Assembly: GCA_017456555.1 (NCBI GenBank) | Contig: JAFTJF010000005.1 | Location: 1-64,000 of the forward strand | Length of the DNA stretch: 64,000 bases | Direction: 5' to 3' | Source: Clostridia bacterium | GTDB taxonomy: Bacteria > Bacillota > Clostridia > TANB77 > CAG-508 | Shown here: piece by piece, positions 1 through 64,000 of the stretch | Layout of the letters: every line of letters begins with the position of its first letter | Position numbering within the stretch: position 1 is the stretch's first letter | Position numbers and translations under genes: made by a program | The notes under the pieces: generated by a model | Told to the model about the DNA's origin: nothing | What the model saw: only the letters and a program-made list of their open reading frames with translations | Database searches by the model: none

Positions 1-4
1 CGTT

Positions 5-73
5 CTCCTCCTTTTGATTTTTAATTAGCTGTCGAAATCTAATTAATTATATCAAAAGGAGGAGTATTTTTTT
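5..73 (+). terminator. Long nested hairpin, probable intrinsic terminator
   Basis: A perfect 14-bp inverted repeat (5-18 with 51-64) encloses a second perfect 8-bp stem (21-28 with 39-46). A T-rich tract follows on the plus strand (65-73). It would terminate a plus-strand gene lying upstream of the window. The nested geometry is longer than a usual intrinsic terminator, so a small element or a protein site is also possible. Confidence 0.55.
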
Positions 74-79
74 ATAATT

Positions 80-140
80 CTTTGCTCACCGCTAAAGCTC
101 TTGAGAACTCCCCGGTATAACCGGGGGTTTTCACTAAAGA
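80..140. mobile_element. Possible IS200/IS605-type element end (remnant)
   Basis: The stretch has a CTAAAG-x-TCT box followed by a GC-rich hairpin (CCCCGG, TATA loop, CCGGGG) and GTTTTCACTAAAG. This resembles the right-end/omega-RNA scaffold ends of TnpB-carrying IS605-type elements in Firmicutes, recalled from memory and not searched. No transposase or TnpB gene is adjacent. A weaker relative with the same TTGCT, CTAAAG and C-rich/G-rich stem order lies at 18999-19063. A plain GC-rich hairpin with no mobile origin remains possible. Confidence 0.35.
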
Positions 141-146
141 ATAAAA

Positions 147-183
147 AACAACACATTTAAGCTTTCCAGAGCAATGTGTTGTT
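147..183 (-). terminator. Intrinsic terminator of the YkgJ-type gene
   Basis: An 11-bp perfect stem (147-157 with 173-183) is followed on the minus strand by a run of T, about 90 bp past the stop of the gene at 271-894. Between the two lies a smaller overlapping pair of stems (about 193-215, CGTGG/CCACG), which could be part of the 3' UTR. Confidence 0.75.
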
Positions 184-270
184 AAACATATCTCGTGGCA
201 ACCACGTTTGTGGTTTCTCCATTTCCTATTATCATTTTACTATCTTTTATTTATTTTGTCAATTATATAG

Positions 271-894
271 TTAATTACTAGCTTTTTTATTTTTCTTCAT
301 TATTAATTTTTCAGCTTCCCACATATTTTTTCTCATTTGCTTCACAAAGTTCCATTTTTTTGAATTATAGTTTTCGAAAAGGATTTTATATAACTCATCT
401 ATTTCGCCTACTGAAAATTCATTTATTTTCATTTGAGCCCATTCTATAAATTGAATCCATTCCATACAAATCTTTTTATTTTTACTATAAATTTTATTAT
501 TTCCATTAACCCACTCGTTTACTGTTATTTCCTTTGCGTCTTCTAATCTACATTGTCCAGAATCCACAAAATAGTCTCTTTTTAAATTTTCAGGCACTAG
601 TGGAAACATTACACATTGAAGTGGTTTCACTTGATGAATCCCACATTTTTTTCCTGGCTCGTCATATAAAATACATTGTTTAAGTTCACCTGTTGTTTTT
701 ATTACCAATTCTAATTTACTATTTTCTGGTCTATCTGTATATTTATCTAAAAACTCTTTAACTGATATATTTAAAAATTTACTTATTCTCCAAACATTAA
801 TTGGAAGTAATCTAATATCACCTCTATATATACAACATTTGTCACACAAGTTACATCCCAATTTTACTTTTGATTTTAAAGTTAAAATGTCCAT
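271..894 (-). CDS. YkgJ-family cysteine-cluster protein
   Basis: A 207-residue soluble protein of the YkgJ/UPF0153 type. The N-terminal motif CNLCDKCC (residues about 15-22) and later cysteines in KKCGIH, LQCVMF and GQC form the conserved pattern of this family, thought to bind zinc or an Fe-S cluster. No enzymatic role is established for the family. The start is an ATG preceded by a GGGGAAG ribosome site. The gene has its own promoter candidate (TTGCAA/TATACT at 1005-978) and a 5' leader containing a perfect inverted repeat at 931-962. It lies downstream of gyrA but is separated from it by a terminator, so it is probably an independent unit. Confidence 0.8.
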   Translation of the reverse strand: MDILTLKSKVKLGCNLCDKCCIYRGDIRLLPINVWRISKFLNISVKEFLDKYTDRPENSKLELVIKTTGELKQCILYDEPGKKCGIHQVKPLQCVMFPLVPENLKRDYFVDSGQCRLEDAKEITVNEWVNGNNKIYSKNKKICMEWIQFIEWAQMKINEFSVGEIDELYKILFENYNSKKWNFVKQMRKNMWEAEKLIMKKNKKASN

Positions 895-930
895 TCATCT
901 TCCCCATTTTTATTTAAATTTGTCAAGTAA

Positions 931-962
931 CAATCCACAAATTGTTCTATAATTGTGGATTG
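931..962. repeat. 10-bp perfect inverted repeat in the leader of the YkgJ-type gene
   Basis: CAATCCACAA (931-940) is repeated in reverse complement at 953-962 with a 12-bp centre. No T-run follows it on the minus strand, and it lies between a promoter candidate and the start codon, so it looks more like an RNA hairpin in the leader or an operator than a terminator. Each arm resembles a DnaA box with mismatches in the first two bases. Confidence 0.5.
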
Positions 963-977
963 TTGTTCATCTTTTTT

Positions 978-1005
978 AGTATAACATTAATAAATATTTT
1001 TGCAA
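978..1005 (-). promoter_or_regulatory. Promoter candidate for the YkgJ-type gene
   Basis: On the minus strand TTGCAA (1005-1000), a 16-bp spacer and TATACT (983-978) give a sigma-A type promoter that would start transcription just before the 931-962 hairpin. Confidence 0.45.
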
Positions 1006-1028
1006 ATATTAAAAATATTGTATATAAA

Positions 1029-1058
1029 AAGAAGACAAACTTTTTAGTCTGCCTTCTT
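1029..1058 (-). terminator. Intrinsic terminator of gyrA
   Basis: A 12-position stem (1029-1040 with 1047-1058, two G-T pairs) is followed on the minus strand by a T-rich tract, directly after the gyrA stop codon. Confidence 0.8.
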
Positions 1059-1072
1059 AAATTTTATAAATA

Positions 1073-3514
1073 TTAGATTACATAGTCTTCATCTTTTTCA
1101 ACTATTTTTTCGATACTTACAACTTTTCCTTCATTTGTTCTCATTAAAGTAACACCTTGTGTTGATCTTCCAAGAACACTGATTTCTCCAGAGTTTAATC
1201 TAATAATTGTTCCTGTATCTGTAATTAAAATTACATCTTCAGTTCCACTTACTATCTTGATTCCTACAAGCTCTCCTGTTTTTGGAGTGATTTTATATGT
1301 TATAACACCACGTCCACCTCTATTTTGAACCCTATATTCATCAAGTTCTGTTCTCTTACCAAATCCGTTTTCTGTTATTGTAAGTAATGTAGCACTGCTT
1401 CCAGAAACAATTGGTTCCATACCAACAACGTAATCACCGTCATCTAACCTCATACCAATTACACCTTGAGCAGTTCTTCCAACTGGTCTAACATCTTTTT
1501 CATCAAATGTGATGCTTAATCCTTTTCTAGTAACTAATACAACATTATCTTGTCCATCAGTTAATCTAACATCAATTAATTCATCATCATCTTTTAATGT
1601 TATTCCCATTAATCCTGTTTTTCTATTTGAATCATACTCTTTAAGTGGAGTTTTCTTAATTAAACCATTTCTTGTTCCCATTAATAAATATTTATCTTCT
1701 GCGAAGTTTTGAAGTGGTATAATTGCAGAAATTTTTTCTCCAGATTCTAAGTTTAATAGATTTACGATTGCTGTTCCTTTTGCTGTTCTACCAGCTTCTG
1801 GAATTTCAAATCCACGTAATCTATACATTTTTCCTTTATTGCTGAAGAATAGAATTGTATCATGAGTTGATGCTGTAAAGATTTCTTTTACAAAGTCATC
1901 TTCTCTTGTTGCAATTCCTGTTATTCCTTTTCCTCCCCTTCTTTGGCTCTTATATGTATCTACTGGCATTCTCTTAATGTAGCCAAAGTGAGTTAAAGCA
2001 ATAACTGTTTGTTCTTCTTTTATAAGATCTTCTTCTTCGAATTCACCTTCTGCTGCTGCAATTTTTGTTAATCTTTCATCTCCGAATTTATCTCTCATTT
2101 CAATAAGTTCTGTTTTGATAATATCATATACTAAAGTTTCACTAGCTAAGATTTCTTTGTAGTATGCTATTAATTTCATTAATTCTGCATATTCTTCTTC
2201 TAGTTTTTCTCTTTGTAATCCTGATAATCTCTTTAATTGCATATCTAATATTGCTTGTGCTTGGATATCTGTAAGATTAAATCTTTCCATTAATCTTTCT
2301 TTAGCATCATCATAAGATTCTCTAATTATTTTGATTACTTCATCAATATTATCTATAGCAATTAATAAACCTTCTAAGATATGAGCTCTTGCTTCAGCTT
2401 TATCTAAATCGAATTTTGTTCTTCTTAAAATAACTTCTTTTCTATGTTTGATATATACTTCTAAACATTGTTTTAAAGTTAAGATTTTTGGTTCTCCATC
2501 TACTAAAGCAAGCATTATTGCACCAAATGTATCTTGCATTTGTGTGTGTTTGAATAATTGATTTAAAATTACTTGAGGTCTAGCATCTCTCTTAAGTTCG
2601 ATTACTATTCTTACTCTTTCATTTCTATCTGATTCATCTCTTACTTCTGATATTCCTTCAATTTTCTTTTCTCTTACAAGTTCATCTATTTTAATAATTA
2701 AATTTGCTTTATTTACTTGGTAAGGAAGTGATGAAACAATAATTCTTTGTTTGTTTCCAGACATTTCTTCAATTTCTGTTTCAGCTCTTACTGTTATTTT
2801 TCCTCTACCTGTTGTATAAGCTTCTCTTATTCCTTCTTTTCCAAGAATCATAGCTCCTGTTGGGAAATCTGGTCCTTTTACAACTTCCATAAGTTCTTCT
2901 ATTGTAACATCTGGATTGTCTATTACTTTTATTGCACCATTAATAACTTCTGTTAAGTTGTGTGGTGGAATATTTGTAGCCATACCAACTGCAATACCAG
3001 ATGAACCATTAATTAATAATGCTGGTACTTTTGCTGGAAGAACTGTTGGTTCTTGAAGTCTATCGTCATAGTTTGGCATAAAGTTTACAGTATTTTTCTC
3101 GATATCAACTAGCATTTGTTCTGCTATTTTTGACATTCTAGATTCTGTATACCTCATCGCAGCAGCTCCGTCACCATCTATAGATCCGAAGTTTCCATGA
3201 CCATCAATTAACATATATCTCATTGAGAAATCTTGAGCAAGTCTTACCATTGCATCATAAACAGAAGAGTCACCATGAGGATGGTATCTTCCTAAAACAG
3301 AACCAACTGTGTTAGCACATTTTCTGTATGGTTTATCTGATGTAATTCCATCTTCATGCATAGAATAAAGAATTCTTCTGTGAACTGGTTTTAAACCGTC
3401 TCTAGCATCAGGTAAAGCACGTGAAACGATAACGCTCATTGCATAATCAATGTAAGCTGTTTTCATTTCTGTCTCAATATTTCTTTCGATTATTTTTCCA
3501 TCTTGCCTTTCCAT
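1073..3514 (-). CDS. gyrA: DNA gyrase subunit A
   Basis: An 813-residue protein matching GyrA over its full length. It makes the transient double-strand break during ATP-driven negative supercoiling, as an A2B2 complex with GyrB (12014-13942). The catalytic tyrosine is Y122 in AAAMRYTESR. The quinolone-determining region reads GDSSVYD, with Ser at position 83 and Asp at 87, the fluoroquinolone-sensitive type. The C-terminal third carries the GyrA beta-pinwheel repeats, including QRRGGKG (GyrA-box). The start ATG follows an AGAGGAG ribosome site. The gene has its own promoter and lies 8.5 kb from gyrB, separated by the VirB4-type operon and a two-component system rather than directly following gyrB as in Bacillus. 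Confidence 0.98.
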   Translation of the reverse strand: MERQDGKIIERNIETEMKTAYIDYAMSVIVSRALPDARDGLKPVHRRILYSMHEDGITSDKPYRKCANTVGSVLGRYHPHGDSSVYDAMVRLAQDFSMRYMLIDGHGNFGSIDGDGAAAMRYTESRMSKIAEQMLVDIEKNTVNFMPNYDDRLQEPTVLPAKVPALLINGSSGIAVGMATNIPPHNLTEVINGAIKVIDNPDVTIEELMEVVKGPDFPTGAMILGKEGIREAYTTGRGKITVRAETEIEEMSGNKQRIIVSSLPYQVNKANLIIKIDELVREKKIEGISEVRDESDRNERVRIVIELKRDARPQVILNQLFKHTQMQDTFGAIMLALVDGEPKILTLKQCLEVYIKHRKEVILRRTKFDLDKAEARAHILEGLLIAIDNIDEVIKIIRESYDDAKERLMERFNLTDIQAQAILDMQLKRLSGLQREKLEEEYAELMKLIAYYKEILASETLVYDIIKTELIEMRDKFGDERLTKIAAAEGEFEEEDLIKEEQTVIALTHFGYIKRMPVDTYKSQRRGGKGITGIATREDDFVKEIFTASTHDTILFFSNKGKMYRLRGFEIPEAGRTAKGTAIVNLLNLESGEKISAIIPLQNFAEDKYLLMGTRNGLIKKTPLKEYDSNRKTGLMGITLKDDDELIDVRLTDGQDNVVLVTRKGLSITFDEKDVRPVGRTAQGVIGMRLDDGDYVVGMEPIVSGSSATLLTITENGFGKRTELDEYRVQNRGGRGVITYKITPKTGELVGIKIVSGTEDVILITDTGTIIRLNSGEISVLGRSTQGVTLMRTNEGKVVSIEKIVEKDEDYVI

Positions 3515-3550
3515 TTATTCTCCTCTTTTCTTACATTATTTTCCACTTGC

Positions 3551-3579
3551 ATTATATAAAAAAACACTCAAAAAATCAA
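3551..3579 (-). promoter_or_regulatory. gyrA promoter
   Basis: On the minus strand TTGATT (3579-3574), a 17-bp spacer and TATAAT (3556-3551) lie 37 bp upstream of the gyrA ATG. The remaining intergenic sequence up to 3762 is T-rich and shows no other clear signal. Confidence 0.65.
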
Positions 3580-3762
3580 GGAAAATTGGCAAAAAAATCA
3601 GCTTAAAATAGGTGTTTTTTTTGTGTTTTTTTAATTAATTTTTTTATTTATTTTTTATATTTTTTGTTTATTTCCAAACCATTGATTTTACTAGCTTATA
3701 GCGTTTTATTTTTGATAAGTTCTAAATCATTTTTACTGTATTTTTTCTACATTTTTATTTTG

Positions 3763-4503
3763 TTATAACTTACTTGTTAGTGCTAATTCTTCTTCGCTTA
3801 AATTAAACTGTTTTCCATTGTTTTTTATCAAATTATGTATGTTTTCAATTTTTCTAGCATTGTTAATTATTTTTTCTAAAGGAATTGTTTTTTCTAAATT
3901 ATTTTTTATATTTTTATATGCATTTTCCATTTTTTCAAAGTCTTGAATTCCGTAAGCAATATTCCAATTATTTGTAAATTTTTCAATTTTCTCAACCGCT
4001 TTTATTTGATTTGTTAAGCTTTCTTCAATTTTGTTACTTATGGAACTTATTATAGAATTCTTTCCTTGTTTAATTAAAGATGATGTTGATTTATTTATTA
4101 AATCTTTTTTATTTGCCAAATTAATTGCATAATCTAAAAGCTCTGATGTTTTATCTAATATACCACCATTTTTCACTGCCATTTGAACCTGTTGAACTGT
4201 TTCGAAATTACCAGTAATAATTCCAGAAACACTTTTTCCAAAATCAATTCCTGAATTAATTACTTCTTTAATTCCATCTTTAAAACCATTTTCTAAGATT
4301 GCATCTTTAATATCTATAATTTCATCTTCTATTAAATCTGGTAAAACAGATTTTAATCCAATATCTACTGCTCTATTTACTGTTTTTCCAATGCTTGTTT
4401 CTAAAAAGCTCTTCTGAGCTTCATATATTTTTTCTCCTAAATTTTGTGTTATATTTTTATTATTTTCTAAATTATTAGTTACTTCTAACGCTACTGTTTG
4501 CAT
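3763..4503 (-). CDS. Unknown helical protein, last gene of the VirB4-type operon
   Basis: A 246-residue protein that I do not recognise. It is Lys/Asn/Ile-rich and predicted largely alpha-helical, without a signal peptide or a clear membrane span. The middle contains glycine-rich short hydrophobic stretches (IDFGKSVSGIITG, about residues 88-100). The start ATG has a strong GGGAGG site and overlaps the preceding ATPase gene by 29 bp, so the two are translationally coupled and probably work together. It might be a partner or substrate of the VirB4/TadZ machinery, but nothing in the sequence proves this. No convincing terminator is visible after its stop; gyrA has its own promoter downstream. 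Confidence 0.75.
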   Translation of the reverse strand: MQTVALEVTNNLENNKNITQNLGEKIYEAQKSFLETSIGKTVNRAVDIGLKSVLPDLIEDEIIDIKDAILENGFKDGIKEVINSGIDFGKSVSGIITGNFETVQQVQMAVKNGGILDKTSELLDYAINLANKKDLINKSTSSLIKQGKNSIISSISNKIEESLTNQIKAVEKIEKFTNNWNIAYGIQDFEKMENAYKNIKNNLEKTIPLEKIINNARKIENIHNLIKNNGKQFNLSEEELALTSKL

Positions 4504-5299
4504 ATATTTCCTCCCTATTTTTTATTTTTTCATATATGTTTCTATATCCATTTTTATCTATTAAAAAATTATTATTTTGGTTTATAAATAAATTATATTT
4601 GTCTTCATATTGTAGTTTTGAAACGATTTCAAATTCAAAAAATAGCTCTTCCAAAATACTATTAACTAGTTCATATCTATTCACTTTATTAATAACTAGT
4701 TTTATTTTATCTACATCAATATTCCAGTCATTTATGAACACTTCTAACATATTAGTTGCTTTTCTTGTTTCTACCAAATTTGGTTCTACTAAAAAAATTA
4801 TATTATCTGCATATGATAAAACTAGTTTTATATATTTATAATTTAGATTTGAAGATGTATCTATGATTATGAATTCATATTCTTTTTTTAATTTATTAAA
4901 TAATTCCTTGATTTTATAAATATATAATTCATTTGATAAATCAATCATTTTTCTAATATCAAATAAGATATGTAAATTATTATTTGTTTTCTTTATTTCA
5001 CTTTTTGTATTAATATTTTCAAACTCGAAAATACTGCTAATACTTAGGTTAAACGTATCAAAATCAATTAATAACGTTTTTCTCTTTTCTATTTCTGAAA
5101 TATATTTAGCTAAAATTGATGAGACAACACTTTTTCCAACTCCAAAACTCCCAGTAATTGCAATAGTTTTACAATTATTTTCTTCATAAAAACCATTATT
5201 TATTTCTTCAAATTTTTCATTAAAATTCACATTATTTTCCTGTAAAATTATCTCTTTAAAACTATTGATTTCCCTAGTAATTCCGACTAATAAAATCAT
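4475..5299 (-). CDS. MinD/ParA-type ATPase, C-terminal part of a CpaE/TadZ-like protein
   Basis: A 274-residue P-loop ATPase of the SIMIBI/MinD class. It has a deviant Walker A (ITGSFGVGKSVVSS, about residues 48-61), a LLIDFDTFNLSIS segment and a EFIIIDTSSN Walker B-like strand. In CpaE/TadZ proteins such an ATPase follows an atypical receiver domain and localises a secretion machine to the pole or membrane. Here the receiver-like part is a separate overlapping frame (5274-5654). The proposed ATG at 5299 lacks a good ribosome site. Removing one A from the A6 run at 5302-5307 would join the two frames into one protein of about 393 residues. The gene is either truly split, frameshifted, or affected by a homopolymer sequencing error. 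Confidence 0.75.
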   Translation of the reverse strand: MILLVGITREINSFKEIILQENNVNFNEKFEEINNGFYEENNCKTIAITGSFGVGKSVVSSILAKYISEIEKRKTLLIDFDTFNLSISSIFEFENINTKSEIKKTNNNLHILFDIRKMIDLSNELYIYKIKELFNKLKKEYEFIIIDTSSNLNYKYIKLVLSYADNIIFLVEPNLVETRKATNMLEVFINDWNIDVDKIKLVINKVNRYELVNSILEELFFEFEIVSKLQYEDKYNLFINQNNNFLIDKNGYRNIYEKIKNREEIYANSSVRSN

Positions 5300-5654
5300 G
5301 CTTTTTTACTAAAAAACTTTCTAAAAATTTATCAAAATCATAATCGTTTAAATAATATATTTTATATATGTTTTTACTAGATAAAAAATTCTCTATATTT
5401 TCATCTTTTTCACTCAGAAACACTACTATTTCTAGTTTCACGTTTGCTTTTTTTATTTCATTTATTAATTTATAAAAATCCCATTCTCCTGGTAATATGT
5501 TACTAAGTACTAATAAATCAATATCTTTATTTTCTTCTAAAACTTCTAATATTCCCTCCTGATATTGAATATCTTTTCCAATAACTTTTATATCTGTATT
5601 TTTCTTTAATTTTTCATTTAAAATAGTATTTCCTATTGCTGTTATTATTCTCAA
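5274..5654 (-). CDS. Receiver-like N-terminal domain of a CpaE/TadZ-like protein
   Basis: A 126-residue protein with the alternating beta/alpha pattern of a receiver domain: RIITAIGN, IDLLVLSN, LEIVVFLS and KIYYLND strands. It lacks the full set of phospho-acceptor acidic residues, as in the pseudo-receiver domains of CpaE/TadZ. It starts 4 bp inside the 3' end of the VirB4-like gene and overlaps the following ATPase frame by 26 bp in the +1 frame. The domain order VirB4, receiver, ATPase suggests one functional unit. It may not be an independent gene but the first part of a frameshifted CpaE/TadZ-like protein. Confidence 0.65.
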   Translation of the reverse strand: MRIITAIGNTILNEKLKKNTDIKVIGKDIQYQEGILEVLEENKDIDLLVLSNILPGEWDFYKLINEIKKANVKLEIVVFLSEKDENIENFLSSKNIYKIYYLNDYDFDKFLESFLVKKHDFISRNY

Positions 5655-7372
5655 CTTATCAACTCCTTCTCTTCTTCAGAACATTCTATTTTGGCAAGTA
5701 CATGATTATCTCCAATAAACATTAGAGTCTCTCCTCTTTTTAAAGATTTAATTTCTATTTTTTCTTTTTCAGAAATATTTGCATATTTTTCCAAAACTAA
5801 TATATTCTCTTCTTCTAATGCAAAAAAAGATTTTATACTTGAATTGTTTAATATACTTTTTCCATACGCTCCATTATCTAAACTAAACAAATCGGAAACA
5901 TCTTGAGTTATTGCAACTGCACTACCACCATATTTTCTTATAGTTTTAAATATTTTATAAATAAAACTTGCAACAAATTGATTAGAAGTAACTCCAATAA
6001 GCCTCCAAATTTCATCTAAATATATTGCTTTGTTTTTATTTCTATCTTTTTTTATTTTGTCCCAGAAAAGTTCAACAAATATGTACATTCCATACTTTAA
6101 ATTCTCTTCTCCTAAATCATATATGTCTGCTACAATTAGCTTATTTTCTAATTCTACATTTGTATAATTATTCAAAAATGAAAGTGATCCATAAATAAAT
6201 GGGTATAATTTTGTTTTAAAATATTTTGTTTTTCCATCTTTTTCAAGCACTTTATATAAATCCTCTAATATAGGCATATCAACGCTTTCTTTAAATATTT
6301 TTTCACCATTTTTATTTAATTTATATAAAGAATTATCATCAAAATTAATTCCTTTTTCTTTATAAACTTCAATCAACTTTTCTTCTAAAATAGCAACATT
6401 TTCTTCATCTAATTCTCCAAACACTAAACCGAAAAATCCTCTTAATTTAGATATTTTTGTTGTTAAAAATCCTTTTTCTTCTTCAATACTATCTTCTCTT
6501 ATATCTAAAACATTTATAAAATAATTAGATGATGGTCCAAATTTTATACGTACTCCCTCTAAGCTTTCAGCAATTTTATTGTATTCTCTTTCCGGATCTA
6601 TAATGTATTGTTCTAGCCCAAATATTCTATATCTTAAAATTAAAAGTTTAATATAAAAAGATTTTCCAGCACCACTCGTTCCAAATACACACATATTAGC
6701 ATTTTTATATTTCTCTTTATTAAATCTATCTACTAAAATTATTGAATTATTATAAATATTTGTTCCAATGAAAACACCATTTTCATCACATATATTTGAA
6801 GATATAAATGGGTATGTTGCTATTAATCCATTTGTTAATATATTTCGCCTAGAAACTTGTTTTATATCTATATTATTTTCCATTAATGGCAAACATGATT
6901 TGTAGGTTTGTTCCTGTCTAAAATTTGAATTTCTAGTCATCATTCCAGAAGCTTGAAGAATACCTTCTATTTTATTTAAATTTCTTTCTAATTCTTTTTC
7001 TGTGTTTGAAATTATAGTTATATAAGTGTACAAAAAATATAATTCTTCATTATTTACTTGCATTTCTTTTCTAATAAATTTAGCGTCATTATAGGTATAA
7101 GCAGCAATGTCAATATCTTCTCTATTAGCATTTCCAGACTTCAAATCTACACCAACATTTCCAATAAAATATGTTAAATCTTTTATTGTTTTATAAGTAT
7201 CTTGTTTTTCATAAAATATAGATATATTCATATTTACATTTGTATTTATTAAATTTTTAAATAAAATTTCACTATATTCTCTATAATAGTCTACAACTAA
7301 TATTCCGGCATAATATTTCCCATCTACTTCTAAGTATTTTGGATTTTTATTATTAATATAACTAGGTGCCAT
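5651..7372 (-). CDS. VirB4/TraC-family conjugation-type ATPase
   Basis: A 573-residue (from this ATG) ATPase of the VirB4/TraE type, the energising subunit of type IV secretion and conjugation systems. Walker A is GTSGAGKS (K237) and Walker B is KAIYLDEIW (D453, E454). The motif AITQD and an NSSIKSFFALEE segment near the C-terminus also fit the family. The region upstream of this ATG stays open and resembles the family N-terminus, and a strong GGAG site lies at 7427-7424. Translation therefore probably begins at an unusual ATT (7417) or ATA (7414), adding 14-15 residues. It directly follows the TraC-like gene and precedes the CpaE/TadZ-like frames. No relaxase, coupling protein, VirB6 or VirB8 gene is present in the window. 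Confidence 0.88.
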   Translation of the reverse strand: MAPSYINNKNPKYLEVDGKYYAGILVVDYYREYSEILFKNLINTNVNMNISIFYEKQDTYKTIKDLTYFIGNVGVDLKSGNANREDIDIAAYTYNDAKFIRKEMQVNNEELYFLYTYITIISNTEKELERNLNKIEGILQASGMMTRNSNFRQEQTYKSCLPLMENNIDIKQVSRRNILTNGLIATYPFISSNICDENGVFIGTNIYNNSIILVDRFNKEKYKNANMCVFGTSGAGKSFYIKLLILRYRIFGLEQYIIDPEREYNKIAESLEGVRIKFGPSSNYFINVLDIREDSIEEEKGFLTTKISKLRGFFGLVFGELDEENVAILEEKLIEVYKEKGINFDDNSLYKLNKNGEKIFKESVDMPILEDLYKVLEKDGKTKYFKTKLYPFIYGSLSFLNNYTNVELENKLIVADIYDLGEENLKYGMYIFVELFWDKIKKDRNKNKAIYLDEIWRLIGVTSNQFVASFIYKIFKTIRKYGGSAVAITQDVSDLFSLDNGAYGKSILNNSSIKSFFALEEENILVLEKYANISEKEKIEIKSLKRGETLMFIGDNHVLAKIECSEEEKELIS

Positions 7373-7418
7373 TTTATCTTTAATGTTTAAAACACCTTCA
7401 TAAAAATTTTCTATAATA

Positions 7419-8009
7419 TCACTCTCCTTCTTCTTTTGTTTCTCTTTTTTGGGGATTAAAAAACGAAATTAAAATACTTTCTGATTCTTTTTTTGAATTA
7501 ACATCATAAACAATATTCCCACATCTAGAAAGGGAATCTTTAATTTTGAAAAAACATTCTGATAAAAAATTTATTGCTATATTTTCTACTATTTCTTTGT
7601 CTTCTGTATCTTTTGAATTCACCTCTAAATCATACTTTAAAATGATATAAAAATTCTTTGAAGCCGCTTTATTCTCTTCATTTTTTTGTTTTATAAAATC
7701 TATATATTTTTCTGTTATTTCTTGAATTTTTTTATTATTTTCTTCTTGGGAAATTTTTTTAAGATTATAAAAATATTTTGAAAGATTTTCTTTTTTACTT
7801 TGAACTAAAATTTGAATATTGAAATCACAAGTTTTTAAAAACAATTTATAAGAATTTAAAATTGATTCTTTTTCTAAATTTGATTTTAAATCATAATTAA
7901 TAGGTTTTACTTTTATTATTTTTATATAAGAATTTTTTCGAATTATTATACCATTATCAAGAATTTCATCAAAAGGTAACCACTCTTGAGTTGAATTATT
8001 CTTTTTTAT
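7419..8009 (-). CDS. TraC-like/VirB4 N-terminal-domain-like protein, non-AUG start
   Basis: About 196 residues. The reading frame upstream of the first conventional start (TTG at 7844) is clearly coding: it gives TQEWLPFDEI, a short beta-rich segment and NLEKESILNSYKLFLKTC. From memory this matches the small protein that precedes VirB4-like ATPases in Clostridia conjugation modules. The frame runs back to a TAA at 8012-8010. The only in-frame codon at correct distance from the strong AAAGGAG site (8024-8018) is ATA at 8009-8007, 8 nt away. An ATG sits immediately before the TAA. So the start is either a rare AUA, or codon 2 carries a nonsense change. It is the first gene of the operon. Confidence 0.65.
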   Translation of the reverse strand: MKKNNSTQEWLPFDEILDNGIIIRKNSYIKIIKVKPINYDLKSNLEKESILNSYKLFLKTCDFNIQILVQSKKENLSKYFYNLKKISQEENNKKIQEITEKYIDFIKQKNEENKAASKNFYIILKYDLEVNSKDTEDKEIVENIAINFLSECFFKIKDSLSRCGNIVYDVNSKKESESILISFFNPQKRETKEEGE

Positions 8010-8039
8010 TTACATCTCTCCTTTCATTAAATTTTAAAT

Positions 8040-8069
8040 ATAATACAACAGATTATCTCCTAGAGTCAA
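8040..8069 (-). promoter_or_regulatory. Promoter of the TraC/VirB4/TadZ-type operon
   Basis: On the minus strand TTGACT (8069-8064), an 18-bp spacer and TATTAT (8045-8040) precede the operon by about 30 bp. It follows the terminator of the sensor kinase gene, so the module is its own transcription unit. Confidence 0.6.
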
Positions 8070-8117
8070 CACGTTTTTGTAAAATTATCTATATTTTTTA
8101 TAATTTTAATTATAAAA

Positions 8118-8166
8118 AACCTATAAAAGATTAGTAATCTATTGTCATACCAATCTTTTATAGGTT
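8118..8166 (-). terminator. Intrinsic terminator of the two-component operon
   Basis: A perfect 15-bp stem (8118-8132 with 8152-8166) is followed by a T-run on the minus strand just after the sensor kinase stop codon. Confidence 0.85.
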
Positions 8167-8190
8167 TATCTATTACATTTTATTGTAATT

Positions 8191-10455
8191 TTAAATCATT
8201 TCGAATTCTAATTCTACTTTGAATAAATCTCCATCTATTTGAATTTCAAAAGTTCCTTTTTGAAGTTCAGTTAAACTTCTTGAAATTGAAAGTCCAAGTC
8301 CACTTCCTTCTGTAGTTCTAGATTTATCTCCTCTCACAAATCTTTGCATTAATTCATCACTTGAAATATTTAATCTTTCTTTTGATATATTTTTTACTGC
8401 TATTTTTACTTTGTTTCCTACTCTTTTTACATCTATATAAACTCTAGATTTCTCTTGAGCATATTTAGAAATATTACTAAATAAATTTTCGATTATTCTA
8501 TACATGTATCTATTATCAGCATTTATAAACATTTCATCTTCTGCAAAATCTGAAATTATTTCTAATTCTTTAGCTTTAAATTTATCTTCAAATTCGCCTG
8601 TAGATTGTTTTATAAGTTCTACTACATTTATTTTTTCTATGTTTAATTTTACATTTCCAGAAGATGCTTTTGAAGCTTCTACTAAGTCTTCTGTTAGCTT
8701 CTTTAATCGTTGTGATTTATTATCTAATACTTCTATATATTCTTTGGCTTTTTCGCCTTCTATATTTTCTTTTTTTAGTAAATCTACATAGTTAATTATT
8801 GATGTTAGCGGTGTTTTTATATCATGAGAAACATTAGTAATTAATTCTGTTTTTAATCTCTCTGATTTTATTCCTTCTTCTATTGCATTTTCAAATCCTC
8901 TTGAAACATCATTTATATATTTAACAATATCTTTAAATTCTTTTGTAAACTCGTTTTCATCAAGTTTTTTTGTATGATTTCCTTCATACATTTCTTTTAA
9001 ATGCTTTTCAATTTTTTTATAACAATTTACATTTTCAAAAAAGCTATATAAAAACCATCCACCAATGCATAGAGCAACAATAAATCCTACAAAACTTCCA
9101 ATAGCAACTAAAAATACAGATAATACAAAATATAATATTAATCCTATTGAAAATTTAATAATATCTGGCCAATTTTTGGTTATCTCTTTTGTCGTTCTCT
9201 TCACTCTTGTAACTATTTTCTTACATATATTCTTTATTTTATTATAAATATTTTTACATATTTTCCAGCACCATCTGCAAATTCTTCCTGTTAAACTATC
9301 TTTTATAAGATTTTTTGCTTTTATTCTTTTTACAATTGTTACTCCCATTACAGCACATAAAATATAACTTATAAAATAACCAGTTAATAATAAACTATTT
9401 GCAAACTGATAATATTCAGCATTTATTCCATTTAATGAATCTATTGCAAAATAGATTACACAAATAGCTATAGTTCCGCCGACTGTTAGAATTATTTCTA
9501 TTGGAATTTTATCTAAATCATTAAAATCAATTCCTTCTTTATCTTTTGAATGACCAATTGCAGCAATTAAATATATTAAAATAATTACAAGTAAAACTGA
9601 AGCAACTGGTATTGCATAAATCATTTGTGGTTCATATGGCTCTAAATCTTTTATAAGCATTTTATAATATTCTATGCCTTCAATTTCCACAAGTTCTTCA
9701 CTATATGTGGAATAAATTAAGAAATCTTTAATTGTTGTTGTATACCATTCTTTAGTAGATTGCTCTAGTGCATTATCTACCATCTCATATCCTTCAAGTT
9801 CTCTAACATTAACTTCACCATTTTGAATTTCATATTTATATTCATATGGCCTATAATCATATGTTCCATTTCCTGTTATTAAAATTTCTGAAGAATCTTC
9901 TTGCTTTACAACATATTGATTTGAATTGTCTTGATTTATAGAATAGTAAGTATTTTCAAATTTTTCAAAATGTTGAATTGATTTTTTGGTAAATATTTCA
10001 GAATCTCCTCCAACAATACCATTTACAACGTTTGCTTTTTTCTCACCATTATTATTTATAAAATTTTTAATTTCTTCTATAGTATCTGTATCTGAAGTTA
10101 ATTCAACATTTGTTATTGCTAATTCTTTATATTGTATTAAGAAATAATAATCTTTTAAATTATATTGAGTATTATTTAATATATGAAAACTAGTTCCACC
10201 TGCAAAACAAATTCTAATATTTCCATCATATACACTATTAAATTGATCATTATGATAAATAAGTCTTTGCACTTCACTTGATAAATCACTCATATACATC
10301 TTTAAAAACGTATCAGTTTTAAAATATGTAGAAGTATCTATTTTTTCATTATATCTTTCTTTTAAAATTTCATAAAAAATTGATAAACCAATTATTAATA
10401 CTAAAATTGGAATTAAACAGTAAGAAAGTATTTTTAAAACCTTACTTTTTCTCAT
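8191..10455 (-). CDS. Membrane sensor histidine kinase
   Basis: A 754-residue kinase. One N-terminal membrane span (residues about 9-30) is followed by a roughly 250-residue extracellular domain, then at least four more spans (about 282-304, 322-342, 352-378 and 440-490). A HisKA helix carries H544 in NVSHDIKTPLTS, and the HATPase domain has an N-box (ENLFSNISKY) and GSGLGLSISRS. The long extracytoplasmic region suggests an external signal. Unlike HAMP-type sensors, the segment before HisKA is a multi-span block with a Cys/Lys-rich loop. It lies 12 bp downstream of the response regulator, so both are cotranscribed. The ligand cannot be inferred. Confidence 0.93.
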   Translation of the reverse strand: MRKSKVLKILSYCLIPILVLIIGLSIFYEILKERYNEKIDTSTYFKTDTFLKMYMSDLSSEVQRLIYHNDQFNSVYDGNIRICFAGGTSFHILNNTQYNLKDYYFLIQYKELAITNVELTSDTDTIEEIKNFINNNGEKKANVVNGIVGGDSEIFTKKSIQHFEKFENTYYSINQDNSNQYVVKQEDSSEILITGNGTYDYRPYEYKYEIQNGEVNVRELEGYEMVDNALEQSTKEWYTTTIKDFLIYSTYSEELVEIEGIEYYKMLIKDLEPYEPQMIYAIPVASVLLVIILIYLIAAIGHSKDKEGIDFNDLDKIPIEIILTVGGTIAICVIYFAIDSLNGINAEYYQFANSLLLTGYFISYILCAVMGVTIVKRIKAKNLIKDSLTGRICRWCWKICKNIYNKIKNICKKIVTRVKRTTKEITKNWPDIIKFSIGLILYFVLSVFLVAIGSFVGFIVALCIGGWFLYSFFENVNCYKKIEKHLKEMYEGNHTKKLDENEFTKEFKDIVKYINDVSRGFENAIEEGIKSERLKTELITNVSHDIKTPLTSIINYVDLLKKENIEGEKAKEYIEVLDNKSQRLKKLTEDLVEASKASSGNVKLNIEKINVVELIKQSTGEFEDKFKAKELEIISDFAEDEMFINADNRYMYRIIENLFSNISKYAQEKSRVYIDVKRVGNKVKIAVKNISKERLNISSDELMQRFVRGDKSRTTEGSGLGLSISRSLTELQKGTFEIQIDGDLFKVELEFEMI

Positions 10456-10467
10456 TTTAACATCCTC

Positions 10468-11166
10468 CTAACTAATTTTTTCTATCTTATATCCAATGCC
10501 CCATATTACTTTCAAATACTTTGGTTCTTTTGGATTAATTTCTATTTTTTCTCTTATATGTCTAATATGAACTGCAATTATATTTTCTGCTGCATATGCT
10601 TCATCATTCCATACATTTTCATATATTTGCTCTATTGAATAAACACTTCCTTTATTTTTAGTTAAGAATTTTAAAATATTATATTCTGTAGGAGTTAATT
10701 TTACTTCTTTTCCTTCTACTGTGACATTTTTTAAATCATCATCAATTACTAAGTCTCCTGTTTTATATACATTTTTATTATTATTTGAATCAACAGTTCC
10801 AAGTTTAGTATATCTTCTTATTCCTGAATTTACTCTTGCAATTAATTCTAAAGGATTAAAAGGTTTTGTCACATAATCATCTGCTCCTAAATTAAGTCCA
10901 TTTATTTTATCTTCATCTTCTGATTTTGCAGACAGCATTATTACTGGAATTGATTCTGTTTTTCTTATTTCACTCAAAGTTTCAATTCCATCTTTTACTG
11001 GCATCATAATATCTAAAATAATTAAATGAATCGTATTATTTTTTAGAACTTTTAGTGCTTCATCTCCATTGTACGATTTTAGAACATTGTATCCTTCTTT
11101 ACTTAAATAAATCTCAATTGCATTTACAATTTCTTTATCATCATCACAAACTAAAATATTGTACAT
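10468..11166 (-). CDS. OmpR/PhoB-family response regulator
   Basis: A 232-residue regulator. The receiver domain has the acidic pair DDD near residue 9-10, the phospho-acceptor D in LIILDIMMPVKDG and the switch lysine in DDYVTKPF. A winged-helix domain follows (LTPTEYNILKFL, about residue 155, and VHIRHIREKIE). It is the cognate partner of the kinase downstream. A -10 candidate (TATAAT, minus strand 11228-11223) lies upstream. Three in-phase TTAAG half-sites at 11289-11326 are a plausible binding site for the regulator itself. Confidence 0.95.
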   Translation of the reverse strand: MYNILVCDDDKEIVNAIEIYLSKEGYNVLKSYNGDEALKVLKNNTIHLIILDIMMPVKDGIETLSEIRKTESIPVIMLSAKSEDEDKINGLNLGADDYVTKPFNPLELIARVNSGIRRYTKLGTVDSNNNKNVYKTGDLVIDDDLKNVTVEGKEVKLTPTEYNILKFLTKNKGSVYSIEQIYENVWNDEAYAAENIIAVHIRHIREKIEINPKEPKYLKVIWGIGYKIEKIS

Positions 11167-11288
11167 AAAATCCCCTACTTTCTTTTAGTTTCTTATTTGC
11201 AAGTATTTCTATTTTCAAGTTTATTATACTCGCATTTATTACATTTTTAAAGTCTTTTCTCTACACTACAAATTCTATCAAAAAATTA

Positions 11289-11326
11289 TTAAGAAAAAAT
11301 AGAGGAATTATTAAGAATTTCTTAAG
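11289..11326. promoter_or_regulatory. In-phase TTAAG half-sites, probable response-regulator operator
   Basis: TTAAG occurs at 11289-11293, 11311-11315 and 11322-11326, that is 22 and then 11 bp apart, so all fall on the same helix face. The first two lie within an identical 12-bp repeat. OmpR-family regulators bind direct repeats with an 11-bp period. The site is between the regulator gene and a divergent plus-strand promoter candidate. Confidence 0.5.
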
Positions 11327-11392
11327 ATTAATAATGATTTGGGGACGAAGACAAAAATCATTATTTATAAAACAAAAAATTTTTAAAATTTT

Positions 11393-11422
11393 TTGAATAT
11401 ATTTTTTCATTTCGCACATAAT
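11393..11422 (+). promoter_or_regulatory. Plus-strand promoter candidate of the putative RNA
   Basis: TTGAAT (11393-11398), an 18-bp spacer and CATAAT (11417-11422) point into the 11430-11940 region, which has no open reading frame. The base composition makes chance matches easy, so this is tentative. Confidence 0.35.
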
Positions 11423-11428
11423 ACTATT

Positions 11429-11945
11429 ATAAAATTTATATTAGCCTAACTTAGAGCTTAATTATTGGTATCTATTAAATAAATAATAAGTAATTACCTT
11501 ATTATTTATTTAATGTGATATTAGTAATTAGGGGTCGAGTAAAAATGTAAAATATTGAAGCTCGAGCTTTAGTATTTTATGTTGGACACGAAGAATATAT
11601 TTTGTGCTTGATAGTTCTATTTCTTTATGATTATTTATTCTTATCTTTAGAATAAATCGCCCGTGATTTGCATATAGTTATTAGGATTTGAAAAGTATAT
11701 TATATATTTGAAGTTATGATTATTCTTTTACTTGAAAGTGGTTATTTTTAATCCCTCGAGGATGAATATAGCTATTTAGAGTGGATTTATAATCTAGTAA
11801 CTGATTAATATATGTGGTATATGGCTTACTTGTATAGTAATATACATTAGGTCAAACTACTATGTGTATTGGTTTTAGCTGAAAGTTAATATAAGTTTTA
11901 TAGTGATAAGAGGCATAAGGATTTACCCTTATGTCTCGATCATTT
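11429..11945 (+). ncRNA. Candidate structured non-coding RNA
   Basis: About 510 nt with no convincing reading frame and a visibly more balanced base composition than other intergenic DNA here. A 15-position self-complementary arm (11549-11578) contains two G-U pairs that pair only in the plus-strand RNA. A terminal 11-bp stem (11910-11937, one G-U) is followed by a short T-rich stretch, consistent with an end. CTCGAG recurs at 11561 and 11754. I do not recognise a known family; RNase P, tmRNA and SRP signature sequences were looked for and are absent. A decayed gene is the main alternative. Confidence 0.4.
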
Positions 11946-11948
11946 TTA

Positions 11949-11985
11949 CAAAAAAATAAAGACCTTTAAGCCAAGGTCTCTATTT
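11949..11985 (-). terminator. Intrinsic terminator of gyrB
   Basis: A 7-bp AGACCTT/AAGGTCT stem followed on the minus strand by a T-rich run lies 30 bp past the gyrB stop codon. Confidence 0.8.
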
Positions 11986-12013
11986 TTCTATATATCTAAT
12001 TAATACTTTTCTA

Positions 12014-13957
<1,944 letters not shown>

Positions 13958-14203
13958 TTATATCATTCTTTTAGCTATAGTATTTACACCTATATTAGTG
14001 ATATACGCTTTTTTAATATTATTCTCTTCTGTTAATATAAAAGACATTTCTTTTTTATCAGAAACAACAATAATATTGCCAGCTTCTTCTAAAGATTTAT
14101 ACATTGCCTTATATTCTTTTGTATTTTTAACATAATCTATATTAAATATTGCGATTATTGTTCTACTATTTATAATAAAGTCTTTTCCAATATGTAAATA
14201 CAT
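13958..14203 (-). CDS. remB: RemB/YaaB-like DUF370 regulator
   Basis: An 81-residue protein beginning MYLHIGKDFIINSR, typical of the DUF370 family. In Bacillus the remB/yaaB gene sits in the same place between recF and gyrB. Family members (RemA in particular) are DNA-binding activators of matrix genes; the function of this copy is inferred from position and sequence only. A GGAAT-type ribosome site precedes the ATG, and recF ends 18 bp upstream, supporting cotranscription. Confidence 0.85.
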   Translation of the reverse strand: MYLHIGKDFIINSRTIIAIFNIDYVKNTKEYKAMYKSLEEAGNIIVVSDKKEMSFILTEENNIKKAYITNIGVNTIAKRMI

Positions 14204-14221
14204 ATAAAAAATTCCTTTCTT

Positions 14222-15304
14222 CTAGACTTTCTTACAAATTCCATTTTCCACATAATAAATAGAATTTTCATTTTCAAGTTCAATTCTATCTGTACAAGTA
14301 ATAATTACTTGGTTTCCTTTTATATTTTCTAAAAAGCTTTTTCTTCTCTTTTCATCTAGTTCTGACATATAATCATCTAATAAAAGTATTGGTGAATCCC
14401 CTATTTCATCTTTTACTATTTTAAGCTCACATAGTTTCAAAGTTAATATTGATGTTCTTTGTTGACCTTGTGAACCAAATATTGAAACAGGCCTATTATC
14501 AATATATATCATAAAATCATCTCTATGTATACCTGTAGCTGTAAAACCTCTTTTTATGTCAACCACACGAGACTTTTTCAAATTTTCTAAAAAAGAGTTT
14601 TTATCTTTACTATTAGAAATATATTTTATTTTTATCTCTTCTTTTCCACTTTTTGTTATCAAACTGTGGATATCTTCTATAGAATTTGAAATTTTATCTA
14701 TAAAATATTTTCTATATTCATATATCTTAAATGAATATTCAGATAATTGCTCATCCCAAATATCAAGCATAGCTGGATTTTTGTTTTCAAGCTTTATCTG
14801 TCTTAAATAATTATTTCTTTGGTCTAATATTTTATTATATGAATTTAATAAATGTAAATAGTTAGGTCTTAGTGAGCTTATCATCATATCTAAGAAACGT
14901 CTTCTCTTTTGAGGACCATCTTTTATTATTTCAATATCGTCAGGAGTAAAAATTACTACATTTATCTTCCCTATTATATCACTTATTTTATTTTGTTTTA
15001 CACCATTTACAAAAAAGGTTTTCTTATCATTTATTTCAGCTCTTATTTGACCATCTCTATCAATCTTTGTATATGAAACTTCAACTTTAGAATTATCACT
15101 ATTAAAATTAATTAATTCTGAATCTTTTTTGGCTCTAAAAGACTTACCATAGGCACACAAAAAGATAGCCTCAATTACATTAGTTTTGCCTTGAGCATTA
15201 TTTCCATATATTACATTTATATTTTCATTTAAACATATTTCTTGTTTTTCGTAATTTCTAAAATTTTCTAATAAAACACTTTTTATATACATATTATCTA
15301 CCAA
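14222..15304 (-). CDS. recF: DNA replication and repair protein RecF
   Basis: A 360-residue SMC-like ATPase that loads RecA at gaps. Walker A is YGNNAQGKTNVIEAI (about residues 33-47), the signature motif is GSQGQQRTSILTLKL, and Walker B is LLLDDYMSELD. The N-terminus VLLENFRNYEKQEI is typical. It overlaps the end of the upstream small membrane-protein gene by 11 bp, which implies coupling, and precedes remB by 18 bp. Length matches the family. Confidence 0.97.
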   Translation of the reverse strand: MVDNMYIKSVLLENFRNYEKQEICLNENINVIYGNNAQGKTNVIEAIFLCAYGKSFRAKKDSELINFNSDNSKVEVSYTKIDRDGQIRAEINDKKTFFVNGVKQNKISDIIGKINVVIFTPDDIEIIKDGPQKRRRFLDMMISSLRPNYLHLLNSYNKILDQRNNYLRQIKLENKNPAMLDIWDEQLSEYSFKIYEYRKYFIDKISNSIEDIHSLITKSGKEEIKIKYISNSKDKNSFLENLKKSRVVDIKRGFTATGIHRDDFMIYIDNRPVSIFGSQGQQRTSILTLKLCELKIVKDEIGDSPILLLDDYMSELDEKRRKSFLENIKGNQVIITCTDRIELENENSIYYVENGICKKV

Positions 15305-15509
15305 ATAAAAAGTCCATTACTCCACCTAGTATTACTTTTACAAGTATAAATACTATAAAGATTAATATAGCACTTCCTATTATTAGTCCAATGTTTATTT
15401 TTAATCCTGTTTGTTCAAATATTTTATTTGAAATACCATCAAACTTTTTTGTTAATCCAAAAAATATATCTGTTGCTTTTTCATATAATTTTTTTAACTT
15501 TTCTTCCAT
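15294..15509 (-). CDS. Small single-span membrane protein between dnaN and recF
   Basis: A 71-residue protein with a charged N-terminal amphipathic half and one strong transmembrane helix (about residues 40-62, INIGLIIGSAILIFIVFILV), ending MDFLFGR. I do not recognise it. In Bacillus the position between dnaN and recF is held by the S4-domain protein YaaA, which is absent here. The 11-bp overlap with recF argues that it is real. Its ribosome site (AAAGGAG, 15547-15541) is 31 nt from the ATG, but a perfect ATATTAGT/ACTAATAT hairpin (15520-15539) between them would bring the two to a working distance. Confidence 0.75.
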   Translation of the reverse strand: MEEKLKKLYEKATDIFFGLTKKFDGISNKIFEQTGLKINIGLIIGSAILIFIVFILVKVILGGVMDFLFGR

Positions 15510-15608
15510 TTTTTATAATATATTAGTAAAAACTAATATACTCCTTTCCACTATTTTAGTGTTTTTATCCTATGTGTTATCCACTTTTTGTTCTTAATAT
15601 GTGGATAA

Positions 15609-16724
15609 CTATTCTTTCATTTTGATTGGTAATATCATATAAATATAATCACCATCTTCAATTGGTTTTATTATACATGGAGATCTATTTGTTCCAAATT
15701 CGATATAAACTTCTTCATCATCAATTGCTTTTAAAGCATCTAAGAAAAATCTTGGGTTGAAACCAATTTCAAGTTCTTTACCTTCTGTATCAACAAAAAT
15801 TTCTTCTTTTGCATCACCTGTTTGATTTGCACATGAAATTGTAACTTTTCCAACTTCTATATTTATCTTTACTGGGTATTTTTTCTCTTTTTCTATAGAT
15901 GAAGCTGATATTAATAAAATTCTTTCAAAACAGTTTTGAATATTTGATTTATTTACTTTTACTCTTGTTTCCCAATTTTGTGGAATTGTGTTTGAGTATT
16001 TTAAGAATTCTCCATCTAATAATCTTGTTACTATTTTACAATTTTCCATTTCAAATAAAGCTTGGTTTCTTGATATACCAATTTTAACTGTATCAAATGA
16101 ATCAGATATAATTTTATTTACTTCATTTAAAGTTTTTCCTGGTATTACACTGCTAAAGCTATTAGCAGCTTCATTTAAAACATTAGATTTGATAGCTAAT
16201 CTGTAACCATCAACTGCAACAACATTTAATTTATTATCTATTACTTCAAATAAACATCCTGTAAATATAGGTCTATTTTCTTCTGTACTTACAGCAAAGA
16301 TTGTTTTTCTAATCATATTTTTTAATGTTGTTTGTTCTATTTCTATAGAGTTATCTACATTTATTCTAGGTAACTCTGGGAATTCATCAGGATTCATTGT
16401 TGCTAATTTATAAAGTGATCCTTCACATTCTATTTCTAATAAGTTATTTTCATTTATAGTTAATTTTATTTCTGTAGAAGGTAATCTTTTTATAATCTCA
16501 CTAAACATAGTAGCATTTACTACTGTATTTCCTTGTTCTTCTACATTGGCTTCTAATATATATTCTATTCCTATTTCTAAATCATAAGATGTTAATTTTA
16601 ATTCATTATCATTTGTTTGAATAAGTATTCCTTCTAATATAGGCATTGTTGTTTTAGATGCTACACCATTAATAACTGAACTAATACCTTTAAGAATTTT
16701 TTCTTTTTCACAAATAACTCTCAT
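15609..16724 (-). CDS. dnaN: DNA polymerase III beta subunit (sliding clamp)
   Basis: A 371-residue clamp, which encircles DNA as a homodimer and tethers the polymerase. Three repeated clamp folds are visible. Conserved segments include TNDNELKLTSYDLEIGIE in the first domain, RPIFTGCLFEV in the second and a C-terminal ...YMILPIKMKE end. The ATG follows an AAAGGAG ribosome site. It lies directly downstream of dnaA, separated by 319 bp holding the unwinding part of the origin. Confidence 0.97.
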   Translation of the reverse strand: MRVICEKEKILKGISSVINGVASKTTMPILEGILIQTNDNELKLTSYDLEIGIEYILEANVEEQGNTVVNATMFSEIIKRLPSTEIKLTINENNLLEIECEGSLYKLATMNPDEFPELPRINVDNSIEIEQTTLKNMIRKTIFAVSTEENRPIFTGCLFEVIDNKLNVVAVDGYRLAIKSNVLNEAANSFSSVIPGKTLNEVNKIISDSFDTVKIGISRNQALFEMENCKIVTRLLDGEFLKYSNTIPQNWETRVKVNKSNIQNCFERILLISASSIEKEKKYPVKINIEVGKVTISCANQTGDAKEEIFVDTEGKELEIGFNPRFFLDALKAIDDEEVYIEFGTNRSPCIIKPIEDGDYIYMILPIKMKE

Positions 16725-16740
16725 TTCTTTTCTCCTTTAA

Positions 16741-16945
16741 TTAAATAATATAAATAGTAGTATTAGTATTAGGGGGTGTGAATTTGGTGGATAACTCTCC
16801 AAACCCTTTATTTCCCTAACAAAAACTATGTGTAAAACTCTGTGAATAATTTTGTATTTTATCCACATTATTCAATATCATTTGTGAATTCTTAGTTATT
16901 AACAAGTTTTGTACAAGTTTTTCACATGACCTTGTGGAAAACCTT
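16741..16945. other. oriC: Origin of replication, unwinding side (dnaA-dnaN gap)
   Basis: A TAG-TAG-TAT-TAG-TAT-TAG tract (16755-16772) is followed by a G-run and a near DnaA box (GGTGGATAA, 16787-16795). Further boxes or near boxes are TGTGAATAA (16841-16849), perfect TTATCCACA (16859-16867) and TGTGGAAAA (16934-16942). The order of box, GC-rich stretch and TAG-type trinucleotides matches the DnaA-trio basal unwinding system described in Bacillus. The flanking tract toward dnaN is AT-only. The rest of the 319-bp gap up to dnaA shows no gene. Confidence 0.75.
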
Positions 16946-16972
16946 TCTAGCTTTTCCGTAGGAGTTAATAGC
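16931..16972. repeat. CTTGTGGAAAA...TTTTCCGTAG hairpin element, copy 1
   Basis: A stem of GGAAAA with TTTTCC around a pyrimidine/purine loop, with CTTGT before it and CGTAGGAGTT after it. A second copy with the same flanks lies at 46146-46186. The TTGTGGAAAA arm overlaps a DnaA-box-like site, so here it could simply be part of the origin. Confidence 0.4.
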
Positions 16973-17043
16973 TCTTCTTTAGTAGAAAAATATGTTTGCA
17001 AAACATAAATTTTGTTTTGCTCGAGTTTTTGTTTATATTTAAA

Positions 17044-18390
17044 TTAATTTGAATCTTGGATAATGTTTTTCACACTTTCCACAATTAATTTTGTATTTGT
17101 TTTTTCTTTAATTTCTTTTTCGATTTTATTTACGGCATGCATTACTGTAGTATGATCTCTATTACCAAAATCAGCCCCTATTTTTGGGAATGACATTTGA
17201 GCAACATTTCTACATAAATACATTGCTATTTGACGAGGAAATGCAATATCATTTGATTTTTTTGAAGATATTATATCTTTTTTATCAATATTAAAGTATT
17301 TTGCAACAACCTCTTGTATGTAATCTGAAGATATTACCTTCTCTTTTTGAAGAACAATATCATTTATTGATTTTTCTGCTATTTCAATTGTTATTGGGCT
17401 GTGTGTTAATGATGCATAAGCAACGATTTTATTTAGGGCCCCTTCAAGTTCACGAATATTTGAATCTATTTTTGTGGCAATAACTGATAATATATAATCA
17501 TCAATTATTATTTTATCTGCTTGTACTTTTTTTCTAAGAATTGCTAGACGTGTTTCATAATCAGGCATTGAAATATCAGCAAGTATGCCCCACTCAAATC
17601 TTGATTTTAATCTTTCTTCTAATAATGGAATATCTCTAGGTGGTTTATCACTAGAAATAATAATTTGTTTTCCATTTTGATGAAGAGTATTAAATGTGTG
17701 GAAAAATTCTTCTTGCCCTGTTTTCTTCCCTGCTATAAATTGGATGTCGTCTATTAATAAAACGTCTATATTTCTATATTTATTTCTAAATAATTCATTT
17801 TTATAATTAGCGTCTTTTATTGAGTTTACTAATTCGTTAATAAATTGCTCAGATGTTACGTATAGAATTTTTGTACTAGGATTATTTTTAATAATTTTAT
17901 TTCCTATAGCATGCATTAAGTGTGTTTTTCCAAGACCAACTCCCCCATATATAAATAATGGATTATAAGCTGTAGCTGGTGCTTCTGAAACTGCAAATGC
18001 AGCTGCTTGAGCAAATTTATTATTATTTCCTATTACGAAATTATCAAATGTATATTTTGGATTTAAGAAACTATTACTATAGTTTTCAGTATTTATAAAG
18101 TCAGTTTTTTCTTCTACGAAAACTTGACTTTGGTTATCTTCTGTTTTTTCTATGATTTCTATTTCACAGTTTTTATTTGTAATAAAATTAAAAGTATTAG
18201 AAACTAAATCAAATAAACGTGATTCTATTGCGTCTTTTTGCATTTTTGAAAGAGCTATTAGAACGATTTTATTATCATTTATAGATTGTATTTCTAAATT
18301 TTTTATCCAAGTTGTATATGAAATAGTTGTCATTTCTTCTTTTAAAAGATCTTTAGCTTTTGTAAGTAAGTCGTTTTTATCAGAATACAT
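17044..18390 (-). CDS. dnaA: Chromosomal replication initiator DnaA
   Basis: A 448-residue DnaA. Domain I at the N-terminus (TTISYTTWIKNLEIQ) is followed by a short linker. The AAA+ domain has Walker A GGVGLGKTHLMHAIGN (about residue 149), Walker B VLLIDDIQF and sensor motifs. The C-terminal DNA-binding domain has the signature FGNRDHTTVMHAVNKIE. It binds the boxes flanking its own gene and opens the adjacent DNA. The gene lies between two box clusters, as in Bacillus, and is probably autorepressed through the boxes at 18424-18502 upstream of its start. Confidence 0.98.
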   Translation of the reverse strand: MYSDKNDLLTKAKDLLKEEMTTISYTTWIKNLEIQSINDNKIVLIALSKMQKDAIESRLFDLVSNTFNFITNKNCEIEIIEKTEDNQSQVFVEEKTDFINTENYSNSFLNPKYTFDNFVIGNNNKFAQAAAFAVSEAPATAYNPLFIYGGVGLGKTHLMHAIGNKIIKNNPSTKILYVTSEQFINELVNSIKDANYKNELFRNKYRNIDVLLIDDIQFIAGKKTGQEEFFHTFNTLHQNGKQIIISSDKPPRDIPLLEERLKSRFEWGILADISMPDYETRLAILRKKVQADKIIIDDYILSVIATKIDSNIRELEGALNKIVAYASLTHSPITIEIAEKSINDIVLQKEKVISSDYIQEVVAKYFNIDKKDIISSKKSNDIAFPRQIAMYLCRNVAQMSFPKIGADFGNRDHTTVMHAVNKIEKEIKEKTNTKLIVESVKNIIQDSN

Positions 18391-18423
18391 CCCTTTAAAA
18401 AACCCGTCCTTTCTATAGTATAT

Positions 18424-18502
18424 TTATCCACAAGGTTGTCCACATACTTTCTTTAAAGTGCTTAATCCTCAACGTTTTAAAGAATCAACAATATGTGGAA
18501 AA
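18424..18502. other. oriC: Origin of replication, DnaA-box cluster upstream of dnaA
   Basis: Boxes are TTATCCACA (18424-18432), TTGTCCACA (18436-18444) and, in reverse, TGTGGAAAA (18494-18502), with a weaker ATCCATTGTG at about 18520. This is the upstream half of a bipartite origin and overlaps the expected dnaA promoter region. The stretch from 18540 to 18700 is AT-rich with nothing else recognisable. Confidence 0.75.
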
Positions 18503-18709
18503 CTCAAAAAAGTTCTTTTTATCCATTGTGCTCATATAATATCAAAAATATTTTTAAAAAACAAGTTAAAAATCAAATTAATTAGATTAAATTTAAAATA
18601 AATAGTATAAGTGAGAATAAAAGAGATTGAGTATTTTTTATTAAGTAAAATCTTCTTATAATATTTATAGAAAAATAGTAATAAATAATATTAAATTTTT
18701 GCGAATTGC

Positions 18710-18739
18710 TTGACTTTTTTTGAGTTTTTATAGTATAAT
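18710..18739 (+). promoter_or_regulatory. rpmH promoter
   Basis: TTGACT (18710-18715), 18-bp spacer, TATAAT (18734-18739) upstream of rpmH and divergent from dnaA. Confidence 0.7.
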
Positions 18740-18821
18740 CTCTATTACTGTGAATAAATATGTTATTTATTACAAAATAAATTTGTTTAAAATAAAAATT
18801 ATATAAATTAGGAGGTGCAAA

Positions 18822-18956
18822 ATGAAAAGAACATACCAACCAAAAAAAAGACAAAGAAATAAAGTTCATGGATTCAGAAAAAGAATGCAAACAAGAGCTG
18901 GAAGACAAGTTTTAAAAGCAAGAAGAAATAAAGGAAGAAAAAGAATTTCAGTTTAG
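18822..18956 (+). CDS. rpmH: Large ribosomal subunit protein bL34
   Basis: A 44-residue, very basic protein: begins [18 protein letters not shown] and ends GRKRISV, with the conserved [11 protein letters not shown] core. This is the complete L34 sequence of the large ribosomal subunit. An AGGAGGTG site lies 6 bp before the ATG. It is the first gene of the plus-strand block on the other side of the origin and is followed by its own terminator, so part of the transcripts stops before rnpA. Confidence 0.97.
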
Positions 18957-18964
18957 AATAAAGA

Positions 18965-18988
18965 AGGGGCAATTAGCGCCCTTTTTTT
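18965..18988 (+). terminator. Intrinsic terminator or attenuator after rpmH
   Basis: A short GGGC/GCCC stem followed by seven T lies 9 bp past the rpmH stop. As rnpA has no obvious strong promoter, this probably gives partial termination that raises L34 relative to downstream products. Confidence 0.7.
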
Positions 18989-18998
18989 ATACAATTGT

Positions 18999-19063
18999 TG
19001 CTTAATTACTAAAGTTCTCAATACCAATCAAGCACAGTAACCCCAAGGTTTTTGAGGGTTATT
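18999..19063. repeat. Weak relative of the 80-140 element after rpmH
   Basis: It contains TTGCTTA, CTAAAGTTCT and then AACCCC...GGGTT in the same order as the element at 80-140, though the stem is weaker and the sequence in between has diverged. Like the first copy it lies immediately behind an intrinsic terminator. It could be an eroded mobile-element end or coincidence. Confidence 0.3.
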
Positions 19064-19105
19064 AAATAAATAGAAAATATTTATTTAGAAAGGATGATAG
19101 TAATT

Positions 19106-19450
19106 ATGAAAAATACAATAATAATTAAAAAAAATTATGAGTTTAAAAATCTATTTTCTAAAGGGAAATTCTACTACGGCGATTTTATCCACATGTATAT
19201 TAGAAAAGGAAATTCAAATAATAATAAATTTGGAATTGCAATTTCTAAAAAACAGGGGAAAGCAGTGAAAAGAAACAGAATTAAAAGATTAATAAGAGAA
19301 AATTATAAGAATTTCGAATCAAAAATAGAAAAGGGAACACAAATTTTAATTGTTATAAATAAAGAAAAAAACATTGCGGAAATTACTTTTAAAGATATTG
19401 AAAATAATTTCCAAAGAACATTGAAAAAAGCGAATATATTGGTGAATTAA
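19106..19450 (+). CDS. rnpA: Ribonuclease P protein component
   Basis: About 114 residues. It binds the RNase P RNA and helps process tRNA 5' ends. The family signature is clear: [15 protein letters not shown] near the start, then [24 protein letters not shown]. The start is placed at the ATG at 19106, because the AAAGGA ribosome site (19089-19094) directly abuts the earlier in-frame ATG at 19094. It is followed by yidD after 2 bp, the usual rpmH-rnpA-yidD-yidC order. Confidence 0.95.
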
Positions 19451-19452
19451 TT

Positions 19453-19662
19453 ATGAAAAAAATACTTATTATATTGATAAATTTTTATCAAAGAGAAATC
19501 TCGCCATGGCTAGGGCCAAGGTGTAAATATGAACCAACGTGTTCCGAATATACAAAACAAGCTATAGAGAAATATGGGGCAATAAAAGGCACTATAAAAG
19601 GAGCTAAAAGAATATTGAGATGTAATCCATTTTCTAAAGGTGGATATGATCCATTAAAATAG
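19453..19662 (+). CDS. yidD: YidD membrane-protein insertion efficiency factor
   Basis: A 69-residue protein with the signature [20 protein letters not shown], then [15 protein letters not shown]. YidD proteins assist YidC-dependent membrane insertion and associate with the membrane through an N-terminal amphipathic helix. The start ATG is 2 bp past the rnpA stop, and yidC begins 11 bp downstream behind a GGGGAGG site, so the three are cotranscribed. Confidence 0.95.
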
Positions 19663-19673
19663 GGGAGGAAAAT

Positions 19674-20522
19674 ATGTTTAAATTTTTTGCAAACATACTT
19701 GGATATGTGCTAAATTTTATTTATGGTTTTGTTGGTAATTATGGAATTGCCATAATTATTTTTACAATTCTTGTAAAAGGTATAATGCTACCAATTTCTA
19801 TCAAACAACAAAAAACAATGAAAAAATCTGCGAAAATTCAAGAGGAAGCTAAGAAAATTCAAGAAAAATACAGTAATGACCAAGTAAGACAATCTCAAGA
19901 ACTTATGGATTTATATAAAAGAGAAAATATGAGTCCATTTAGTGGATGCTTAAGTTCAATAGTTCAAATTGTTCTTATTTTAGCAGTATTTTATCTTGTA
20001 AGTAGTCCTTTAACATATATGAAAAAAGTAGATTACAAAGTTATTGAAACATATACTGCAGAACTAAAAGAAGAAAGAAACGTTGAAAATATTAATTATC
20101 CTGAAATAGCTATAATAAAAGAAAAAGCAGATGAAGATGAAACAGTAAATATAAATATGGAATTTTTAGGATTAGACCTAAGTGATGTTCCAACTCAAGA
20201 CTATACTGATTGGACTGTTTATATAATTCCTGTTTTATATGTATTAACTTCACTTGTTTCTACAAAATTAACAACAGCTATGAATAAACCAAAAGAAGAA
20301 AAAGAAGTTGTAAAAACTACAGATAAAAAAGAAGAAGATAATTCTCAAGAAGATATGATGGAAGAAATGAATAAGCAAATGAGATTTATGATGCCTATTA
20401 TGACTGTAAGTATTGCTTTAATCGCACCACTTGGACTAGCTTTATATTGGTTAGTAAGCAATATTTTAATGATAGGAGAAAGATTAGTTTTAGATAGATT
20501 TTTCAAAGGGGAGGAAGAATAA
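19674..20522 (+). CDS. yidC: YidC/OxaA membrane protein insertase
   Basis: A 282-residue Gram-positive-type insertase. It places membrane proteins in the bilayer alone or with SecYEG. An N-terminal span leads to the conserved core: GIAIIIFTILVKGIMLPIS, a cytoplasmic coiled hairpin (KKSAKIQEEAKKIQEKY), the MSPFSGCLSSIVQIV span and the final spans (MTVSIALIAPLGLALYW). An acidic insert of about 65 residues separates two spans (about 127-190). There is no lipobox cysteine at the N-terminus. The stop abuts the jag start. Confidence 0.93.
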   Translation: MFKFFANILGYVLNFIYGFVGNYGIAIIIFTILVKGIMLPISIKQQKTMKKSAKIQEEAKKIQEKYSNDQVRQSQELMDLYKRENMSPFSGCLSSIVQIVLILAVFYLVSSPLTYMKKVDYKVIETYTAELKEERNVENINYPEIAIIKEKADEDETVNINMEFLGLDLSDVPTQDYTDWTVYIIPVLYVLTSLVSTKLTTAMNKPKEEKEVVKTTDKKEEDNSQEDMMEEMNKQMRFMMPIMTVSIALIAPLGLALYWLVSNILMIGERLVLDRFFKGEEE

Positions 20523-21227
20523 ATGGAAAATAAAGTGTATGTTTTTGAAGGAAAAACATCAACAGAAGCTATAGAAAAGGGTTTAAATGAATTAAAAGTT
20601 TCAAAAAGCAAAGTTGATATAAAAATATTAGAATCAGAAGATAAAAGAAGTTTCTTTAGCATTTTAACACCAAGAGTTGTAAAAGTTGAAATGAGATTAA
20701 AAGAAACGGTTGAAGAACCAAAAAAAGAAGTAAAAGCAGAAAATAAAAAAGTTGTTAGATCAGAAAATGTAGATAATACAGAAGCAATTGAAAGTGCAAA
20801 AAAATTCTTAGATGAATTTATAGCAAAACTTCCAAGTGAAGGATTAAGCTATGAAATAACAGAAGAAGGAAATGTAATTAAAGTTGATATTAAAGGTAAT
20901 GAAACAGGGTATTTAATTGGTTATAGAGGAGAAGTTTTAAATAGTATTCAAACTGTTTTATCAAATATCGCTTCAAAATCAAGTAAAGAAAAAGCTAGAG
21001 TAGTTGTAAATATTGGTGGATTTAGAGAAAAAAGAGAAAAAGATTTACAAAACTTAGCTTCAAAAATCGCTGGAACAGTAATTAAAACAAAAAAATCAAT
21101 AACATTAGAACCTATGTCAGCTTATGAAAGAAAAATAATTCATACAAAATTACAAGAAAACGATAAAGTTAAAACTTATAGTATTGGTGAAGAACCATAT
21201 AGAAAAGTTGTAGTTTCATTAAAATAA
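20523..21227 (+). CDS. jag: Jag/KhpB-type RNA-binding protein
   Basis: A 234-residue protein. A Jag_N domain (residues 1-50, KVYVFEGKTSTEAIEKGL), an acidic/lysine linker (about 58-90), a KH domain with GYLIGYRGEVLNSIQ (about 139-153) and a C-terminal R3H domain (MSAYERKIIHTKLQ) are visible. Jag/KhpB binds RNA with KhpA and affects cell division and wall synthesis in other Firmicutes. It starts at the base after the yidC stop, with its ribosome site inside yidC. A terminator follows, ending this operon. Confidence 0.93.
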   Translation: MENKVYVFEGKTSTEAIEKGLNELKVSKSKVDIKILESEDKRSFFSILTPRVVKVEMRLKETVEEPKKEVKAENKKVVRSENVDNTEAIESAKKFLDEFIAKLPSEGLSYEITEEGNVIKVDIKGNETGYLIGYRGEVLNSIQTVLSNIASKSSKEKARVVVNIGGFREKREKDLQNLASKIAGTVIKTKKSITLEPMSAYERKIIHTKLQENDKVKTYSIGEEPYRKVVVSLK

Positions 21228-21238
21228 TTAAATTTTTA

Positions 21239-21277
21239 AACTCGGATATTAAGAAATTAATATCTGAGTTTTTTTAT
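21239..21277 (+). terminator. Intrinsic terminator after jag
   Basis: A 12-position stem (21239-21250 with 21259-21270, one G-T pair) followed by seven T. Confidence 0.85.
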
Positions 21278-21341
21278 TTTAGTAAAAATCTTGATATGAC
21301 CTAAATGTGTTGATTTATATGGAAAAGATTTGTTTTGAATA

Positions 21342-21370
21342 TTGCATAATTATGTATACTATGATATAAT
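21342..21370 (+). promoter_or_regulatory. mnmE promoter
   Basis: TTGCAT (21342-21347), 17-bp spacer, TATAAT (21365-21370), about 60 bp before the mnmE ATG. Confidence 0.65.
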
Positions 21371-21432
21371 ATAGGCTGATTTTTAATAATTAAATTTATA
21401 AAAATTAATATAAAAGAAAAAGAGGAAGGTAA

Positions 21433-22797
21433 ATGAGTACAATAGCTGCAATTTCAACAGCACCAGGTATTGGTGGAATTGGAATTATAAGAATGAGTGG
21501 TGAAAATTGTTTTGATGTTTTAGAAAAAATATTTAAACAGAAAAATAGTCAAAAAATTGAAGATATAAAAGGGTATTCAATAAAATATGGAACTATTGTT
21601 GATAATGATGAAATTATTGATGAAGTATTAGTTTCTTATTTTAAAGCACCAAAAAGTTATACAGCAGAAAATATGTGTGAAATAAATTCACATGGTGGTG
21701 TTGTAATAATGAACAAAATTCTTGACCTTTGTATTAGAAATGGTGCAGAACTTGCAGAACCTGGAGAATTCACCAAAAGAGCATTTTTAAATGGAAGAAT
21801 GGACCTTTCTCAAGCTGAAGCTGTTATAGATATTATAAATGCTAAAACAGATAAAGAAGCAAAAATATCTTTAGAACAACTAGAAGGAAATCTATCTGAG
21901 AAGATAACACAAATAAGAAAAACTATTATTTCAGTCATGGCAGATATAGAAGCTACGATAGATTATCCTGAATATGATTTAGAAGAAGTCACAAATGCCA
22001 AAATTTCGAAAATTTTGGACGAGGTAGATATAATACTTGACTCATTAGAAAAAAGCTTTTATAATGGCAAAATTTTGAGAGAGGGAATAAGTACTGCAAT
22101 AATAGGAAGACCAAATGCTGGAAAATCATCTCTTTTAAACCTTATTCTAAACGAGGAAAGAGCTATAGTTACTGATATTGAGGGAACAACAAGAGATACA
22201 ATTGAAGAATATATTTCAATAGAAGGTGTTCCATTAAAAATTATAGATACAGCTGGAATAAGAAATGCTAGTGACGAAGTTGAAAGAATAGGTGTACAAA
22301 AAGCAATTGAAATAGCAAAGAAAAGTGATGTTGTTATAGCAATTTTTGATGTAAGTAGACCTTTGAATAAAGAAGATAAAGATATTTTAGAATTATTAAA
22401 AGATAAAAATTCAATAATATTATTAAATAAAATTGATTTAGATAGAAAAGTAAGTTTAGAAGATATAAAATCTATAAATAAACCAATTGTTGAAATATCA
22501 ACAAAAACAAGAGAAGGTTTAGAAGATTTATACTCAGAAATTTCTAAATTATTTAAATTAAAAGAAATAGCAAATGATGGCGAAACAATCGTAAGTAATG
22601 TTCGTCATAAAAACATAATTATAAATTCAAGAAAGAATTTAAGAAAAGCTAGAGAAACAATAAAAAACAATATGCCTATAGATATAATATCAGGACATCT
22701 AAAAGAAATAATTGAGGAACTTGGAAAGATAACAGGGGAAACGGTTACAGAAGATGTTATTGCAGAAATTTTTTCTAAATTCTGTTTAGGAAAATAA
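21433..22797 (+). CDS. mnmE: tRNA modification GTPase MnmE
   Basis: A 454-residue GTPase. With MnmG it installs the cmnm5 group on U34 of certain tRNAs. The N-terminal folate-binding domain begins STIAAISTAPGIGGIGIIRMSG. A helical domain follows, interrupted by the G domain with P-loop GRPNAGKSS (about residue 228), TTRDT, DTAGI and NKID. The protein ends in the family's CLGK motif, whose Cys is required for the modification. mnmG follows after 28 bp. Confidence 0.97.
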   Translation: MSTIAAISTAPGIGGIGIIRMSGENCFDVLEKIFKQKNSQKIEDIKGYSIKYGTIVDNDEIIDEVLVSYFKAPKSYTAENMCEINSHGGVVIMNKILDLCIRNGAELAEPGEFTKRAFLNGRMDLSQAEAVIDIINAKTDKEAKISLEQLEGNLSEKITQIRKTIISVMADIEATIDYPEYDLEEVTNAKISKILDEVDIILDSLEKSFYNGKILREGISTAIIGRPNAGKSSLLNLILNEERAIVTDIEGTTRDTIEEYISIEGVPLKIIDTAGIRNASDEVERIGVQKAIEIAKKSDVVIAIFDVSRPLNKEDKDILELLKDKNSIILLNKIDLDRKVSLEDIKSINKPIVEISTKTREGLEDLYSEISKLFKLKEIANDGETIVSNVRHKNIIINSRKNLRKARETIKNNMPIDIISGHLKEIIEELGKITGETVTEDVIAEIFSKFCLGK

Positions 22798-22825
22798 TAG
22801 ATTATAAGTAAAAGAGGAATATAAA

Positions 22826-24703
22826 ATGAAATATGATGCTGGAAAATATGATGTAGCAGTCATTGGTGCGGGGCATGCTGGATGTGAAGCAGCTCTTGCT
22901 TCTGCAAGACTTGGAATGAAGACTTTATTGTTTTCTATAAGTCTAGAATGTATTGCTAACATGCCATGTAATCCTCATATTGGAGGAACTTCAAAAGGAC
23001 ATCTAGTAAGAGAAATAGATGCTCTTGGTGGAGAAATGGGAAAAAATATAGATAAAACAATGATTCAACTTAGAATGTTAAATACTTCAAAAGGCCCTGC
23101 AGTTCACTCATTAAGAGCTCAAGCAGATAGAAAAAAATATCAAGCAGAAATGAAATATACTCTTGAAAAGCAAGAGAATTTATTTGTAAAACAAGCTGAA
23201 ATTGTAGATATTCAAGTCGAAGATGGAAAAGTAAAAGCTATAGAAACAAATTTAGGAGCAATTTATAATGTAGATTGTGTTATTTTAGCAACAGGAACAT
23301 ATTTAAAAGGAAAAATATTCATAGGGGAAGCATCTTATGAAAGTGGCCCAGATGGCGTTGCTGCAGCTAATAAACTATCTGATGTTTTAAAGAATTTAGG
23401 AATAGAAATTCAAAGATTTAAAACAGGAACTCCTGCTAGAATAAATAAGAAAAGTATAGATTTTTCGAAAATGGAAATTCAAGAAGGAGATAGTGATTTA
23501 GTACCATTTTCATTTGAAGATAAAATGCCAGATATAGAGCAAATTCCATGTTGGCTTACATACACAAACGAAAGAACACATGAGATTATAAGAAAAAATC
23601 TACATAGATCTCCATTATATGCAGGAGAAATAGAGGGGACAGGACCAAGATATTGTCCATCAATTGAAGATAAAGTTGTAAGATTTGCAGATAAAGAAAG
23701 ACATCAAATTTTTGTTGAACCAGTTGGTGCAGATACAAACGAAATGTATATACAAGGAATGAGTTCATCTCTTCCTGAAGATGTTCAAATAGCAATGTAC
23801 AGAACACTTCCAGGGCTTGAGAATTGTGAGTTTACAAGACCTGCTTATGCAATAGAATATGATGCGATAGAACCTTCACAATTAAAAAGTTCACTTGAAT
23901 TAAAAGCGATTAGTGGAATGTTTTTTGCAGGACAAATTAATGGAACATCAGGGTATGAAGAAGCGGCTTGCCAAGGTTTAATCGCAGGAATAAATGCTGT
24001 TCGAAAATTAAAAGGTAAAAACCCTGTAATCCTTGATAGATCTGATGCTTACATAGGCGTATTAATTGATGATATAGTAACAAAAAGCACAGCTGAACCA
24101 TATAGAATGATGACATCTAGAGCAGAATACAGACTATTATTAAGACAAGATAATGCAGATTTAAGATTAACTGAAATAGGTCATGAAATTGGATTAATTT
24201 CTGATGAAAGATATGAAAGATTTTTAGAAAAGAAAAAACAAATTGAAGAAGAAATTGAAAGATTAAAAACAACAAATGCTAAACCAAATGAAGAAACAAA
24301 CAAGTTTTTAAGAAAACAAGGAACTTCTGAAATAACTGCAGGAACTAAGCTTTCAGAACTTTTAAAAAGAACTGAAATAACATATAAATCATTAGCAGAA
24401 ATAGATAAAAAAAGACCTGAACTTGATAGACAAGTTACTGAAGAAGTAGAAATAATGGTTAAATATGACGGATATATCGAAATGCAAAAAAGACAAGTAG
24501 AAGGGTTTAAAAAATTAGAAAAGAAACTTTTACCAGAAGACCTAGATTATAATACAGTAAAAGGAATTAGATTAGAAGCAAGACAAAAATTAAATAAATA
24601 TAAACCTTATTCAATAGGTCAAGCTTCTAGAATATCAGGGGTTTCACCAGCTGATATATCAGTGCTTTTAATATATTTAGAACAAACTAAAAAGAAAAAA
24701 TAA
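22826..24703 (+). CDS. mnmG: tRNA uridine 5-carboxymethylaminomethyl modification enzyme MnmG
   Basis: A 625-residue FAD enzyme, partner of MnmE. The FAD-binding motif is [19 protein letters not shown] near the N-terminus. Other family segments are [28 protein letters not shown], and [16 protein letters not shown] with [18 protein letters not shown]-like wording. The C-terminal helical domain ends with [14 protein letters not shown], which contacts MnmE. It follows mnmE by 28 bp and is closed by a terminator. Confidence 0.97.
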
Positions 24704-24721
24704 ATATAAAAGAAATGAAAC

Positions 24722-24756
24722 AAGAGGTAAATGACATTAATGATTTACCTCTTTTA
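24722..24756 (+). terminator. Intrinsic terminator after mnmG
   Basis: A perfect 11-bp stem (24722-24732 with 24743-24753) followed by T residues. Confidence 0.75.
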
Positions 24757-24843
24757 TAAAATAAGAATACAATAAATAATAGCGCAATAACATAAAAAAT
24801 ATTGCAATATAAGTTAAATTAAAAAATAAAAGGATCTAATAAA

Positions 24844-25563
24844 ATGAATATTGAAGAATTTAAAAAAGTATTTTTAGAAGAAGCAAATAAGAATAATATA
24901 AATGTAAATAATACTGAAATTGAAAACTTATATAAATATATGATTGGAATAATAGAATGGAACGATAAAGTTAATGTCACAGCAATCACTGAAGAAAGAT
25001 TGTTTATCGTGAAACATTTTGTTGATTCATTACTTATAAACCACTATTTACAAGGAAAAGAAAAGATTATAGATATAGGAACAGGTGGTGGTTTTCCAGG
25101 AATTCCATTAAAAATTTTGAACTCAGATAAAAAATTTACATTAATAGATTCTGTTAATAAGAAATTAAATGTTATAAGAGATTTGTCAGAAAAGATAGGA
25201 TTAGAAAATTTAGAAATAATTCATACAAGAGCTGAAGATTTAGCAAGCAAGAAAGAATATAGAGAAATGTATGATGTGGCTACAACAAGAGCTGTATCAA
25301 ACCTTTCAACAATATTGGAATATATGCTTCCTTTTATAAAAGTAGGAGGAATAGCAGTTTGTATGAAAGGACCTAATTATAAAGAAGAATTAGAAGAAGC
25401 TAAAAATGCTATAGAGATATTAGGTGGAAAATATGAACATATAGAAACTTTTAATTTAGAAGGTGAAATGGAAAGAAATGTTTTGGTAATTAAGAAAGTG
25501 AAAAACACACCAAATAAATTTCCGAGAGGACAAGGAAAACCACTTAAAGAGCCAATTAGATAA
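24844..25563 (+). CDS. rsmG: 16S rRNA (guanine527-N7)-methyltransferase RsmG
   Basis: A 239-residue SAM-dependent methyltransferase that modifies G527 of 16S rRNA (E. coli numbering). The SAM-binding loop is IDIGTGGGFPGIPLKI (about residues 77-92), and the active-site region has TTRAVSNLSTILEY followed by CMKGPNYKEEL. The C-terminus PNKFPRGQGKPLKEPI is characteristic. Standing between mnmG and parA it keeps the usual origin-region order. Loss of this gene gives low-level streptomycin resistance in other bacteria; here it is intact. Confidence 0.97.
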   Translation: MNIEEFKKVFLEEANKNNINVNNTEIENLYKYMIGIIEWNDKVNVTAITEERLFIVKHFVDSLLINHYLQGKEKIIDIGTGGGFPGIPLKILNSDKKFTLIDSVNKKLNVIRDLSEKIGLENLEIIHTRAEDLASKKEYREMYDVATTRAVSNLSTILEYMLPFIKVGGIAVCMKGPNYKEELEEAKNAIEILGGKYEHIETFNLEGEMERNVLVIKKVKNTPNKFPRGQGKPLKEPIR

Positions 25564-25592
25564 GATTGTTGCACATGCAACAATCTTTTTTT
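25563..25592 (+). terminator. Intrinsic terminator after rsmG
   Basis: A perfect 10-bp AGATTGTTGC/GCAACAATCT stem with a 4-nt loop and seven T, overlapping the stop codon. Confidence 0.85.
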
Positions 25593-25647
25593 ATATCTAA
25601 AAAAGAAAATAAAATAGTAAAATGTTTTCAAAAGTTTCTGAAATCAA

Positions 25648-25676
25648 TTGACATATCTTTAAAATTTTTATATTAT
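25648..25676 (+). promoter_or_regulatory. parAB promoter
   Basis: Consensus TTGACA (25648-25653), 17-bp spacer and TATTAT (25671-25676), about 60 bp before the parA start. Confidence 0.7.
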
Positions 25677-25737
25677 TATAGGGTAAATTTAGCAAAAAAT
25701 AAAAACTTAAATAAAAAATCATAAGGAGGGATTTACT

Positions 25738-26523
25738 TTGGGAAGAGTAATATCAATTGCCAACCAAAAAGGTGGAGTTGGAAAGACTACAACAGCAGTC
25801 AATCTAAGCACTATATTGGCAAAAAAAGGAAAAAAAGTAATGTTAATAGATGCAGATCCTCAAGGTAACGCATCTAGTGGTTTAGGACTAGAGAAAGAAG
25901 TAGAAAATTCTTTATATGATGTATTAATAAATGATGTAGATATAATGTCAACATTACAAGATACATGTGTAAAAACTTTGAAAGTATGTCCTTCAAATAT
26001 GGACTTAGCAGGAGCTGAAGTTGAGCTTGTTTCTCAAATGTCTAGAGAACAAAGATTAAAAGAAAAAGTAGACGCAGTAAGAGATGATTTTGACTATATC
26101 ATAATAGATTGTCCACCATCTCTTGGATTAATAACATTAAATGCTTTTACTGCATCTAATTCTGTATTAATACCTGTACAATGTGAATACTATGCGCTAG
26201 AAGGGTTAGGACAACTTTTAAATACTATTAATTTAGTAAAAAAACACTTAAACAAAGGTTTGGAAATAGAAGGCGCTGTTCTTACAATGTACGACATGAG
26301 AACAAATTTATCAAATCAAGTAGTAAAAGAAGTAAAAAGATATTTTGAAGATAAAGTTTATAAAACAGTAATTCCAAGAAATATCAAACTAAGTGAAGCA
26401 CCAAGTTTTGGTATGCCAATCACTTTATATGATGCTAAGTCAAAAGGCGCAAGAGCTTATGAAAAGCTAGCTAGAGAAGTTTTAAAAAATGATGAAATAA
26501 GAAAAAAAGGTAAGGAGGAATAA
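25738..26523 (+). CDS. parA: Chromosome partitioning ATPase ParA/Soj
   Basis: A 261-residue ParA ATPase with a TTG start behind an AAGGAGG site. The deviant Walker A is NQKGGVGKTTTAVNLS (about residues 9-24), followed by VMLIDADPQGNASSG and YIIIDCPPSLG. In Firmicutes Soj acts with Spo0J/ParB in origin segregation and also regulates DnaA, which fits its location near the origin. parB begins 2 bp after the stop. No canonical parS palindrome was found by eye in the window. Confidence 0.97.
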   Translation: MGRVISIANQKGGVGKTTTAVNLSTILAKKGKKVMLIDADPQGNASSGLGLEKEVENSLYDVLINDVDIMSTLQDTCVKTLKVCPSNMDLAGAEVELVSQMSREQRLKEKVDAVRDDFDYIIIDCPPSLGLITLNAFTASNSVLIPVQCEYYALEGLGQLLNTINLVKKHLNKGLEIEGAVLTMYDMRTNLSNQVVKEVKRYFEDKVYKTVIPRNIKLSEAPSFGMPITLYDAKSKGARAYEKLAREVLKNDEIRKKGKEE

Positions 26524-26525
26524 AT

Positions 26526-27371
26526 ATGGCAGCAAAAAAGACTGGATTAGGAAAAGGATTGGATGCTTTGTTTAGTACTCCAATTGTTGAAGAAGAAGTA
26601 AAACAAGAAGATTTAGTAAAACACTTAAATATCAACGAAATAGAGCCAAATAAGGCTCAAGCTAGAAAAATCTTTGATGATGAAGCAATCGAAGATTTAT
26701 CAAATTCTATTAAAGAATATGGTGTAATTCAACCAATTATAGTAAGTAAAAAAGAAAACTATTATGAAATAATTGCTGGAGAAAGAAGATGGAGAGCTTC
26801 AAAAAGAGCTGGACTTACTGAAATACCAGCAATTGTAAGAGATGATAATGAACAAAGAAATAAAGAAATTTCTTTAATAGAAAATATTCAAAGAGAAGAT
26901 TTAAATCCAATAGAAAAAGCTAGAGGAATTAAACTTTTAATGGATGAATATTCATTAACACAACAACAAGTTGCTGAAAAACTAGGAAAAAGTAGAAGTA
27001 GTATAGCAAATACAGTAAGAATATTAAACTTAGACGAAAGAGTAATAAATTTAGCATTAGAGGGTAAACTAACAGAAGGACATTGCAAATCTTTAATGTC
27101 TATAGACGATCAAGAAAGACAATATAATATGGCTTTATATATTATAGAATCTGGAGATTCTGTAAGAGAAGCTGAAAAGAAGATGAAAGTAAGAAAAAAA
27201 GCAAGTAAAAAGAATGATAAATATATACCAATATATAGAGATATAGAAGATAAATTCCAAGGATTTTTTGGAACTAAAGTTAAACTAGATGCAGGAGAAA
27301 GAAAAGGAAAAATTATTATTCAATATAATTCAAATGACGATTTAGAGAGAATTTTAGGTTTAATAAAATAA
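26526..27371 (+). CDS. parB: Chromosome partitioning CTPase/DNA-binding ParB/Spo0J
   Basis: A 281-residue ParB. The N-terminal ParA-interacting tip is KKTGLGKGLDALF. The CTP-binding ParB domain has YEIIAGERRWRASKRAGL and SLIENIQREDLNPIEKA. The helix-turn-helix region (LTQQQVAEKLGKSRSSIANTVRIL) binds parS, and the C-terminal dimerisation region follows. It is cotranscribed with parA and precedes the DUF4446 gene by 12 bp. Confidence 0.97.
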   Translation: MAAKKTGLGKGLDALFSTPIVEEEVKQEDLVKHLNINEIEPNKAQARKIFDDEAIEDLSNSIKEYGVIQPIIVSKKENYYEIIAGERRWRASKRAGLTEIPAIVRDDNEQRNKEISLIENIQREDLNPIEKARGIKLLMDEYSLTQQQVAEKLGKSRSSIANTVRILNLDERVINLALEGKLTEGHCKSLMSIDDQERQYNMALYIIESGDSVREAEKKMKVRKKASKKNDKYIPIYRDIEDKFQGFFGTKVKLDAGERKGKIIIQYNSNDDLERILGLIK

Positions 27372-27383
27372 GGAAGTGGTATA

Positions 27384-27908
27384 ATGGAAAATCTTTTACA
27401 AGTGTTGAAAACAGAAGATTACCTGGTTATTTCATGTATAGTAAATATTATTTTAGTAATAGTTACTATGATAAATGTAATTATGTTAACTAAAATAAAT
27501 AAGAAGTACATCAAATTTATGAAACAACTTGGAAATGGCTCAAATCTTGATGAAATGCTTAGAGATTATTTAAGAGACGTTAAAGAAATAAAACAAGATA
27601 ACTCAGAAATAAAAGCCTATTACACTAAATTAGATAGTGATATAGCATCTTGTATACAAAAGGTTGGTCTAGTAAGATATAATGCTTTTAGAGATGTTGG
27701 AAGCGATTTAAGCTTTGCTATAGCTTTATTAGATGGAAATGATACAGGAGTTGTTTTAAATGGCTTATATGGATCTGAATCATCTAATATTTATGCAAAA
27801 CCAATAAAAGGTGGAGTTTCTACTTATCAATTATCTGAAGAAGAAAAATATGCATTAGAAATTGCAGAACAAACAAAAAATTTTGTAGCTAAAAATAGAA
27901 AGCAATAA
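27384..27908 (+). CDS. DUF4446 membrane-anchored protein
   Basis: A 174-residue protein with one N-terminal membrane span (about residues 14-36, VISCIVNIILVIVTMINVIML), a helical linker and a compact C-terminal domain with GLVRYNAFRDVGSDLSFAIALLDGNDTGVVLNG. This is the DUF4446 signature, a family of unknown function commonly encoded directly after parB in Clostridia. The domain likely faces the cytoplasm. A GGAAGTGG-type site precedes the ATG. A terminator follows and ends the operon. Confidence 0.9.
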   Translation: MENLLQVLKTEDYLVISCIVNIILVIVTMINVIMLTKINKKYIKFMKQLGNGSNLDEMLRDYLRDVKEIKQDNSEIKAYYTKLDSDIASCIQKVGLVRYNAFRDVGSDLSFAIALLDGNDTGVVLNGLYGSESSNIYAKPIKGGVSTYQLSEEEKYALEIAEQTKNFVAKNRKQ

Positions 27909-27961
27909 AAAATAAGTATTAAAAAAAGAAAAAATTTTAAAAAAATAAATATAAATTTTAA

Positions 27962-27988
27962 AAGAGGCGAGAAGCCTCTTTTTTTTGA
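27962..27988 (+). terminator. Intrinsic terminator after the parAB-DUF4446 operon
   Basis: A 7-bp AAGAGGC/GCCTCTT stem with a 5-nt loop followed by eight T. Confidence 0.85.
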
Positions 27989-28862
27989 TTTAATACGTTT
28001 AATAACAAGTTATACAAAAAACTATATAAAAATGTCTTAAATTTGATTTTAGAAGGTCAAAAATATATATAAATTTTATAGTAAATATATAAAAAAATAT
28101 AAAATAAATTTATAAAAATATGCGAAAGGAAAATTTTTTTGAAAAATTTTTATAGAAAAATATAAAAAAATGGGGTGTGGATAAAAAATTTAAAAAATAT
28201 TTTTTTAATATTTTATTTTTTTAAAATAAAATATTGATAGTAAATTATATAAAAAAATATGTGAAAAATAATAAAATAAAGTTTAAAAAATAAATTTTTA
28301 TTAAAATTAATATAAAAATTTGAAAAAAACATAAAAAAATAATTATTTTTTTATATTTTATTTTTAATAAAAACGATTTTTTTGAAAATGTGATAAAAAA
28401 GTTATAAACATTGGTGTGGTGAAAGTGGCATTAAATAAGGATTTTTTAAAATGTGGAAAAGTTTTTGGGTGATTTCTTGAAGTAAAGGCAGAAATAAAAA
28501 TAGATAAAAAATTGGTTTAAAAAGAATAATAATGTGAAAATTTTCATGAATTTATTAAAAAAATATGAAAATTTAAAAAAATTAAGAAAAAAGAATAAAA
28601 ATAATTAATTTATCAAATGGAAAAATATAGTGAAATCAATGCTTTGGACATTTTTGATAAATAATAAAAAATATTAATTTATTTTTTCTTTTTTTACAAA
28701 TAAGGGGAGATATTTGTGAAAAAACATCAAAAAATATTTTTTTATTTAAATTTTTTTAAATTATTTATACAATTTTTTTGGGAAATAAATAAAAAATAAT
28801 TAAAAATAAAAAAATTTTACTCTTTTTTTAAAATGTAAAATTTTTTAAAAAAACAAAAATTA

Positions 28863-28888
28863 AAAACCTTGATTTATCAAGGTTTTTT
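28863..28888 (+). terminator. Isolated terminator-like hairpin in the desert
   Basis: A perfect 10-bp AAAACCTTGA/TCAAGGTTTT stem with a 4-nt loop and T-run, with no recognisable gene upstream for 900 bp. It is nearly symmetrical and could work on both strands. Confidence 0.5.
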
Positions 28889-29031
28889 GAAATTGTGGAA
28901 AAAATTTTCTTAAAAATAAAATAAAAACGAATAAATTTAATAAAAAATTAAAAAAATACTATAAAAAATATGTAAAATTAAAAAAATACTAATTAAAAAT
29001 AAAAGAATTTTGAAAAATAAAAAAAAATTTG

Positions 29032-29061
29032 TTGACAAATCAATTAAGAATATGCTAATAT
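29032..29061 (+). promoter_or_regulatory. tRNA-Ser promoter
   Basis: TTGACA (29032-29037), 18-bp spacer, TAATAT (29056-29061) preceded by TGC, about 30 bp before the first tRNA. Confidence 0.6.
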
Positions 29062-29089
29062 ATATGTGTTGTTGATGAAACAGCCAAGT

Positions 29090-29181
<92 letters not shown>

Positions 29182-29184
29182 AGA

Positions 29185-29222
29185 AATGGAAGCTGAATCA
29201 CTTATTTTTAGCTTCCATTTTT
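29185..29222 (+). terminator. Terminator-like hairpin between the tRNA-Ser genes
   Basis: A perfect 10-bp AATGGAAGCT/AGCTTCCATT stem followed by T residues, directly after the first tRNA. Confidence 0.7.
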
Positions 29223-29250
29223 AAATATAAAAAAGAAATTTAACTATTTT

Positions 29251-29343
29251 GGAGATTTACCCAAGTGGTTGAAGGGGACGGTTTGCTAAACCGTTAGGGT
29301 TGCGTAAGTGGCCGCGAGGGTTCAAATCCCTCAATCTCCGCCA
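29251..29343 (+). tRNA. tRNA-Ser(GCU)
   Basis: A 93-nt type II tRNA with encoded CCA. The acceptor stem GGAGATT pairs with AATCTCC, anticodon loop TTGCTAA gives anticodon GCT, and the long variable arm and T-arm (GAGGGTTCAAATCCCTC) fit serine. With the UGA tRNA this marks the position where serS often lies in related genomes; serS itself is not here. Confidence 0.97.
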
Positions 29344-29345
29344 GA

Positions 29346-29373
29346 AGACAGCTTATAAGGCTGTCTTTTTTTG
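29346..29373 (+). terminator. Intrinsic terminator after the second tRNA-Ser
   Basis: A perfect 7-bp AGACAGC/GCTGTCT stem with a 7-nt loop and seven T. Confidence 0.85.
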
Positions 29374-32300
29374 TTGCTTAAAATGAAAAAACATGCGAAA
29401 TATTTTTTTAAAATGATAAAAAAATGCTAAAAAACTATGTGGAAAAGTGATAAAAGTATCTAAAAATCAAGGCTTTTTAGAAAAAACAATTTTTAGGGTG
29501 TTAATAACTTTTTTAATCAAAAATGGGGGATTTTTCTCAAAAAATTTAAGCAATTTTTTGGGGTAAAAAATCGAAAAAAATTATTTTCTATTTTTTTATA
29601 AAAAATCAAAAAAATGATGAAATTTTATAAAAAAAGGTTAAAAAAAGCATATTTTTTACTAAAAAACATGAAAAAAATTGAGAAAAAAGGTTTAAAAATT
29701 GAAATTAAAATTAAAAAAATAAAAGAAAAATTAAAATCAAAATTGGGAAATGCTTTAATTTACAAGGTTTTAAAAAAATAAATAAAAATTTTATATTTTT
29801 AAGAAAATTAAAATTGAACTAAAATTTTTTAAAAAATGCTATTTTGGTCTAAAAATAAGCTTAAATAATAAAGAAAAACTAAAAAAAATGAATTAAAAAT
29901 TGTTCTTAAGGGGTATATTTTTAAAGAAAATGAAAGTATCAAAAATGGTATAAACGGCTTGCAGAAAGAGATTGGAGAAAAGTGAGAAAAAAATTTCAAA
30001 AAAAATAGTTCATTTAAAAATAGAAAAAAACAAAAAAATAATTATTTTTTAGAGATGTTTTTCTGATTTTTTAATAAAAATTAAAGAATTTTATAAAAAA
30101 ACATAAATTTTAATTAAAATTTTACTAAGGAAATAAGCAATATTGAATTAATTTTTTTTAGAAAATTGAAAAAATATTTTTTAATTAAAAAGATAAAATG
30201 CAGTATTTGCAGGAGATTGATAGAATTGAAGGAACATTAAAAAAATAAAAAAATCAAATTTTGAAAAAAATAAAAATCAAATTTTTATAGGGAAATATAG
30301 GAAAAAACGATAAAAAAATTAAAAATTATTTAATCTTTTTTTATTATTTTGCATTTTTTAACAAAGATCTTAAACTAAGTTACAAGTATCTTACAACAAA
30401 TAAGCCTCTAAAATCAAAAATGAGGCGTTTTTTATTTAAAAATGACAAATTATACTAAGAAATTATAAAAAAAGCTTAAAATTTACTCTTAAAAAATACG
30501 TTTTTTAAAAAATCGTCAAAAAATTAATAATTTTTGAGAAAAATAACTTTTTGAAAAAGTAAAAATGGAATTAAAAATAGATAAAAAAGTATTTATAAAA
30601 CACTTCTTTTTATTTAAAAAAAATTGAAATGACCTTTAAAAAATAGAATAAAATACTTAAAAATTATGAAATAAAAAAACAACTTAAAACACTGGGAAAT
30701 AAGGACTCGAGAGATTTAAAAATAGGCTTAAATTTTCGGAAGAAAATGTTGGATTTCTAAAAGAGAGTTTTAGAATTTAGAAAAATTCATATATAAAAAA
30801 GTAAATTCCTAATTATCAAAAAAAGTTATTCTGTAAAATTTTTAAAAAACGATTTTTTATTTTTTTATTTTAATTAAAATAAAAAATTTTTTGAGTTATT
30901 TTTAAAAATGTTTTAAGGAAAATTAATTAGAAAATTTCTCGAAAAAATATAAAACGCAGAAAATCAAGCTTTTTGACGTTTTTTGTCAAAAAGTAGAATT
31001 AAAAAAATTTGAAAATAAAATAATAAAAATCAAGAAAAGTAAAATTAAAAATTTAAAGAAAATCAAAATACAGATGAGTAGAAAAAATAATAAAATTTGA
31101 CTTTAAAGCATATTAAAAAAATGGAGTGAAATTAAATAAAAAGAGTAAAAAAAGAAACCTGAAACAACAGGGAAATAGAGAGAAGAAAGAATTTTTGACT
31201 GTTTTAAAAATAGGGAACATAAAGTGTAAAAAGTTGTTTTTTTGAAAGTAAATTTTGCAAGAATTTTATTCAAATTATTATCAAAAAATTTTAAAAAATG
31301 AATAGAAAAAAAATAGAAAATTTAAAAAAATTTAACTTCAAAAATAAATTAAAAAATTATTTTTTATGAATAAAATGTTCTAAGAAAACAAATAAAAAAA
31401 TCAATTTGATAAACACAAAAACCGAAAACACTTGATAATAGAGTAAACTAGAGAAAATTACTATTTAAAATGCTGAAAAAAATTGGTGAAATATAGTGAA
31501 GGAAAATTTAAAAAAAAATAAGAAAAGTAATTTAATAAAATTCAGGTAAATTAGACCCCAAAATTGCATAAAAAAGTCTAAAAAAAAGTGATTTTTTGAG
31601 TATAAAAAAGTAATCTAAAAAAGTTTTGAAAACCTTGGGAAATAAGAGAAAAACAGAACTAAAAAATAGAAAAAATAAACACAAAAATGCATCAAAAAAA
31701 TAGTTGAATTTTTGATCAAATTTTAAGTACATTTTTTGATAAAAATTATCGAAAAAAAGTGATTTTTATATTTATTTTTTTTCATTGAATAATAAATAAA
31801 TATAAAAATAATTTAAAATATTAAAAAAATAATGTTGATTAAATAGAAGAGTGTTTTAAGCGAAAAAAGTTAAAACACTTGAAACTGTAAGGATGTGAGA
31901 TAAATTTGCTTTTAAAATGTAAAAAAATGATTAACTTTCTAAATTAGAAAAAAATAGAAACTAAAAATCAATAAAATTAGTTAAAAAATGACTTAAAAAT
32001 AGCCGAAAAAATTAATGATTTTTGTGTAGATAAAAATTAGGTTAAACCCTTGGGAAATAAGGAATTTATAAAACTAAAAAATTACATTTTTTTCGCACAA
32101 AAAATATGACTTTTTTATGCCCAAAAAGAAGCAAAAAAATGAATAAAAATTCCTTAAAAAAATAAGAAATATTTTTTAAAAACTAACTTTTTTTATTTAA
32201 AAATTTTATTTTTATAGATATTTTATGGATATAAAATATAAAATAAATTTAAATTTAAATTATTTTTTTTATAAATAAAATACTGAAGTGATAAAAAACG

Positions 32301-33873
32301 TTGATAAATAAGCGTTTTATAGAAATTTATTAATTTTTACTAAATTATAGGAGAAGAAGTGTAGTTTTATAGATTTTTATAAAAATTTAAAGTAATTTTT
32401 TTGCATAATTAAATTGTTTTTGTGTGACGAAAAATGTCAAAAAAACTTTATTTTTTTTATTATAAAAAACAGCATAAAAAAACAGGTGAAACGCATGGGA
32501 AATATTGGTTTACAAATTCTCAAAAAATATTTTTTTTGACGAGAAAAAATCATTTTAATTTATTTAAAAAATTATTGAAAAACGATAATGAGTTTTGGCA
32601 AAATTTGATGACAAAAATACAGTTTTTTTGAAATTGTTTTTCTTTTAAATTTTAAAAATATATAATTATTTTGGAAAAAATAAATGTAGCTAATGCTTAA
32701 TTTTTAATGAAAATATTAGAAAAGTGCGGTAAATAGGGGGTTGCTCGAAATCTTATTATTTTTTACTTCTAAAGTAAATATAAAAAAACAAGATCAAAAA
32801 ATTAAATTTTTAAAGAAAATGCTACCAGAAAATTCTGATGTTTTTTTCGAGATAGAAGACTAAAAAATGAAAAATTTTAAATTTTTTTTGAAATTTAGTA
32901 CTATATTTTAATTCACTTTTTTTATTTTAAAAAATGAATTTTTATAATTGATTAAAGCATGGGATTTAAGGGTTATAGAGAAAATAATTTTTTTAAAAAA
33001 TATATAGAAAAATACAAAAAAATTATAAGAAAAAGCAGATTTAATTAATACTGCAATTAAAAAATTTTTTGATGAAAATTTTTAAATTTTCAGAATTTAA
33101 AATTGTAAAAAAACATAAATTAAAAAATTAAAATAATTTTTTTTAATGAATTTTTTATAAAAAAGGACTAAAAAAGGTTAAAATTAATAAAATGTTTAAA
33201 TAGACTTTTTTTCTGAAAAATCAAAACATAAAAGATATTTAAAATAAAAATATATTGAACATAAGATGTTTCAGGGGTTTCAAGGAAAACGAACTAAAAT
33301 TTAGACTTTTTCAATAAAATAAGAAGATAAAAGAAATTAAAAATTTTGAGAAAAGCATTTTTTTGGATTTTTTTATACAATTTTTTATTCTGAATTAATA
33401 TAAAATAATATGTATTGCCAAAAAAGCAAAGTCCAAAATTTTGAAAAAATATTTTAAAAACGAATAATTTTATTCAAAAAATAGAAGATCAAAACGACAG
33501 GGAAGAAATGCTTATAAGAATTTTTTGAAAATTTTTTAAATGAAAGAGGGAAGATTTACATAAGTAAAAAATAAATAAACAAATCTTACTAAGTAAAGAA
33601 AATGGAAAAATACGTTTTTTAATTTCAAAAAACTATAAAATTTTTAAAAATAAAGTTGAAAAAAATCAAAATTTGAAAAATAAAAAATTTTTTATTTTTT
33701 ATAAATTAATTATAAAACGCAAACTATTTTATTTATATAGTTTATTCTTTTATAAAGTTCTCAAAAATAAAAATGAAATTAAATTTTATAAAAAATGCAC
33801 TATTATTTTCACTTTAAAATTCAAAAATAAAAGTAAGAAAAGGTGCTATTAAAAACTATATATATAATAAAAA

Positions 33874-33915
33874 CAGACGTCTGAAAATCGATTTTAAACC
33901 GTTTTTTGACGTCTG
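33874..33915 (-). terminator. Intrinsic terminator of the dehydratase/activase gene
   Basis: A perfect CAGACGTC/GACGTCTG outer stem (33874-33881 with 33908-33915) with an inner AT stem. On the minus strand it is followed by a T-run, 58 bp past the stop codon at 33973. Confidence 0.8.
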
Positions 33916-33972
33916 CTTATAAACTAATTCGTTTTAAATAAAAAATTCATTAAATTTGATTTAAAAAAGTAA

Positions 33973-36900
33973 TTATTTTTTTGAAACTTTTTCTTCTTCT
34001 TTAACAACATTTTCTATTTCGATTGCTTTTTTTGATTGTTTTTTTCTTTTTAAATTATCTTTAGCAACTGTTGTTAATAATTTTATTCTATTTGTTTGAT
34101 TTGTTTCACTTGCTCCAGGATCATAATCAATAGGAGAGATGTTTGCATAAGGATATTTTTCTCTTATTGATTTTATAACACCTTTTCCAACAACGTGGTT
34201 TGGTAAGCATGCAAATGGTTGAACACAAACAATATTTGGAATTCCATGTTCAATATATTCAATCATTTCTGCAGTTAAGAACCAACCTTCACCAGTTTGA
34301 TTTCCTATTGATAAAATATCTTTTACTTTACTTTCAAGTTCAAAAATATTTGCAGGAGGCAAGTAACCTTTTTTAGATTTCGCTAATTCTTTTCCTAAAT
34401 CTCTTTCAATCATTTCTATTAATTCGATTACTACTTTAAAGATTTTAGCTTTTTTCTTGTCTGTTTTTAATAGTGCATAATTTGTTGTTTTGTGTGTACA
34501 AACAAATTTTATAAATCCCATAAAGTCCGGAGATATAACTTCTGCACCTTCTTGTTCTAATACTTTTATAACTTCATTATTTCCAAATGGATGATATTTA
34601 ATTAATACTTCACCAACGATACCAACTTTTGGTTTCTCAACAGAAGTATCTAATTCAATTTTTTCAAAATCAGCAATCATGTCTTTTACACTTTGCTTAA
34701 ATTGTCTTGGTGTTGCTTTTGCTGAAAGTTTTTTACATTTTTCAAGCCATTCTTCATATAATTTTTCTGTTTCACCTTTGTTTACTTCATAAGGCCTATT
34801 TTTTAATAATAATTTTTGTAAAAGGTCACCATAGAATACTGCTCTAATTAAATTGATTGCCATTGGTACTGTTATTTTAAATCCTGTTGATTTTTCCATA
34901 CCAACAACATTAAATGAAATAACAGGAACATGTCCAAATCCAGCATCTTTTAAAGCTTTTCTAATAAATCCAATATAGTTAGTGGCCCTGCAACCACCAC
35001 CAGTTTGTGACATTATTAAAGCAGTTTTATTAGTGTCATATTCACCAGATTGAAGTGCTTCAATAAATTGTCCAGTTGTTAAAATTGCAGGATAACAAGC
35101 ATCATTATTAACATATCTTAAACCTGTTTCAACAGTTTTTTCACTGCAATCTCTTAACAATTTTACTTTATATCCAAGTGCAGTTACACCTGCTTCAAGC
35201 AATTCAAAATGTATTGGAATCATTTGTGGTATTAAAATTGTATAACCATCATCTTTCATTTCTTTTGTAAAAGGAACTTTTTGTACTTGATAATTTCCAA
35301 GTTCTTGTTGTTCTTGATTTTCTTCAAGTTTTTCAGCTTCTTTTTGAGCAATACGTTTGTTCATACTTGCTAAAAGTGATCTAATACGTATACGAATAGC
35401 ACCTAAATTGTTTATTTCGTCTATTTTTATTAATGTATACATGTTATTATAGCTTTTTAAAATTTCTTCAACTTGGTCTGTTGTTACTGCGTCAACACCA
35501 CATCCGAATGAGTTTAATTGAATCATTTCTAAGAAATCGTGTTTTCCAACAAATTCAGCTGCAGCATAAAGTCTTGAGTGATATACCCATTGGTCAACAA
35601 CTCTTAATCTTTGACTTACACCTTTTTCTGGGTCACATATACTATCTTCAGATAATACACATAATCCTAAACTTGTTATTAATGTATCTATACCATGGTT
35701 GATTTCTGGGTCAACATGATATGGACGACCAGCTAAAACAATACCTCTTAAATTATTTTCTTTAATATATTTAATTGTTTCTTTACCTTTTTTACGTACA
35801 TCTTTTTTGAAGTTTTGATATTCTTGTTCTGCGGCTTCGGCAGCTTCAAGTAATTCTTTTTTAGTAAATTTATAGTCTTTAAAATTCTCATCTTCATAAA
35901 GTACTTGTACTAAATTTTTAAGGTTATCAATAGGTAAGAATGGGTTTAAATACTTAATTTCAGGAGTTCTTAATTCTTCAATATTATTTTTTATAACTTC
36001 TGAATAAGAAATAACAATAGGGCAATTATAGTGATTATCTGATTGCTCATATTCTTTTCTATTGTAAGGGATACAAGGATAAAAGATTGTTTTTATTCCT
36101 TGTTTTAATAAACTCATAATATGACCATGAGCAAGTTTTGCAGGATAGCAAACTGACTCAGATGGCATTGATTCCATACCTTTTTCATAAGTTTTTCTAT
36201 TTGATTTTTCAGAAATTATAACTCTAAATCCTAATTTTGTTAGGAATGTAAACCAGAATGGATAGTCCTCATACATGTTTAAAACCCTAGGGATACCGAT
36301 TGTTCCACGTTTAGCATCAGCCTCAGAAAGCGGTTGGTAACTGAATAATCTGTCATATTTATACTTATAAATGTTAGGTAAATCTTTTTTATCGGAATCT
36401 TGATTTCCAGCTCCTTTTTCACATCTATTTCCAGAAATGAATTTTTTACCATTTTCGAAAGTATTTATTGTTAATAAACAATTATTTTCACACCCTTTAC
36501 AACGAACGTGAGAAATTTTAATATTTAAATTATCTAATTCTTCAGTTTTAAATATTGTTGATCTATAAGCCATATCTAAGTTTGCATTATATTGTTCTTG
36601 TGCTAAAAGTGCAACTCCATATGCACCCATAAGTCCAGCTATATCTGGTCTTACAACATTTCTTCCTACTACTAATTCGAAGGCTCTTAAAACAGCATCA
36701 TTATAGAAAGTACCACCTTGAACAACAATATTTTTTCCAAGTGTTTTTACATCTCTAACTTTCATAACTTTTTGAATAGCATTTTTTATTATTGAATATG
36801 ATAAACCACTTGAAATATCACCAACAGAATAACCTTCTTTTTGAGCTTGTTTGATTTTTGAGTTCATAAATACTGTACATCTAGAACCTAAATCAACAGG

Positions 36901-38328
36901 TGCCTTTGATTTTAAAGCTTCTTCAACAAATTGTTCTATAGTTAAATCTAAGCTTTTTGCAAAAGTTTCTAAGAAAGAACCACATCCTGAAGAACAAGCT
37001 TCATTAAGCATTATATTATCAATTGAGTTATTTTTTAATTTTATGTATTTCATATCTTGGCCACCAATATCAATGATACTAGTAACTTTTGGTAAGAATT
37101 TTTTTGCAGCTGTATAGTGAGCAATTGTTTCAATCTCGTTTAAATCAACGTTTAAAGCAGTTTGAATTAATTTTTCACCATAACCAGTTACACCACTATA
37201 ACGAATAACAACTTTTTCTGGTAATGCTTTATATAATTTTTTTAACATTGATATTACACTTTTCAAAGGGTTACCTTTGTTGTTTTCATATAGGGAATAA
37301 AGAAGTGCGCCGTCTTTATCTATTAAGACTAATTTTGTTGTTGTAGAACCTGCATCTATACCAACAAAAGCGTCTCCTTCATAAGTTTTTAAGTCATTTC
37401 TTTTTACTTTATCTTTATCATGTCTTTCTTTAAATTCATTGTAATCTTCTTTTGTTGCAAATAGAGGATCCAAAGTTTTTCCTTCAACAAATTTTGCTTT
37501 TTTAAATCCTTTTAATCTATTTTTTAATTCACTAGATTCGATTTTCTTTGTTTCTACTGATGCATATGCAGCACCTGTTGCAACTAGAAGATGGGCATTT
37601 TCAGGAACAATAATTTTTTCATCAGTTAAATTTAAAGTTTCAATAAATCTTTTTCTTAATTCTGATAAATAATTTAATGGTCCACCTAAAAATGCAACTT
37701 TTCCTTTTATTGGTCTACCTTGAGCTAATCCACTTATAGTTTGGTTAACTACAGCTTGGAATATTGAAGCTGCAATATCTTCTTTTCTAGCACCTTCATT
37801 TAATAAAGGTTGAATATCAGTTTTTGCAAAAACTCCACAACGAGAAGCAATAGGGTAGATAGTTTCATAAGTTTTTGAAAGTTCATTTAGACCATCTGTA
37901 TCTGTATTTAAAAGAGAAGCCATTTGGTCTAAGAATGCACCTGTACCACCAGCACATGTTCCATTCATTCTTTGTTCAATGAACTTATCAAAATATATTA
38001 TTTTAGCGTCTTCACCACCAAGTTCAATAACAACATCAGTTTGTGGAATTAGTTTTTCTACAGCTGATTTACAAGCTATAACTTCTTGGATAAAACTTAC
38101 ATCTAAGATTTTAGCAATTTCGATTGCTCCAGAACCTGTTAATGACATTGTAAAAGTATTGTCTGGATAATCTTTTACAAGTTTTGATAAGACATTATAT
38201 AATGTAGTTTTTGTATCTGAAAAATGTCTTTCATAATTTGAATATACTACATTTAATTCTTTATCTAATATAACGATTTTTACGGTTGTTGAACCGACAT
38301 CAATTCCAACATGTAATAACTTACTCAT
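33973..38328 (-). CDS. Large 2-hydroxyacyl-CoA dehydratase-type protein with two activase domains
   Basis: A 1451-residue cytoplasmic protein. Two ASKHA-type activase domains of the BcrAD/BadFG/HgdC kind occupy about residues 5-270 (GIDVGSTTVKIVILD; Cys in NGTCAGGTGAFLDQ) and 320-590 (GIDAGSTTTKLVLID; Cys in ACSSGCGSFLE). Such Cys hold a [4Fe-4S] cluster at the dimer interface. A cysteine patch (CKGCENNC, about 610) and a DUF2229-like segment (GIPRVLNMYEDYPFW) follow. Further HgdB/dehydratase-like parts contain AGRPYHVDPEINHG and QTGGGCRATNYIGF. Such fusions are widespread in anaerobic Firmicutes, and their substrate is not established. It is probably oxygen-sensitive. The ribosome site (38368-38361) is 33 nt from the ATG across a hairpin (38341-38357). 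Confidence 0.88.
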   Translation of the reverse strand: MSKLLHVGIDVGSTTVKIVILDKELNVVYSNYERHFSDTKTTLYNVLSKLVKDYPDNTFTMSLTGSGAIEIAKILDVSFIQEVIACKSAVEKLIPQTDVVIELGGEDAKIIYFDKFIEQRMNGTCAGGTGAFLDQMASLLNTDTDGLNELSKTYETIYPIASRCGVFAKTDIQPLLNEGARKEDIAASIFQAVVNQTISGLAQGRPIKGKVAFLGGPLNYLSELRKRFIETLNLTDEKIIVPENAHLLVATGAAYASVETKKIESSELKNRLKGFKKAKFVEGKTLDPLFATKEDYNEFKERHDKDKVKRNDLKTYEGDAFVGIDAGSTTTKLVLIDKDGALLYSLYENNKGNPLKSVISMLKKLYKALPEKVVIRYSGVTGYGEKLIQTALNVDLNEIETIAHYTAAKKFLPKVTSIIDIGGQDMKYIKLKNNSIDNIMLNEACSSGCGSFLETFAKSLDLTIEQFVEEALKSKAPVDLGSRCTVFMNSKIKQAQKEGYSVGDISSGLSYSIIKNAIQKVMKVRDVKTLGKNIVVQGGTFYNDAVLRAFELVVGRNVVRPDIAGLMGAYGVALLAQEQYNANLDMAYRSTIFKTEELDNLNIKISHVRCKGCENNCLLTINTFENGKKFISGNRCEKGAGNQDSDKKDLPNIYKYKYDRLFSYQPLSEADAKRGTIGIPRVLNMYEDYPFWFTFLTKLGFRVIISEKSNRKTYEKGMESMPSESVCYPAKLAHGHIMSLLKQGIKTIFYPCIPYNRKEYEQSDNHYNCPIVISYSEVIKNNIEELRTPEIKYLNPFLPIDNLKNLVQVLYEDENFKDYKFTKKELLEAAEAAEQEYQNFKKDVRKKGKETIKYIKENNLRGIVLAGRPYHVDPEINHGIDTLITSLGLCVLSEDSICDPEKGVSQRLRVVDQWVYHSRLYAAAEFVGKHDFLEMIQLNSFGCGVDAVTTDQVEEILKSYNNMYTLIKIDEINNLGAIRIRIRSLLASMNKRIAQKEAEKLEENQEQQELGNYQVQKVPFTKEMKDDGYTILIPQMIPIHFELLEAGVTALGYKVKLLRDCSEKTVETGLRYVNNDACYPAILTTGQFIEALQSGEYDTNKTALIMSQTGGGCRATNYIGFIRKALKDAGFGHVPVISFNVVGMEKSTGFKITVPMAINLIRAVFYGDLLQKLLLKNRPYEVNKGETEKLYEEWLEKCKKLSAKATPRQFKQSVKDMIADFEKIELDTSVEKPKVGIVGEVLIKYHPFGNNEVIKVLEQEGAEVISPDFMGFIKFVCTHKTTNYALLKTDKKKAKIFKVVIELIEMIERDLGKELAKSKKGYLPPANIFELESKVKDILSIGNQTGEGWFLTAEMIEYIEHGIPNIVCVQPFACLPNHVVGKGVIKSIREKYPYANISPIDYDPGASETNQTNRIKLLTTVAKDNLKRKKQSKKAIEIENVVKEEEKVSKK

Positions 38329-38485
38329 ATATTACTTTATGTTAGTTTTTGGCTAACACATCCTTTCATATATTTAGATTTTTAAAGGCTATATCTATAA
38401 ACCGCGTATATAAAAAAGATAAGTATAATTAGCATAATAGATATGCAAATTTTTTTATCTTTATAAAAATCCCCTAATATCATGT

Positions 38486-38514
38486 ATAATATAACTTTTG
38501 TCGATTTTTGTCAA
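38486..38514 (-). promoter_or_regulatory. Promoter of the dehydratase/activase gene
   Basis: On the minus strand consensus TTGACA (38514-38509), a 17-bp spacer and TATTAT (38491-38486), giving a leader of about 150 nt. Confidence 0.7.
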
Positions 38515-38529
38515 TGTTTATAATTTCCT

Positions 38530-38541
38530 GAACGAACGTTC
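38530..38541. promoter_or_regulatory. LexA (SOS)-box-like site
   Basis: GAAC-GAAC-GTTC matches the Gram-positive LexA/DinR core GAACNNNNGTTC exactly, though the flanking bases (T and A) differ from the fuller consensus. It lies 16 bp upstream of the -35 box of the promoter at 38486-38514. No SOS gene is adjacent, so the assignment is tentative. Confidence 0.35.
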
Positions 38542-38574
38542 AAAAATTACTGATTTTTTAAAGAAAAAATAAAA

Positions 38575-38602
38575 AAGGAATGTAAGAAAATACATTCCTT
38601 TT
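38575..38602 (-). terminator. Intrinsic terminator of the hemolysin III-type gene
   Basis: A perfect GGAATGTA/TACATTCC stem followed on the minus strand by a T-run, just past the stop codon at 38608. Confidence 0.8.
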
Positions 38603-38607
38603 TATGG

Positions 38608-39270
38608 TTAAAACATTGTTATATATCTTAATATAAACCAGTATTGGCATGCACTTCCTAACATAACAAAAATATGAAAAATTTCATGAAATCCGAAATG
38701 TTTGAAAATTTTATTTTTAGGTTTCTTTAAGGCATATATAATTCCACCTATTGTATAAAAAATGCCACCAATTAGAAGCCACCATAAACTATATAATAAA
38801 TTTGCTTCTTTATATACTTGTACTAGTGGGTATATTGCAATTAATACAACCCAACCCATTGCAAGATAAATACTAGTTGTAAGAGCTCTTGGAGCTTTAA
38901 TCCATATTGCAGATAAAATAGTTCCTAAAATTGCAAATCCCCATACTACACCGAATAAACTCCAACCCCAAGGACCTCTTAAAGGACCTAAACAAACAGG
39001 TGTGTAGCTAGATGCAATTAAAATATAAATCATTATATGGTCAAATTTTCTAAAAACTCTAATACCTTTTTCACTAATATTTAGCCAATGATATAAAGTA
39101 CTAAATAGATATAGTAAAAATAGTCCTACACCAAAAATTGTAAAAGATACTACATCATAAGCATCTCCCCAGATTGCAGCAAAAACAATGAGTACTACTA
39201 ATCCAGCAAGAGATAATGCTGCTCCAATGCAGTGAGTTAATCCACTCATAAAATCTCTAACTTTTGCCAT
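38608..39270 (-). CDS. Hemolysin III/YqfA-family (PAQR-type) membrane protein
   Basis: A 220-residue protein with seven predicted membrane spans. It begins VRDFMSGLTHCIGAALSLAGLV, with the conserved His of the family, and has LYHWL near residue 61 and HEIFHIFVMLGSACQY near the end. The Ser/Asp/His pattern groups it with the PAQR superfamily, whose members may be zinc-dependent hydrolases. The haemolytic label is historical and says little about the role here. An AAAGGAG site precedes the ATG, and the leader has a TTTTTA.GG hairpin at about 39296-39328. It is a single-gene unit with a terminator. Confidence 0.93.
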   Translation of the reverse strand: MAKVRDFMSGLTHCIGAALSLAGLVVLIVFAAIWGDAYDVVSFTIFGVGLFLLYLFSTLYHWLNISEKGIRVFRKFDHIMIYILIASSYTPVCLGPLRGPWGWSLFGVVWGFAILGTILSAIWIKAPRALTTSIYLAMGWVVLIAIYPLVQVYKEANLLYSLWWLLIGGIFYTIGGIIYALKKPKNKIFKHFGFHEIFHIFVMLGSACQYWFILRYITMF

Positions 39271-39479
39271 AATAACTCCTTTATGTGATATTTAGGTTTT
39301 TAGGGATTACCTATAACCTTAAAAATTATATTATAAAATTATGTACTATATAATATAACAGATATACAAAATAGTCAACAAAATAATAGCAAAAAACACC
39401 AAATCTAGTATTAAAAACTGGATTAAAATATGAATAATTTATATTTTATAGAATAGTATTTACCAAAGGGGGAAAAGCT

Positions 39480-40040
39480 ATGCAAAAATGGATAATTTTT
39501 ATAATAATTTTAGTAATTCTGATACTAGGAGTTTTTATTGTATTAAATGTTGATATAGAAACTGAATATGTTCCAGAAGCAGAGATAGAAGAACAAGATT
39601 TAAGAAAAACAATTATTAGTTTATATTTTAAAGATTCACAAACAAATTCTGTGGTAGAAGAAACTAGATTGATTGATTCAAAAGAACTTTTAAAATCACC
39701 TTATGAGGTTTTAGTTAAATTATTAATTAGTGGACCAGAAAATTCTAATAATGTAAAAGTGATTCCTGACAATGTGAATTTGCTTGATGTAAATTTTGAA
39801 AATGGTATAGTTATTATAAATTTTGATGGTGAATTTGATAATTTAAAACAAGAAGAAAAAGATTTAGTTTTTGCTACATTATATAATACATTAACAAAGC
39901 TAACAGAAGTAACTAATATAAGAATTATTGTAAATGGAAATGATCAAGAAAAAAATAATCAAAATTTAATAAATCAAAATACAGTAAAGAACGAAAATGA
40001 AAATTTAGCAAATACTAATGTAATTTCTAATACCAATTAG
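39480..40040 (+). CDS. GerMN-domain membrane-anchored protein
   Basis: A 186-residue protein with an N-terminal membrane anchor (about residues 4-24), a short acidic linker and a GerMN domain (about 45-155). The domain shows ISLYFKDSQTNSVVEETRLI, YEVLVKLLISGP and IPDNVNLLDVNFENGIVIINFD. GerM-domain proteins take part in sporulation or germination and envelope processes, and occur also in non-sporulating bacteria. The last 35 residues are Asn-rich and probably disordered. The start lies behind a AAGGGGG site. It is followed by a methyltransferase gene after about 180 bp of non-coding DNA. Confidence 0.88.
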   Translation: MQKWIIFIIILVILILGVFIVLNVDIETEYVPEAEIEEQDLRKTIISLYFKDSQTNSVVEETRLIDSKELLKSPYEVLVKLLISGPENSNNVKVIPDNVNLLDVNFENGIVIINFDGEFDNLKQEEKDLVFATLYNTLTKLTEVTNIRIIVNGNDQEKNNQNLINQNTVKNENENLANTNVISNTN

Positions 40041-40224
40041 AAAAAATGTCTTAAAATTGATTTTCAGAAGACTAATATATATATGAAACTTATACAAAAG
40101 AAATTATAAATTTTTAGACATAAATTTTAAAAAAACATAATAAAGTTTGATGGTTTTGACGGAATAATAAAATTATGGTAAAATTACTTTTAGTTTAAAA
40201 TACAATTTGCAAGTGGAGGATAGC

Positions 40225-40971
40225 TTGGAACTAAAAGAAAATGAAAGAATAGATGACTTAGAATATAAAGGTCTAAAAATAATTCAAAATAAAAATGGTT
40301 TTTGTTTTGGAGTTGATAGTGTTTTATTATCTGATTATGCAAAAAATATAAAGAAAAATTCTAAAGTTGTTGATATTGGAACTGGAACTGGAATAATATC
40401 ATTATTGCTTTGTAAAAAGACGCAATTATCAAAAATTTATGGTGTAGAAATCCAGGAAGATGTTGCGGAAATGGCTAAAAGGAGTATTGCACTAAATAAC
40501 TTAGAAAACAAATTTGAAATAATAAATACAAATGTAAAAAACATTTGTGAAGTGCTAGAACCACATAAAATTGATGTTGTTGTTACAAATCCACCATATA
40601 AAAAAGTAGATACAGGCGTAAAAAGTGCAGATAGAAAACAATTAATTTCAAGACATGAAGTAGAATGCACTTTAGAAGATGTTATAGAAAATGCAAGTAA
40701 ATTATTAAAAGACTTAGGTGAATTTTATATGGTACATAGAGCAGAAAGACTTGTAGATATTATGTGCTTACTTAGAAAATATAAACTAGAACCAAAAAAT
40801 ATTAGATTTGTTCATTCAAATGCAGAAGAAAAGCCAAGCTTAATATTAGTAAGAGCTGTAAGATGTGCAAAAGAATTTTTAAAAATTGATAAACCACTTG
40901 TAATATATAAAGATAATGGCGAATATACAGACGAAATTTTAAGAATATATGATAAAGTAAAGGGTGAGTAA
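40225..40971 (+). CDS. TrmN6/YfiC-like tRNA1(Val) adenine-N6 methyltransferase
   Basis: A 248-residue SAM-dependent methyltransferase. The SAM-binding loop is VVDIGTGTGIISLLLCKK, and the catalytic N6-adenine motif NPPY appears in VVTNPPYKKVDTG. The first part, LKIIQNKNGFCFGVDSVLLSDY, is typical of the YfiC/YabB family that modifies A37 of tRNA1(Val). The TTG at 40225 is chosen as start because the GGAGG site (40215-40219) lies 5 bp before it; an in-frame TTG at 40207 lies upstream of that site. The rsmI start follows by 1 bp, so the two RNA-modifying enzymes are coupled. Confidence 0.88.
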   Translation: MELKENERIDDLEYKGLKIIQNKNGFCFGVDSVLLSDYAKNIKKNSKVVDIGTGTGIISLLLCKKTQLSKIYGVEIQEDVAEMAKRSIALNNLENKFEIINTNVKNICEVLEPHKIDVVVTNPPYKKVDTGVKSADRKQLISRHEVECTLEDVIENASKLLKDLGEFYMVHRAERLVDIMCLLRKYKLEPKNIRFVHSNAEEKPSLILVRAVRCAKEFLKIDKPLVIYKDNGEYTDEILRIYDKVKGE

Positions 40972-40972
40972 A

Positions 40973-41806
40973 ATGAAGGGAAAATTATATTTAGTTGCAA
41001 CCCCAATAGGTAATTTAGAAGATATAACTTTAAGAGCATTAAAAACTCTTAAAGAAGTTGATTTAATTGCTGCAGAAGATACGAGACATACACTTGGTTT
41101 GTTAAATCATTTTGAAATATCAAAACCATTGATTAGCTATTATAAACAAAATGAAAAAACTAAAAGTGAGATATTAATTCAAAAACTATTAGAAGGACAA
41201 AATATTGCTGTAGTTTCAGATGCTGGAACACCAGGAATTTCAGATCCAGGAGAAGAAATAGTAAAAGTAGCAATAGAAAATGGAATAGAAATAGTTCCAA
41301 TTCCAGGAGCTTGTGCATTTGTAAATGCTCTTATAGCCTCTGGTTTATCTTCAAAAGAGTTTACTTTTATTGGATTTTTATCTGCAATAAAAAAAGATAA
41401 AAGAGAAAAATTAGAAGAAATTAAATATGAAACAAGAACATTAATTTTATATGAAGCTCCACATAAATTAAAAGGTACATTAGAAGCTATTTTAGAAGTT
41501 CTAGGAGATAGAAAAATAGTTTTAGCAAGAGAGCTTACAAAGATTCATGAAGAATTTATAAGAGATAATGTATCTAATATATTAGAAAGAATTGATGAAG
41601 TAAAAGGTGAATTTGTAATATTAATAGAAGGAAATTCTGAGTCTAAGAAAGATTTAGAATTATCTGAACTTAATAATAAAACTTTAGAAGAACATTATGA
41701 ATACTATGAAGCTCAAGGCTTTGATAAAAAAGAAATCATTAAGAAAATTGCAAAAGACAGAAATTCTAATAAAAATGAAATATATCAATATTTTTTAAAT
41801 AAATAG
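40973..41806 (+). CDS. rsmI: 16S rRNA (cytidine1402-2'-O)-methyltransferase RsmI
   Basis: A 277-residue tetrapyrrole-methylase-fold enzyme modifying C1402 of 16S rRNA. Signatures are KLYLVATPIGNLEDITLRAL at the N-terminus, DLIAAEDTRHT, VSDAGTPGISDPG and the IPGACAFVNALIASGL loop. The start is the ATG at 40973, preceded by AAGGGTGAG; an in-frame GTG at 40964 lies inside the upstream gene and is less likely. A terminator follows. Confidence 0.97.
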   Translation: MKGKLYLVATPIGNLEDITLRALKTLKEVDLIAAEDTRHTLGLLNHFEISKPLISYYKQNEKTKSEILIQKLLEGQNIAVVSDAGTPGISDPGEEIVKVAIENGIEIVPIPGACAFVNALIASGLSSKEFTFIGFLSAIKKDKREKLEEIKYETRTLILYEAPHKLKGTLEAILEVLGDRKIVLARELTKIHEEFIRDNVSNILERIDEVKGEFVILIEGNSESKKDLELSELNNKTLEEHYEYYEAQGFDKKEIIKKIAKDRNSNKNEIYQYFLNK

Positions 41807-41818
41807 TAAAAAATAAAT

Positions 41819-41854
41819 ACATCTAAAACGTAAAAAGGTTTTAGGTGTATTTTT
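41819..41854 (+). terminator. Intrinsic terminator after rsmI
   Basis: An 11-bp ACATCTAAAAC/GTTTTAGGTGT stem with G-U pairing on the plus strand, followed by six T. Confidence 0.8.
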
Positions 41855-42000
41855 TATATTATATAAAGGTAAGAAATTGCATTAATTGATTGTTTTTATA
41901 AAAAAATTAAAATTATTATTAAGATATTGTATTTTAAAGCATAAAATGATATATTATGTATGTAAAATTAGAATAAAATCGGGTGTTTTGGAGGTTTTTT

Positions 42001-43527
42001 GTGAATAGAGTAAGAGGAAGAAGATATGAAGGCGGCCCTAGAAAGCTGAATATGAAGAAAGTTATAGCTACAATAATTGCTTTTATTGTAATTATAATGA
42101 TTATTCTTTCACTAAAGAATTTATTAACAGGCGAAGAAAAAAATAAAGAAGTTTCTTCATTAAAAACATATATATCTGTTTTGGAAAATAGTAAATGGGG
42201 AGTTATTGATAACAAAGGAAATACTATTATAGACTTAGAATATGAAGAAATGATAATAATTCCAAATAGAAACGAAGATGTTTTTGTTTGTACTTATGAT
42301 GTTGATTATAATAATGAAACTTACAAAACTAAAGTACTTGATGAAAAAGGAAATGAAATCTTTAAAAATTATGAAAATATAGAAGCAATCGAAAACAATG
42401 ATGGTTCTTCTATTTGGTATGAAGATAATGTTTTAAGATTCAAAAAAGACGGAAAATACGGATTAATAGACTTTGATGGAAAAGTATTAATAGAACCAGA
42501 ATATGATAACATATATGCTTTAACAGGAATCAAAGATAGTTTAATAATAGAAAAAGATGGAAAAAAAGGATTAGTAAATAATAAAACAAAAGAAATAATA
42601 ATAGAACCAGAATATCTTGAAATTTCAACTATTACAGCAAACCATGAAGATGGTTATGTTGTAAAAGATATTTCAAATAAATGTGGATTAATAGCAAATG
42701 ACAAAACAAAAGTGTTAGAAACAAAATATGATGAAATAAAAAAAGTAACAGGAAATAACTATTATGTAGTAGTTGAGGCTGGAGTAGTTGAAATTATTGA
42801 TAATAATGGAAAAGCAATATTAAACAGTGGATTTGATAGTGTTGAAGCAATAAAAGTAGATAACTTTATAATAATAAAAGATGGAAAATATGGACTAATA
42901 GATAAATCTGGAAACACAGTAATTGCACCAGAATATGAAAATTTAAAATTTGGAACAGCTGATTCTTTTGTAGCTCAAAAAAATGGAAAATATGGAATTA
43001 TTAAAAAAGATAATACAACTGTAGTAGATTTCAATTATGAAACAATTAATTATATTGAAACAGCAGATTTCTTTAGTGCAGAAAAATCAAATTATTATAC
43101 AGATATAATAGATAGAAACTTTGAAACAGTATTAACAGATGTAATTATCTCAGAATTGAACATAGAAAATGGATACTTAAGAGTAAGAGTTGGTGAAGAT
43201 TACAAATATTATAACTTTAAATTTGAAGAAAAAACAAATAAAGAAGTATTAGCAACAAGTACATTATTCTTGGTAAAAGAAAATGGAAAATATGGATATG
43301 AAAACAAAAATGGAGAAAGAATAGTTGATTGCATTTATGATGATGCAAAAGAACAAAACGAATTTGGCTATTGTGCAGTGAAAAAAGACGGAAAATGGGG
43401 AGCTCTAAAATCAGACGGAACAATAGTAGTAGAACCAAGCAGAAATTTAGATGACTATTTATATGTAGACTTTATTTCAGAATGGAACAGATATAACGAC
43501 TTAAGAATAAATGTATATACAAAGTAA
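42001..43527 (+). CDS. WG-repeat surface protein
   Basis: A 508-residue protein, with GTG at 42001 as likely start, 7 bp after a TGGAGG site. A basic N-terminus is followed by one membrane span (about residues 20-38) and then around ten repeats of the WG/beta type, each near DGKYGLIDFDGKVLIEPEYDN. The repeats probably form a beta-rich solenoid or propeller outside the membrane. WG-repeat proteins are common and poorly characterised; binding roles are assumed. It may be cotranscribed with the unknown gene that follows 24 bp later. Repeat divergence is high, so this is an old array rather than a recent expansion. Confidence 0.85.
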   Translation: MNRVRGRRYEGGPRKLNMKKVIATIIAFIVIIMIILSLKNLLTGEEKNKEVSSLKTYISVLENSKWGVIDNKGNTIIDLEYEEMIIIPNRNEDVFVCTYDVDYNNETYKTKVLDEKGNEIFKNYENIEAIENNDGSSIWYEDNVLRFKKDGKYGLIDFDGKVLIEPEYDNIYALTGIKDSLIIEKDGKKGLVNNKTKEIIIEPEYLEISTITANHEDGYVVKDISNKCGLIANDKTKVLETKYDEIKKVTGNNYYVVVEAGVVEIIDNNGKAILNSGFDSVEAIKVDNFIIIKDGKYGLIDKSGNTVIAPEYENLKFGTADSFVAQKNGKYGIIKKDNTTVVDFNYETINYIETADFFSAEKSNYYTDIIDRNFETVLTDVIISELNIENGYLRVRVGEDYKYYNFKFEEKTNKEVLATSTLFLVKENGKYGYENKNGERIVDCIYDDAKEQNEFGYCAVKKDGKWGALKSDGTIVVEPSRNLDDYLYVDFISEWNRYNDLRINVYTK

Positions 43528-43551
43528 CATAAGAAAAAGAGGTAAATAATT

Positions 43552-44808
43552 TTGGAACTAATGACGAAATACCAATATACGTATTTTATTCATCCGTATA
43601 TTATTGAAGAAAGTAAATATGACAAATATATTTTGAAGTTATTAAAAGATAAAAAATGTACTTATAAAATCTTTGAGAAAGAAAAAGACTTAGATATATA
43701 TAACTTTTTCTTACCTAATATAAGATCATTTTTGTTTCCAACCTTTGAACTTAGAGGAGAGGCTTTAAAAGACTTTAATTCTTTGAAAATAGAAGAAAAA
43801 AAGAAAAAAATATCTAAAGAGCCTGTTGCATATTTTTCATATAATTTCGCACAAGATATTCAAGGAAAAGTTGGAACAGAAAACGGAATTTTCTTTAAAA
43901 TTGAAGGGATTGAAATAATTTGTTTTAATAGTGGAATATGTTTCTTTACAATGAAAACACACTTAGAAAATACTAATAAATTTATGGATTTATTAGACTT
44001 TAACTATAGATTTAAAGGTATTAATTCAGAGTTTGCATCTTTAAAAGATTATGAAAATATAAAAATACAAACAGATACTTTTAAAGATATGAGCGATATT
44101 TCAGAACTTATTAATCAAATTACAGGAATAAGTACAAAAACGAAAAATAAAGCAGAAGAGTTAATAAATTCACAATTTTACACATATTCTTATGTATGTG
44201 TTGAAACTAGCAATTGGAGCGAAAAAACAGATTTTATGAATATTGAAAATGATTTTTTGAAATTTGCAAATGTGCTTCCAAGTAACTATAATTCAGACTT
44301 TAATAAAGCTAATTTAGAACATAATTTGCACATTATAGAGAGATTAAAATATGTAAAAACTTCAATTTCAAATACTAGTTCAAATGTGATGTGTTCAGGT
44401 ATTGATACTTATAATTATACAAAATTACCTTATGAATATGAAAACCAATATTTCTACTTATATATATTATCTTTATATAAAAAGATGTTTTTAATGAGGC
44501 TTAATACTGATTTTAAGCAATATGATAAGATTGTTAAAAGAAAAGATATTTTTATTAAATTTACTAAAGAGCTTTGGAACAAAGAAATTACACTAGATGA
44601 TGGTGGTGCTTTATATTATAAAACACTTAATAAAACATTAGAATTACAAGAATTATATGCAGAAATACAAAATAAATATGAAGTAATATATAAAGATTTA
44701 AACATTGAGAAAAATAACAATTACTACTCTATAATAGTAATATTACTAATATTTTCTTTAGTATTTAATACAATAAATATTATATTTTTAATGTATTTGC
44801 TGTCATAA
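43552..44808 (+). CDS. Unknown protein with C-terminal membrane anchor
   Basis: A 418-residue protein that I do not recognise. It lacks an N-terminal signal and ends in a single hydrophobic helix (about residues 393-416, YSIIVILLIFSLVFNTINI), so it is tail-anchored with the bulk probably cytosolic. Text resembling a domain is YTYFIHPYIIEE near the start and ELINQITGIST in the middle. The TTG start is chosen because AGAGGT lies 8 bp before it; an ATG follows three codons later. It sits between the WG-repeat gene and acpS, only 15 bp from the latter. Its tail-anchor topology and position suggest a membrane-associated partner of the WG-repeat protein, an inference only. Confidence 0.75.
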   Translation: MELMTKYQYTYFIHPYIIEESKYDKYILKLLKDKKCTYKIFEKEKDLDIYNFFLPNIRSFLFPTFELRGEALKDFNSLKIEEKKKKISKEPVAYFSYNFAQDIQGKVGTENGIFFKIEGIEIICFNSGICFFTMKTHLENTNKFMDLLDFNYRFKGINSEFASLKDYENIKIQTDTFKDMSDISELINQITGISTKTKNKAEELINSQFYTYSYVCVETSNWSEKTDFMNIENDFLKFANVLPSNYNSDFNKANLEHNLHIIERLKYVKTSISNTSSNVMCSGIDTYNYTKLPYEYENQYFYLYILSLYKKMFLMRLNTDFKQYDKIVKRKDIFIKFTKELWNKEITLDDGGALYYKTLNKTLELQELYAEIQNKYEVIYKDLNIEKNNNYYSIIVILLIFSLVFNTINIIFLMYLLS

Positions 44809-44823
44809 GTAAAAGGAAGATAT

Positions 44824-45195
44824 ATGAAAATAGTAAATGGAACAGACATTGTTGAAATAAGCAGAATTCGCAATGATATTGAGCAAATAGGTGAAAGATT
44901 TTTAAATAAAATTTATACTGAAAAAGAAATTGAATATTGTGAATCTAAAAAAACTCAAAAGTTTCAAAGTTATGCAGCAAGATTTGCGGCTAAAGAAGCA
45001 GCTTATAAAGCTTTAAGTAGCAAAATCAATTTTAAATATTGTTGGAAAGATTTTGAAATTTTAAATAATGAAGATGGAAGACCATATATGAATTTACATT
45101 TTAATATAGATGGTTTAGAAGAGATAGAAGTGAGCTTATCTCATTGTAAAGAATATGCAGTAGCTAATGTAGTTGCTATATATAAGGAGAGTTAA
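44824..45195 (+). CDS. acpS: Holo-[acyl-carrier-protein] synthase AcpS
   Basis: A 123-residue phosphopantetheinyl transferase of the AcpS type. It moves 4'-phosphopantetheine from CoA to a serine of apo-ACP for fatty acid synthesis. The N-terminal GTDIVEISRI contains the Mg-binding Asp, and FAAKEAAYKAL is the second conserved motif. The length is standard. The ATG has a AAAAGGAAG site. tatD begins at the base after the stop. Confidence 0.96.
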   Translation: MKIVNGTDIVEISRIRNDIEQIGERFLNKIYTEKEIEYCESKKTQKFQSYAARFAAKEAAYKALSSKINFKYCWKDFEILNNEDGRPYMNLHFNIDGLEEIEVSLSHCKEYAVANVVAIYKES

Positions 45196-45957
45196 ATGGA
45201 ATTTTTTGATTCACATTCTCATTATAATGATGAGAAATATGATACAGATAGAAATGAATTAATTAAAGCAATATATAATGAAGGAATAACAAAAACAGTA
45301 TGTGTTGGGTACAATGTGGAAAAGAGCCAAGAAGCTTTAAAAATAGCCAAAGAAAACCACTTTATGTTTGCAACTTGTGGAATTTCACCCAACGATATTG
45401 AAGAATATGTGGATAACTCATTAGAAAAAATAGAAGAAATTGCTAAAGATGGTAAAATAGTGGCAATTGGAGAGATAGGACTTGATTATTATTGGAATAA
45501 AGATAATAAAGAAGAACAAAAAGAATTGTTTATAAAGCAAATTGAAATAGCCAATAGAGTTAATAAACCAATAGTAATTCATACAAGAGATGCTGCAGTA
45601 GATACAATTGAAATATTAAAGGAACATCCAGTAAATAAGAAAGGTATATTTCATTGTTGTCCACTAAATCAAGAACTTATAAAAGAAGGGTTAAAACTAG
45701 GATTTTATATATCATTTAGTGGTAATATAACTTTTAAAAATGCAAAATCAGAACCTTGTGTGTCTTTGGTACCATTAGATAAATTATTAATTGAAACAGA
45801 TTGTCCATATTTATCACCAGAGCCATATAGAGGTAAAAGAAATGATTCAAGAAATGTTAAACTAGTAGCTGCTAAAGTGGCTGAAATAAAGGGACTATCA
45901 TTAGAAGAAGTGGCCAAGATAACTTATGAAAATGCAAATAAAATTTTTGAAATATAA
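45196..45957 (+). CDS. TatD-family metal-dependent hydrolase/DNase
   Basis: A 253-residue TIM-barrel hydrolase. The metal ligands appear as FDSHSHYND at the N-terminus, IGEIGLDYYW (Glu), VIHTRDA, FHCC and LIETDCPYLSP. The family contains 3'-5' exonucleases and D-aminoacyl-tRNA-type hydrolases, so the substrate is not certain. The ribosome site AAGGAGAG lies inside the end of acpS. It ends with a terminator and closes the operon. Confidence 0.94.
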   Translation: MEFFDSHSHYNDEKYDTDRNELIKAIYNEGITKTVCVGYNVEKSQEALKIAKENHFMFATCGISPNDIEEYVDNSLEKIEEIAKDGKIVAIGEIGLDYYWNKDNKEEQKELFIKQIEIANRVNKPIVIHTRDAAVDTIEILKEHPVNKKGIFHCCPLNQELIKEGLKLGFYISFSGNITFKNAKSEPCVSLVPLDKLLIETDCPYLSPEPYRGKRNDSRNVKLVAAKVAEIKGLSLEEVAKITYENANKIFEI

Positions 45958-45961
45958 CATA

Positions 45962-46002
45962 AACGACTTATAGTACATTAAGTATTATAGGTCGTTTTTT
46001 AT
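45962..46002 (+). terminator. Intrinsic terminator after tatD
   Basis: An 11-bp AACGACTTATA/TATAGGTCGTT stem (one G-T pair) followed by six T. Confidence 0.8.
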
Positions 46003-46145
46003 GTTATATAGTTTATAAAAAATAAAATGTCAAGAAAAATTTTAAAAAAATTTAAAGAAAATTTTGGATAAAAAAATACTCGAAAGTATTTATTTCGTAG
46101 AAAAAGTCAAAAAAATGTGGAAAAAAGTAATAAAAACTTAACAAT

Positions 46146-46186
46146 CTTGTGGAAAAACTCCCTAAAGGTTTTTCCGTAGCGAGTTT
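46146..46186. repeat. CTTGTGGAAAA...TTTTCCGTAG hairpin element, copy 2
   Basis: A GGAAAAAC/GTTTTTCC stem (46151-46158 with 46168-46175) preceded by CTTGT and followed by CGTAGCGAGTT, as in copy 1 at 16931-16972. An alternative AAACTC/GAGTTT pairing overlaps the first stem. It lies about 120 bp before the dockerin-protein gene, in its probable leader. The rest of the 337-bp gap (45958-46294) is AT-rich with a small AAATACT/AGTATTT hairpin at 46074-46091. Confidence 0.4.
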
Positions 46187-46294
46187 GAAGGCGGTTTTTA
46201 AAAGTGGAAAAAAAAGGCTATTGCAAAAAAAAAACTAAATGCTATTATGTTGCTAATGAAAATATTCAGGCAAAATTAACAGGGAGGATTTATT

Positions 46295-49200
46295 ATGAAA
46301 AGGAAAATGTTAATCTCAATTGCATTAATTACAATTATGCTATTGAACTGCATGATGCCTCTATTCACGGTATATGCAGCCGAAGGTGAAGGGATTCAAC
46401 TAAACAGTACTTTATTCTATGCAGTTGTTGACGCTATCAATTGTGTTGATAACGGTGACGTTGCATTTGAAGTTAATGAAGGTACTCACACGATATACAT
46501 AAGTGCTGAAGAACTTGCTAAAGTTAAATGTTTAGATCTTGCCGGAAAAGGTATTAATGATTTAACAAACTTAGACAAATTTACAAGTTTGGAAACCTTA
46601 GTATTATCATCAAATGATCTTTACAGTGGAGAGGAAAGCAATTTAAGTGTATTAGATAACTTAACAAATTTAGTACATTTAAATTTATCAGAAAACCACT
46701 TAGACAGTGTTGCTGATATTCCAGCTACAATGGAAAGATTATTTAACACAGATAATGGTACTATATTATTAACAGGACAAATTGTTAATAAAGTAGTTAC
46801 TGTTGATATGAATACAGTAGATGAAAATGTTACTGTACCAGAAACAGTAGTAGTAGAAGTACCAGAAATTTTAAGTCTTGCTGGAGATCTTAAATCAGTT
46901 TGGAAAACAAAAGAAGGATATACAGAAACAAATCCAACATTAAAAATTGAAGAATCTTTATTAAAGACTTTAAAATTACCTTATATAGATTATGCAAAAT
47001 TTGCTGATTTATATAAAGTAGGACCAGACTCAAAATCATTAACAGTAACAGTTGCTGATTCAAATGGTAGTCCATATTATGGTATGTTAAGATATACTAT
47101 TTCTATAGTAGATGAAAAAGGTGAATCTGGATTAGCTAGTAACTTAAACAAAGCTTCAGAAAACCCACTATATGAATCAGTATTCAATGTTTATGTTGTT
47201 GTTAAAAATTCTGCTAGAGAAGCTATAACAATGGTTGATGAAAATCTTTATTATGCTATTAAAGAACAATTAACAGGTGGACAAACAGTTAATGGAGAAT
47301 TATCAAGCTATCCATACGTAGTAGATATGAATGGAGATACAATCTATGTAGAATATACATATGAAACAGCAACAGTTGATGGAGTTGAATATCAAGTATT
47401 AACAGAAAATGGAAGTACAGAACCTTCATATTATTATAATGCAAATACAATGAAATTATATGTATATGAAGATGATGTAACAGTTGGAGAATTGGTTGAA
47501 GATGTTACTTTAACACCAGCAACAATTCAAATAACAGATAAAACAAATGGTACAGTAACAACAAGAAATGGATATACAACACCATTTAAATCTGAAGATA
47601 CTGGAGATACAATGTATGTAGCAGCATATGATGATGCTTATACATTAGTTATAAATGATGACATCTTAACAAATGAAATCACTTCTTTAATATTAGATGG
47701 TAAAAAAATCCAATACTTAGAAGGATTACAATATTTTGTAGGATTAACATCAGATTTAAATTTAAGCTATAACTATTTAGATGGAATTCAAGAACTAGCT
47801 GAATTACAAGCACAAAAAGATTACTGGGAAGCACAAGTTGTTGAAAACTATTTAGATATATTAAAAAATGATGAAGATAGAAACTTAAGTGAAATAATTT
47901 CTGAAATTGAAGGAATTATGGACAATGTTGAAGAAACAGCAGGAACAGATACAACAGGAAGAATCATTGAAATATTAAGAGAAGCATCTAAATTAACACC
48001 AGCAGCAGAAAATGAAAACTATGCAACACAATTAAAAGAAAAATCAGATGCTTTAACAGAAGAATTCAAAAAATTATATGGTTATACAGATACAGAAGGT
48101 AAACATGTAAATGGTTTATTAGATGACCTAGCTGAAGATATGAAAGTTGAAGGAAGTACAGATCTTACAACAACAAATATCGCAGCATTATTATCAGAAG
48201 CATATAGATATTTAGGATATTTATATAATGAATATAATAATGAATATAAAATAACAACATTCTTAACAGAAGATGTTAATTATATGACTTATTCTGAATA
48301 TGAAACATATACAGAACAAGTAAAAACATATGAAACAGCAAAAGCTTTAGGTGAAGCACAAATTTCATATGTTACAGGATTAGAATCTGCAGGAGCTTTA
48401 TCTGGATTAGATATGGAATTATTATTAGCTGTATTCCCAGGAATACAAACATATATTGATGATGGTTCAGAAACACCAGTAGCAGAATATTTTGCAAAAG
48501 CTTCTGAAAACGGATATAGCCATGCTGGATATAAACACATTTTAAAAGAATTTAGAATGATAGGATTATATTCAGAACTTGCAAATTACTGTTTAATTAA
48601 AAGAATGAACGAAGAGACAGCTTCAGGAATCTGCTATGCTGAAGAATATTTAGAAAGAAGAATTGAAGAATTAAACTTAGAAAATATTCCAGCAGATTAT
48701 GAAGAAGCAATGTTAGCAAGAATTAAAGGTGAAGTTGCTGATTTAGATTTCTTAGAAGATGATCTTTTAATGGAAGCAAGCTTTGATGATGTTACAGCTG
48801 CATATATTGATTATGCTGCTAGAACATATACATATGGAGAAGAAATCTCTATAACATCAGGAGAATATCTTCCAGTTACAGACATTCAATATACAGTAGA
48901 AAACTATACAGATGAAGAATTAGAAAATTTAGTTATACCAGAAGGTTCAACAGGAGATTTCACACAAGCACAAGCTGCTTTAGATGGTGCTGATGGTATA
49001 TCAAAAGATATAGTTAGTGAAATCTATTTAGCTGAAGAAGTTAATGGAACATTTGGTACAGAAGGTGAATTAGTTGTATATGAACAATTAATGAGCTTAG
49101 CTAAAAAATTATTAAATGGTAATGTTGAAAGATATGTTCAATTACCAGACCTTAAAAAATTAAATATTGCTGAAAATGGACACTTAGACAACTTAGAAGG

Positions 49201-50896
49201 AATTACAGAATTAAAATCATTAGTAGATTTAAATGCTGATCACTGTGCATTCTCAGATGTAGAAAGCATTGATTGGTCATTATTACCAAACTTAAGAAAA
49301 TTAAGTTTATCACATAATGGAATCGAAACAATGGATCCATTTGTTAAATTGAAAAATTTAACATATTTAGATTTAAGTAAAAACAATATCTCAGGAAAAA
49401 TAGATATCGATTCAAGCGATTTCTCAACATTCTTTGATGATTTAGCATACTTAAATTTATCTGAAAACCAAATTTCAGACATCAGATCAATCCAATTATT
49501 CTTAGATGGAATAACAAATGGTAACTATGGTGAATATTTAGCAAATACAGACGACTTCGTATTAGACTTAAAAGAACAAAACATCACAATTAACATAGAA
49601 GAACCAATAATCTACAATCCATCAGTAAAAACAATAAGTGTTGACTTAACAAATACAAAAATCTTTACTCAATTAAAAGCAATTGATACAAAGAGAACTG
49701 CATTTGGTATGAATAGTGAATACGGAAGTATTAATGCTGACGGAACAAATATGTTAATTAATGTATCAAAATTAGGAAAACAAACAGCAGTAGCTGATAT
49801 TGAAAATATTGATAAAAACGCTGCAGTAGAAGATTACTGTATAGGATATGGATCAAAAATCACAGTTAACTATACAGTAGTAGCTGGAACAGTTTCTACA
49901 TTCGCAGTTAACCCATCAGAAAACGTAACTGTAAATGCTGGTGAAACAGTACAATTTACAGGAGAAGTTACAGGTGAAAACTTATTTAGTACAAAAGTTG
50001 TATATACAGTTGAAGGAAACACAAGTGCAGATACAAAAATAGATGAAACAGGATTATTAACAGTAGGAGCAGACGAAACATCTACAACAATTAAAGTAGT
50101 TGCACATCCAGAAGCTGATACAACAATAACAAAAACAATTGATGTTACAGTAGTTCCTGCAGAAGGAACAACAACACCAGATGAAGGTGGAGAAGGAACA
50201 ACAACACCAGATGAAGGTGGAGAGGGAACAACAACTCCAGATGAAGGTGGAGAAGGAACAACAACACCAGACGAAGGTGGAGAAGGAACAACAACACCAG
50301 ATGAAGGTGGAGAAGGAACAACAACACCAGACGAAGGTGGAGAAGGAACAACAACACCAGACGAAGGTGGAGAAGGAACAACAACACCAGATGAAGGTGG
50401 AGAGGGAACAACAACTCCAGGAGATACAACAGTAGATGTTGTTGACCCTGCAGAATTAGGATATGACGCTGGAGAAGAATTCTTAACAGGAATTAGTCCA
50501 AAAACACCAGTAGAAGATTTCGAAACAATCTTCTTAAATGGTAAAGAATACAATGTAGTTATTAAAAGAGATGGAGAAACAATCACATCTGGAAATGTAG
50601 CTACAGGTATGTATGTACAATTACAAGATGAAAATGGTGAAGTTGTAAAAGATCCAAACGGAGATTTAGTAGTATATGAAATCATCGTAAACGGTGACGT
50701 AAATGGTGACGGAGTAGCTAACTCACTAGATTCAATATTAATCAAAGCTCACAGAAACGAAATCACAGCATTAGCTGGAGATGCATTCGAAGCTGCAGAT
50801 ATTAATAATGACGGAAGCGTTAACATCGCTGACTCAAAATTATTACTATATCATAGAGCTGAAGTTAAAGGATATGACTTAAACTATGTAAAATAG
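46295..50896 (+). CDS. Giant secreted LRR protein with C-terminal dockerin
   Basis: A 1533-residue exported protein. A signal peptide (residues 1-28, cut after YAA) is followed by an LRR block (about 70-140, LETLVLSSNDLYSGEESNL) and a long Glu/Tyr-rich helical middle. A second LRR block lies at about 950-1070 (LRKLSLSHNGIE, LTYLDLSKNNISG). A Big_2-like Ig domain is at about 1195-1285. A linker has eight exact copies of EGTTTPDEGG. The C-terminus is a type I dockerin (about 1467-1533) with two calcium loops, GDVNGDGVANSLDSIL and ADINNDGSVNIADSKLL. It has no anchor of its own, so it should be displayed through a cohesin. A cohesin gene follows 134 bp downstream. Confidence 0.9.
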   Translation: MKRKMLISIALITIMLLNCMMPLFTVYAAEGEGIQLNSTLFYAVVDAINCVDNGDVAFEVNEGTHTIYISAEELAKVKCLDLAGKGINDLTNLDKFTSLETLVLSSNDLYSGEESNLSVLDNLTNLVHLNLSENHLDSVADIPATMERLFNTDNGTILLTGQIVNKVVTVDMNTVDENVTVPETVVVEVPEILSLAGDLKSVWKTKEGYTETNPTLKIEESLLKTLKLPYIDYAKFADLYKVGPDSKSLTVTVADSNGSPYYGMLRYTISIVDEKGESGLASNLNKASENPLYESVFNVYVVVKNSAREAITMVDENLYYAIKEQLTGGQTVNGELSSYPYVVDMNGDTIYVEYTYETATVDGVEYQVLTENGSTEPSYYYNANTMKLYVYEDDVTVGELVEDVTLTPATIQITDKTNGTVTTRNGYTTPFKSEDTGDTMYVAAYDDAYTLVINDDILTNEITSLILDGKKIQYLEGLQYFVGLTSDLNLSYNYLDGIQELAELQAQKDYWEAQVVENYLDILKNDEDRNLSEIISEIEGIMDNVEETAGTDTTGRIIEILREASKLTPAAENENYATQLKEKSDALTEEFKKLYGYTDTEGKHVNGLLDDLAEDMKVEGSTDLTTTNIAALLSEAYRYLGYLYNEYNNEYKITTFLTEDVNYMTYSEYETYTEQVKTYETAKALGEAQISYVTGLESAGALSGLDMELLLAVFPGIQTYIDDGSETPVAEYFAKASENGYSHAGYKHILKEFRMIGLYSELANYCLIKRMNEETASGICYAEEYLERRIEELNLENIPADYEEAMLARIKGEVADLDFLEDDLLMEASFDDVTAAYIDYAARTYTYGEEISITSGEYLPVTDIQYTVENYTDEELENLVIPEGSTGDFTQAQAALDGADGISKDIVSEIYLAEEVNGTFGTEGELVVYEQLMSLAKKLLNGNVERYVQLPDLKKLNIAENGHLDNLEGITELKSLVDLNADHCAFSDVESIDWSLLPNLRKLSLSHNGIETMDPFVKLKNLTYLDLSKNNISGKIDIDSSDFSTFFDDLAYLNLSENQISDIRSIQLFLDGITNGNYGEYLANTDDFVLDLKEQNITINIEEPIIYNPSVKTISVDLTNTKIFTQLKAIDTKRTAFGMNSEYGSINADGTNMLINVSKLGKQTAVADIENIDKNAAVEDYCIGYGSKITVNYTVVAGTVSTFAVNPSENVTVNAGETVQFTGEVTGENLFSTKVVYTVEGNTSADTKIDETGLLTVGADETSTTIKVVAHPEADTTITKTIDVTVVPAEGTTTPDEGGEGTTTPDEGGEGTTTPDEGGEGTTTPDEGGEGTTTPDEGGEGTTTPDEGGEGTTTPDEGGEGTTTPDEGGEGTTTPGDTTVDVVDPAELGYDAGEEFLTGISPKTPVEDFETIFLNGKEYNVVIKRDGETITSGNVATGMYVQLQDENGEVVKDPNGDLVVYEIIVNGDVNGDGVANSLDSILIKAHRNEITALAGDAFEAADINNDGSVNIADSKLLLYHRAEVKGYDLNYVK
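50161..50400 (+). repeat. Eight 30-bp tandem repeats encoding EGTTTPDEGG
   Basis: Eight units of exactly 30 bp form the Thr/Pro/Glu/Gly linker before the dockerin protein's final domains. They differ only at a few third positions, so recent expansion or gene conversion is likely. Copy number may vary between strains or be misassembled from short reads. Confidence 0.95.
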
Positions 50897-50908
50897 TAAA
50901 AATAGTAT

Positions 50909-50931
50909 TTAGGCGATGAATAATCGCCTAA
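50909..50931 (+). other. GC-containing hairpin after the dockerin gene
   Basis: A perfect 9-bp TTAGGCGAT/ATCGCCTAA stem with a 5-nt loop and no T-run. It may stabilise the 3' end or limit read-through into the cohesin gene. Confidence 0.45.
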
Positions 50932-51030
50932 GTACGACAAAAAAGTCATATTTAACAAAAAAAGGTATTGCATTTTAAAAAAAGAAATGGTATCCTTGTA
51001 TTGTATTAGCAAATGAGGAGAATGATAATT

Positions 51031-51987
51031 ATGAAAAAAAATAAGTTAATATTATTGCAATTATTAATTGCGTTTGTGTTAATTTCAACAAGTGTTTATG
51101 CTGCAGTTACTACAACAATAACACTTTCAGTAGCAGAAGCAACTGCATTTAGAGGAGATAAAGTAGAAGTAACTTTATCTTTAGAAGATGTAGATGCTGA
51201 AAATAAAATCCAAAGTATTTCTGGATATATTAATTATGATGAAAACGTTATTGAACCAATAACAGTTGATAATATCAAACAAGAAGAGGGAAACACTGTA
51301 AAAATAGGTAATGAAACATTAAAAGTAGAAGACCTAACAAATGCAGATGTTAATGAAATTCCTACATCAACATCATATGTAGCATTTAACGGAGAACCAA
51401 CAAGTGGAAATGATTCTAGAATTGTTATCGATTTCAAAGATGGATTAACAGAAGATACAGAATTATTAACAGTTGAATTTGAAGTAAAAGAAGATGCAAC
51501 AATTGGTGAAGTAGAAGAAGCAATTTCATATTCTATGTTTGTAACAACAGCTGATTCTGCTGAATCTGAAGAAATGACAAAAAATGTTAAATTAACAGTA
51601 AAAGCTGTTACTTCAGATGAAGAAGATGGAAACAATACAAATAGCGAAAATAATGCTACAAACGAAAACGAAGCAAAAAATGAAAACAAAAATGTAGCAG
51701 AAAATGAAGCTAAAAACGAAACAAAAAACGAAGCAAAAAATGAAAGTAAAAATGAAAATAAAAATACTAACAAAAACACAAACAAAAATACAAATAAGAA
51801 CACAAATAAAAACACAAATAAAAACACAAACAAAAATGTAAGTGGTAACACAAATGCTTCAGATAACTCTGTTTCAGGTGCAAAATTACCTGCTGCAGGT
51901 GCTAAAGTAATTTTAATACCAGCAATAATGTTAATTATATTAGCATATGTAAGCTATAATAGATATATGAAATATAGAGATATATAA
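51031..51987 (+). CDS. Cohesin-domain surface anchor protein
   Basis: A 318-residue protein. A signal peptide (about residues 1-26) is followed by a cohesin-type domain (about 30-205): LSVAEATAFRGDKVEVTLSL, then ISGYINYDENVIEP, SRIVIDFKDG and LLTVEFEVKEDATIGE. A Lys/Asn-rich stalk of 12-bp repeats (about 212-275, NKNTNKNT) comes next. The end is a sorting-like signal: LPAAG, a hydrophobic helix and a charged tail (YNRYMKYRDI). The ATG at 51031 is chosen as start since GAGGAG (51015-51020) lies 10 bp before it. It is the obvious receptor candidate for the dockerin of the preceding gene. A sortase gene is not in the window, so membrane retention is the alternative. Confidence 0.82.
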   Translation: MKKNKLILLQLLIAFVLISTSVYAAVTTTITLSVAEATAFRGDKVEVTLSLEDVDAENKIQSISGYINYDENVIEPITVDNIKQEEGNTVKIGNETLKVEDLTNADVNEIPTSTSYVAFNGEPTSGNDSRIVIDFKDGLTEDTELLTVEFEVKEDATIGEVEEAISYSMFVTTADSAESEEMTKNVKLTVKAVTSDEEDGNNTNSENNATNENEAKNENKNVAENEAKNETKNEAKNESKNENKNTNKNTNKNTNKNTNKNTNKNTNKNVSGNTNASDNSVSGAKLPAAGAKVILIPAIMLIILAYVSYNRYMKYRDI

Positions 51988-52020
51988 TATTTTCTTAAAA
52001 ATAATTAATTAATCCCTGGA

Positions 52021-52050
52021 GAGATAGCAAAGGCTATCTCTTTTTTTTTT
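52021..52050 (+). terminator. Intrinsic terminator after the cohesin gene
   Basis: A perfect 8-bp GAGATAGC/GCTATCTC stem with a 4-nt loop and ten T. Confidence 0.9.
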
Positions 52051-52075
52051 GCTTTAAAGCTGATAAAATTAGGTA

Positions 52076-52104
52076 TTGCATTAATTTTTGTATATTGATA
52101 TAAT
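52076..52104 (+). promoter_or_regulatory. lemA promoter
   Basis: TTGCAT (52076-52081), 17-bp spacer, TATAAT (52099-52104). Confidence 0.6.
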
Positions 52105-52135
52105 GTAATAAATTTTATATATGGAGGAAAAGAAT

Positions 52136-52687
52136 ATGGTAATAGCATTAATAGTTATTCTTGTTATAGTGCTTGCTGCTATAGGAATGTATAATGGACT
52201 TGTTCAATCAAGAAATAAAGTAAAAAATGCATGGAGCCAAATAGATGTACAACTACAAAGAAGATTTGATTTAATACCAAACTTAGTTGAAGCAGTTAAA
52301 GGTTATATGGAACATGAAAATGAAACATTAACAAAAGTAACTGAACTTAGAACATCTTGGGCAAACGCTACAACAATAAATGAAAAAGCTGAATTAGACA
52401 ACCAATTATCAGGGGCTTTAAAAACAATTATGGCAGTTTCTGAAAACTACCCAGAATTAAAAGCTAACCAAAATTTCTCTGAATTACAAGAAGAATTAAG
52501 AAGTACAGAAAACAAAATTTCTTATGCAAGACAATTCTACAATGATAGTGTTACAATGTATAACACAAAACTAGAAGTTGTACCAACAAACTTAGTTGCA
52601 TCATTGTTCCATTTCAAACCAGAAGAATTATTTAAAACAGATTCAGAAGAAGCTAGACAAAATGTAAAAGTTGATTTTAGCAAATAA
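52136..52687 (+). CDS. lemA: LemA-family membrane protein
   Basis: A 183-residue protein with one N-terminal span (VIALIVILVIVLAAIGMYN) and a helical domain with the family segments SRNKVKNAWSQIDVQLQRR and FDLIPNLVEAVKGY. The ATG at 52136 follows a GGAGG site by 8 bp; an in-frame ATG at 52121 overlaps that site. LemA proteins are widespread and of uncertain function, and are often encoded beside HtpX-type proteases, as here. A terminator lies between the two genes (52695-52726). Confidence 0.93.
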   Translation: MVIALIVILVIVLAAIGMYNGLVQSRNKVKNAWSQIDVQLQRRFDLIPNLVEAVKGYMEHENETLTKVTELRTSWANATTINEKAELDNQLSGALKTIMAVSENYPELKANQNFSELQEELRSTENKISYARQFYNDSVTMYNTKLEVVPTNLVASLFHFKPEELFKTDSEEARQNVKVDFSK

Positions 52688-52694
52688 TTTTAAA

Positions 52695-52726
52695 GAAGCG
52701 TTATCTGGTTAAGATAGCGCTTTTTA
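52695..52726 (+). terminator. Terminator-like hairpin between lemA and htpX
   Basis: AAGCG-TATCT pairs with AGATA-GCGCTT, followed by five T. It may cause partial termination. Confidence 0.6.
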
Positions 52727-52749
52727 TCAATTTTAAAGAGGTAAAAAGT

Positions 52750-53643
52750 ATGTATGATGATATAAAGAAAAATAAAATGAAAACAGGAGTTGTTGTTTTT
52801 ATTTTCTTAACAATGATAACATTAATAATTTATTATATATGTCATGCCTTTGGTTATAGTGAATATTCAATTTTTATAGCATTAATATTTTCTATAATTT
52901 CTACAGTGGCAACATATTATAATTGTGATAAAGTTGTTTTAGCGTCTGTAAAAGCCAGACCAGCAACGAGGGAAGAAGATTTACAACTAACAAACATTTT
53001 AGAAGGATTAATGATTACATCTGGATTAACTTCAAAACCAAGATTATATGTAGTAGAATCAAATCAACCGAATGCCTTTGCAACAGGAAGAAATCCGGAA
53101 AATGCAGTAATATGCGTAACAACAGGATTATTAAATAAATTAGATTACTACGAATTAGAAGGTGTAGTTGCTCACGAATTAGCACACATTAAAAACTACG
53201 ACATTCGATTATCAGCGGTTGTAAGTGTAATGGTGGGATTTGTTATTATGCTATCAGATATGTTCACTAGAATCGCATTTAGAGCTCATAGAAGCAATGA
53301 TGATGACGATAATAGAGGCAATGCAATATTGATGATAATAGGGTTAATATTTTTAATAATTTCACCAATAGTATCAAAACTAATTCAACTTGCAGTTTCA
53401 AGAAGAAGAGAATACTTAGCTGATGCTACAGCAATCTCATTTACAAGAAATCCAGATGGATTAATTTCAGCACTTAGAAAAATAAGTTCAGATGATTCTG
53501 AAATGAAGGTTGCAAGCGATAGTAATGCGCATATGTATATAGTTACACCATTTAAAGATAAAAGGAAAGTAGACAAAAGTAGTATTTTTTCAACACACCC
53601 TGGAATAGAAGAAAGAATAGAAGCGCTTAAAAATTTAAGTTAA
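52750..53643 (+). CDS. htpX: HtpX-type membrane zinc metalloprotease
   Basis: A 297-residue M48 protease. Two N-terminal spans (about 15-55), the zinc motif HELAH in VVAHELAHIKNYDIR (about residue 140), two further spans (about 156-215) and the third-ligand region SRRREYLADATAISFT are visible. HtpX enzymes degrade misfolded membrane proteins at the cytoplasmic side. The substrate recognition part near HPGIEERIEAL is typical. The start follows AAAGAGGT. It may share control with lemA. Confidence 0.95.
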   Translation: MYDDIKKNKMKTGVVVFIFLTMITLIIYYICHAFGYSEYSIFIALIFSIISTVATYYNCDKVVLASVKARPATREEDLQLTNILEGLMITSGLTSKPRLYVVESNQPNAFATGRNPENAVICVTTGLLNKLDYYELEGVVAHELAHIKNYDIRLSAVVSVMVGFVIMLSDMFTRIAFRAHRSNDDDDNRGNAILMIIGLIFLIISPIVSKLIQLAVSRRREYLADATAISFTRNPDGLISALRKISSDDSEMKVASDSNAHMYIVTPFKDKRKVDKSSIFSTHPGIEERIEALKNLS

Positions 53644-53664
53644 TATAATAAAAAATAATATTTA

Positions 53665-53695
53665 AAGCCTAACTTTTAAGTTGGGCTTATTTTAT
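53665..53695 (+). terminator. Intrinsic terminator after htpX
   Basis: An 11-bp AAGCCTAACTT/AAGTTGGGCTT stem with one G-T pair, then T-rich sequence. Confidence 0.75.
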
Positions 53696-53769
53696 TAACG
53701 GACATGTTTTAAATTGACAAACATATAATTTAATTATATAATACTTTTGCAAATTAAGGGGGCTATTGT

Positions 53770-54738
53770 ATGGAAGAAAGATTTTCTATTAAGATAATTA
53801 GAAAAATCGTTTTCATAAGTATTATTTTAATTTGTATATTCTCAATAGGGGTTAAAGCTTCAAAATCTGATGTAAACTATGTAACTATTGTATTTCCTGA
53901 AGATTATGAAACAACAGTAATGACTTCCAAAGTGAAGGTTTCAGAAATCTTATCAGAAAATCATATAATCGTTTTACCAGATGAAGTTGTATATCCAGAT
54001 CAAGATTCTGTAATAGATTTTTCAAAGAAAATAACAATTTCAAAAGTAACAGAAGCTAAAAAAATAGTTGCTGAGGAAGTTGAAAGTGTTACAACAGAGG
54101 AGTTACTTGGAAAATATGTAACCGTTACAGAAAAGATTATTGTAGAACAAGTTGAAATACCTTATGAAACAATAACTAAAGATGTCTCTAGAGAAGGCAC
54201 TGAAACTAAAGATACAGTGCTACAACAAGGCGTTAACGGCTTAAAAGAGATAAAATACAAGGTCAGATACCAAGATGAACAAGAAATTGAAAGAAACGTA
54301 ATATCAGAAAAAATTCTTAAAGAACCGGTAGATAAAATTATTCAAATTTCAACGAAAATAGTTTCAAGAGCAGGAAGAAGAGATTCGGCAATGTCTCCAG
54401 AAGCAATAGCAGCAAGTGTTGCAGGAGTTACTCCAACAGTAACAAACTTAAACACTTCAGCATATTGTGCATGTATGATTTGTTGTGGTAAAACAAATGG
54501 AATTACAAGTTCTGGTGCACCAGCAAAAGAATGGTACACAATAGCTGCAGGAAGCGGTTATCCAATAGGAACTGTAATATATATTCCAGCTCTAGCTGAT
54601 AAACCAAACGGTGGTTGGTTTGTTGTAGAAGATAGAGGTGGAGCAATAACGAATAATAAAATAGATATTTATATGGGATCTCACTCATCAGCACTAATAT
54701 TTGGAAGAAGAAATTTAGAATGTCATATATATCAATAA
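53770..54738 (+). CDS. YabE-like cell-wall protein with G5 and 3D domains
   Basis: A 322-residue exported protein. A signal/anchor helix (about 11-30) is followed by a DUF348-like segment, a G5 domain (about 130-200, IPYETITKDVSREGTETKD with GVNGLKEIKYKVRY) and a C-terminal 3D domain. The 3D domain has the three conserved Asp spread over the end (VEDRGG, KIDIYM) and a CACMICCGKTNG loop. The 3D fold occurs in lytic transglycosylases and in the Rpf/YabE resuscitation-type proteins, so peptidoglycan cleavage is likely. An extra cysteine cluster (CACMICC) within the 3D domain is typical of some family members. The ATG follows a GGGGG-type site. A terminator ends the unit. Confidence 0.9.
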   Translation: MEERFSIKIIRKIVFISIILICIFSIGVKASKSDVNYVTIVFPEDYETTVMTSKVKVSEILSENHIIVLPDEVVYPDQDSVIDFSKKITISKVTEAKKIVAEEVESVTTEELLGKYVTVTEKIIVEQVEIPYETITKDVSREGTETKDTVLQQGVNGLKEIKYKVRYQDEQEIERNVISEKILKEPVDKIIQISTKIVSRAGRRDSAMSPEAIAASVAGVTPTVTNLNTSAYCACMICCGKTNGITSSGAPAKEWYTIAAGSGYPIGTVIYIPALADKPNGGWFVVEDRGGAITNNKIDIYMGSHSSALIFGRRNLECHIYQ

Positions 54739-54746
54739 AATGATTT

Positions 54747-54793
54747 AAAAAGCTTTGAGATTAGGAAACAGCCTAGTTTTAAGGCTTTTTTTG
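54747..54793 (+). terminator. Intrinsic terminator after the 3D-domain gene
   Basis: A two-part stem (AAAGC/GCTTT outer, TTAGG/CCTAG inner) followed by seven T. Confidence 0.7.
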
Positions 54794-54865
54794 TTTGCCA
54801 AAAAACTATATATATAAATAAGAAGGTAATTATGTAAAAAAATGCACAAAATGATTAACATAATA

Positions 54866-54894
54866 TTGAAAAAAACTTGCATTTGTGGTATAAT
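54866..54894 (+). promoter_or_regulatory. Promoter of the 1902-residue adhesin leader
   Basis: TTGAAA (54866-54871), 17-bp spacer, TATAAT (54889-54894). Transcription would start near 54901, giving a leader of about 430 nt. Confidence 0.65.
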
Positions 54895-54900
54895 AATAAT

Positions 54901-55331
54901 ATGTATAACTATGCTCTTTTTTAAGAAGTATACAAATTGGAGAGTTCCAGGTGTATATACTCTGAAAATAATATCATTTGTTTGTAAGTAGATGATGAAG
55001 TAAAAAATGAATATTGTATATCTGGAATCTCAAAAGTATATTTTCTTAGCTAAACCATTAAATTTTAAAATCGCTAGGGAAATATAAGTTTTGTGATTTT
55101 TTTTACAAATTTTTCGAAAAAACACAAAAATTTAATCAAAACTTAATATTTGACGTTTCAAACTTTGAAAATGTAGTTCCGTAGTACGCAAGACGGGAAA
55201 CTACTTATATAAGGGAGTTTGTGGTATATACAAAATTTTAAAATAGGTTTAGTATATTATATATTAATAATAATGGGTATAATAGCCAATTATTGTGAAT
55301 CACAAATAAGTAGAGAAGGGGGAAGTTTGAT
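54901..55331 (+). promoter_or_regulatory. Long structured 5' leader, candidate riboswitch or attenuator
   Basis: Several plus-strand stems are visible. TGTATA pairs with TATACA (54902-54934). A long bulged stem joins 54937-54960 with 55016-55033 and encloses an ATCAT/ATGAT hairpin. A 14-bp stem joins 55037-55050 with 55073-55086, with two G-U pairs, and is followed by an eight-T run. Position 55080-55098, shared with the last stem, can instead pair with 55134-55151. A further GTAGTT.CCG/CGG.GAAACTAC hairpin lies at 55174-55203. The mutually exclusive pairings next to a T-run are what a transcription-attenuation switch looks like. It does not match a riboswitch consensus I know. Confidence 0.5.
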
Positions 55332-58300
55332 ATGACAAAGAGATTTAAAAAATTTTTAGTCATGGCAATAGTATTTGCAATTACTTTTGTGAACTATGGA
55401 TTACCATTGCAAGCCATAGCAACTGAAGGTACCGGATTTTTATTCGGCGCAAATTTCTTTAGAAAAGACGAAATAGAGCTAAAAGCTTATTTCGATGAAG
55501 ATGCTGCGCAAAAAACAAAAGTATTGAATGTAAATGATACTGCCAGACTAACCGTTGAAGTAACTCCTTTGATTGAGGGGTATTTGAAATCTGGAAGTTT
55601 AAAATTTAATTTCTCAAATGGAAATGAAAATAACTTCAGAATTCAAGGAATAACTGTAGAAAGTGAGGAAAAAGAACAAGCACCAGAGCTTGATTCGGCT
55701 GAAAAAGTTGAAATGGTTCAAGATGTTGAAGAAATTCTTCCAACAGAACCAGTAGTACCAGAAAAAACAACAGAAGAAGAACAAGCAGAAGGACTTTCTG
55801 GACGTAGCTTTTTAACAGAAGGAACTAAATCAACACTTCAAAATGTTAAAGGTGGTTTAGGAGATTTATTACAAGGATCAACAGTTGAAGATATCCTACA
55901 AGAAGAACCTGCTATAGATAATACAGCAGAAGAAAATATTGTAACTGACAATGCAGTTACAGAAACTCCAGAACCAGAAGCAGAAGAAATAGAAAAACCA
56001 GTAGAAGAAAAACCTGAAACTGAAAAAGAAGAAAATGTTGAACAAGTTGAAGATGTTACAGACGAACCAGAAACCGGAAATGGTTTATCTGACTTGTTAG
56101 TTTCAGAAGAAACTGAAGACGTTGAAACTACTTTAATTGAAGAAATTTTAGTAGTTAACGAAAACGAAATCGAATTAAATAATGTTATTGAAAATACAAA
56201 AATCTATGTTGACATTGTATATAAACAAGGTGAAGCAATTAAAGTAGAAGATTTGTATAACAATATCAATATAAAATTAGAAGGAAATTACATCAACAAA
56301 AATTTAGATGTTCTTGAAATAGCTTATGAAGATGAAGTAACTCTAGGTTGGGAATATTCTAAAGAAGTGGATGTGATTTCAAACTACGTTAAAGTGTCAC
56401 CATTTACAGTTGGTGAAAATGTTGGAACAATAGTTACTAACGAAGTAATTGTGAGAAGAGCAATTACAACCCCTAATTACTTACCTATTAAAGAAACAAA
56501 TATCAAACTTATAATCCCTAAAATAAATGATAAATTACCTACAGCAGTAAATGTTAGAGCAGAAAACTTAATGGCAACATGTGGTCAAGAATTAAATGAA
56601 GTAGTATTTACAAATGATAATTGGTCATATGATGAAGCAACTGGAGAAATGCAAATCACAGTGAGAAATGAAAATGCAATGGTATCTCAAGGTGATGATA
56701 AATTTACTGTAGTTTGTAGATATGAAGACTACATCAATACAGAAACAATAGAACTAGAAAAAGATGTAGTTGTTAAAGTAGAAGAATATAATTCAAATTC
56801 AAATAAAGTTTATGAAAAAACATTAAAAGAAACTCAAGAAAAAGCTATAGATGCTGGAGAATTAATAACATACACAGCATCAGCAACAGAAGAAAAAATA
56901 AACAAAGGTAGAATTAACGCAAACTACAACGCAGAAGTACAATATGAGACAGAATTCTCTACAATATTAAATGTAAACTTATTAACAAGTGATCTTCTAG
57001 AAGAAATTAGAATAGAAGGATTTGAAGATGTTTACGTAGATGCTGAAAATAATGAATTTGATGCATCAAGCGATATAATGTACAAAAAAGTAAAATTATA
57101 TTATTCAGAAATTAAAGAAATGCTAGAAAAAGGAACAACAATTGATTTATTAGACGAAAACGACAATGTATTACATACATTAACAAAAGAAAATACAACA
57201 AATCAAGATGGTTGTGATTTAGAAATTACACAAAGAGTAAAACAAGCAAAAATCAGAGTTAACAACATTCAAACAAACGGAAATATAACAATTGAATTTG
57301 TAAAAGTAATTGCAAAAAGCAATTATTCATTAGTAGAATTCAATAACTTTGAAAAAATAGTTAGTAAAGCAAAAGCTTCTGTAAAATATGTAGATATGGA
57401 AGAAAGATTCTCATTAAAAGAAGTTCAAACAGAAAAATTATTTAGCGAAAGTAAAACAGAAGCAAGCTTACATATCAATAAAGAATACTTATCAACAGTA
57501 AAAGATAATTATAATGTTGAATTGAAAATTGAATTAAATAACCATTTAGAAACAAGCGATTTATATAAAAATCCAGTTTTTGAAATAGTATTCCCAGGAT
57601 ATATTAAAGAAGTTGAAATTCAAAATATGAACTTATTCCATGAAGATGGATTAAGAGTAAGCGACTTCAAAACATTTACTCAAAATGGTGAAGTAAGATT
57701 AAAATTAGAACTTGAAGGAGTACAAAAATCATTCTGTGAATCAAACTTAACAAATGGTTCAAATATAATAATTAATGCAAATATTAAAGTAGATGAAGCA
57801 ACACCAAGAAAACATGATGAAATTAGATTATTCTACTTTAATGAAGCAGCAACAAATTATCAAGCAGAAACAGAATGGAACATTGATAAATTAATACCAG
57901 GAAATATTGTAAGTCCTACAAATGGTTATGATGCAGTAGTTATTGAATATCAAGCACCAGTAGGATTAATAGCAATAAATTCTATAGAAAACTATGACGG
58001 ATTATCAAGCGTATTAAAATCAGTAAAACAAGGTGAAGTAAAAGATATGCTTTCTGTAGGACAACCTGCACAAAAAGCAAAAATTAGAATATCAACATTA
58101 AACAACACAGGAAATGATTGTACAGATATGGTTATAGTTGGTAGAATTCCATTCGAAGGAAATAAACATATTGAAACAGGAAAAGATTTAGGATCTACAT
58201 TAACAATACCAATGATAAGCTTAATTGAAGAAGATCCAGAAAATAAAATAAAAGCAAAAATTTATTATTCAACAAATGAAAATGCAACAAGAGATTTAAA

Positions 58301-61040
58301 AGATGGTTCAAATGGTTGGGTAGAAACAGTAGAAGATATTTCAAAAATTAGATCTTATTTAATAGTTCCAGAAGGAACATTTAATGCAGGAGAAATTTTA
58401 AGTTATTCATATAATGTAGAAATTCCTGCAAACCTACCATATGAAGGAAAAATTTATGGAACATTTACAGCTTACTATAATAATCATACTGAATATGCAA
58501 TAGTATATGAAGCAACAACAGCTGATAAAGTAGGATTAGAAACTGAACCAGGACCAAGAATTGAAGCTTCTATGAGTGTAGACATTGGTGATGGAGCAGA
58601 AATAAAAGAAGGTAAATTATTAAATTATACAGTTAAAGTTAAAAATACAGGAAGTGTAACTGCTGAAGGAGTAGATGTAGTTGCTAAAAAACCAAATAAT
58701 ACAGAATTTGTAGAATTAAAGGCTAGTGACACTCATAAAGATGCAAACACAGCTGGCTATTATGTAGTAGGAAATGATGAACATAGTATTAAAATAGATT
58801 CTTTAGAACCTGGAGAAGAACAAGAAATAAAATTTATTGCTAAGACAAAAGACATGGGTGATAAGGAAAAAGCTAATCCAATTGTTGAAGCGAAAGCAAC
58901 TGTAAAAGTAAATAATTTTGCAATAGAAACAGAAACAAATTCAGTAAAAAATAAACTAGTTGATTCAAATATAATAACAGATGTATCAGCTGAATATTTT
59001 GGTAAATTAGAAGATAATAGCAGTATTAGATATTTATTTAAAGCAACTAATGTATCAGAAAAAGATTTGACTAATGTAATTATAGAAGTGAAATTACCAA
59101 AAGAACTACATTATAAAGATTCATCAATAGTTGTTGATGGTATCAATGAAGAAATTGTTCCAGTATATAATGAAGAAGAACATGAAGTTAAAGTAGAGGT
59201 AGACACACTTTATAATTTAAGTGGTTTTAAATTATATGTTGATGCAACAGTATCAAGTGGAGCTGAAGAACCTGTAGCACCAGTATTTACTATTAATGCA
59301 GATGGTATTGAAGAAGAGAAAGGATTAGAACTATATACAAAATTATATGGTGGTATAGTTGAAGCTTCTTTAGAAAAATTGAATATAGATTCTGTAAGAG
59401 AAAGAGAAAGTGTACAATTTGTTATAAATTTAATTAATAAAGGAGAAAGACCTGCTTCATTAATTAAAATAGAAACAATACCTTCAGAATATTTAACAGA
59501 TGTAAAAGTTCGTTATGAAGGGGCAAGTACAGGAAGTGGAATTTTAGAAGGTGACAGAATTGTAACTAATGTATATGGTTTAGCAAATAATGGAAGTGTA
59601 AAAGTTATATTAGAAGGTAAAGCAAAAGACTTGGCAGAAGAAAATAAAGAACAAATAATTGAGAGCATTATGATTGTAAAACATGGAGAAAAAGAAATTG
59701 CTACTTTGAAATCAGAAGCTGTAACAATAGTTGAAAATCCAGATATAGTAGAAGATGCTATTGAAAATCCTACTGAAGAACCAACTCCTCCTGTTGAGGA
59801 TAATCAAGGAAAATTAATAGAAAAACCAGAAACTTCAGATAAAGAAGATGTAAAACAAGATAATATGACAGTAGAAAAAGAAGAACCTGAGAAAGTAGAA
59901 AATAAAGTACAAAATCAAGAACAACCTAAAGAAGAAAAGCAAGAAGTACAAGATGAAGTAAAACAAGAAGAACCTGAAGAAGAAAAACAAGAAGTAAAAC
60001 AAGAACAACCTGAGGAAGAAAAACAAGAAGTACAAGAACCAATTGAAGTGGAAAAATATTCAATTTCAGGTAGAGTATGGGTTGACACTGATGAAGATGG
60101 ACAAAGAGATGACGATGAAGAATTATTAAAAGATATTGAAGTTCAATTATATAGAGGAACTGAGTTAGTAACTTTAACTACAACAAATAGTATAGGTTTC
60201 TACAACTTCTCAGAAGTTGAAAAAGGAGAATATACAGTTGTTATTAAATACGATGGAGAAATGTATACATCTACAACTTATAACCAAGCTAAAGTAAATT
60301 CTGCATTATCATCAAAAGCAATTGAAGTTGAAACTGGTAAAGCAACATCTAATGAATTAACAGTAGAAAATGCAAATATTGAATATATCAACTTAGGTTT
60401 AGCAATAAAACAAAAATTCAATTTAGCAATTAATAAATATGTAACAAAAGCAGTTATAAATATAGACGATAAGAAAGAAGAATATGATTTTGAAGACTTA
60501 GAATTAGCAAAAATAGAGATTGCAGCTAAGAAGTTAAATAAAGCAGTTGTTGATTTAAGTTACAAAATTGTAGTTGAAAACATCGGAAATGTTGAAGGTT
60601 ATGCAGCTATGATTAATGACATCTTACCAGTAGGAATGACATTTGATGAAGAAAGAAATGAAGGCTGGTATTTAGGAGAGGACGGAAAACTTTACAACGA
60701 AACATTAAAAGATAAAGTAATAAAACCAGGAGAAAAAGTTGAATTAGAAATAGTATTAACTAAGTATATGAATGAAGAAAATACAGGAGCTGTAAGTAAT
60801 AAAGCATTAATAGCAGAAGCTATAAATGAAAAAGAACTTAAAGAAAATATAGAAATGAATTCAGATACTCAAGTAGTATTAATTCTAGTAAAAACAGGTT
60901 ATACTCCTCATATAATTACAGCAATAGTAATAACTACATCAATTATTATAATTGCAACTAATAAGAAAATTTATATTAAATCTAAAGATAAGGACTCGAA
61001 AATGAAATTTAAGAAAATCTTTAAAAGGATATATAAGTAA
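55332..61040 (+). CDS. Giant adhesin-like surface protein with DUF11-like and SdrD_B-type domains
   Basis: A 1902-residue exported protein. Signal peptide (about residues 1-33), an acidic Glu/Val/Pro-rich region (about 115-260), then many beta-rich domains. These include DUF11/conserved-repeat-like modules (NYTVKVKNTGSVTAEGVDV, about 1095-1115). A second Glu/Lys/Gln-rich linker (about 1480-1575) precedes an SdrD_B-like module, GRVWVDTDEDGQRDDDEELL (about 1580). The C-terminus reads LVKTG, a hydrophobic helix (about 1862-1880) and a Lys-rich tail, like a degenerate LPXTG sorting signal. It is led by the structured leader and followed by another giant gene 13 bp downstream, so they form a cell-surface operon. 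Adhesion is inferred from the architecture. Confidence 0.85.
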   Translation: MTKRFKKFLVMAIVFAITFVNYGLPLQAIATEGTGFLFGANFFRKDEIELKAYFDEDAAQKTKVLNVNDTARLTVEVTPLIEGYLKSGSLKFNFSNGNENNFRIQGITVESEEKEQAPELDSAEKVEMVQDVEEILPTEPVVPEKTTEEEQAEGLSGRSFLTEGTKSTLQNVKGGLGDLLQGSTVEDILQEEPAIDNTAEENIVTDNAVTETPEPEAEEIEKPVEEKPETEKEENVEQVEDVTDEPETGNGLSDLLVSEETEDVETTLIEEILVVNENEIELNNVIENTKIYVDIVYKQGEAIKVEDLYNNINIKLEGNYINKNLDVLEIAYEDEVTLGWEYSKEVDVISNYVKVSPFTVGENVGTIVTNEVIVRRAITTPNYLPIKETNIKLIIPKINDKLPTAVNVRAENLMATCGQELNEVVFTNDNWSYDEATGEMQITVRNENAMVSQGDDKFTVVCRYEDYINTETIELEKDVVVKVEEYNSNSNKVYEKTLKETQEKAIDAGELITYTASATEEKINKGRINANYNAEVQYETEFSTILNVNLLTSDLLEEIRIEGFEDVYVDAENNEFDASSDIMYKKVKLYYSEIKEMLEKGTTIDLLDENDNVLHTLTKENTTNQDGCDLEITQRVKQAKIRVNNIQTNGNITIEFVKVIAKSNYSLVEFNNFEKIVSKAKASVKYVDMEERFSLKEVQTEKLFSESKTEASLHINKEYLSTVKDNYNVELKIELNNHLETSDLYKNPVFEIVFPGYIKEVEIQNMNLFHEDGLRVSDFKTFTQNGEVRLKLELEGVQKSFCESNLTNGSNIIINANIKVDEATPRKHDEIRLFYFNEAATNYQAETEWNIDKLIPGNIVSPTNGYDAVVIEYQAPVGLIAINSIENYDGLSSVLKSVKQGEVKDMLSVGQPAQKAKIRISTLNNTGNDCTDMVIVGRIPFEGNKHIETGKDLGSTLTIPMISLIEEDPENKIKAKIYYSTNENATRDLKDGSNGWVETVEDISKIRSYLIVPEGTFNAGEILSYSYNVEIPANLPYEGKIYGTFTAYYNNHTEYAIVYEATTADKVGLETEPGPRIEASMSVDIGDGAEIKEGKLLNYTVKVKNTGSVTAEGVDVVAKKPNNTEFVELKASDTHKDANTAGYYVVGNDEHSIKIDSLEPGEEQEIKFIAKTKDMGDKEKANPIVEAKATVKVNNFAIETETNSVKNKLVDSNIITDVSAEYFGKLEDNSSIRYLFKATNVSEKDLTNVIIEVKLPKELHYKDSSIVVDGINEEIVPVYNEEEHEVKVEVDTLYNLSGFKLYVDATVSSGAEEPVAPVFTINADGIEEEKGLELYTKLYGGIVEASLEKLNIDSVRERESVQFVINLINKGERPASLIKIETIPSEYLTDVKVRYEGASTGSGILEGDRIVTNVYGLANNGSVKVILEGKAKDLAEENKEQIIESIMIVKHGEKEIATLKSEAVTIVENPDIVEDAIENPTEEPTPPVEDNQGKLIEKPETSDKEDVKQDNMTVEKEEPEKVENKVQNQEQPKEEKQEVQDEVKQEEPEEEKQEVKQEQPEEEKQEVQEPIEVEKYSISGRVWVDTDEDGQRDDDEELLKDIEVQLYRGTELVTLTTTNSIGFYNFSEVEKGEYTVVIKYDGEMYTSTTYNQAKVNSALSSKAIEVETGKATSNELTVENANIEYINLGLAIKQKFNLAINKYVTKAVINIDDKKEEYDFEDLELAKIEIAAKKLNKAVVDLSYKIVVENIGNVEGYAAMINDILPVGMTFDEERNEGWYLGEDGKLYNETLKDKVIKPGEKVELEIVLTKYMNEENTGAVSNKALIAEAINEKELKENIEMNSDTQVVLILVKTGYTPHIITAIVITTSIIIIATNKKIYIKSKDKDSKMKFKKIFKRIYK

Positions 61041-61053
61041 GGGGGTGGTTGAT

Positions 61054-64000
61054 ATGAATAGAAAAATTAAATTTTTAATAATTTCAATAATTATAATAGC
61101 AGGCATAGCATTAGGCATAAACTACATATCAAACGCCGCTGTATTTGGAGATGAGCTTGTAAATATACAAGACAGGGTTGGAGATGTTGTTAAAACTTAT
61201 ACACATTCAACAACAACGACTACAACCGATGCTCTTCTTAATAGTATAAATACAAATTTTACAGAAATGAATAAATTGGGTCAAGGAGATCCATACCCAG
61301 AAGACTATATAAAAAATAATGTTTATACAATTAATGGTATTTTCTGTGTAAAACATTATAAATCTCTTCGTTTTTATTATGGACAATTCATGAATGTAAA
61401 TCATGGTGGAAGTTATAATTTATATTATAATGCATCTACTAACCCGACTGGAAAAGTTGTTTTTGATAAGGATGTAGCTTATGGAACTGATCCTGTATTA
61501 AAAACAAGTCCTACTGTTTGGAAAACTGTATATGAAGCTGGAACTGAAGGAGATTGTTGCCATGATCCGGGAACAAAAACAGTATATTCAAATTTCAATG
61601 CTATAAAAATTTATAGTGGAAATTTACATAGTATTAATGTTCATTATCAAGAATATAATAATAATCATAGAATTCCATATATTATATCTTTTAATGATAA
61701 TACAGGATGTGTAAATAGTCCATCAGAAGAACAAAATGCATTATGGGGATTTACTGGAGAGTTACAAGATTCTTGTTGGCAACATGGAAGTTGTCATTAT
61801 CTTGAAGAAGAAACATTACATAAAGCAGGTATCGCTGTTGAACAATATATGAATGTTGAAAAACCAGATCATGGTACTGAACCAAAAGTAACTCATCCTA
61901 GAGTGGGTTCTTCGGTTGAAGATAGAACTCAAGCTGGGTCTGCATATTATAGTTATGGTGATGATGATTTTTCTGAAGTTCTAGCAAATATGGAAGAAGG
62001 ACTAAAGAAAGAATTAGAAACGCAAAAAATCATTTCAGATGGTATTATAAGAATTGGACCATTTAAAATGAGCGATTATGCATATGCTTTTTCAGAACAT
62101 GTTGCTGAATATTCTAATAAAGATTTAGAATGGCCACATGTTGTAGCCGGAATTGTAGGTGGTAGTGTAACAATTGATGAAAATGAAATACCAATTGTAG
62201 CTAGAGAAGAAGGTGAGGAATTTATACATACTGAGGATGGAACAGTTTTAGATGGTTCTGGTAATGTAGTTGCTGATGATAAAATTGGTGCTTCAATAGT
62301 ATATAAAGATTGGTATAATCAAGTTCCAGTGGTATACGAAATAGAAGATGATGTTAGAGGAGATGCTTCAAGAGAATTTAAAACAACATTAAATGGAAAA
62401 GAAGCTGAAATTTTATATAAACCGATTATAGATAATAATACTGAAGGTGTAAATGCAGGAGAATATGAAGATGGATATGGATTTACTGAACCAGGTTCTA
62501 AGCAATTGGTGAAAGGAGCTGCGAAAGCTACAACAGAACATTTAAAAGTTAAAATAAAAGATGAAAATGGAGATTATACAGTTGATTATCCATTCCCATT
62601 ACCTAATTCAGTTTTCTATATAGAAGTTCCAGTTAGTTTATGCGGATCAGCAGAATCTATATTAACAAGTATTACATTTACTTATAGAGAAACAGAAAGT
62701 ACGGGTAAAGGTGATGTAATAATTAGTAGAGCCTCAAAATCAACAATTAAATTTAATAAAAGTGAATATTCTGGTGGTGGAGATGTAATTACAGATGCAA
62801 CAAAATGTTCAACTTATAGTTGTACAAATAGAACTGGATGTTGTCCTTGGGCATCACATGCAAGTAGTTCAACAGGTGGGACTCAATCATGTACACATAC
62901 ATGGACATGTAATACATCAGGAGCTCCAACAGAATCTGCACATGATTGCCCAAAAAACCACTCAATTGATGGATGTGGATGTAGTGGAAAATGTAGTGGG
63001 CACACGAGAAGTACGCCTTGTGATTGTAGCTTAAGTGCAAATGAAACATGTTCTAAGAGTCACACTGAGTCTTATGAATGTGATGGTTGTATTTGTGCAG
63101 GAAACCATGATTGTGGAAGCTATTGCCAATGTCCGGGACATAGTCATTCACATACAGATTTATTCTTATGTGTTCATGGACATTCAAAATGTGAAAATGG
63201 ATACTGGATTGTAAATAATTCTGATTTAACTACAGAATATGGTCAACCAATTTTAATTGTTAGTAATGAAGAACCAGCTAAAACAGAAGTAAGAGAGAAA
63301 TTATTGGAGTCGCCATTTAATGTAAGAGTACTAGAAAGAATTAATACAAGAATGTCAATCATTTGTGTATGGCATGGTTGGGATGCGGAGTTCAGTAGAG
63401 GTAGTAACGTAGGAGAAATCTTAGAGGATAATGGTTTCTTTGATGGGAAAAACAAGGACATATTAGGAGATGTTAACTGGGGAAGTAATACAATAAAAGC
63501 GGCAGAGCTTGGAGACAGAATTGTTTATAGAATTGTGGTAAGTCATACAGATTCTGTACCAATGTGGATTTGGGTTAGAATTAAATATCCAGAATCAATG
63601 AAAGCTGATGACATAAGTTCACCAGAGGTATATGAAGATGCGCCAGATGCATTCTATGAAACTAGATATGAAGAAACATATCAAAATGGTGGTTGGTTTT
63701 CTGCTTTAGGAAGCACTACAGGTAGTGGTGATAAAATTGATGTTATTACACCAGATGCGATTACAGTACCTGGTGCAGATAGGACTGCAAATGCGAAACT
63801 GTATGTTTTAAATGGAAATGGTTATGCATTCTTCTTTGAATATACTTTTACAACTGATGTGGGATTTTCAGAAAAAAATGGTAAAACTGTGGCTAATACG
63901 CCAACAGTACAGCTAACATCTTTAGACTATAAATGGAAAGATGCATTTAGTGATCCACAAGACGTTAGTGTAAACAACATTGATTTTAACAGAACGCAAG
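61054..64000 (+). CDS. Giant exported protein with Cys/His-rich domain, cut by the window end
   Basis: The frame is open from an ATG behind an AAGGGGGTGG site to the end of the window, at least 982 residues. An N-terminal hydrophobic helix (about residues 7-24) indicates export or membrane anchoring. Residues about 580-720 hold over twenty cysteines and many histidines in short-spaced pairs (GCGCSGKCSGH, CDGCICAGNHDCGSYCQCPGH). The flanks read as beta-rich modules with little cysteine. I do not recognise the family. Coupling to the upstream adhesin gene (13 bp) implies a joint role at the cell surface. Metal binding or disulphide cross-linking are possible roles, not shown. Confidence 0.85.
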   Translation, partial: MNRKIKFLIISIIIIAGIALGINYISNAAVFGDELVNIQDRVGDVVKTYTHSTTTTTTDALLNSINTNFTEMNKLGQGDPYPEDYIKNNVYTINGIFCVKHYKSLRFYYGQFMNVNHGGSYNLYYNASTNPTGKVVFDKDVAYGTDPVLKTSPTVWKTVYEAGTEGDCCHDPGTKTVYSNFNAIKIYSGNLHSINVHYQEYNNNHRIPYIISFNDNTGCVNSPSEEQNALWGFTGELQDSCWQHGSCHYLEEETLHKAGIAVEQYMNVEKPDHGTEPKVTHPRVGSSVEDRTQAGSAYYSYGDDDFSEVLANMEEGLKKELETQKIISDGIIRIGPFKMSDYAYAFSEHVAEYSNKDLEWPHVVAGIVGGSVTIDENEIPIVAREEGEEFIHTEDGTVLDGSGNVVADDKIGASIVYKDWYNQVPVVYEIEDDVRGDASREFKTTLNGKEAEILYKPIIDNNTEGVNAGEYEDGYGFTEPGSKQLVKGAAKATTEHLKVKIKDENGDYTVDYPFPLPNSVFYIEVPVSLCGSAESILTSITFTYRETESTGKGDVIISRASKSTIKFNKSEYSGGGDVITDATKCSTYSCTNRTGCCPWASHASSSTGGTQSCTHTWTCNTSGAPTESAHDCPKNHSIDGCGCSGKCSGHTRSTPCDCSLSANETCSKSHTESYECDGCICAGNHDCGSYCQCPGHSHSHTDLFLCVHGHSKCENGYWIVNNSDLTTEYGQPILIVSNEEPAKTEVREKLLESPFNVRVLERINTRMSIICVWHGWDAEFSRGSNVGEILEDNGFFDGKNKDILGDVNWGSNTIKAAELGDRIVYRIVVSHTDSVPMWIWVRIKYPESMKADDISSPEVYEDAPDAFYETRYEETYQNGGWFSALGSTTGSGDKIDVITPDAITVPGADRTANAKLYVLNGNGYAFFFEYTFTTDVGFSEKNGKTVANTPTVQLTSLDYKWKDAFSDPQDVSVNNIDFNRTQ

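What the first reader, a model, noticed from the sequence alone, without database searches (positions are those of the whole stretch)
27989..33860. 6-kb AT-rich gene desert with a quasi-periodic degenerate motif
This stretch beside the parAB block and two tRNA-Ser genes has no convincing gene in a genome that is otherwise tightly packed. By eye, a motif near AAAACACTTGGGAAATAAGG recurs with steps of roughly 173-313 bp, averaging about 235. Three copies share the GGGAAATAAG core exactly (30694, 31637, 32052), and others are close (31170, 32497, 33500). A softer GAGA...TTTTAAAATAG-like tail follows several copies. It may be a decayed tandem array, an array of binding sites near the origin, or eroded repeated genes. 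The G-run stands out in DNA that is almost only A and T.
Basis: seen in the sequence. Interest (0 to 1): 0.8.

Follow-up and report, generated by a model that had tools for sequence, protein, structure and literature searches.

The report
Origin-side bacterial satellite with conserved box
Next to the replication origin of a gut Clostridia bacterium lies a gene-poor, AT-rich stretch that turns out to be a fast-changing array carrying a short DNA signal again and again; relatives keep the same signal at the same place, which suggests a landmark that the cell uses to handle its origin.

Summary
The desert is real and its motif is not chance. It (27909-33972, 16% GC) lies between parAB-DUF4446 and a 1451-aa activase gene, about 10 kb from dnaA. 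Beyond the two tRNA-Ser genes, all seven exact GGGAAAT copies lie on one strand, 404-545 bp apart (P 4e-5); the step is about 450 bp, not 235. A matrix built only from other species finds five window copies (200 shuffles: mean 0.46, maximum 3).

Seventeen of 53 genus genomes carry a composite box: this core flanked, about 65-73 bp away on each side, by a dyad ATTGNC-N5-GNCAA and by TTACATAA or a near reverse complement. The clearest arrays repeat every 1,200-1,300 bp. Three genomes have boxes on the other side of oriC, again pointing away from it. The nearest relative's desert edges are no more alike than shuffled DNA, so box conservation suggests selection.

It is not parS, a known RNA or coding, and gave no phage or plasmid match. 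Best reading: an origin-proximal, centromere-like array of protein-binding sites. Against it: the window copies are degenerate, several basal relatives lack the box, DnaA-box-like words are enriched too, and no binding protein is known. Function is inferred.

The parts
27909..33972 (.). AT-rich gene desert between DUF4446 and the activase gene
29090..29181 (+). tRNA-Ser (tga) inside the desert
29251..29343 (+). tRNA-Ser (gct) inside the desert
28780..28786 (+). exact GGGAAAT upstream of the tRNA genes
29745..29751 (+). core copy, exact GGGAAAT
30290..30296 (+). core copy, exact GGGAAAT
30694..30703 (+). core copy, exact GGGAAATAAG
31170..31176 (+). core copy, GGGAAAT; best single window match of model R1 (12.5 bits, E 6e-4, 31117-31239)
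31637..31646 (+). core copy, exact GGGAAATAAG
32052..32061 (+). core copy, exact GGGAAATAAG
32497..32503 (+). core copy, exact GGGAAAT
32961..32967 (+). core copy, variant GGGATTT
33414..33430 (.). dyad-like site (ATTGCC-N5-GCAAA), the only full regex match to the dyad in the window desert
33500..33506 (+). weak core copy (GGGAAGA), 86 bp from the dyad-like site and 56 bp before TTACATAA
33556..33563 (.). TTACATAA flanking site
31443..31449 (+). GTAAACT flanking-site word, not at the usual distance from a core
28176..28184 (+). DnaA-box-like TGTGGATAA
28452..28460 (+). DnaA-box-like TGTGGAAAA
28894..28902 (+). DnaA-box-like TGTGGAAAA
29438..29446 (+). DnaA-box-like TGTGGAAAA
25001..25016 (.). 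parS-like site (2 mismatches to the recalled consensus) in rsmG
26526..27371 (+). parB
27384..27908 (+). DUF4446 gene, origin-side border
33973..38328 (-). BcrAD_BadFG / DUF2229 activase gene, far border

Best explanation
The desert is the degenerate window copy of an origin-proximal array of composite protein-binding sites kept by a large part of one Clostridia genus. Each site has a polar core (TGGGAAATAAG) near the middle of about 150 bp of AT-rich DNA, a dyad (ATTGNC-N5-GNCAA) about 65 bp to one side, and TTACATAA or its near reverse complement about 67-73 bp to the other. Shown: the boxes, their geometry, regular spacing in the clearest arrays, their place between tRNA-Ser and the activase gene (in three species also or only on the gyrB side of oriC), their usual orientation away from oriC, no match elsewhere in the searched genomes at the cut-offs used, and spacer DNA at shuffle level between the window and its nearest relative. 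Inferred: one or more sequence-specific proteins bind the dyad and the flanking site, wrap or bridge the AT-rich stretch in a fixed geometry, and many such complexes over several kb anchor, compact or position the new origin next to ParB-parS, a centromere-like landmark that works as RacA-ram or RefZ-RBM sites do in Bacillus. Arrays turn over by tandem duplication, which explains the different unit lengths. I put the structural claim at about 0.85; the confidence below is for structure and function together.
For: R1, built from 12 boxes of two species, gives 34 matches in 10 of 53 genus genomes; the 22 that are not training sequences lie in 8 genomes, 16 at the same place and 6 on the gyrB side of the origin. 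Spacing is even: 1279-1328 bp in G058, 1190-1212 in G014, 404-545 in the window. In 13 window-type desert sequences, dyad and GTAAACT found independently lie 110-150 bp apart in that order 17 times, against 0.76 by random placement (maximum 6 in 20,000). Both box types are symmetric about the core. In the nearest relative (activase fragment 92%, DUF4446 89% identical) the desert edges are 58.5% and 57.8% identical; shuffles give 55.1% (maximum 58.5) and 53.4% (maximum 59.0), and without the activase-side end it is 55.8% against 56.0%. No RNA structure or covariation.
Against: The window copies are weak: neither model finds them with default filters, and with filters off the best score is 12.5 bits; R2 also lays 4 long + matches where there is no box, and R1 2 long - matches. 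Only 17 of 53 genomes match a model, several by one box, and 7 of them through R2, whose matches are nearly all its own training sequences. Genomes outside the window's part of the tree have the AT-rich desert and tandem copies without the box, so the box is not needed across the genus. Two composites in G023 point the other way. Within arrays the box is only modestly more alike than the spacer (0.614 and 0.564; 0.572 and 0.542). No binding protein was found and no experiment exists. Strict filters scored only 51-54 candidates per genome.
Confidence: 0.4

Rival explanations
1. Replication-control locus: the desert titrates or recharges DnaA through DnaA-box-like sites (TGTGGATAA, TGTGGAAAA), as E. 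coli datA or Bacillus DnaA-box clusters do (both recalled), and the GGGAAAT box is an accessory site.
For: TGTGGAT 20 against 3.6 expected and TGTGGAA 30 against 7.0 over 34 desert sequences, TGTGGAA never on the other strand. Window sites at 28176, 28452, 28894, 29438. G014 has one TGTGGAAA in each of its six units.
Against: The box itself holds no such word. In the window the sites lie in and just after the tRNA part, not beside the cores. Within 64 kb there is another cluster at 45315-46148. Some box arrays (G058 right array, G060 right array) have no exact TGTGGAAA or TGTGGATA.
Confidence: 0.2
2. Neutral satellite: the place is prone to tandem duplication near the origin, and the shared box is only residual descent of repeats.
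For: G055 has nearly identical tandem copies; G015, G009 and G048 have tandem copies of other lengths without the box.
Against: Spacer is at shuffle level even against the nearest relative, while the blocks are shared between two clades, and the fixed distances recur.
Confidence: 0.2
3. Array of noncoding RNA genes, one per unit.
For: Strand polarity and an A- and G-rich top strand.
Against: RNAalifold finds 0 pairs in 12 boxes. The inner dyad pair is complementary in 15 of 36 and 5 of 20 sites. Promoter-like sites are not enriched in the window desert (40 found, shuffles 47.1). Rfam matches only tRNA in the window and six relatives.
Confidence: 0.1
4. Relic of a mobile or site-specific recombination element: the flanking site TWAWGTAAACT resembles the XerD arm (TTATGTAAACT) of B. 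subtilis dif.
For: Similarity to the printed B. subtilis dif (PMC3025954, passages). The place is next to tRNA genes, and one relative has a decayed tRNA-Ser fragment near its repeats (by eye).
Against: No XerC arm beside it (by eye). No dif of that form within 3 mismatches in six genomes. No match of a G058 unit in phages or plasmids, nor of the window part in plasmids. The exact G058 core pattern has no match in viral contigs.
Confidence: 0.1

Closest known systems
RacA and its ram sites (Bacillus subtilis)
   Same: DNA sites dense near the origin that serve as centromere-like elements for polar anchoring (PMC6593407, passages).
   Different: ram sites are also spread over the chromosome; here kb-scale units at one or two fixed places. 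No RacA homologue was searched for.
RefZ and its RBM sites (Bacillus)
   Same: Nearly palindromic sites on both arms and near oriC, positions conserved over a genus (PMC6657595, passages).
   Different: Five single sites at larger distances, no satellite array; the RBM sequence was not compared.
parS clusters of ParABS
   Same: Origin-proximal, beside parAB, palindromic part.
   Different: The box does not contain the parS palindrome; a parS-like site is in rsmG.
DnaA-box clusters, E. coli datA (recalled)
   Same: Noncoding, DnaA-box-like words, near tRNA genes.
   Different: The composite box is not a DnaA box; kb-scale repetition.
Eukaryotic satellite centromeres and yeast point centromeres (recalled)
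   Same: Fast-changing AT-rich repeats with a conserved protein-binding box; a short multi-part element with fixed distances.
   Different: Analogy of form only; no homology and no binding protein shown.

Membership tests
parS (ParB site) | Palindrome TGTTTCACGTGAAACA within about 2 mismatches | tested here: not met
   In the window genome the two-mismatch search hits only 25001-25016 in rsmG, none in the desert; 5 of 7 genomes have a site, G014 and G058 none
DnaA-box cluster | Several boxes TTATCCACA or close variants within about 1 kb | tested here: inconclusive
   One TGTGGATAA and three TGTGGAAAA in 28176-29446; words enriched over the genus; not part of the composite box
RacA ram sites | Binding by RacA | not testable with these tools
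   No binding data; RacA was not searched for
RefZ RBM sites | RBM sequence and a RefZ protein | not tested
   Only passages on their position were read
dif site | XerC arm, 6-bp centre, XerD arm near the terminus | tested here: not met
   Only a XerD-arm-like half near the origin; no dif-like 28-mer within 3 mismatches in 6 of 6 genomes
Known noncoding RNA | Rfam match or covarying structure | tested here: not met
Tandem repeat (satellite) array | Units repeated head to tail with a regular period | tested here: met
   G058 and G014 and, by eye, G055; in the window only the boxes are periodic and self-comparison shows no clear unit

The most novel reading that the evidence does not exclude
A bacterial counterpart of a satellite centromere: AT-rich tandem units that change as fast as eukaryotic satellite DNA, each carrying a fixed-geometry three-part box for an unknown protein, placed on one or both sides of oriC next to parABS, and marking, anchoring or pairing the origins.
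Probability: 0.25. Interest if true: 0.9.

Novelty: categorically new. Interest (0 to 1): 0.7.

Why it matters
Small bacterial genomes are tightly packed, so several kilobases of mostly noncoding DNA kept at one place over a genus need a reason. A conserved box in otherwise saturated repeat DNA beside the origin would be a new kind of chromosome landmark, and would let the centromere-satellite question (conserved box, fast-changing repeat) be asked in bacteria. The box is a concrete bait for finding the protein. Of 44 genomes in which DUF4446 was placed, only 14 have the activase gene on the same contig, so the stretch often breaks assemblies and may be missed elsewhere. Six literature searches (listings, plus passages of three papers) showed no such array; 'categorically new' rests on that limited basis. 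If it proves to be an anchoring array like ram or RBM sites, it would be a new variant of a known kind.

Tried and rejected
Start-codon idea: in G058 the core reads ATGGGAAATAAG behind a purine-rich stretch, and one copy is an open 17-codon frame (by eye). Rejected because other copies lose the ATG.

parS, RNA genes and a dif or Xer site were rejected or kept as weak rivals. A Chi-like or KOPS-like genome-wide signal was rejected: GGGAAAT occurs 172 times in the window genome, about one per 9.7 kb, against 8 in the 6.06-kb desert. Spo0A-type binding to the dyad: TTGNC resembles the recalled 0A box and the window genome has six Spo0A_C matches, but 19 of 20 genomes of other families have Spo0A_C matches too, so it is only a lead.

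Self-BLAST with lax scoring inflates matches between AT-rich stretches; only clear differences between diagonals were used. In one search single hits below about 55 bits are AT background. The repeat finder gave mostly chance matches. Under order 1, two AT words rank above GGGAAAT.

Rows dropped: one search used 35 of 36 boxes. One search used 34 of 36 desert sequences (G018b and G011 left out). In one search other genes lying in deserts were left in (G016 was cut); one search masked long frames and the result held. In one search, G016 and G047 are partly training. In one search G065 rests on one fragment and is misplaced, and no support values were printed.

The first attempt to hand in this report was not filed; it had broken list fields. 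Checking it led to (shuffle control for the spacer identity, masking of frames) and to corrections: G021 has boxes only on the gyrB side; R1 and R2 long matches off the boxes are now told; the Spo0A_C comparison is now given as counts.
Full report
What the window is. It is contig C2:1-64000 of a 1.67-Mb, 13-contig genome, 88.5% complete. Named relatives are 'Clostridia bacterium' metagenome assemblies, some with gut sample names. dnaA (17044-18390, -), dnaN, a recF-like gene and gyrB lie to the left; yidC, rsmG, parA, parB and DUF4446 to the right (Pfam; other gene names in that block are from gene order). GC skew turns positive at about 18 kb, so the desert begins about 10 kb from dnaA and its + strand is the leading strand.

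The observation. The desert 27909-33972 has 16.3% GC against 28.0% in its flanks and no gene but two tRNA-Ser genes. GGGAAATAAG is exact at the three stated places; the genome has four exact copies. GGGAAA occurs 8 times on the + strand of the desert and not on the other. A first test over the whole window with one mismatch was not significant. Two sharper tests were. The seven exact GGGAAAT beyond the tRNAs are spaced 404-545 bp, CV 0.11, reached by 8 of 200,000 random placements. A matrix built from 35 boxes of other species hit that part of the window five times at 9 bits or more, where 200 shuffles averaged 0.46 with a maximum of 3, and never on the other strand. The step is about 450 bp; 235 bp is not supported.

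The relatives. parB, DUF4446 and activase searches led to the same place in the genus. Fourteen genomes have DUF4446 and the activase gene on one contig; the intervals are 2.1-9.5 kb with 12.8-22.1% GC, flanks 25.4-37.8%. Some of these intervals hold genes (for example G011, G016 and G058; long frames also in G040, G062 and others). G058 shows six copies of a box spaced 1279-1328 bp. A profile of these found six copies in G014, evenly spaced near 1,200 bp. The joint alignment A1 (12 boxes) shows TACATAA, about 67 bp on YATGGGAAATAAG, about 44 bp on TAWACATAA, and about 65 bp from the core the dyad ATTGTC-WAAAA-GACAAT.

Genome-wide test. Model R1 from A1 gave 34 matches in 10 of 53 genus genomes at E 1e-4 or better. 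Twelve are training sequences. The other 22 are in 8 genomes: 16 lie between DUF4446 or tRNA-Ser and the activase gene, and 6 on the gyrB side of the origin (three in G060, two in G021, one in G049). G060 has both arrays on one contig and G049 one box on each side; in G021 only the gyrB side was seen, and DUF4446 was not found there. Boxes on both sides point away from the origin. With over 40 genomes the tool used stricter filters and scored 51 candidates per genome, so absences are lower bounds. Several matches sit near contig ends.

A second architecture. Over 34 desert sequences of 30 genomes (109.6 kb) GGGAAAT is the top 7-mer under an order-2 background (49 against 10.6 expected; 19 of 30 genomes), and GTAAACT (24 against 5.5), TACATAA (61 against 24.8) and TTGACAA (40 against 13.1) are enriched too. 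With long frames masked, GGGAAAT is 43 against 8.7 in 19 genomes, 1 on the other strand. In the window's part of the genus the order is dyad, about 65 bp, core, about 72 bp, TWAWGTAAACTWA. Dyad and GTAAACT were located independently in 13 desert sequences; 17 pairs lie 110-150 bp apart in that order, against 0.76 by random placement (maximum 6 in 20,000). The flanking site is close to the reverse complement of TTACATAA. So in both types the core is near the middle, with the dyad on one side and this site on the other; the sides are exchanged while the core keeps its direction. Model R2 from 20 such composites of 7 genomes gave 21 matches in those 7 of 53 genomes, all in the desert; only two are not training sequences, and these, in G023, are inverted. 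Together R1 and R2 cover 17 of 53 genomes.

The window copies. They are weak members. R1 and R2 with default filters do not hit the window. With filters off, R1 has six + matches of 100 nt or more, and these fall on the six boxes 30694, 31170, 31637, 32052, 32497 and 32961; it also has two - matches of that length elsewhere. R2 has nine + matches of 100 nt or more, five on the last five of these boxes and four elsewhere. The best score is 12.5 bits. A three-block scan (matrices from other genomes) gives 9 window sites of 14 bits or more against 1.71 in 100 shuffles (maximum 5), and 2 on the other strand against 1.51; most rest on the core. G019, also untrained, gives 7 sites of 17 or more against 0.32 in 50 shuffles (maximum 3), 1 on the other strand.

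Selection. G039 is the nearest relative by DUF4446 (89%) and has a 92% identical activase fragment. Its desert edges are 58.5% (397 of 679) and 57.8% (190 of 329) identical to the window. Shuffled controls give 55.1% (maximum 58.5) and 53.4% (maximum 59.0); leaving out the activase-side end, which holds a conserved hairpin, it is 55.8% against 56.0%. So the spacer is at or near chance level. Boxes shared across clades in this background argue for selection. Within one array the contrast is smaller (box 0.614, spacer 0.564 in G058; 0.572 and 0.542 in G014; shuffled 0.477 and 0.511), since copies also share descent. A tree of parB, DUF4446 and activase fragments puts type I genomes together and type II genomes in the neighbouring group with the window, with box-less G015, G009, G011, G040 and G048 outside (no support values). 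Exceptions: G062 and G007 lie inside these groups without a model match, many others were not assembled across the place, and G065 is misplaced for lack of data.

Turnover. G055 has nearly identical copies 1535-1558 bp apart, judged from their flanks. G015, G009 and G048 have tandem copies of other lengths without the box. The place seems to amplify DNA repeatedly, and the box is what two groups keep.

What it is not. It is not parS: the parS-like site of this genome is in rsmG. It is not a known or structured RNA, and promoter-like sites are not in excess. It is not coding. A G058 unit has no match in the phage or plasmid collections and the window part none in plasmids; the exact G058 core pattern has none in viral contigs. 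Nineteen loci of other genera and families gave no R1 or R2 match (eight of these loci reach only about 1.5 kb beyond parB). The flanking site resembles the XerD arm of B. subtilis dif as printed in PMC3025954 (passages), but no dif of that form was found in six genomes.

How it may work. Fixed distances of about 65-73 bp on each side of a core, a dyad, polarity away from the origin and multiplicity next to ParB-parS fit a nucleoprotein array that handles the origin. RacA-ram and RefZ-RBM are the nearest known cases in location (passages of PMC6593407 and PMC6657595). DnaA-box-like words are enriched too, so a part in initiation control is the strongest rival. No protein is known; the gyrB-side arrays of G060 and G021 adjoin a UvrD-type helicase gene and an AraC-type regulator gene, which may be chance.

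Verdict. The structure is well supported in relatives and moderately in the window; its function is a reasoned guess.

Noticed in passing
window 45315-46156: A second cluster of DnaA-box-like words (TGTGGAAAA at 45315, 46116, 46148; TGTGGATAA at 45408).
   Followed up: no
window 11167-12013: A noncoding stretch of about 850 bp beside gyrB whose GC skew is near zero amid strongly negative values.
   Followed up: no
L155 (G055), GGGAAAT at desert positions 923, 2481, 4037, 5572: Nearly identical tandem copies about 1.55 kb apart at the same place: a young satellite.
   Followed up: partly
G006:C11:38586-39662, G065:C53:985-2061, G004:C5:2724-3791: Activase homologues read across 5, 6 and 1 in-frame TAA: broken or read otherwise.
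   Followed up: no
L091 near 14111: A decayed tRNA-Ser-like fragment at the head of a tandem array with a unit of roughly 268 bp in G015 (by eye).
   Followed up: no
L127:9929-13481 and L128:5262-11483: The gyrB-side arrays of G060 and G021 adjoin a UvrD-type helicase with zinc ribbons (in two pieces in G060) and an AraC-type HTH gene.
   Followed up: partly
G000 whole genome: Six Spo0A_C matches (five over the cut-off) but none of the strength of full Spo0A seen in most relatives; the assembly is 88.5% complete.
   Followed up: no
L085:4413-5813 and L090:4010-8889: Genes inside the same interval in relatives: a DUF4143 ATPase in G016, GLUG-motif and AbiEii-like genes in G011, where the tRNA-Ser pair is inverted.
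   Followed up: no
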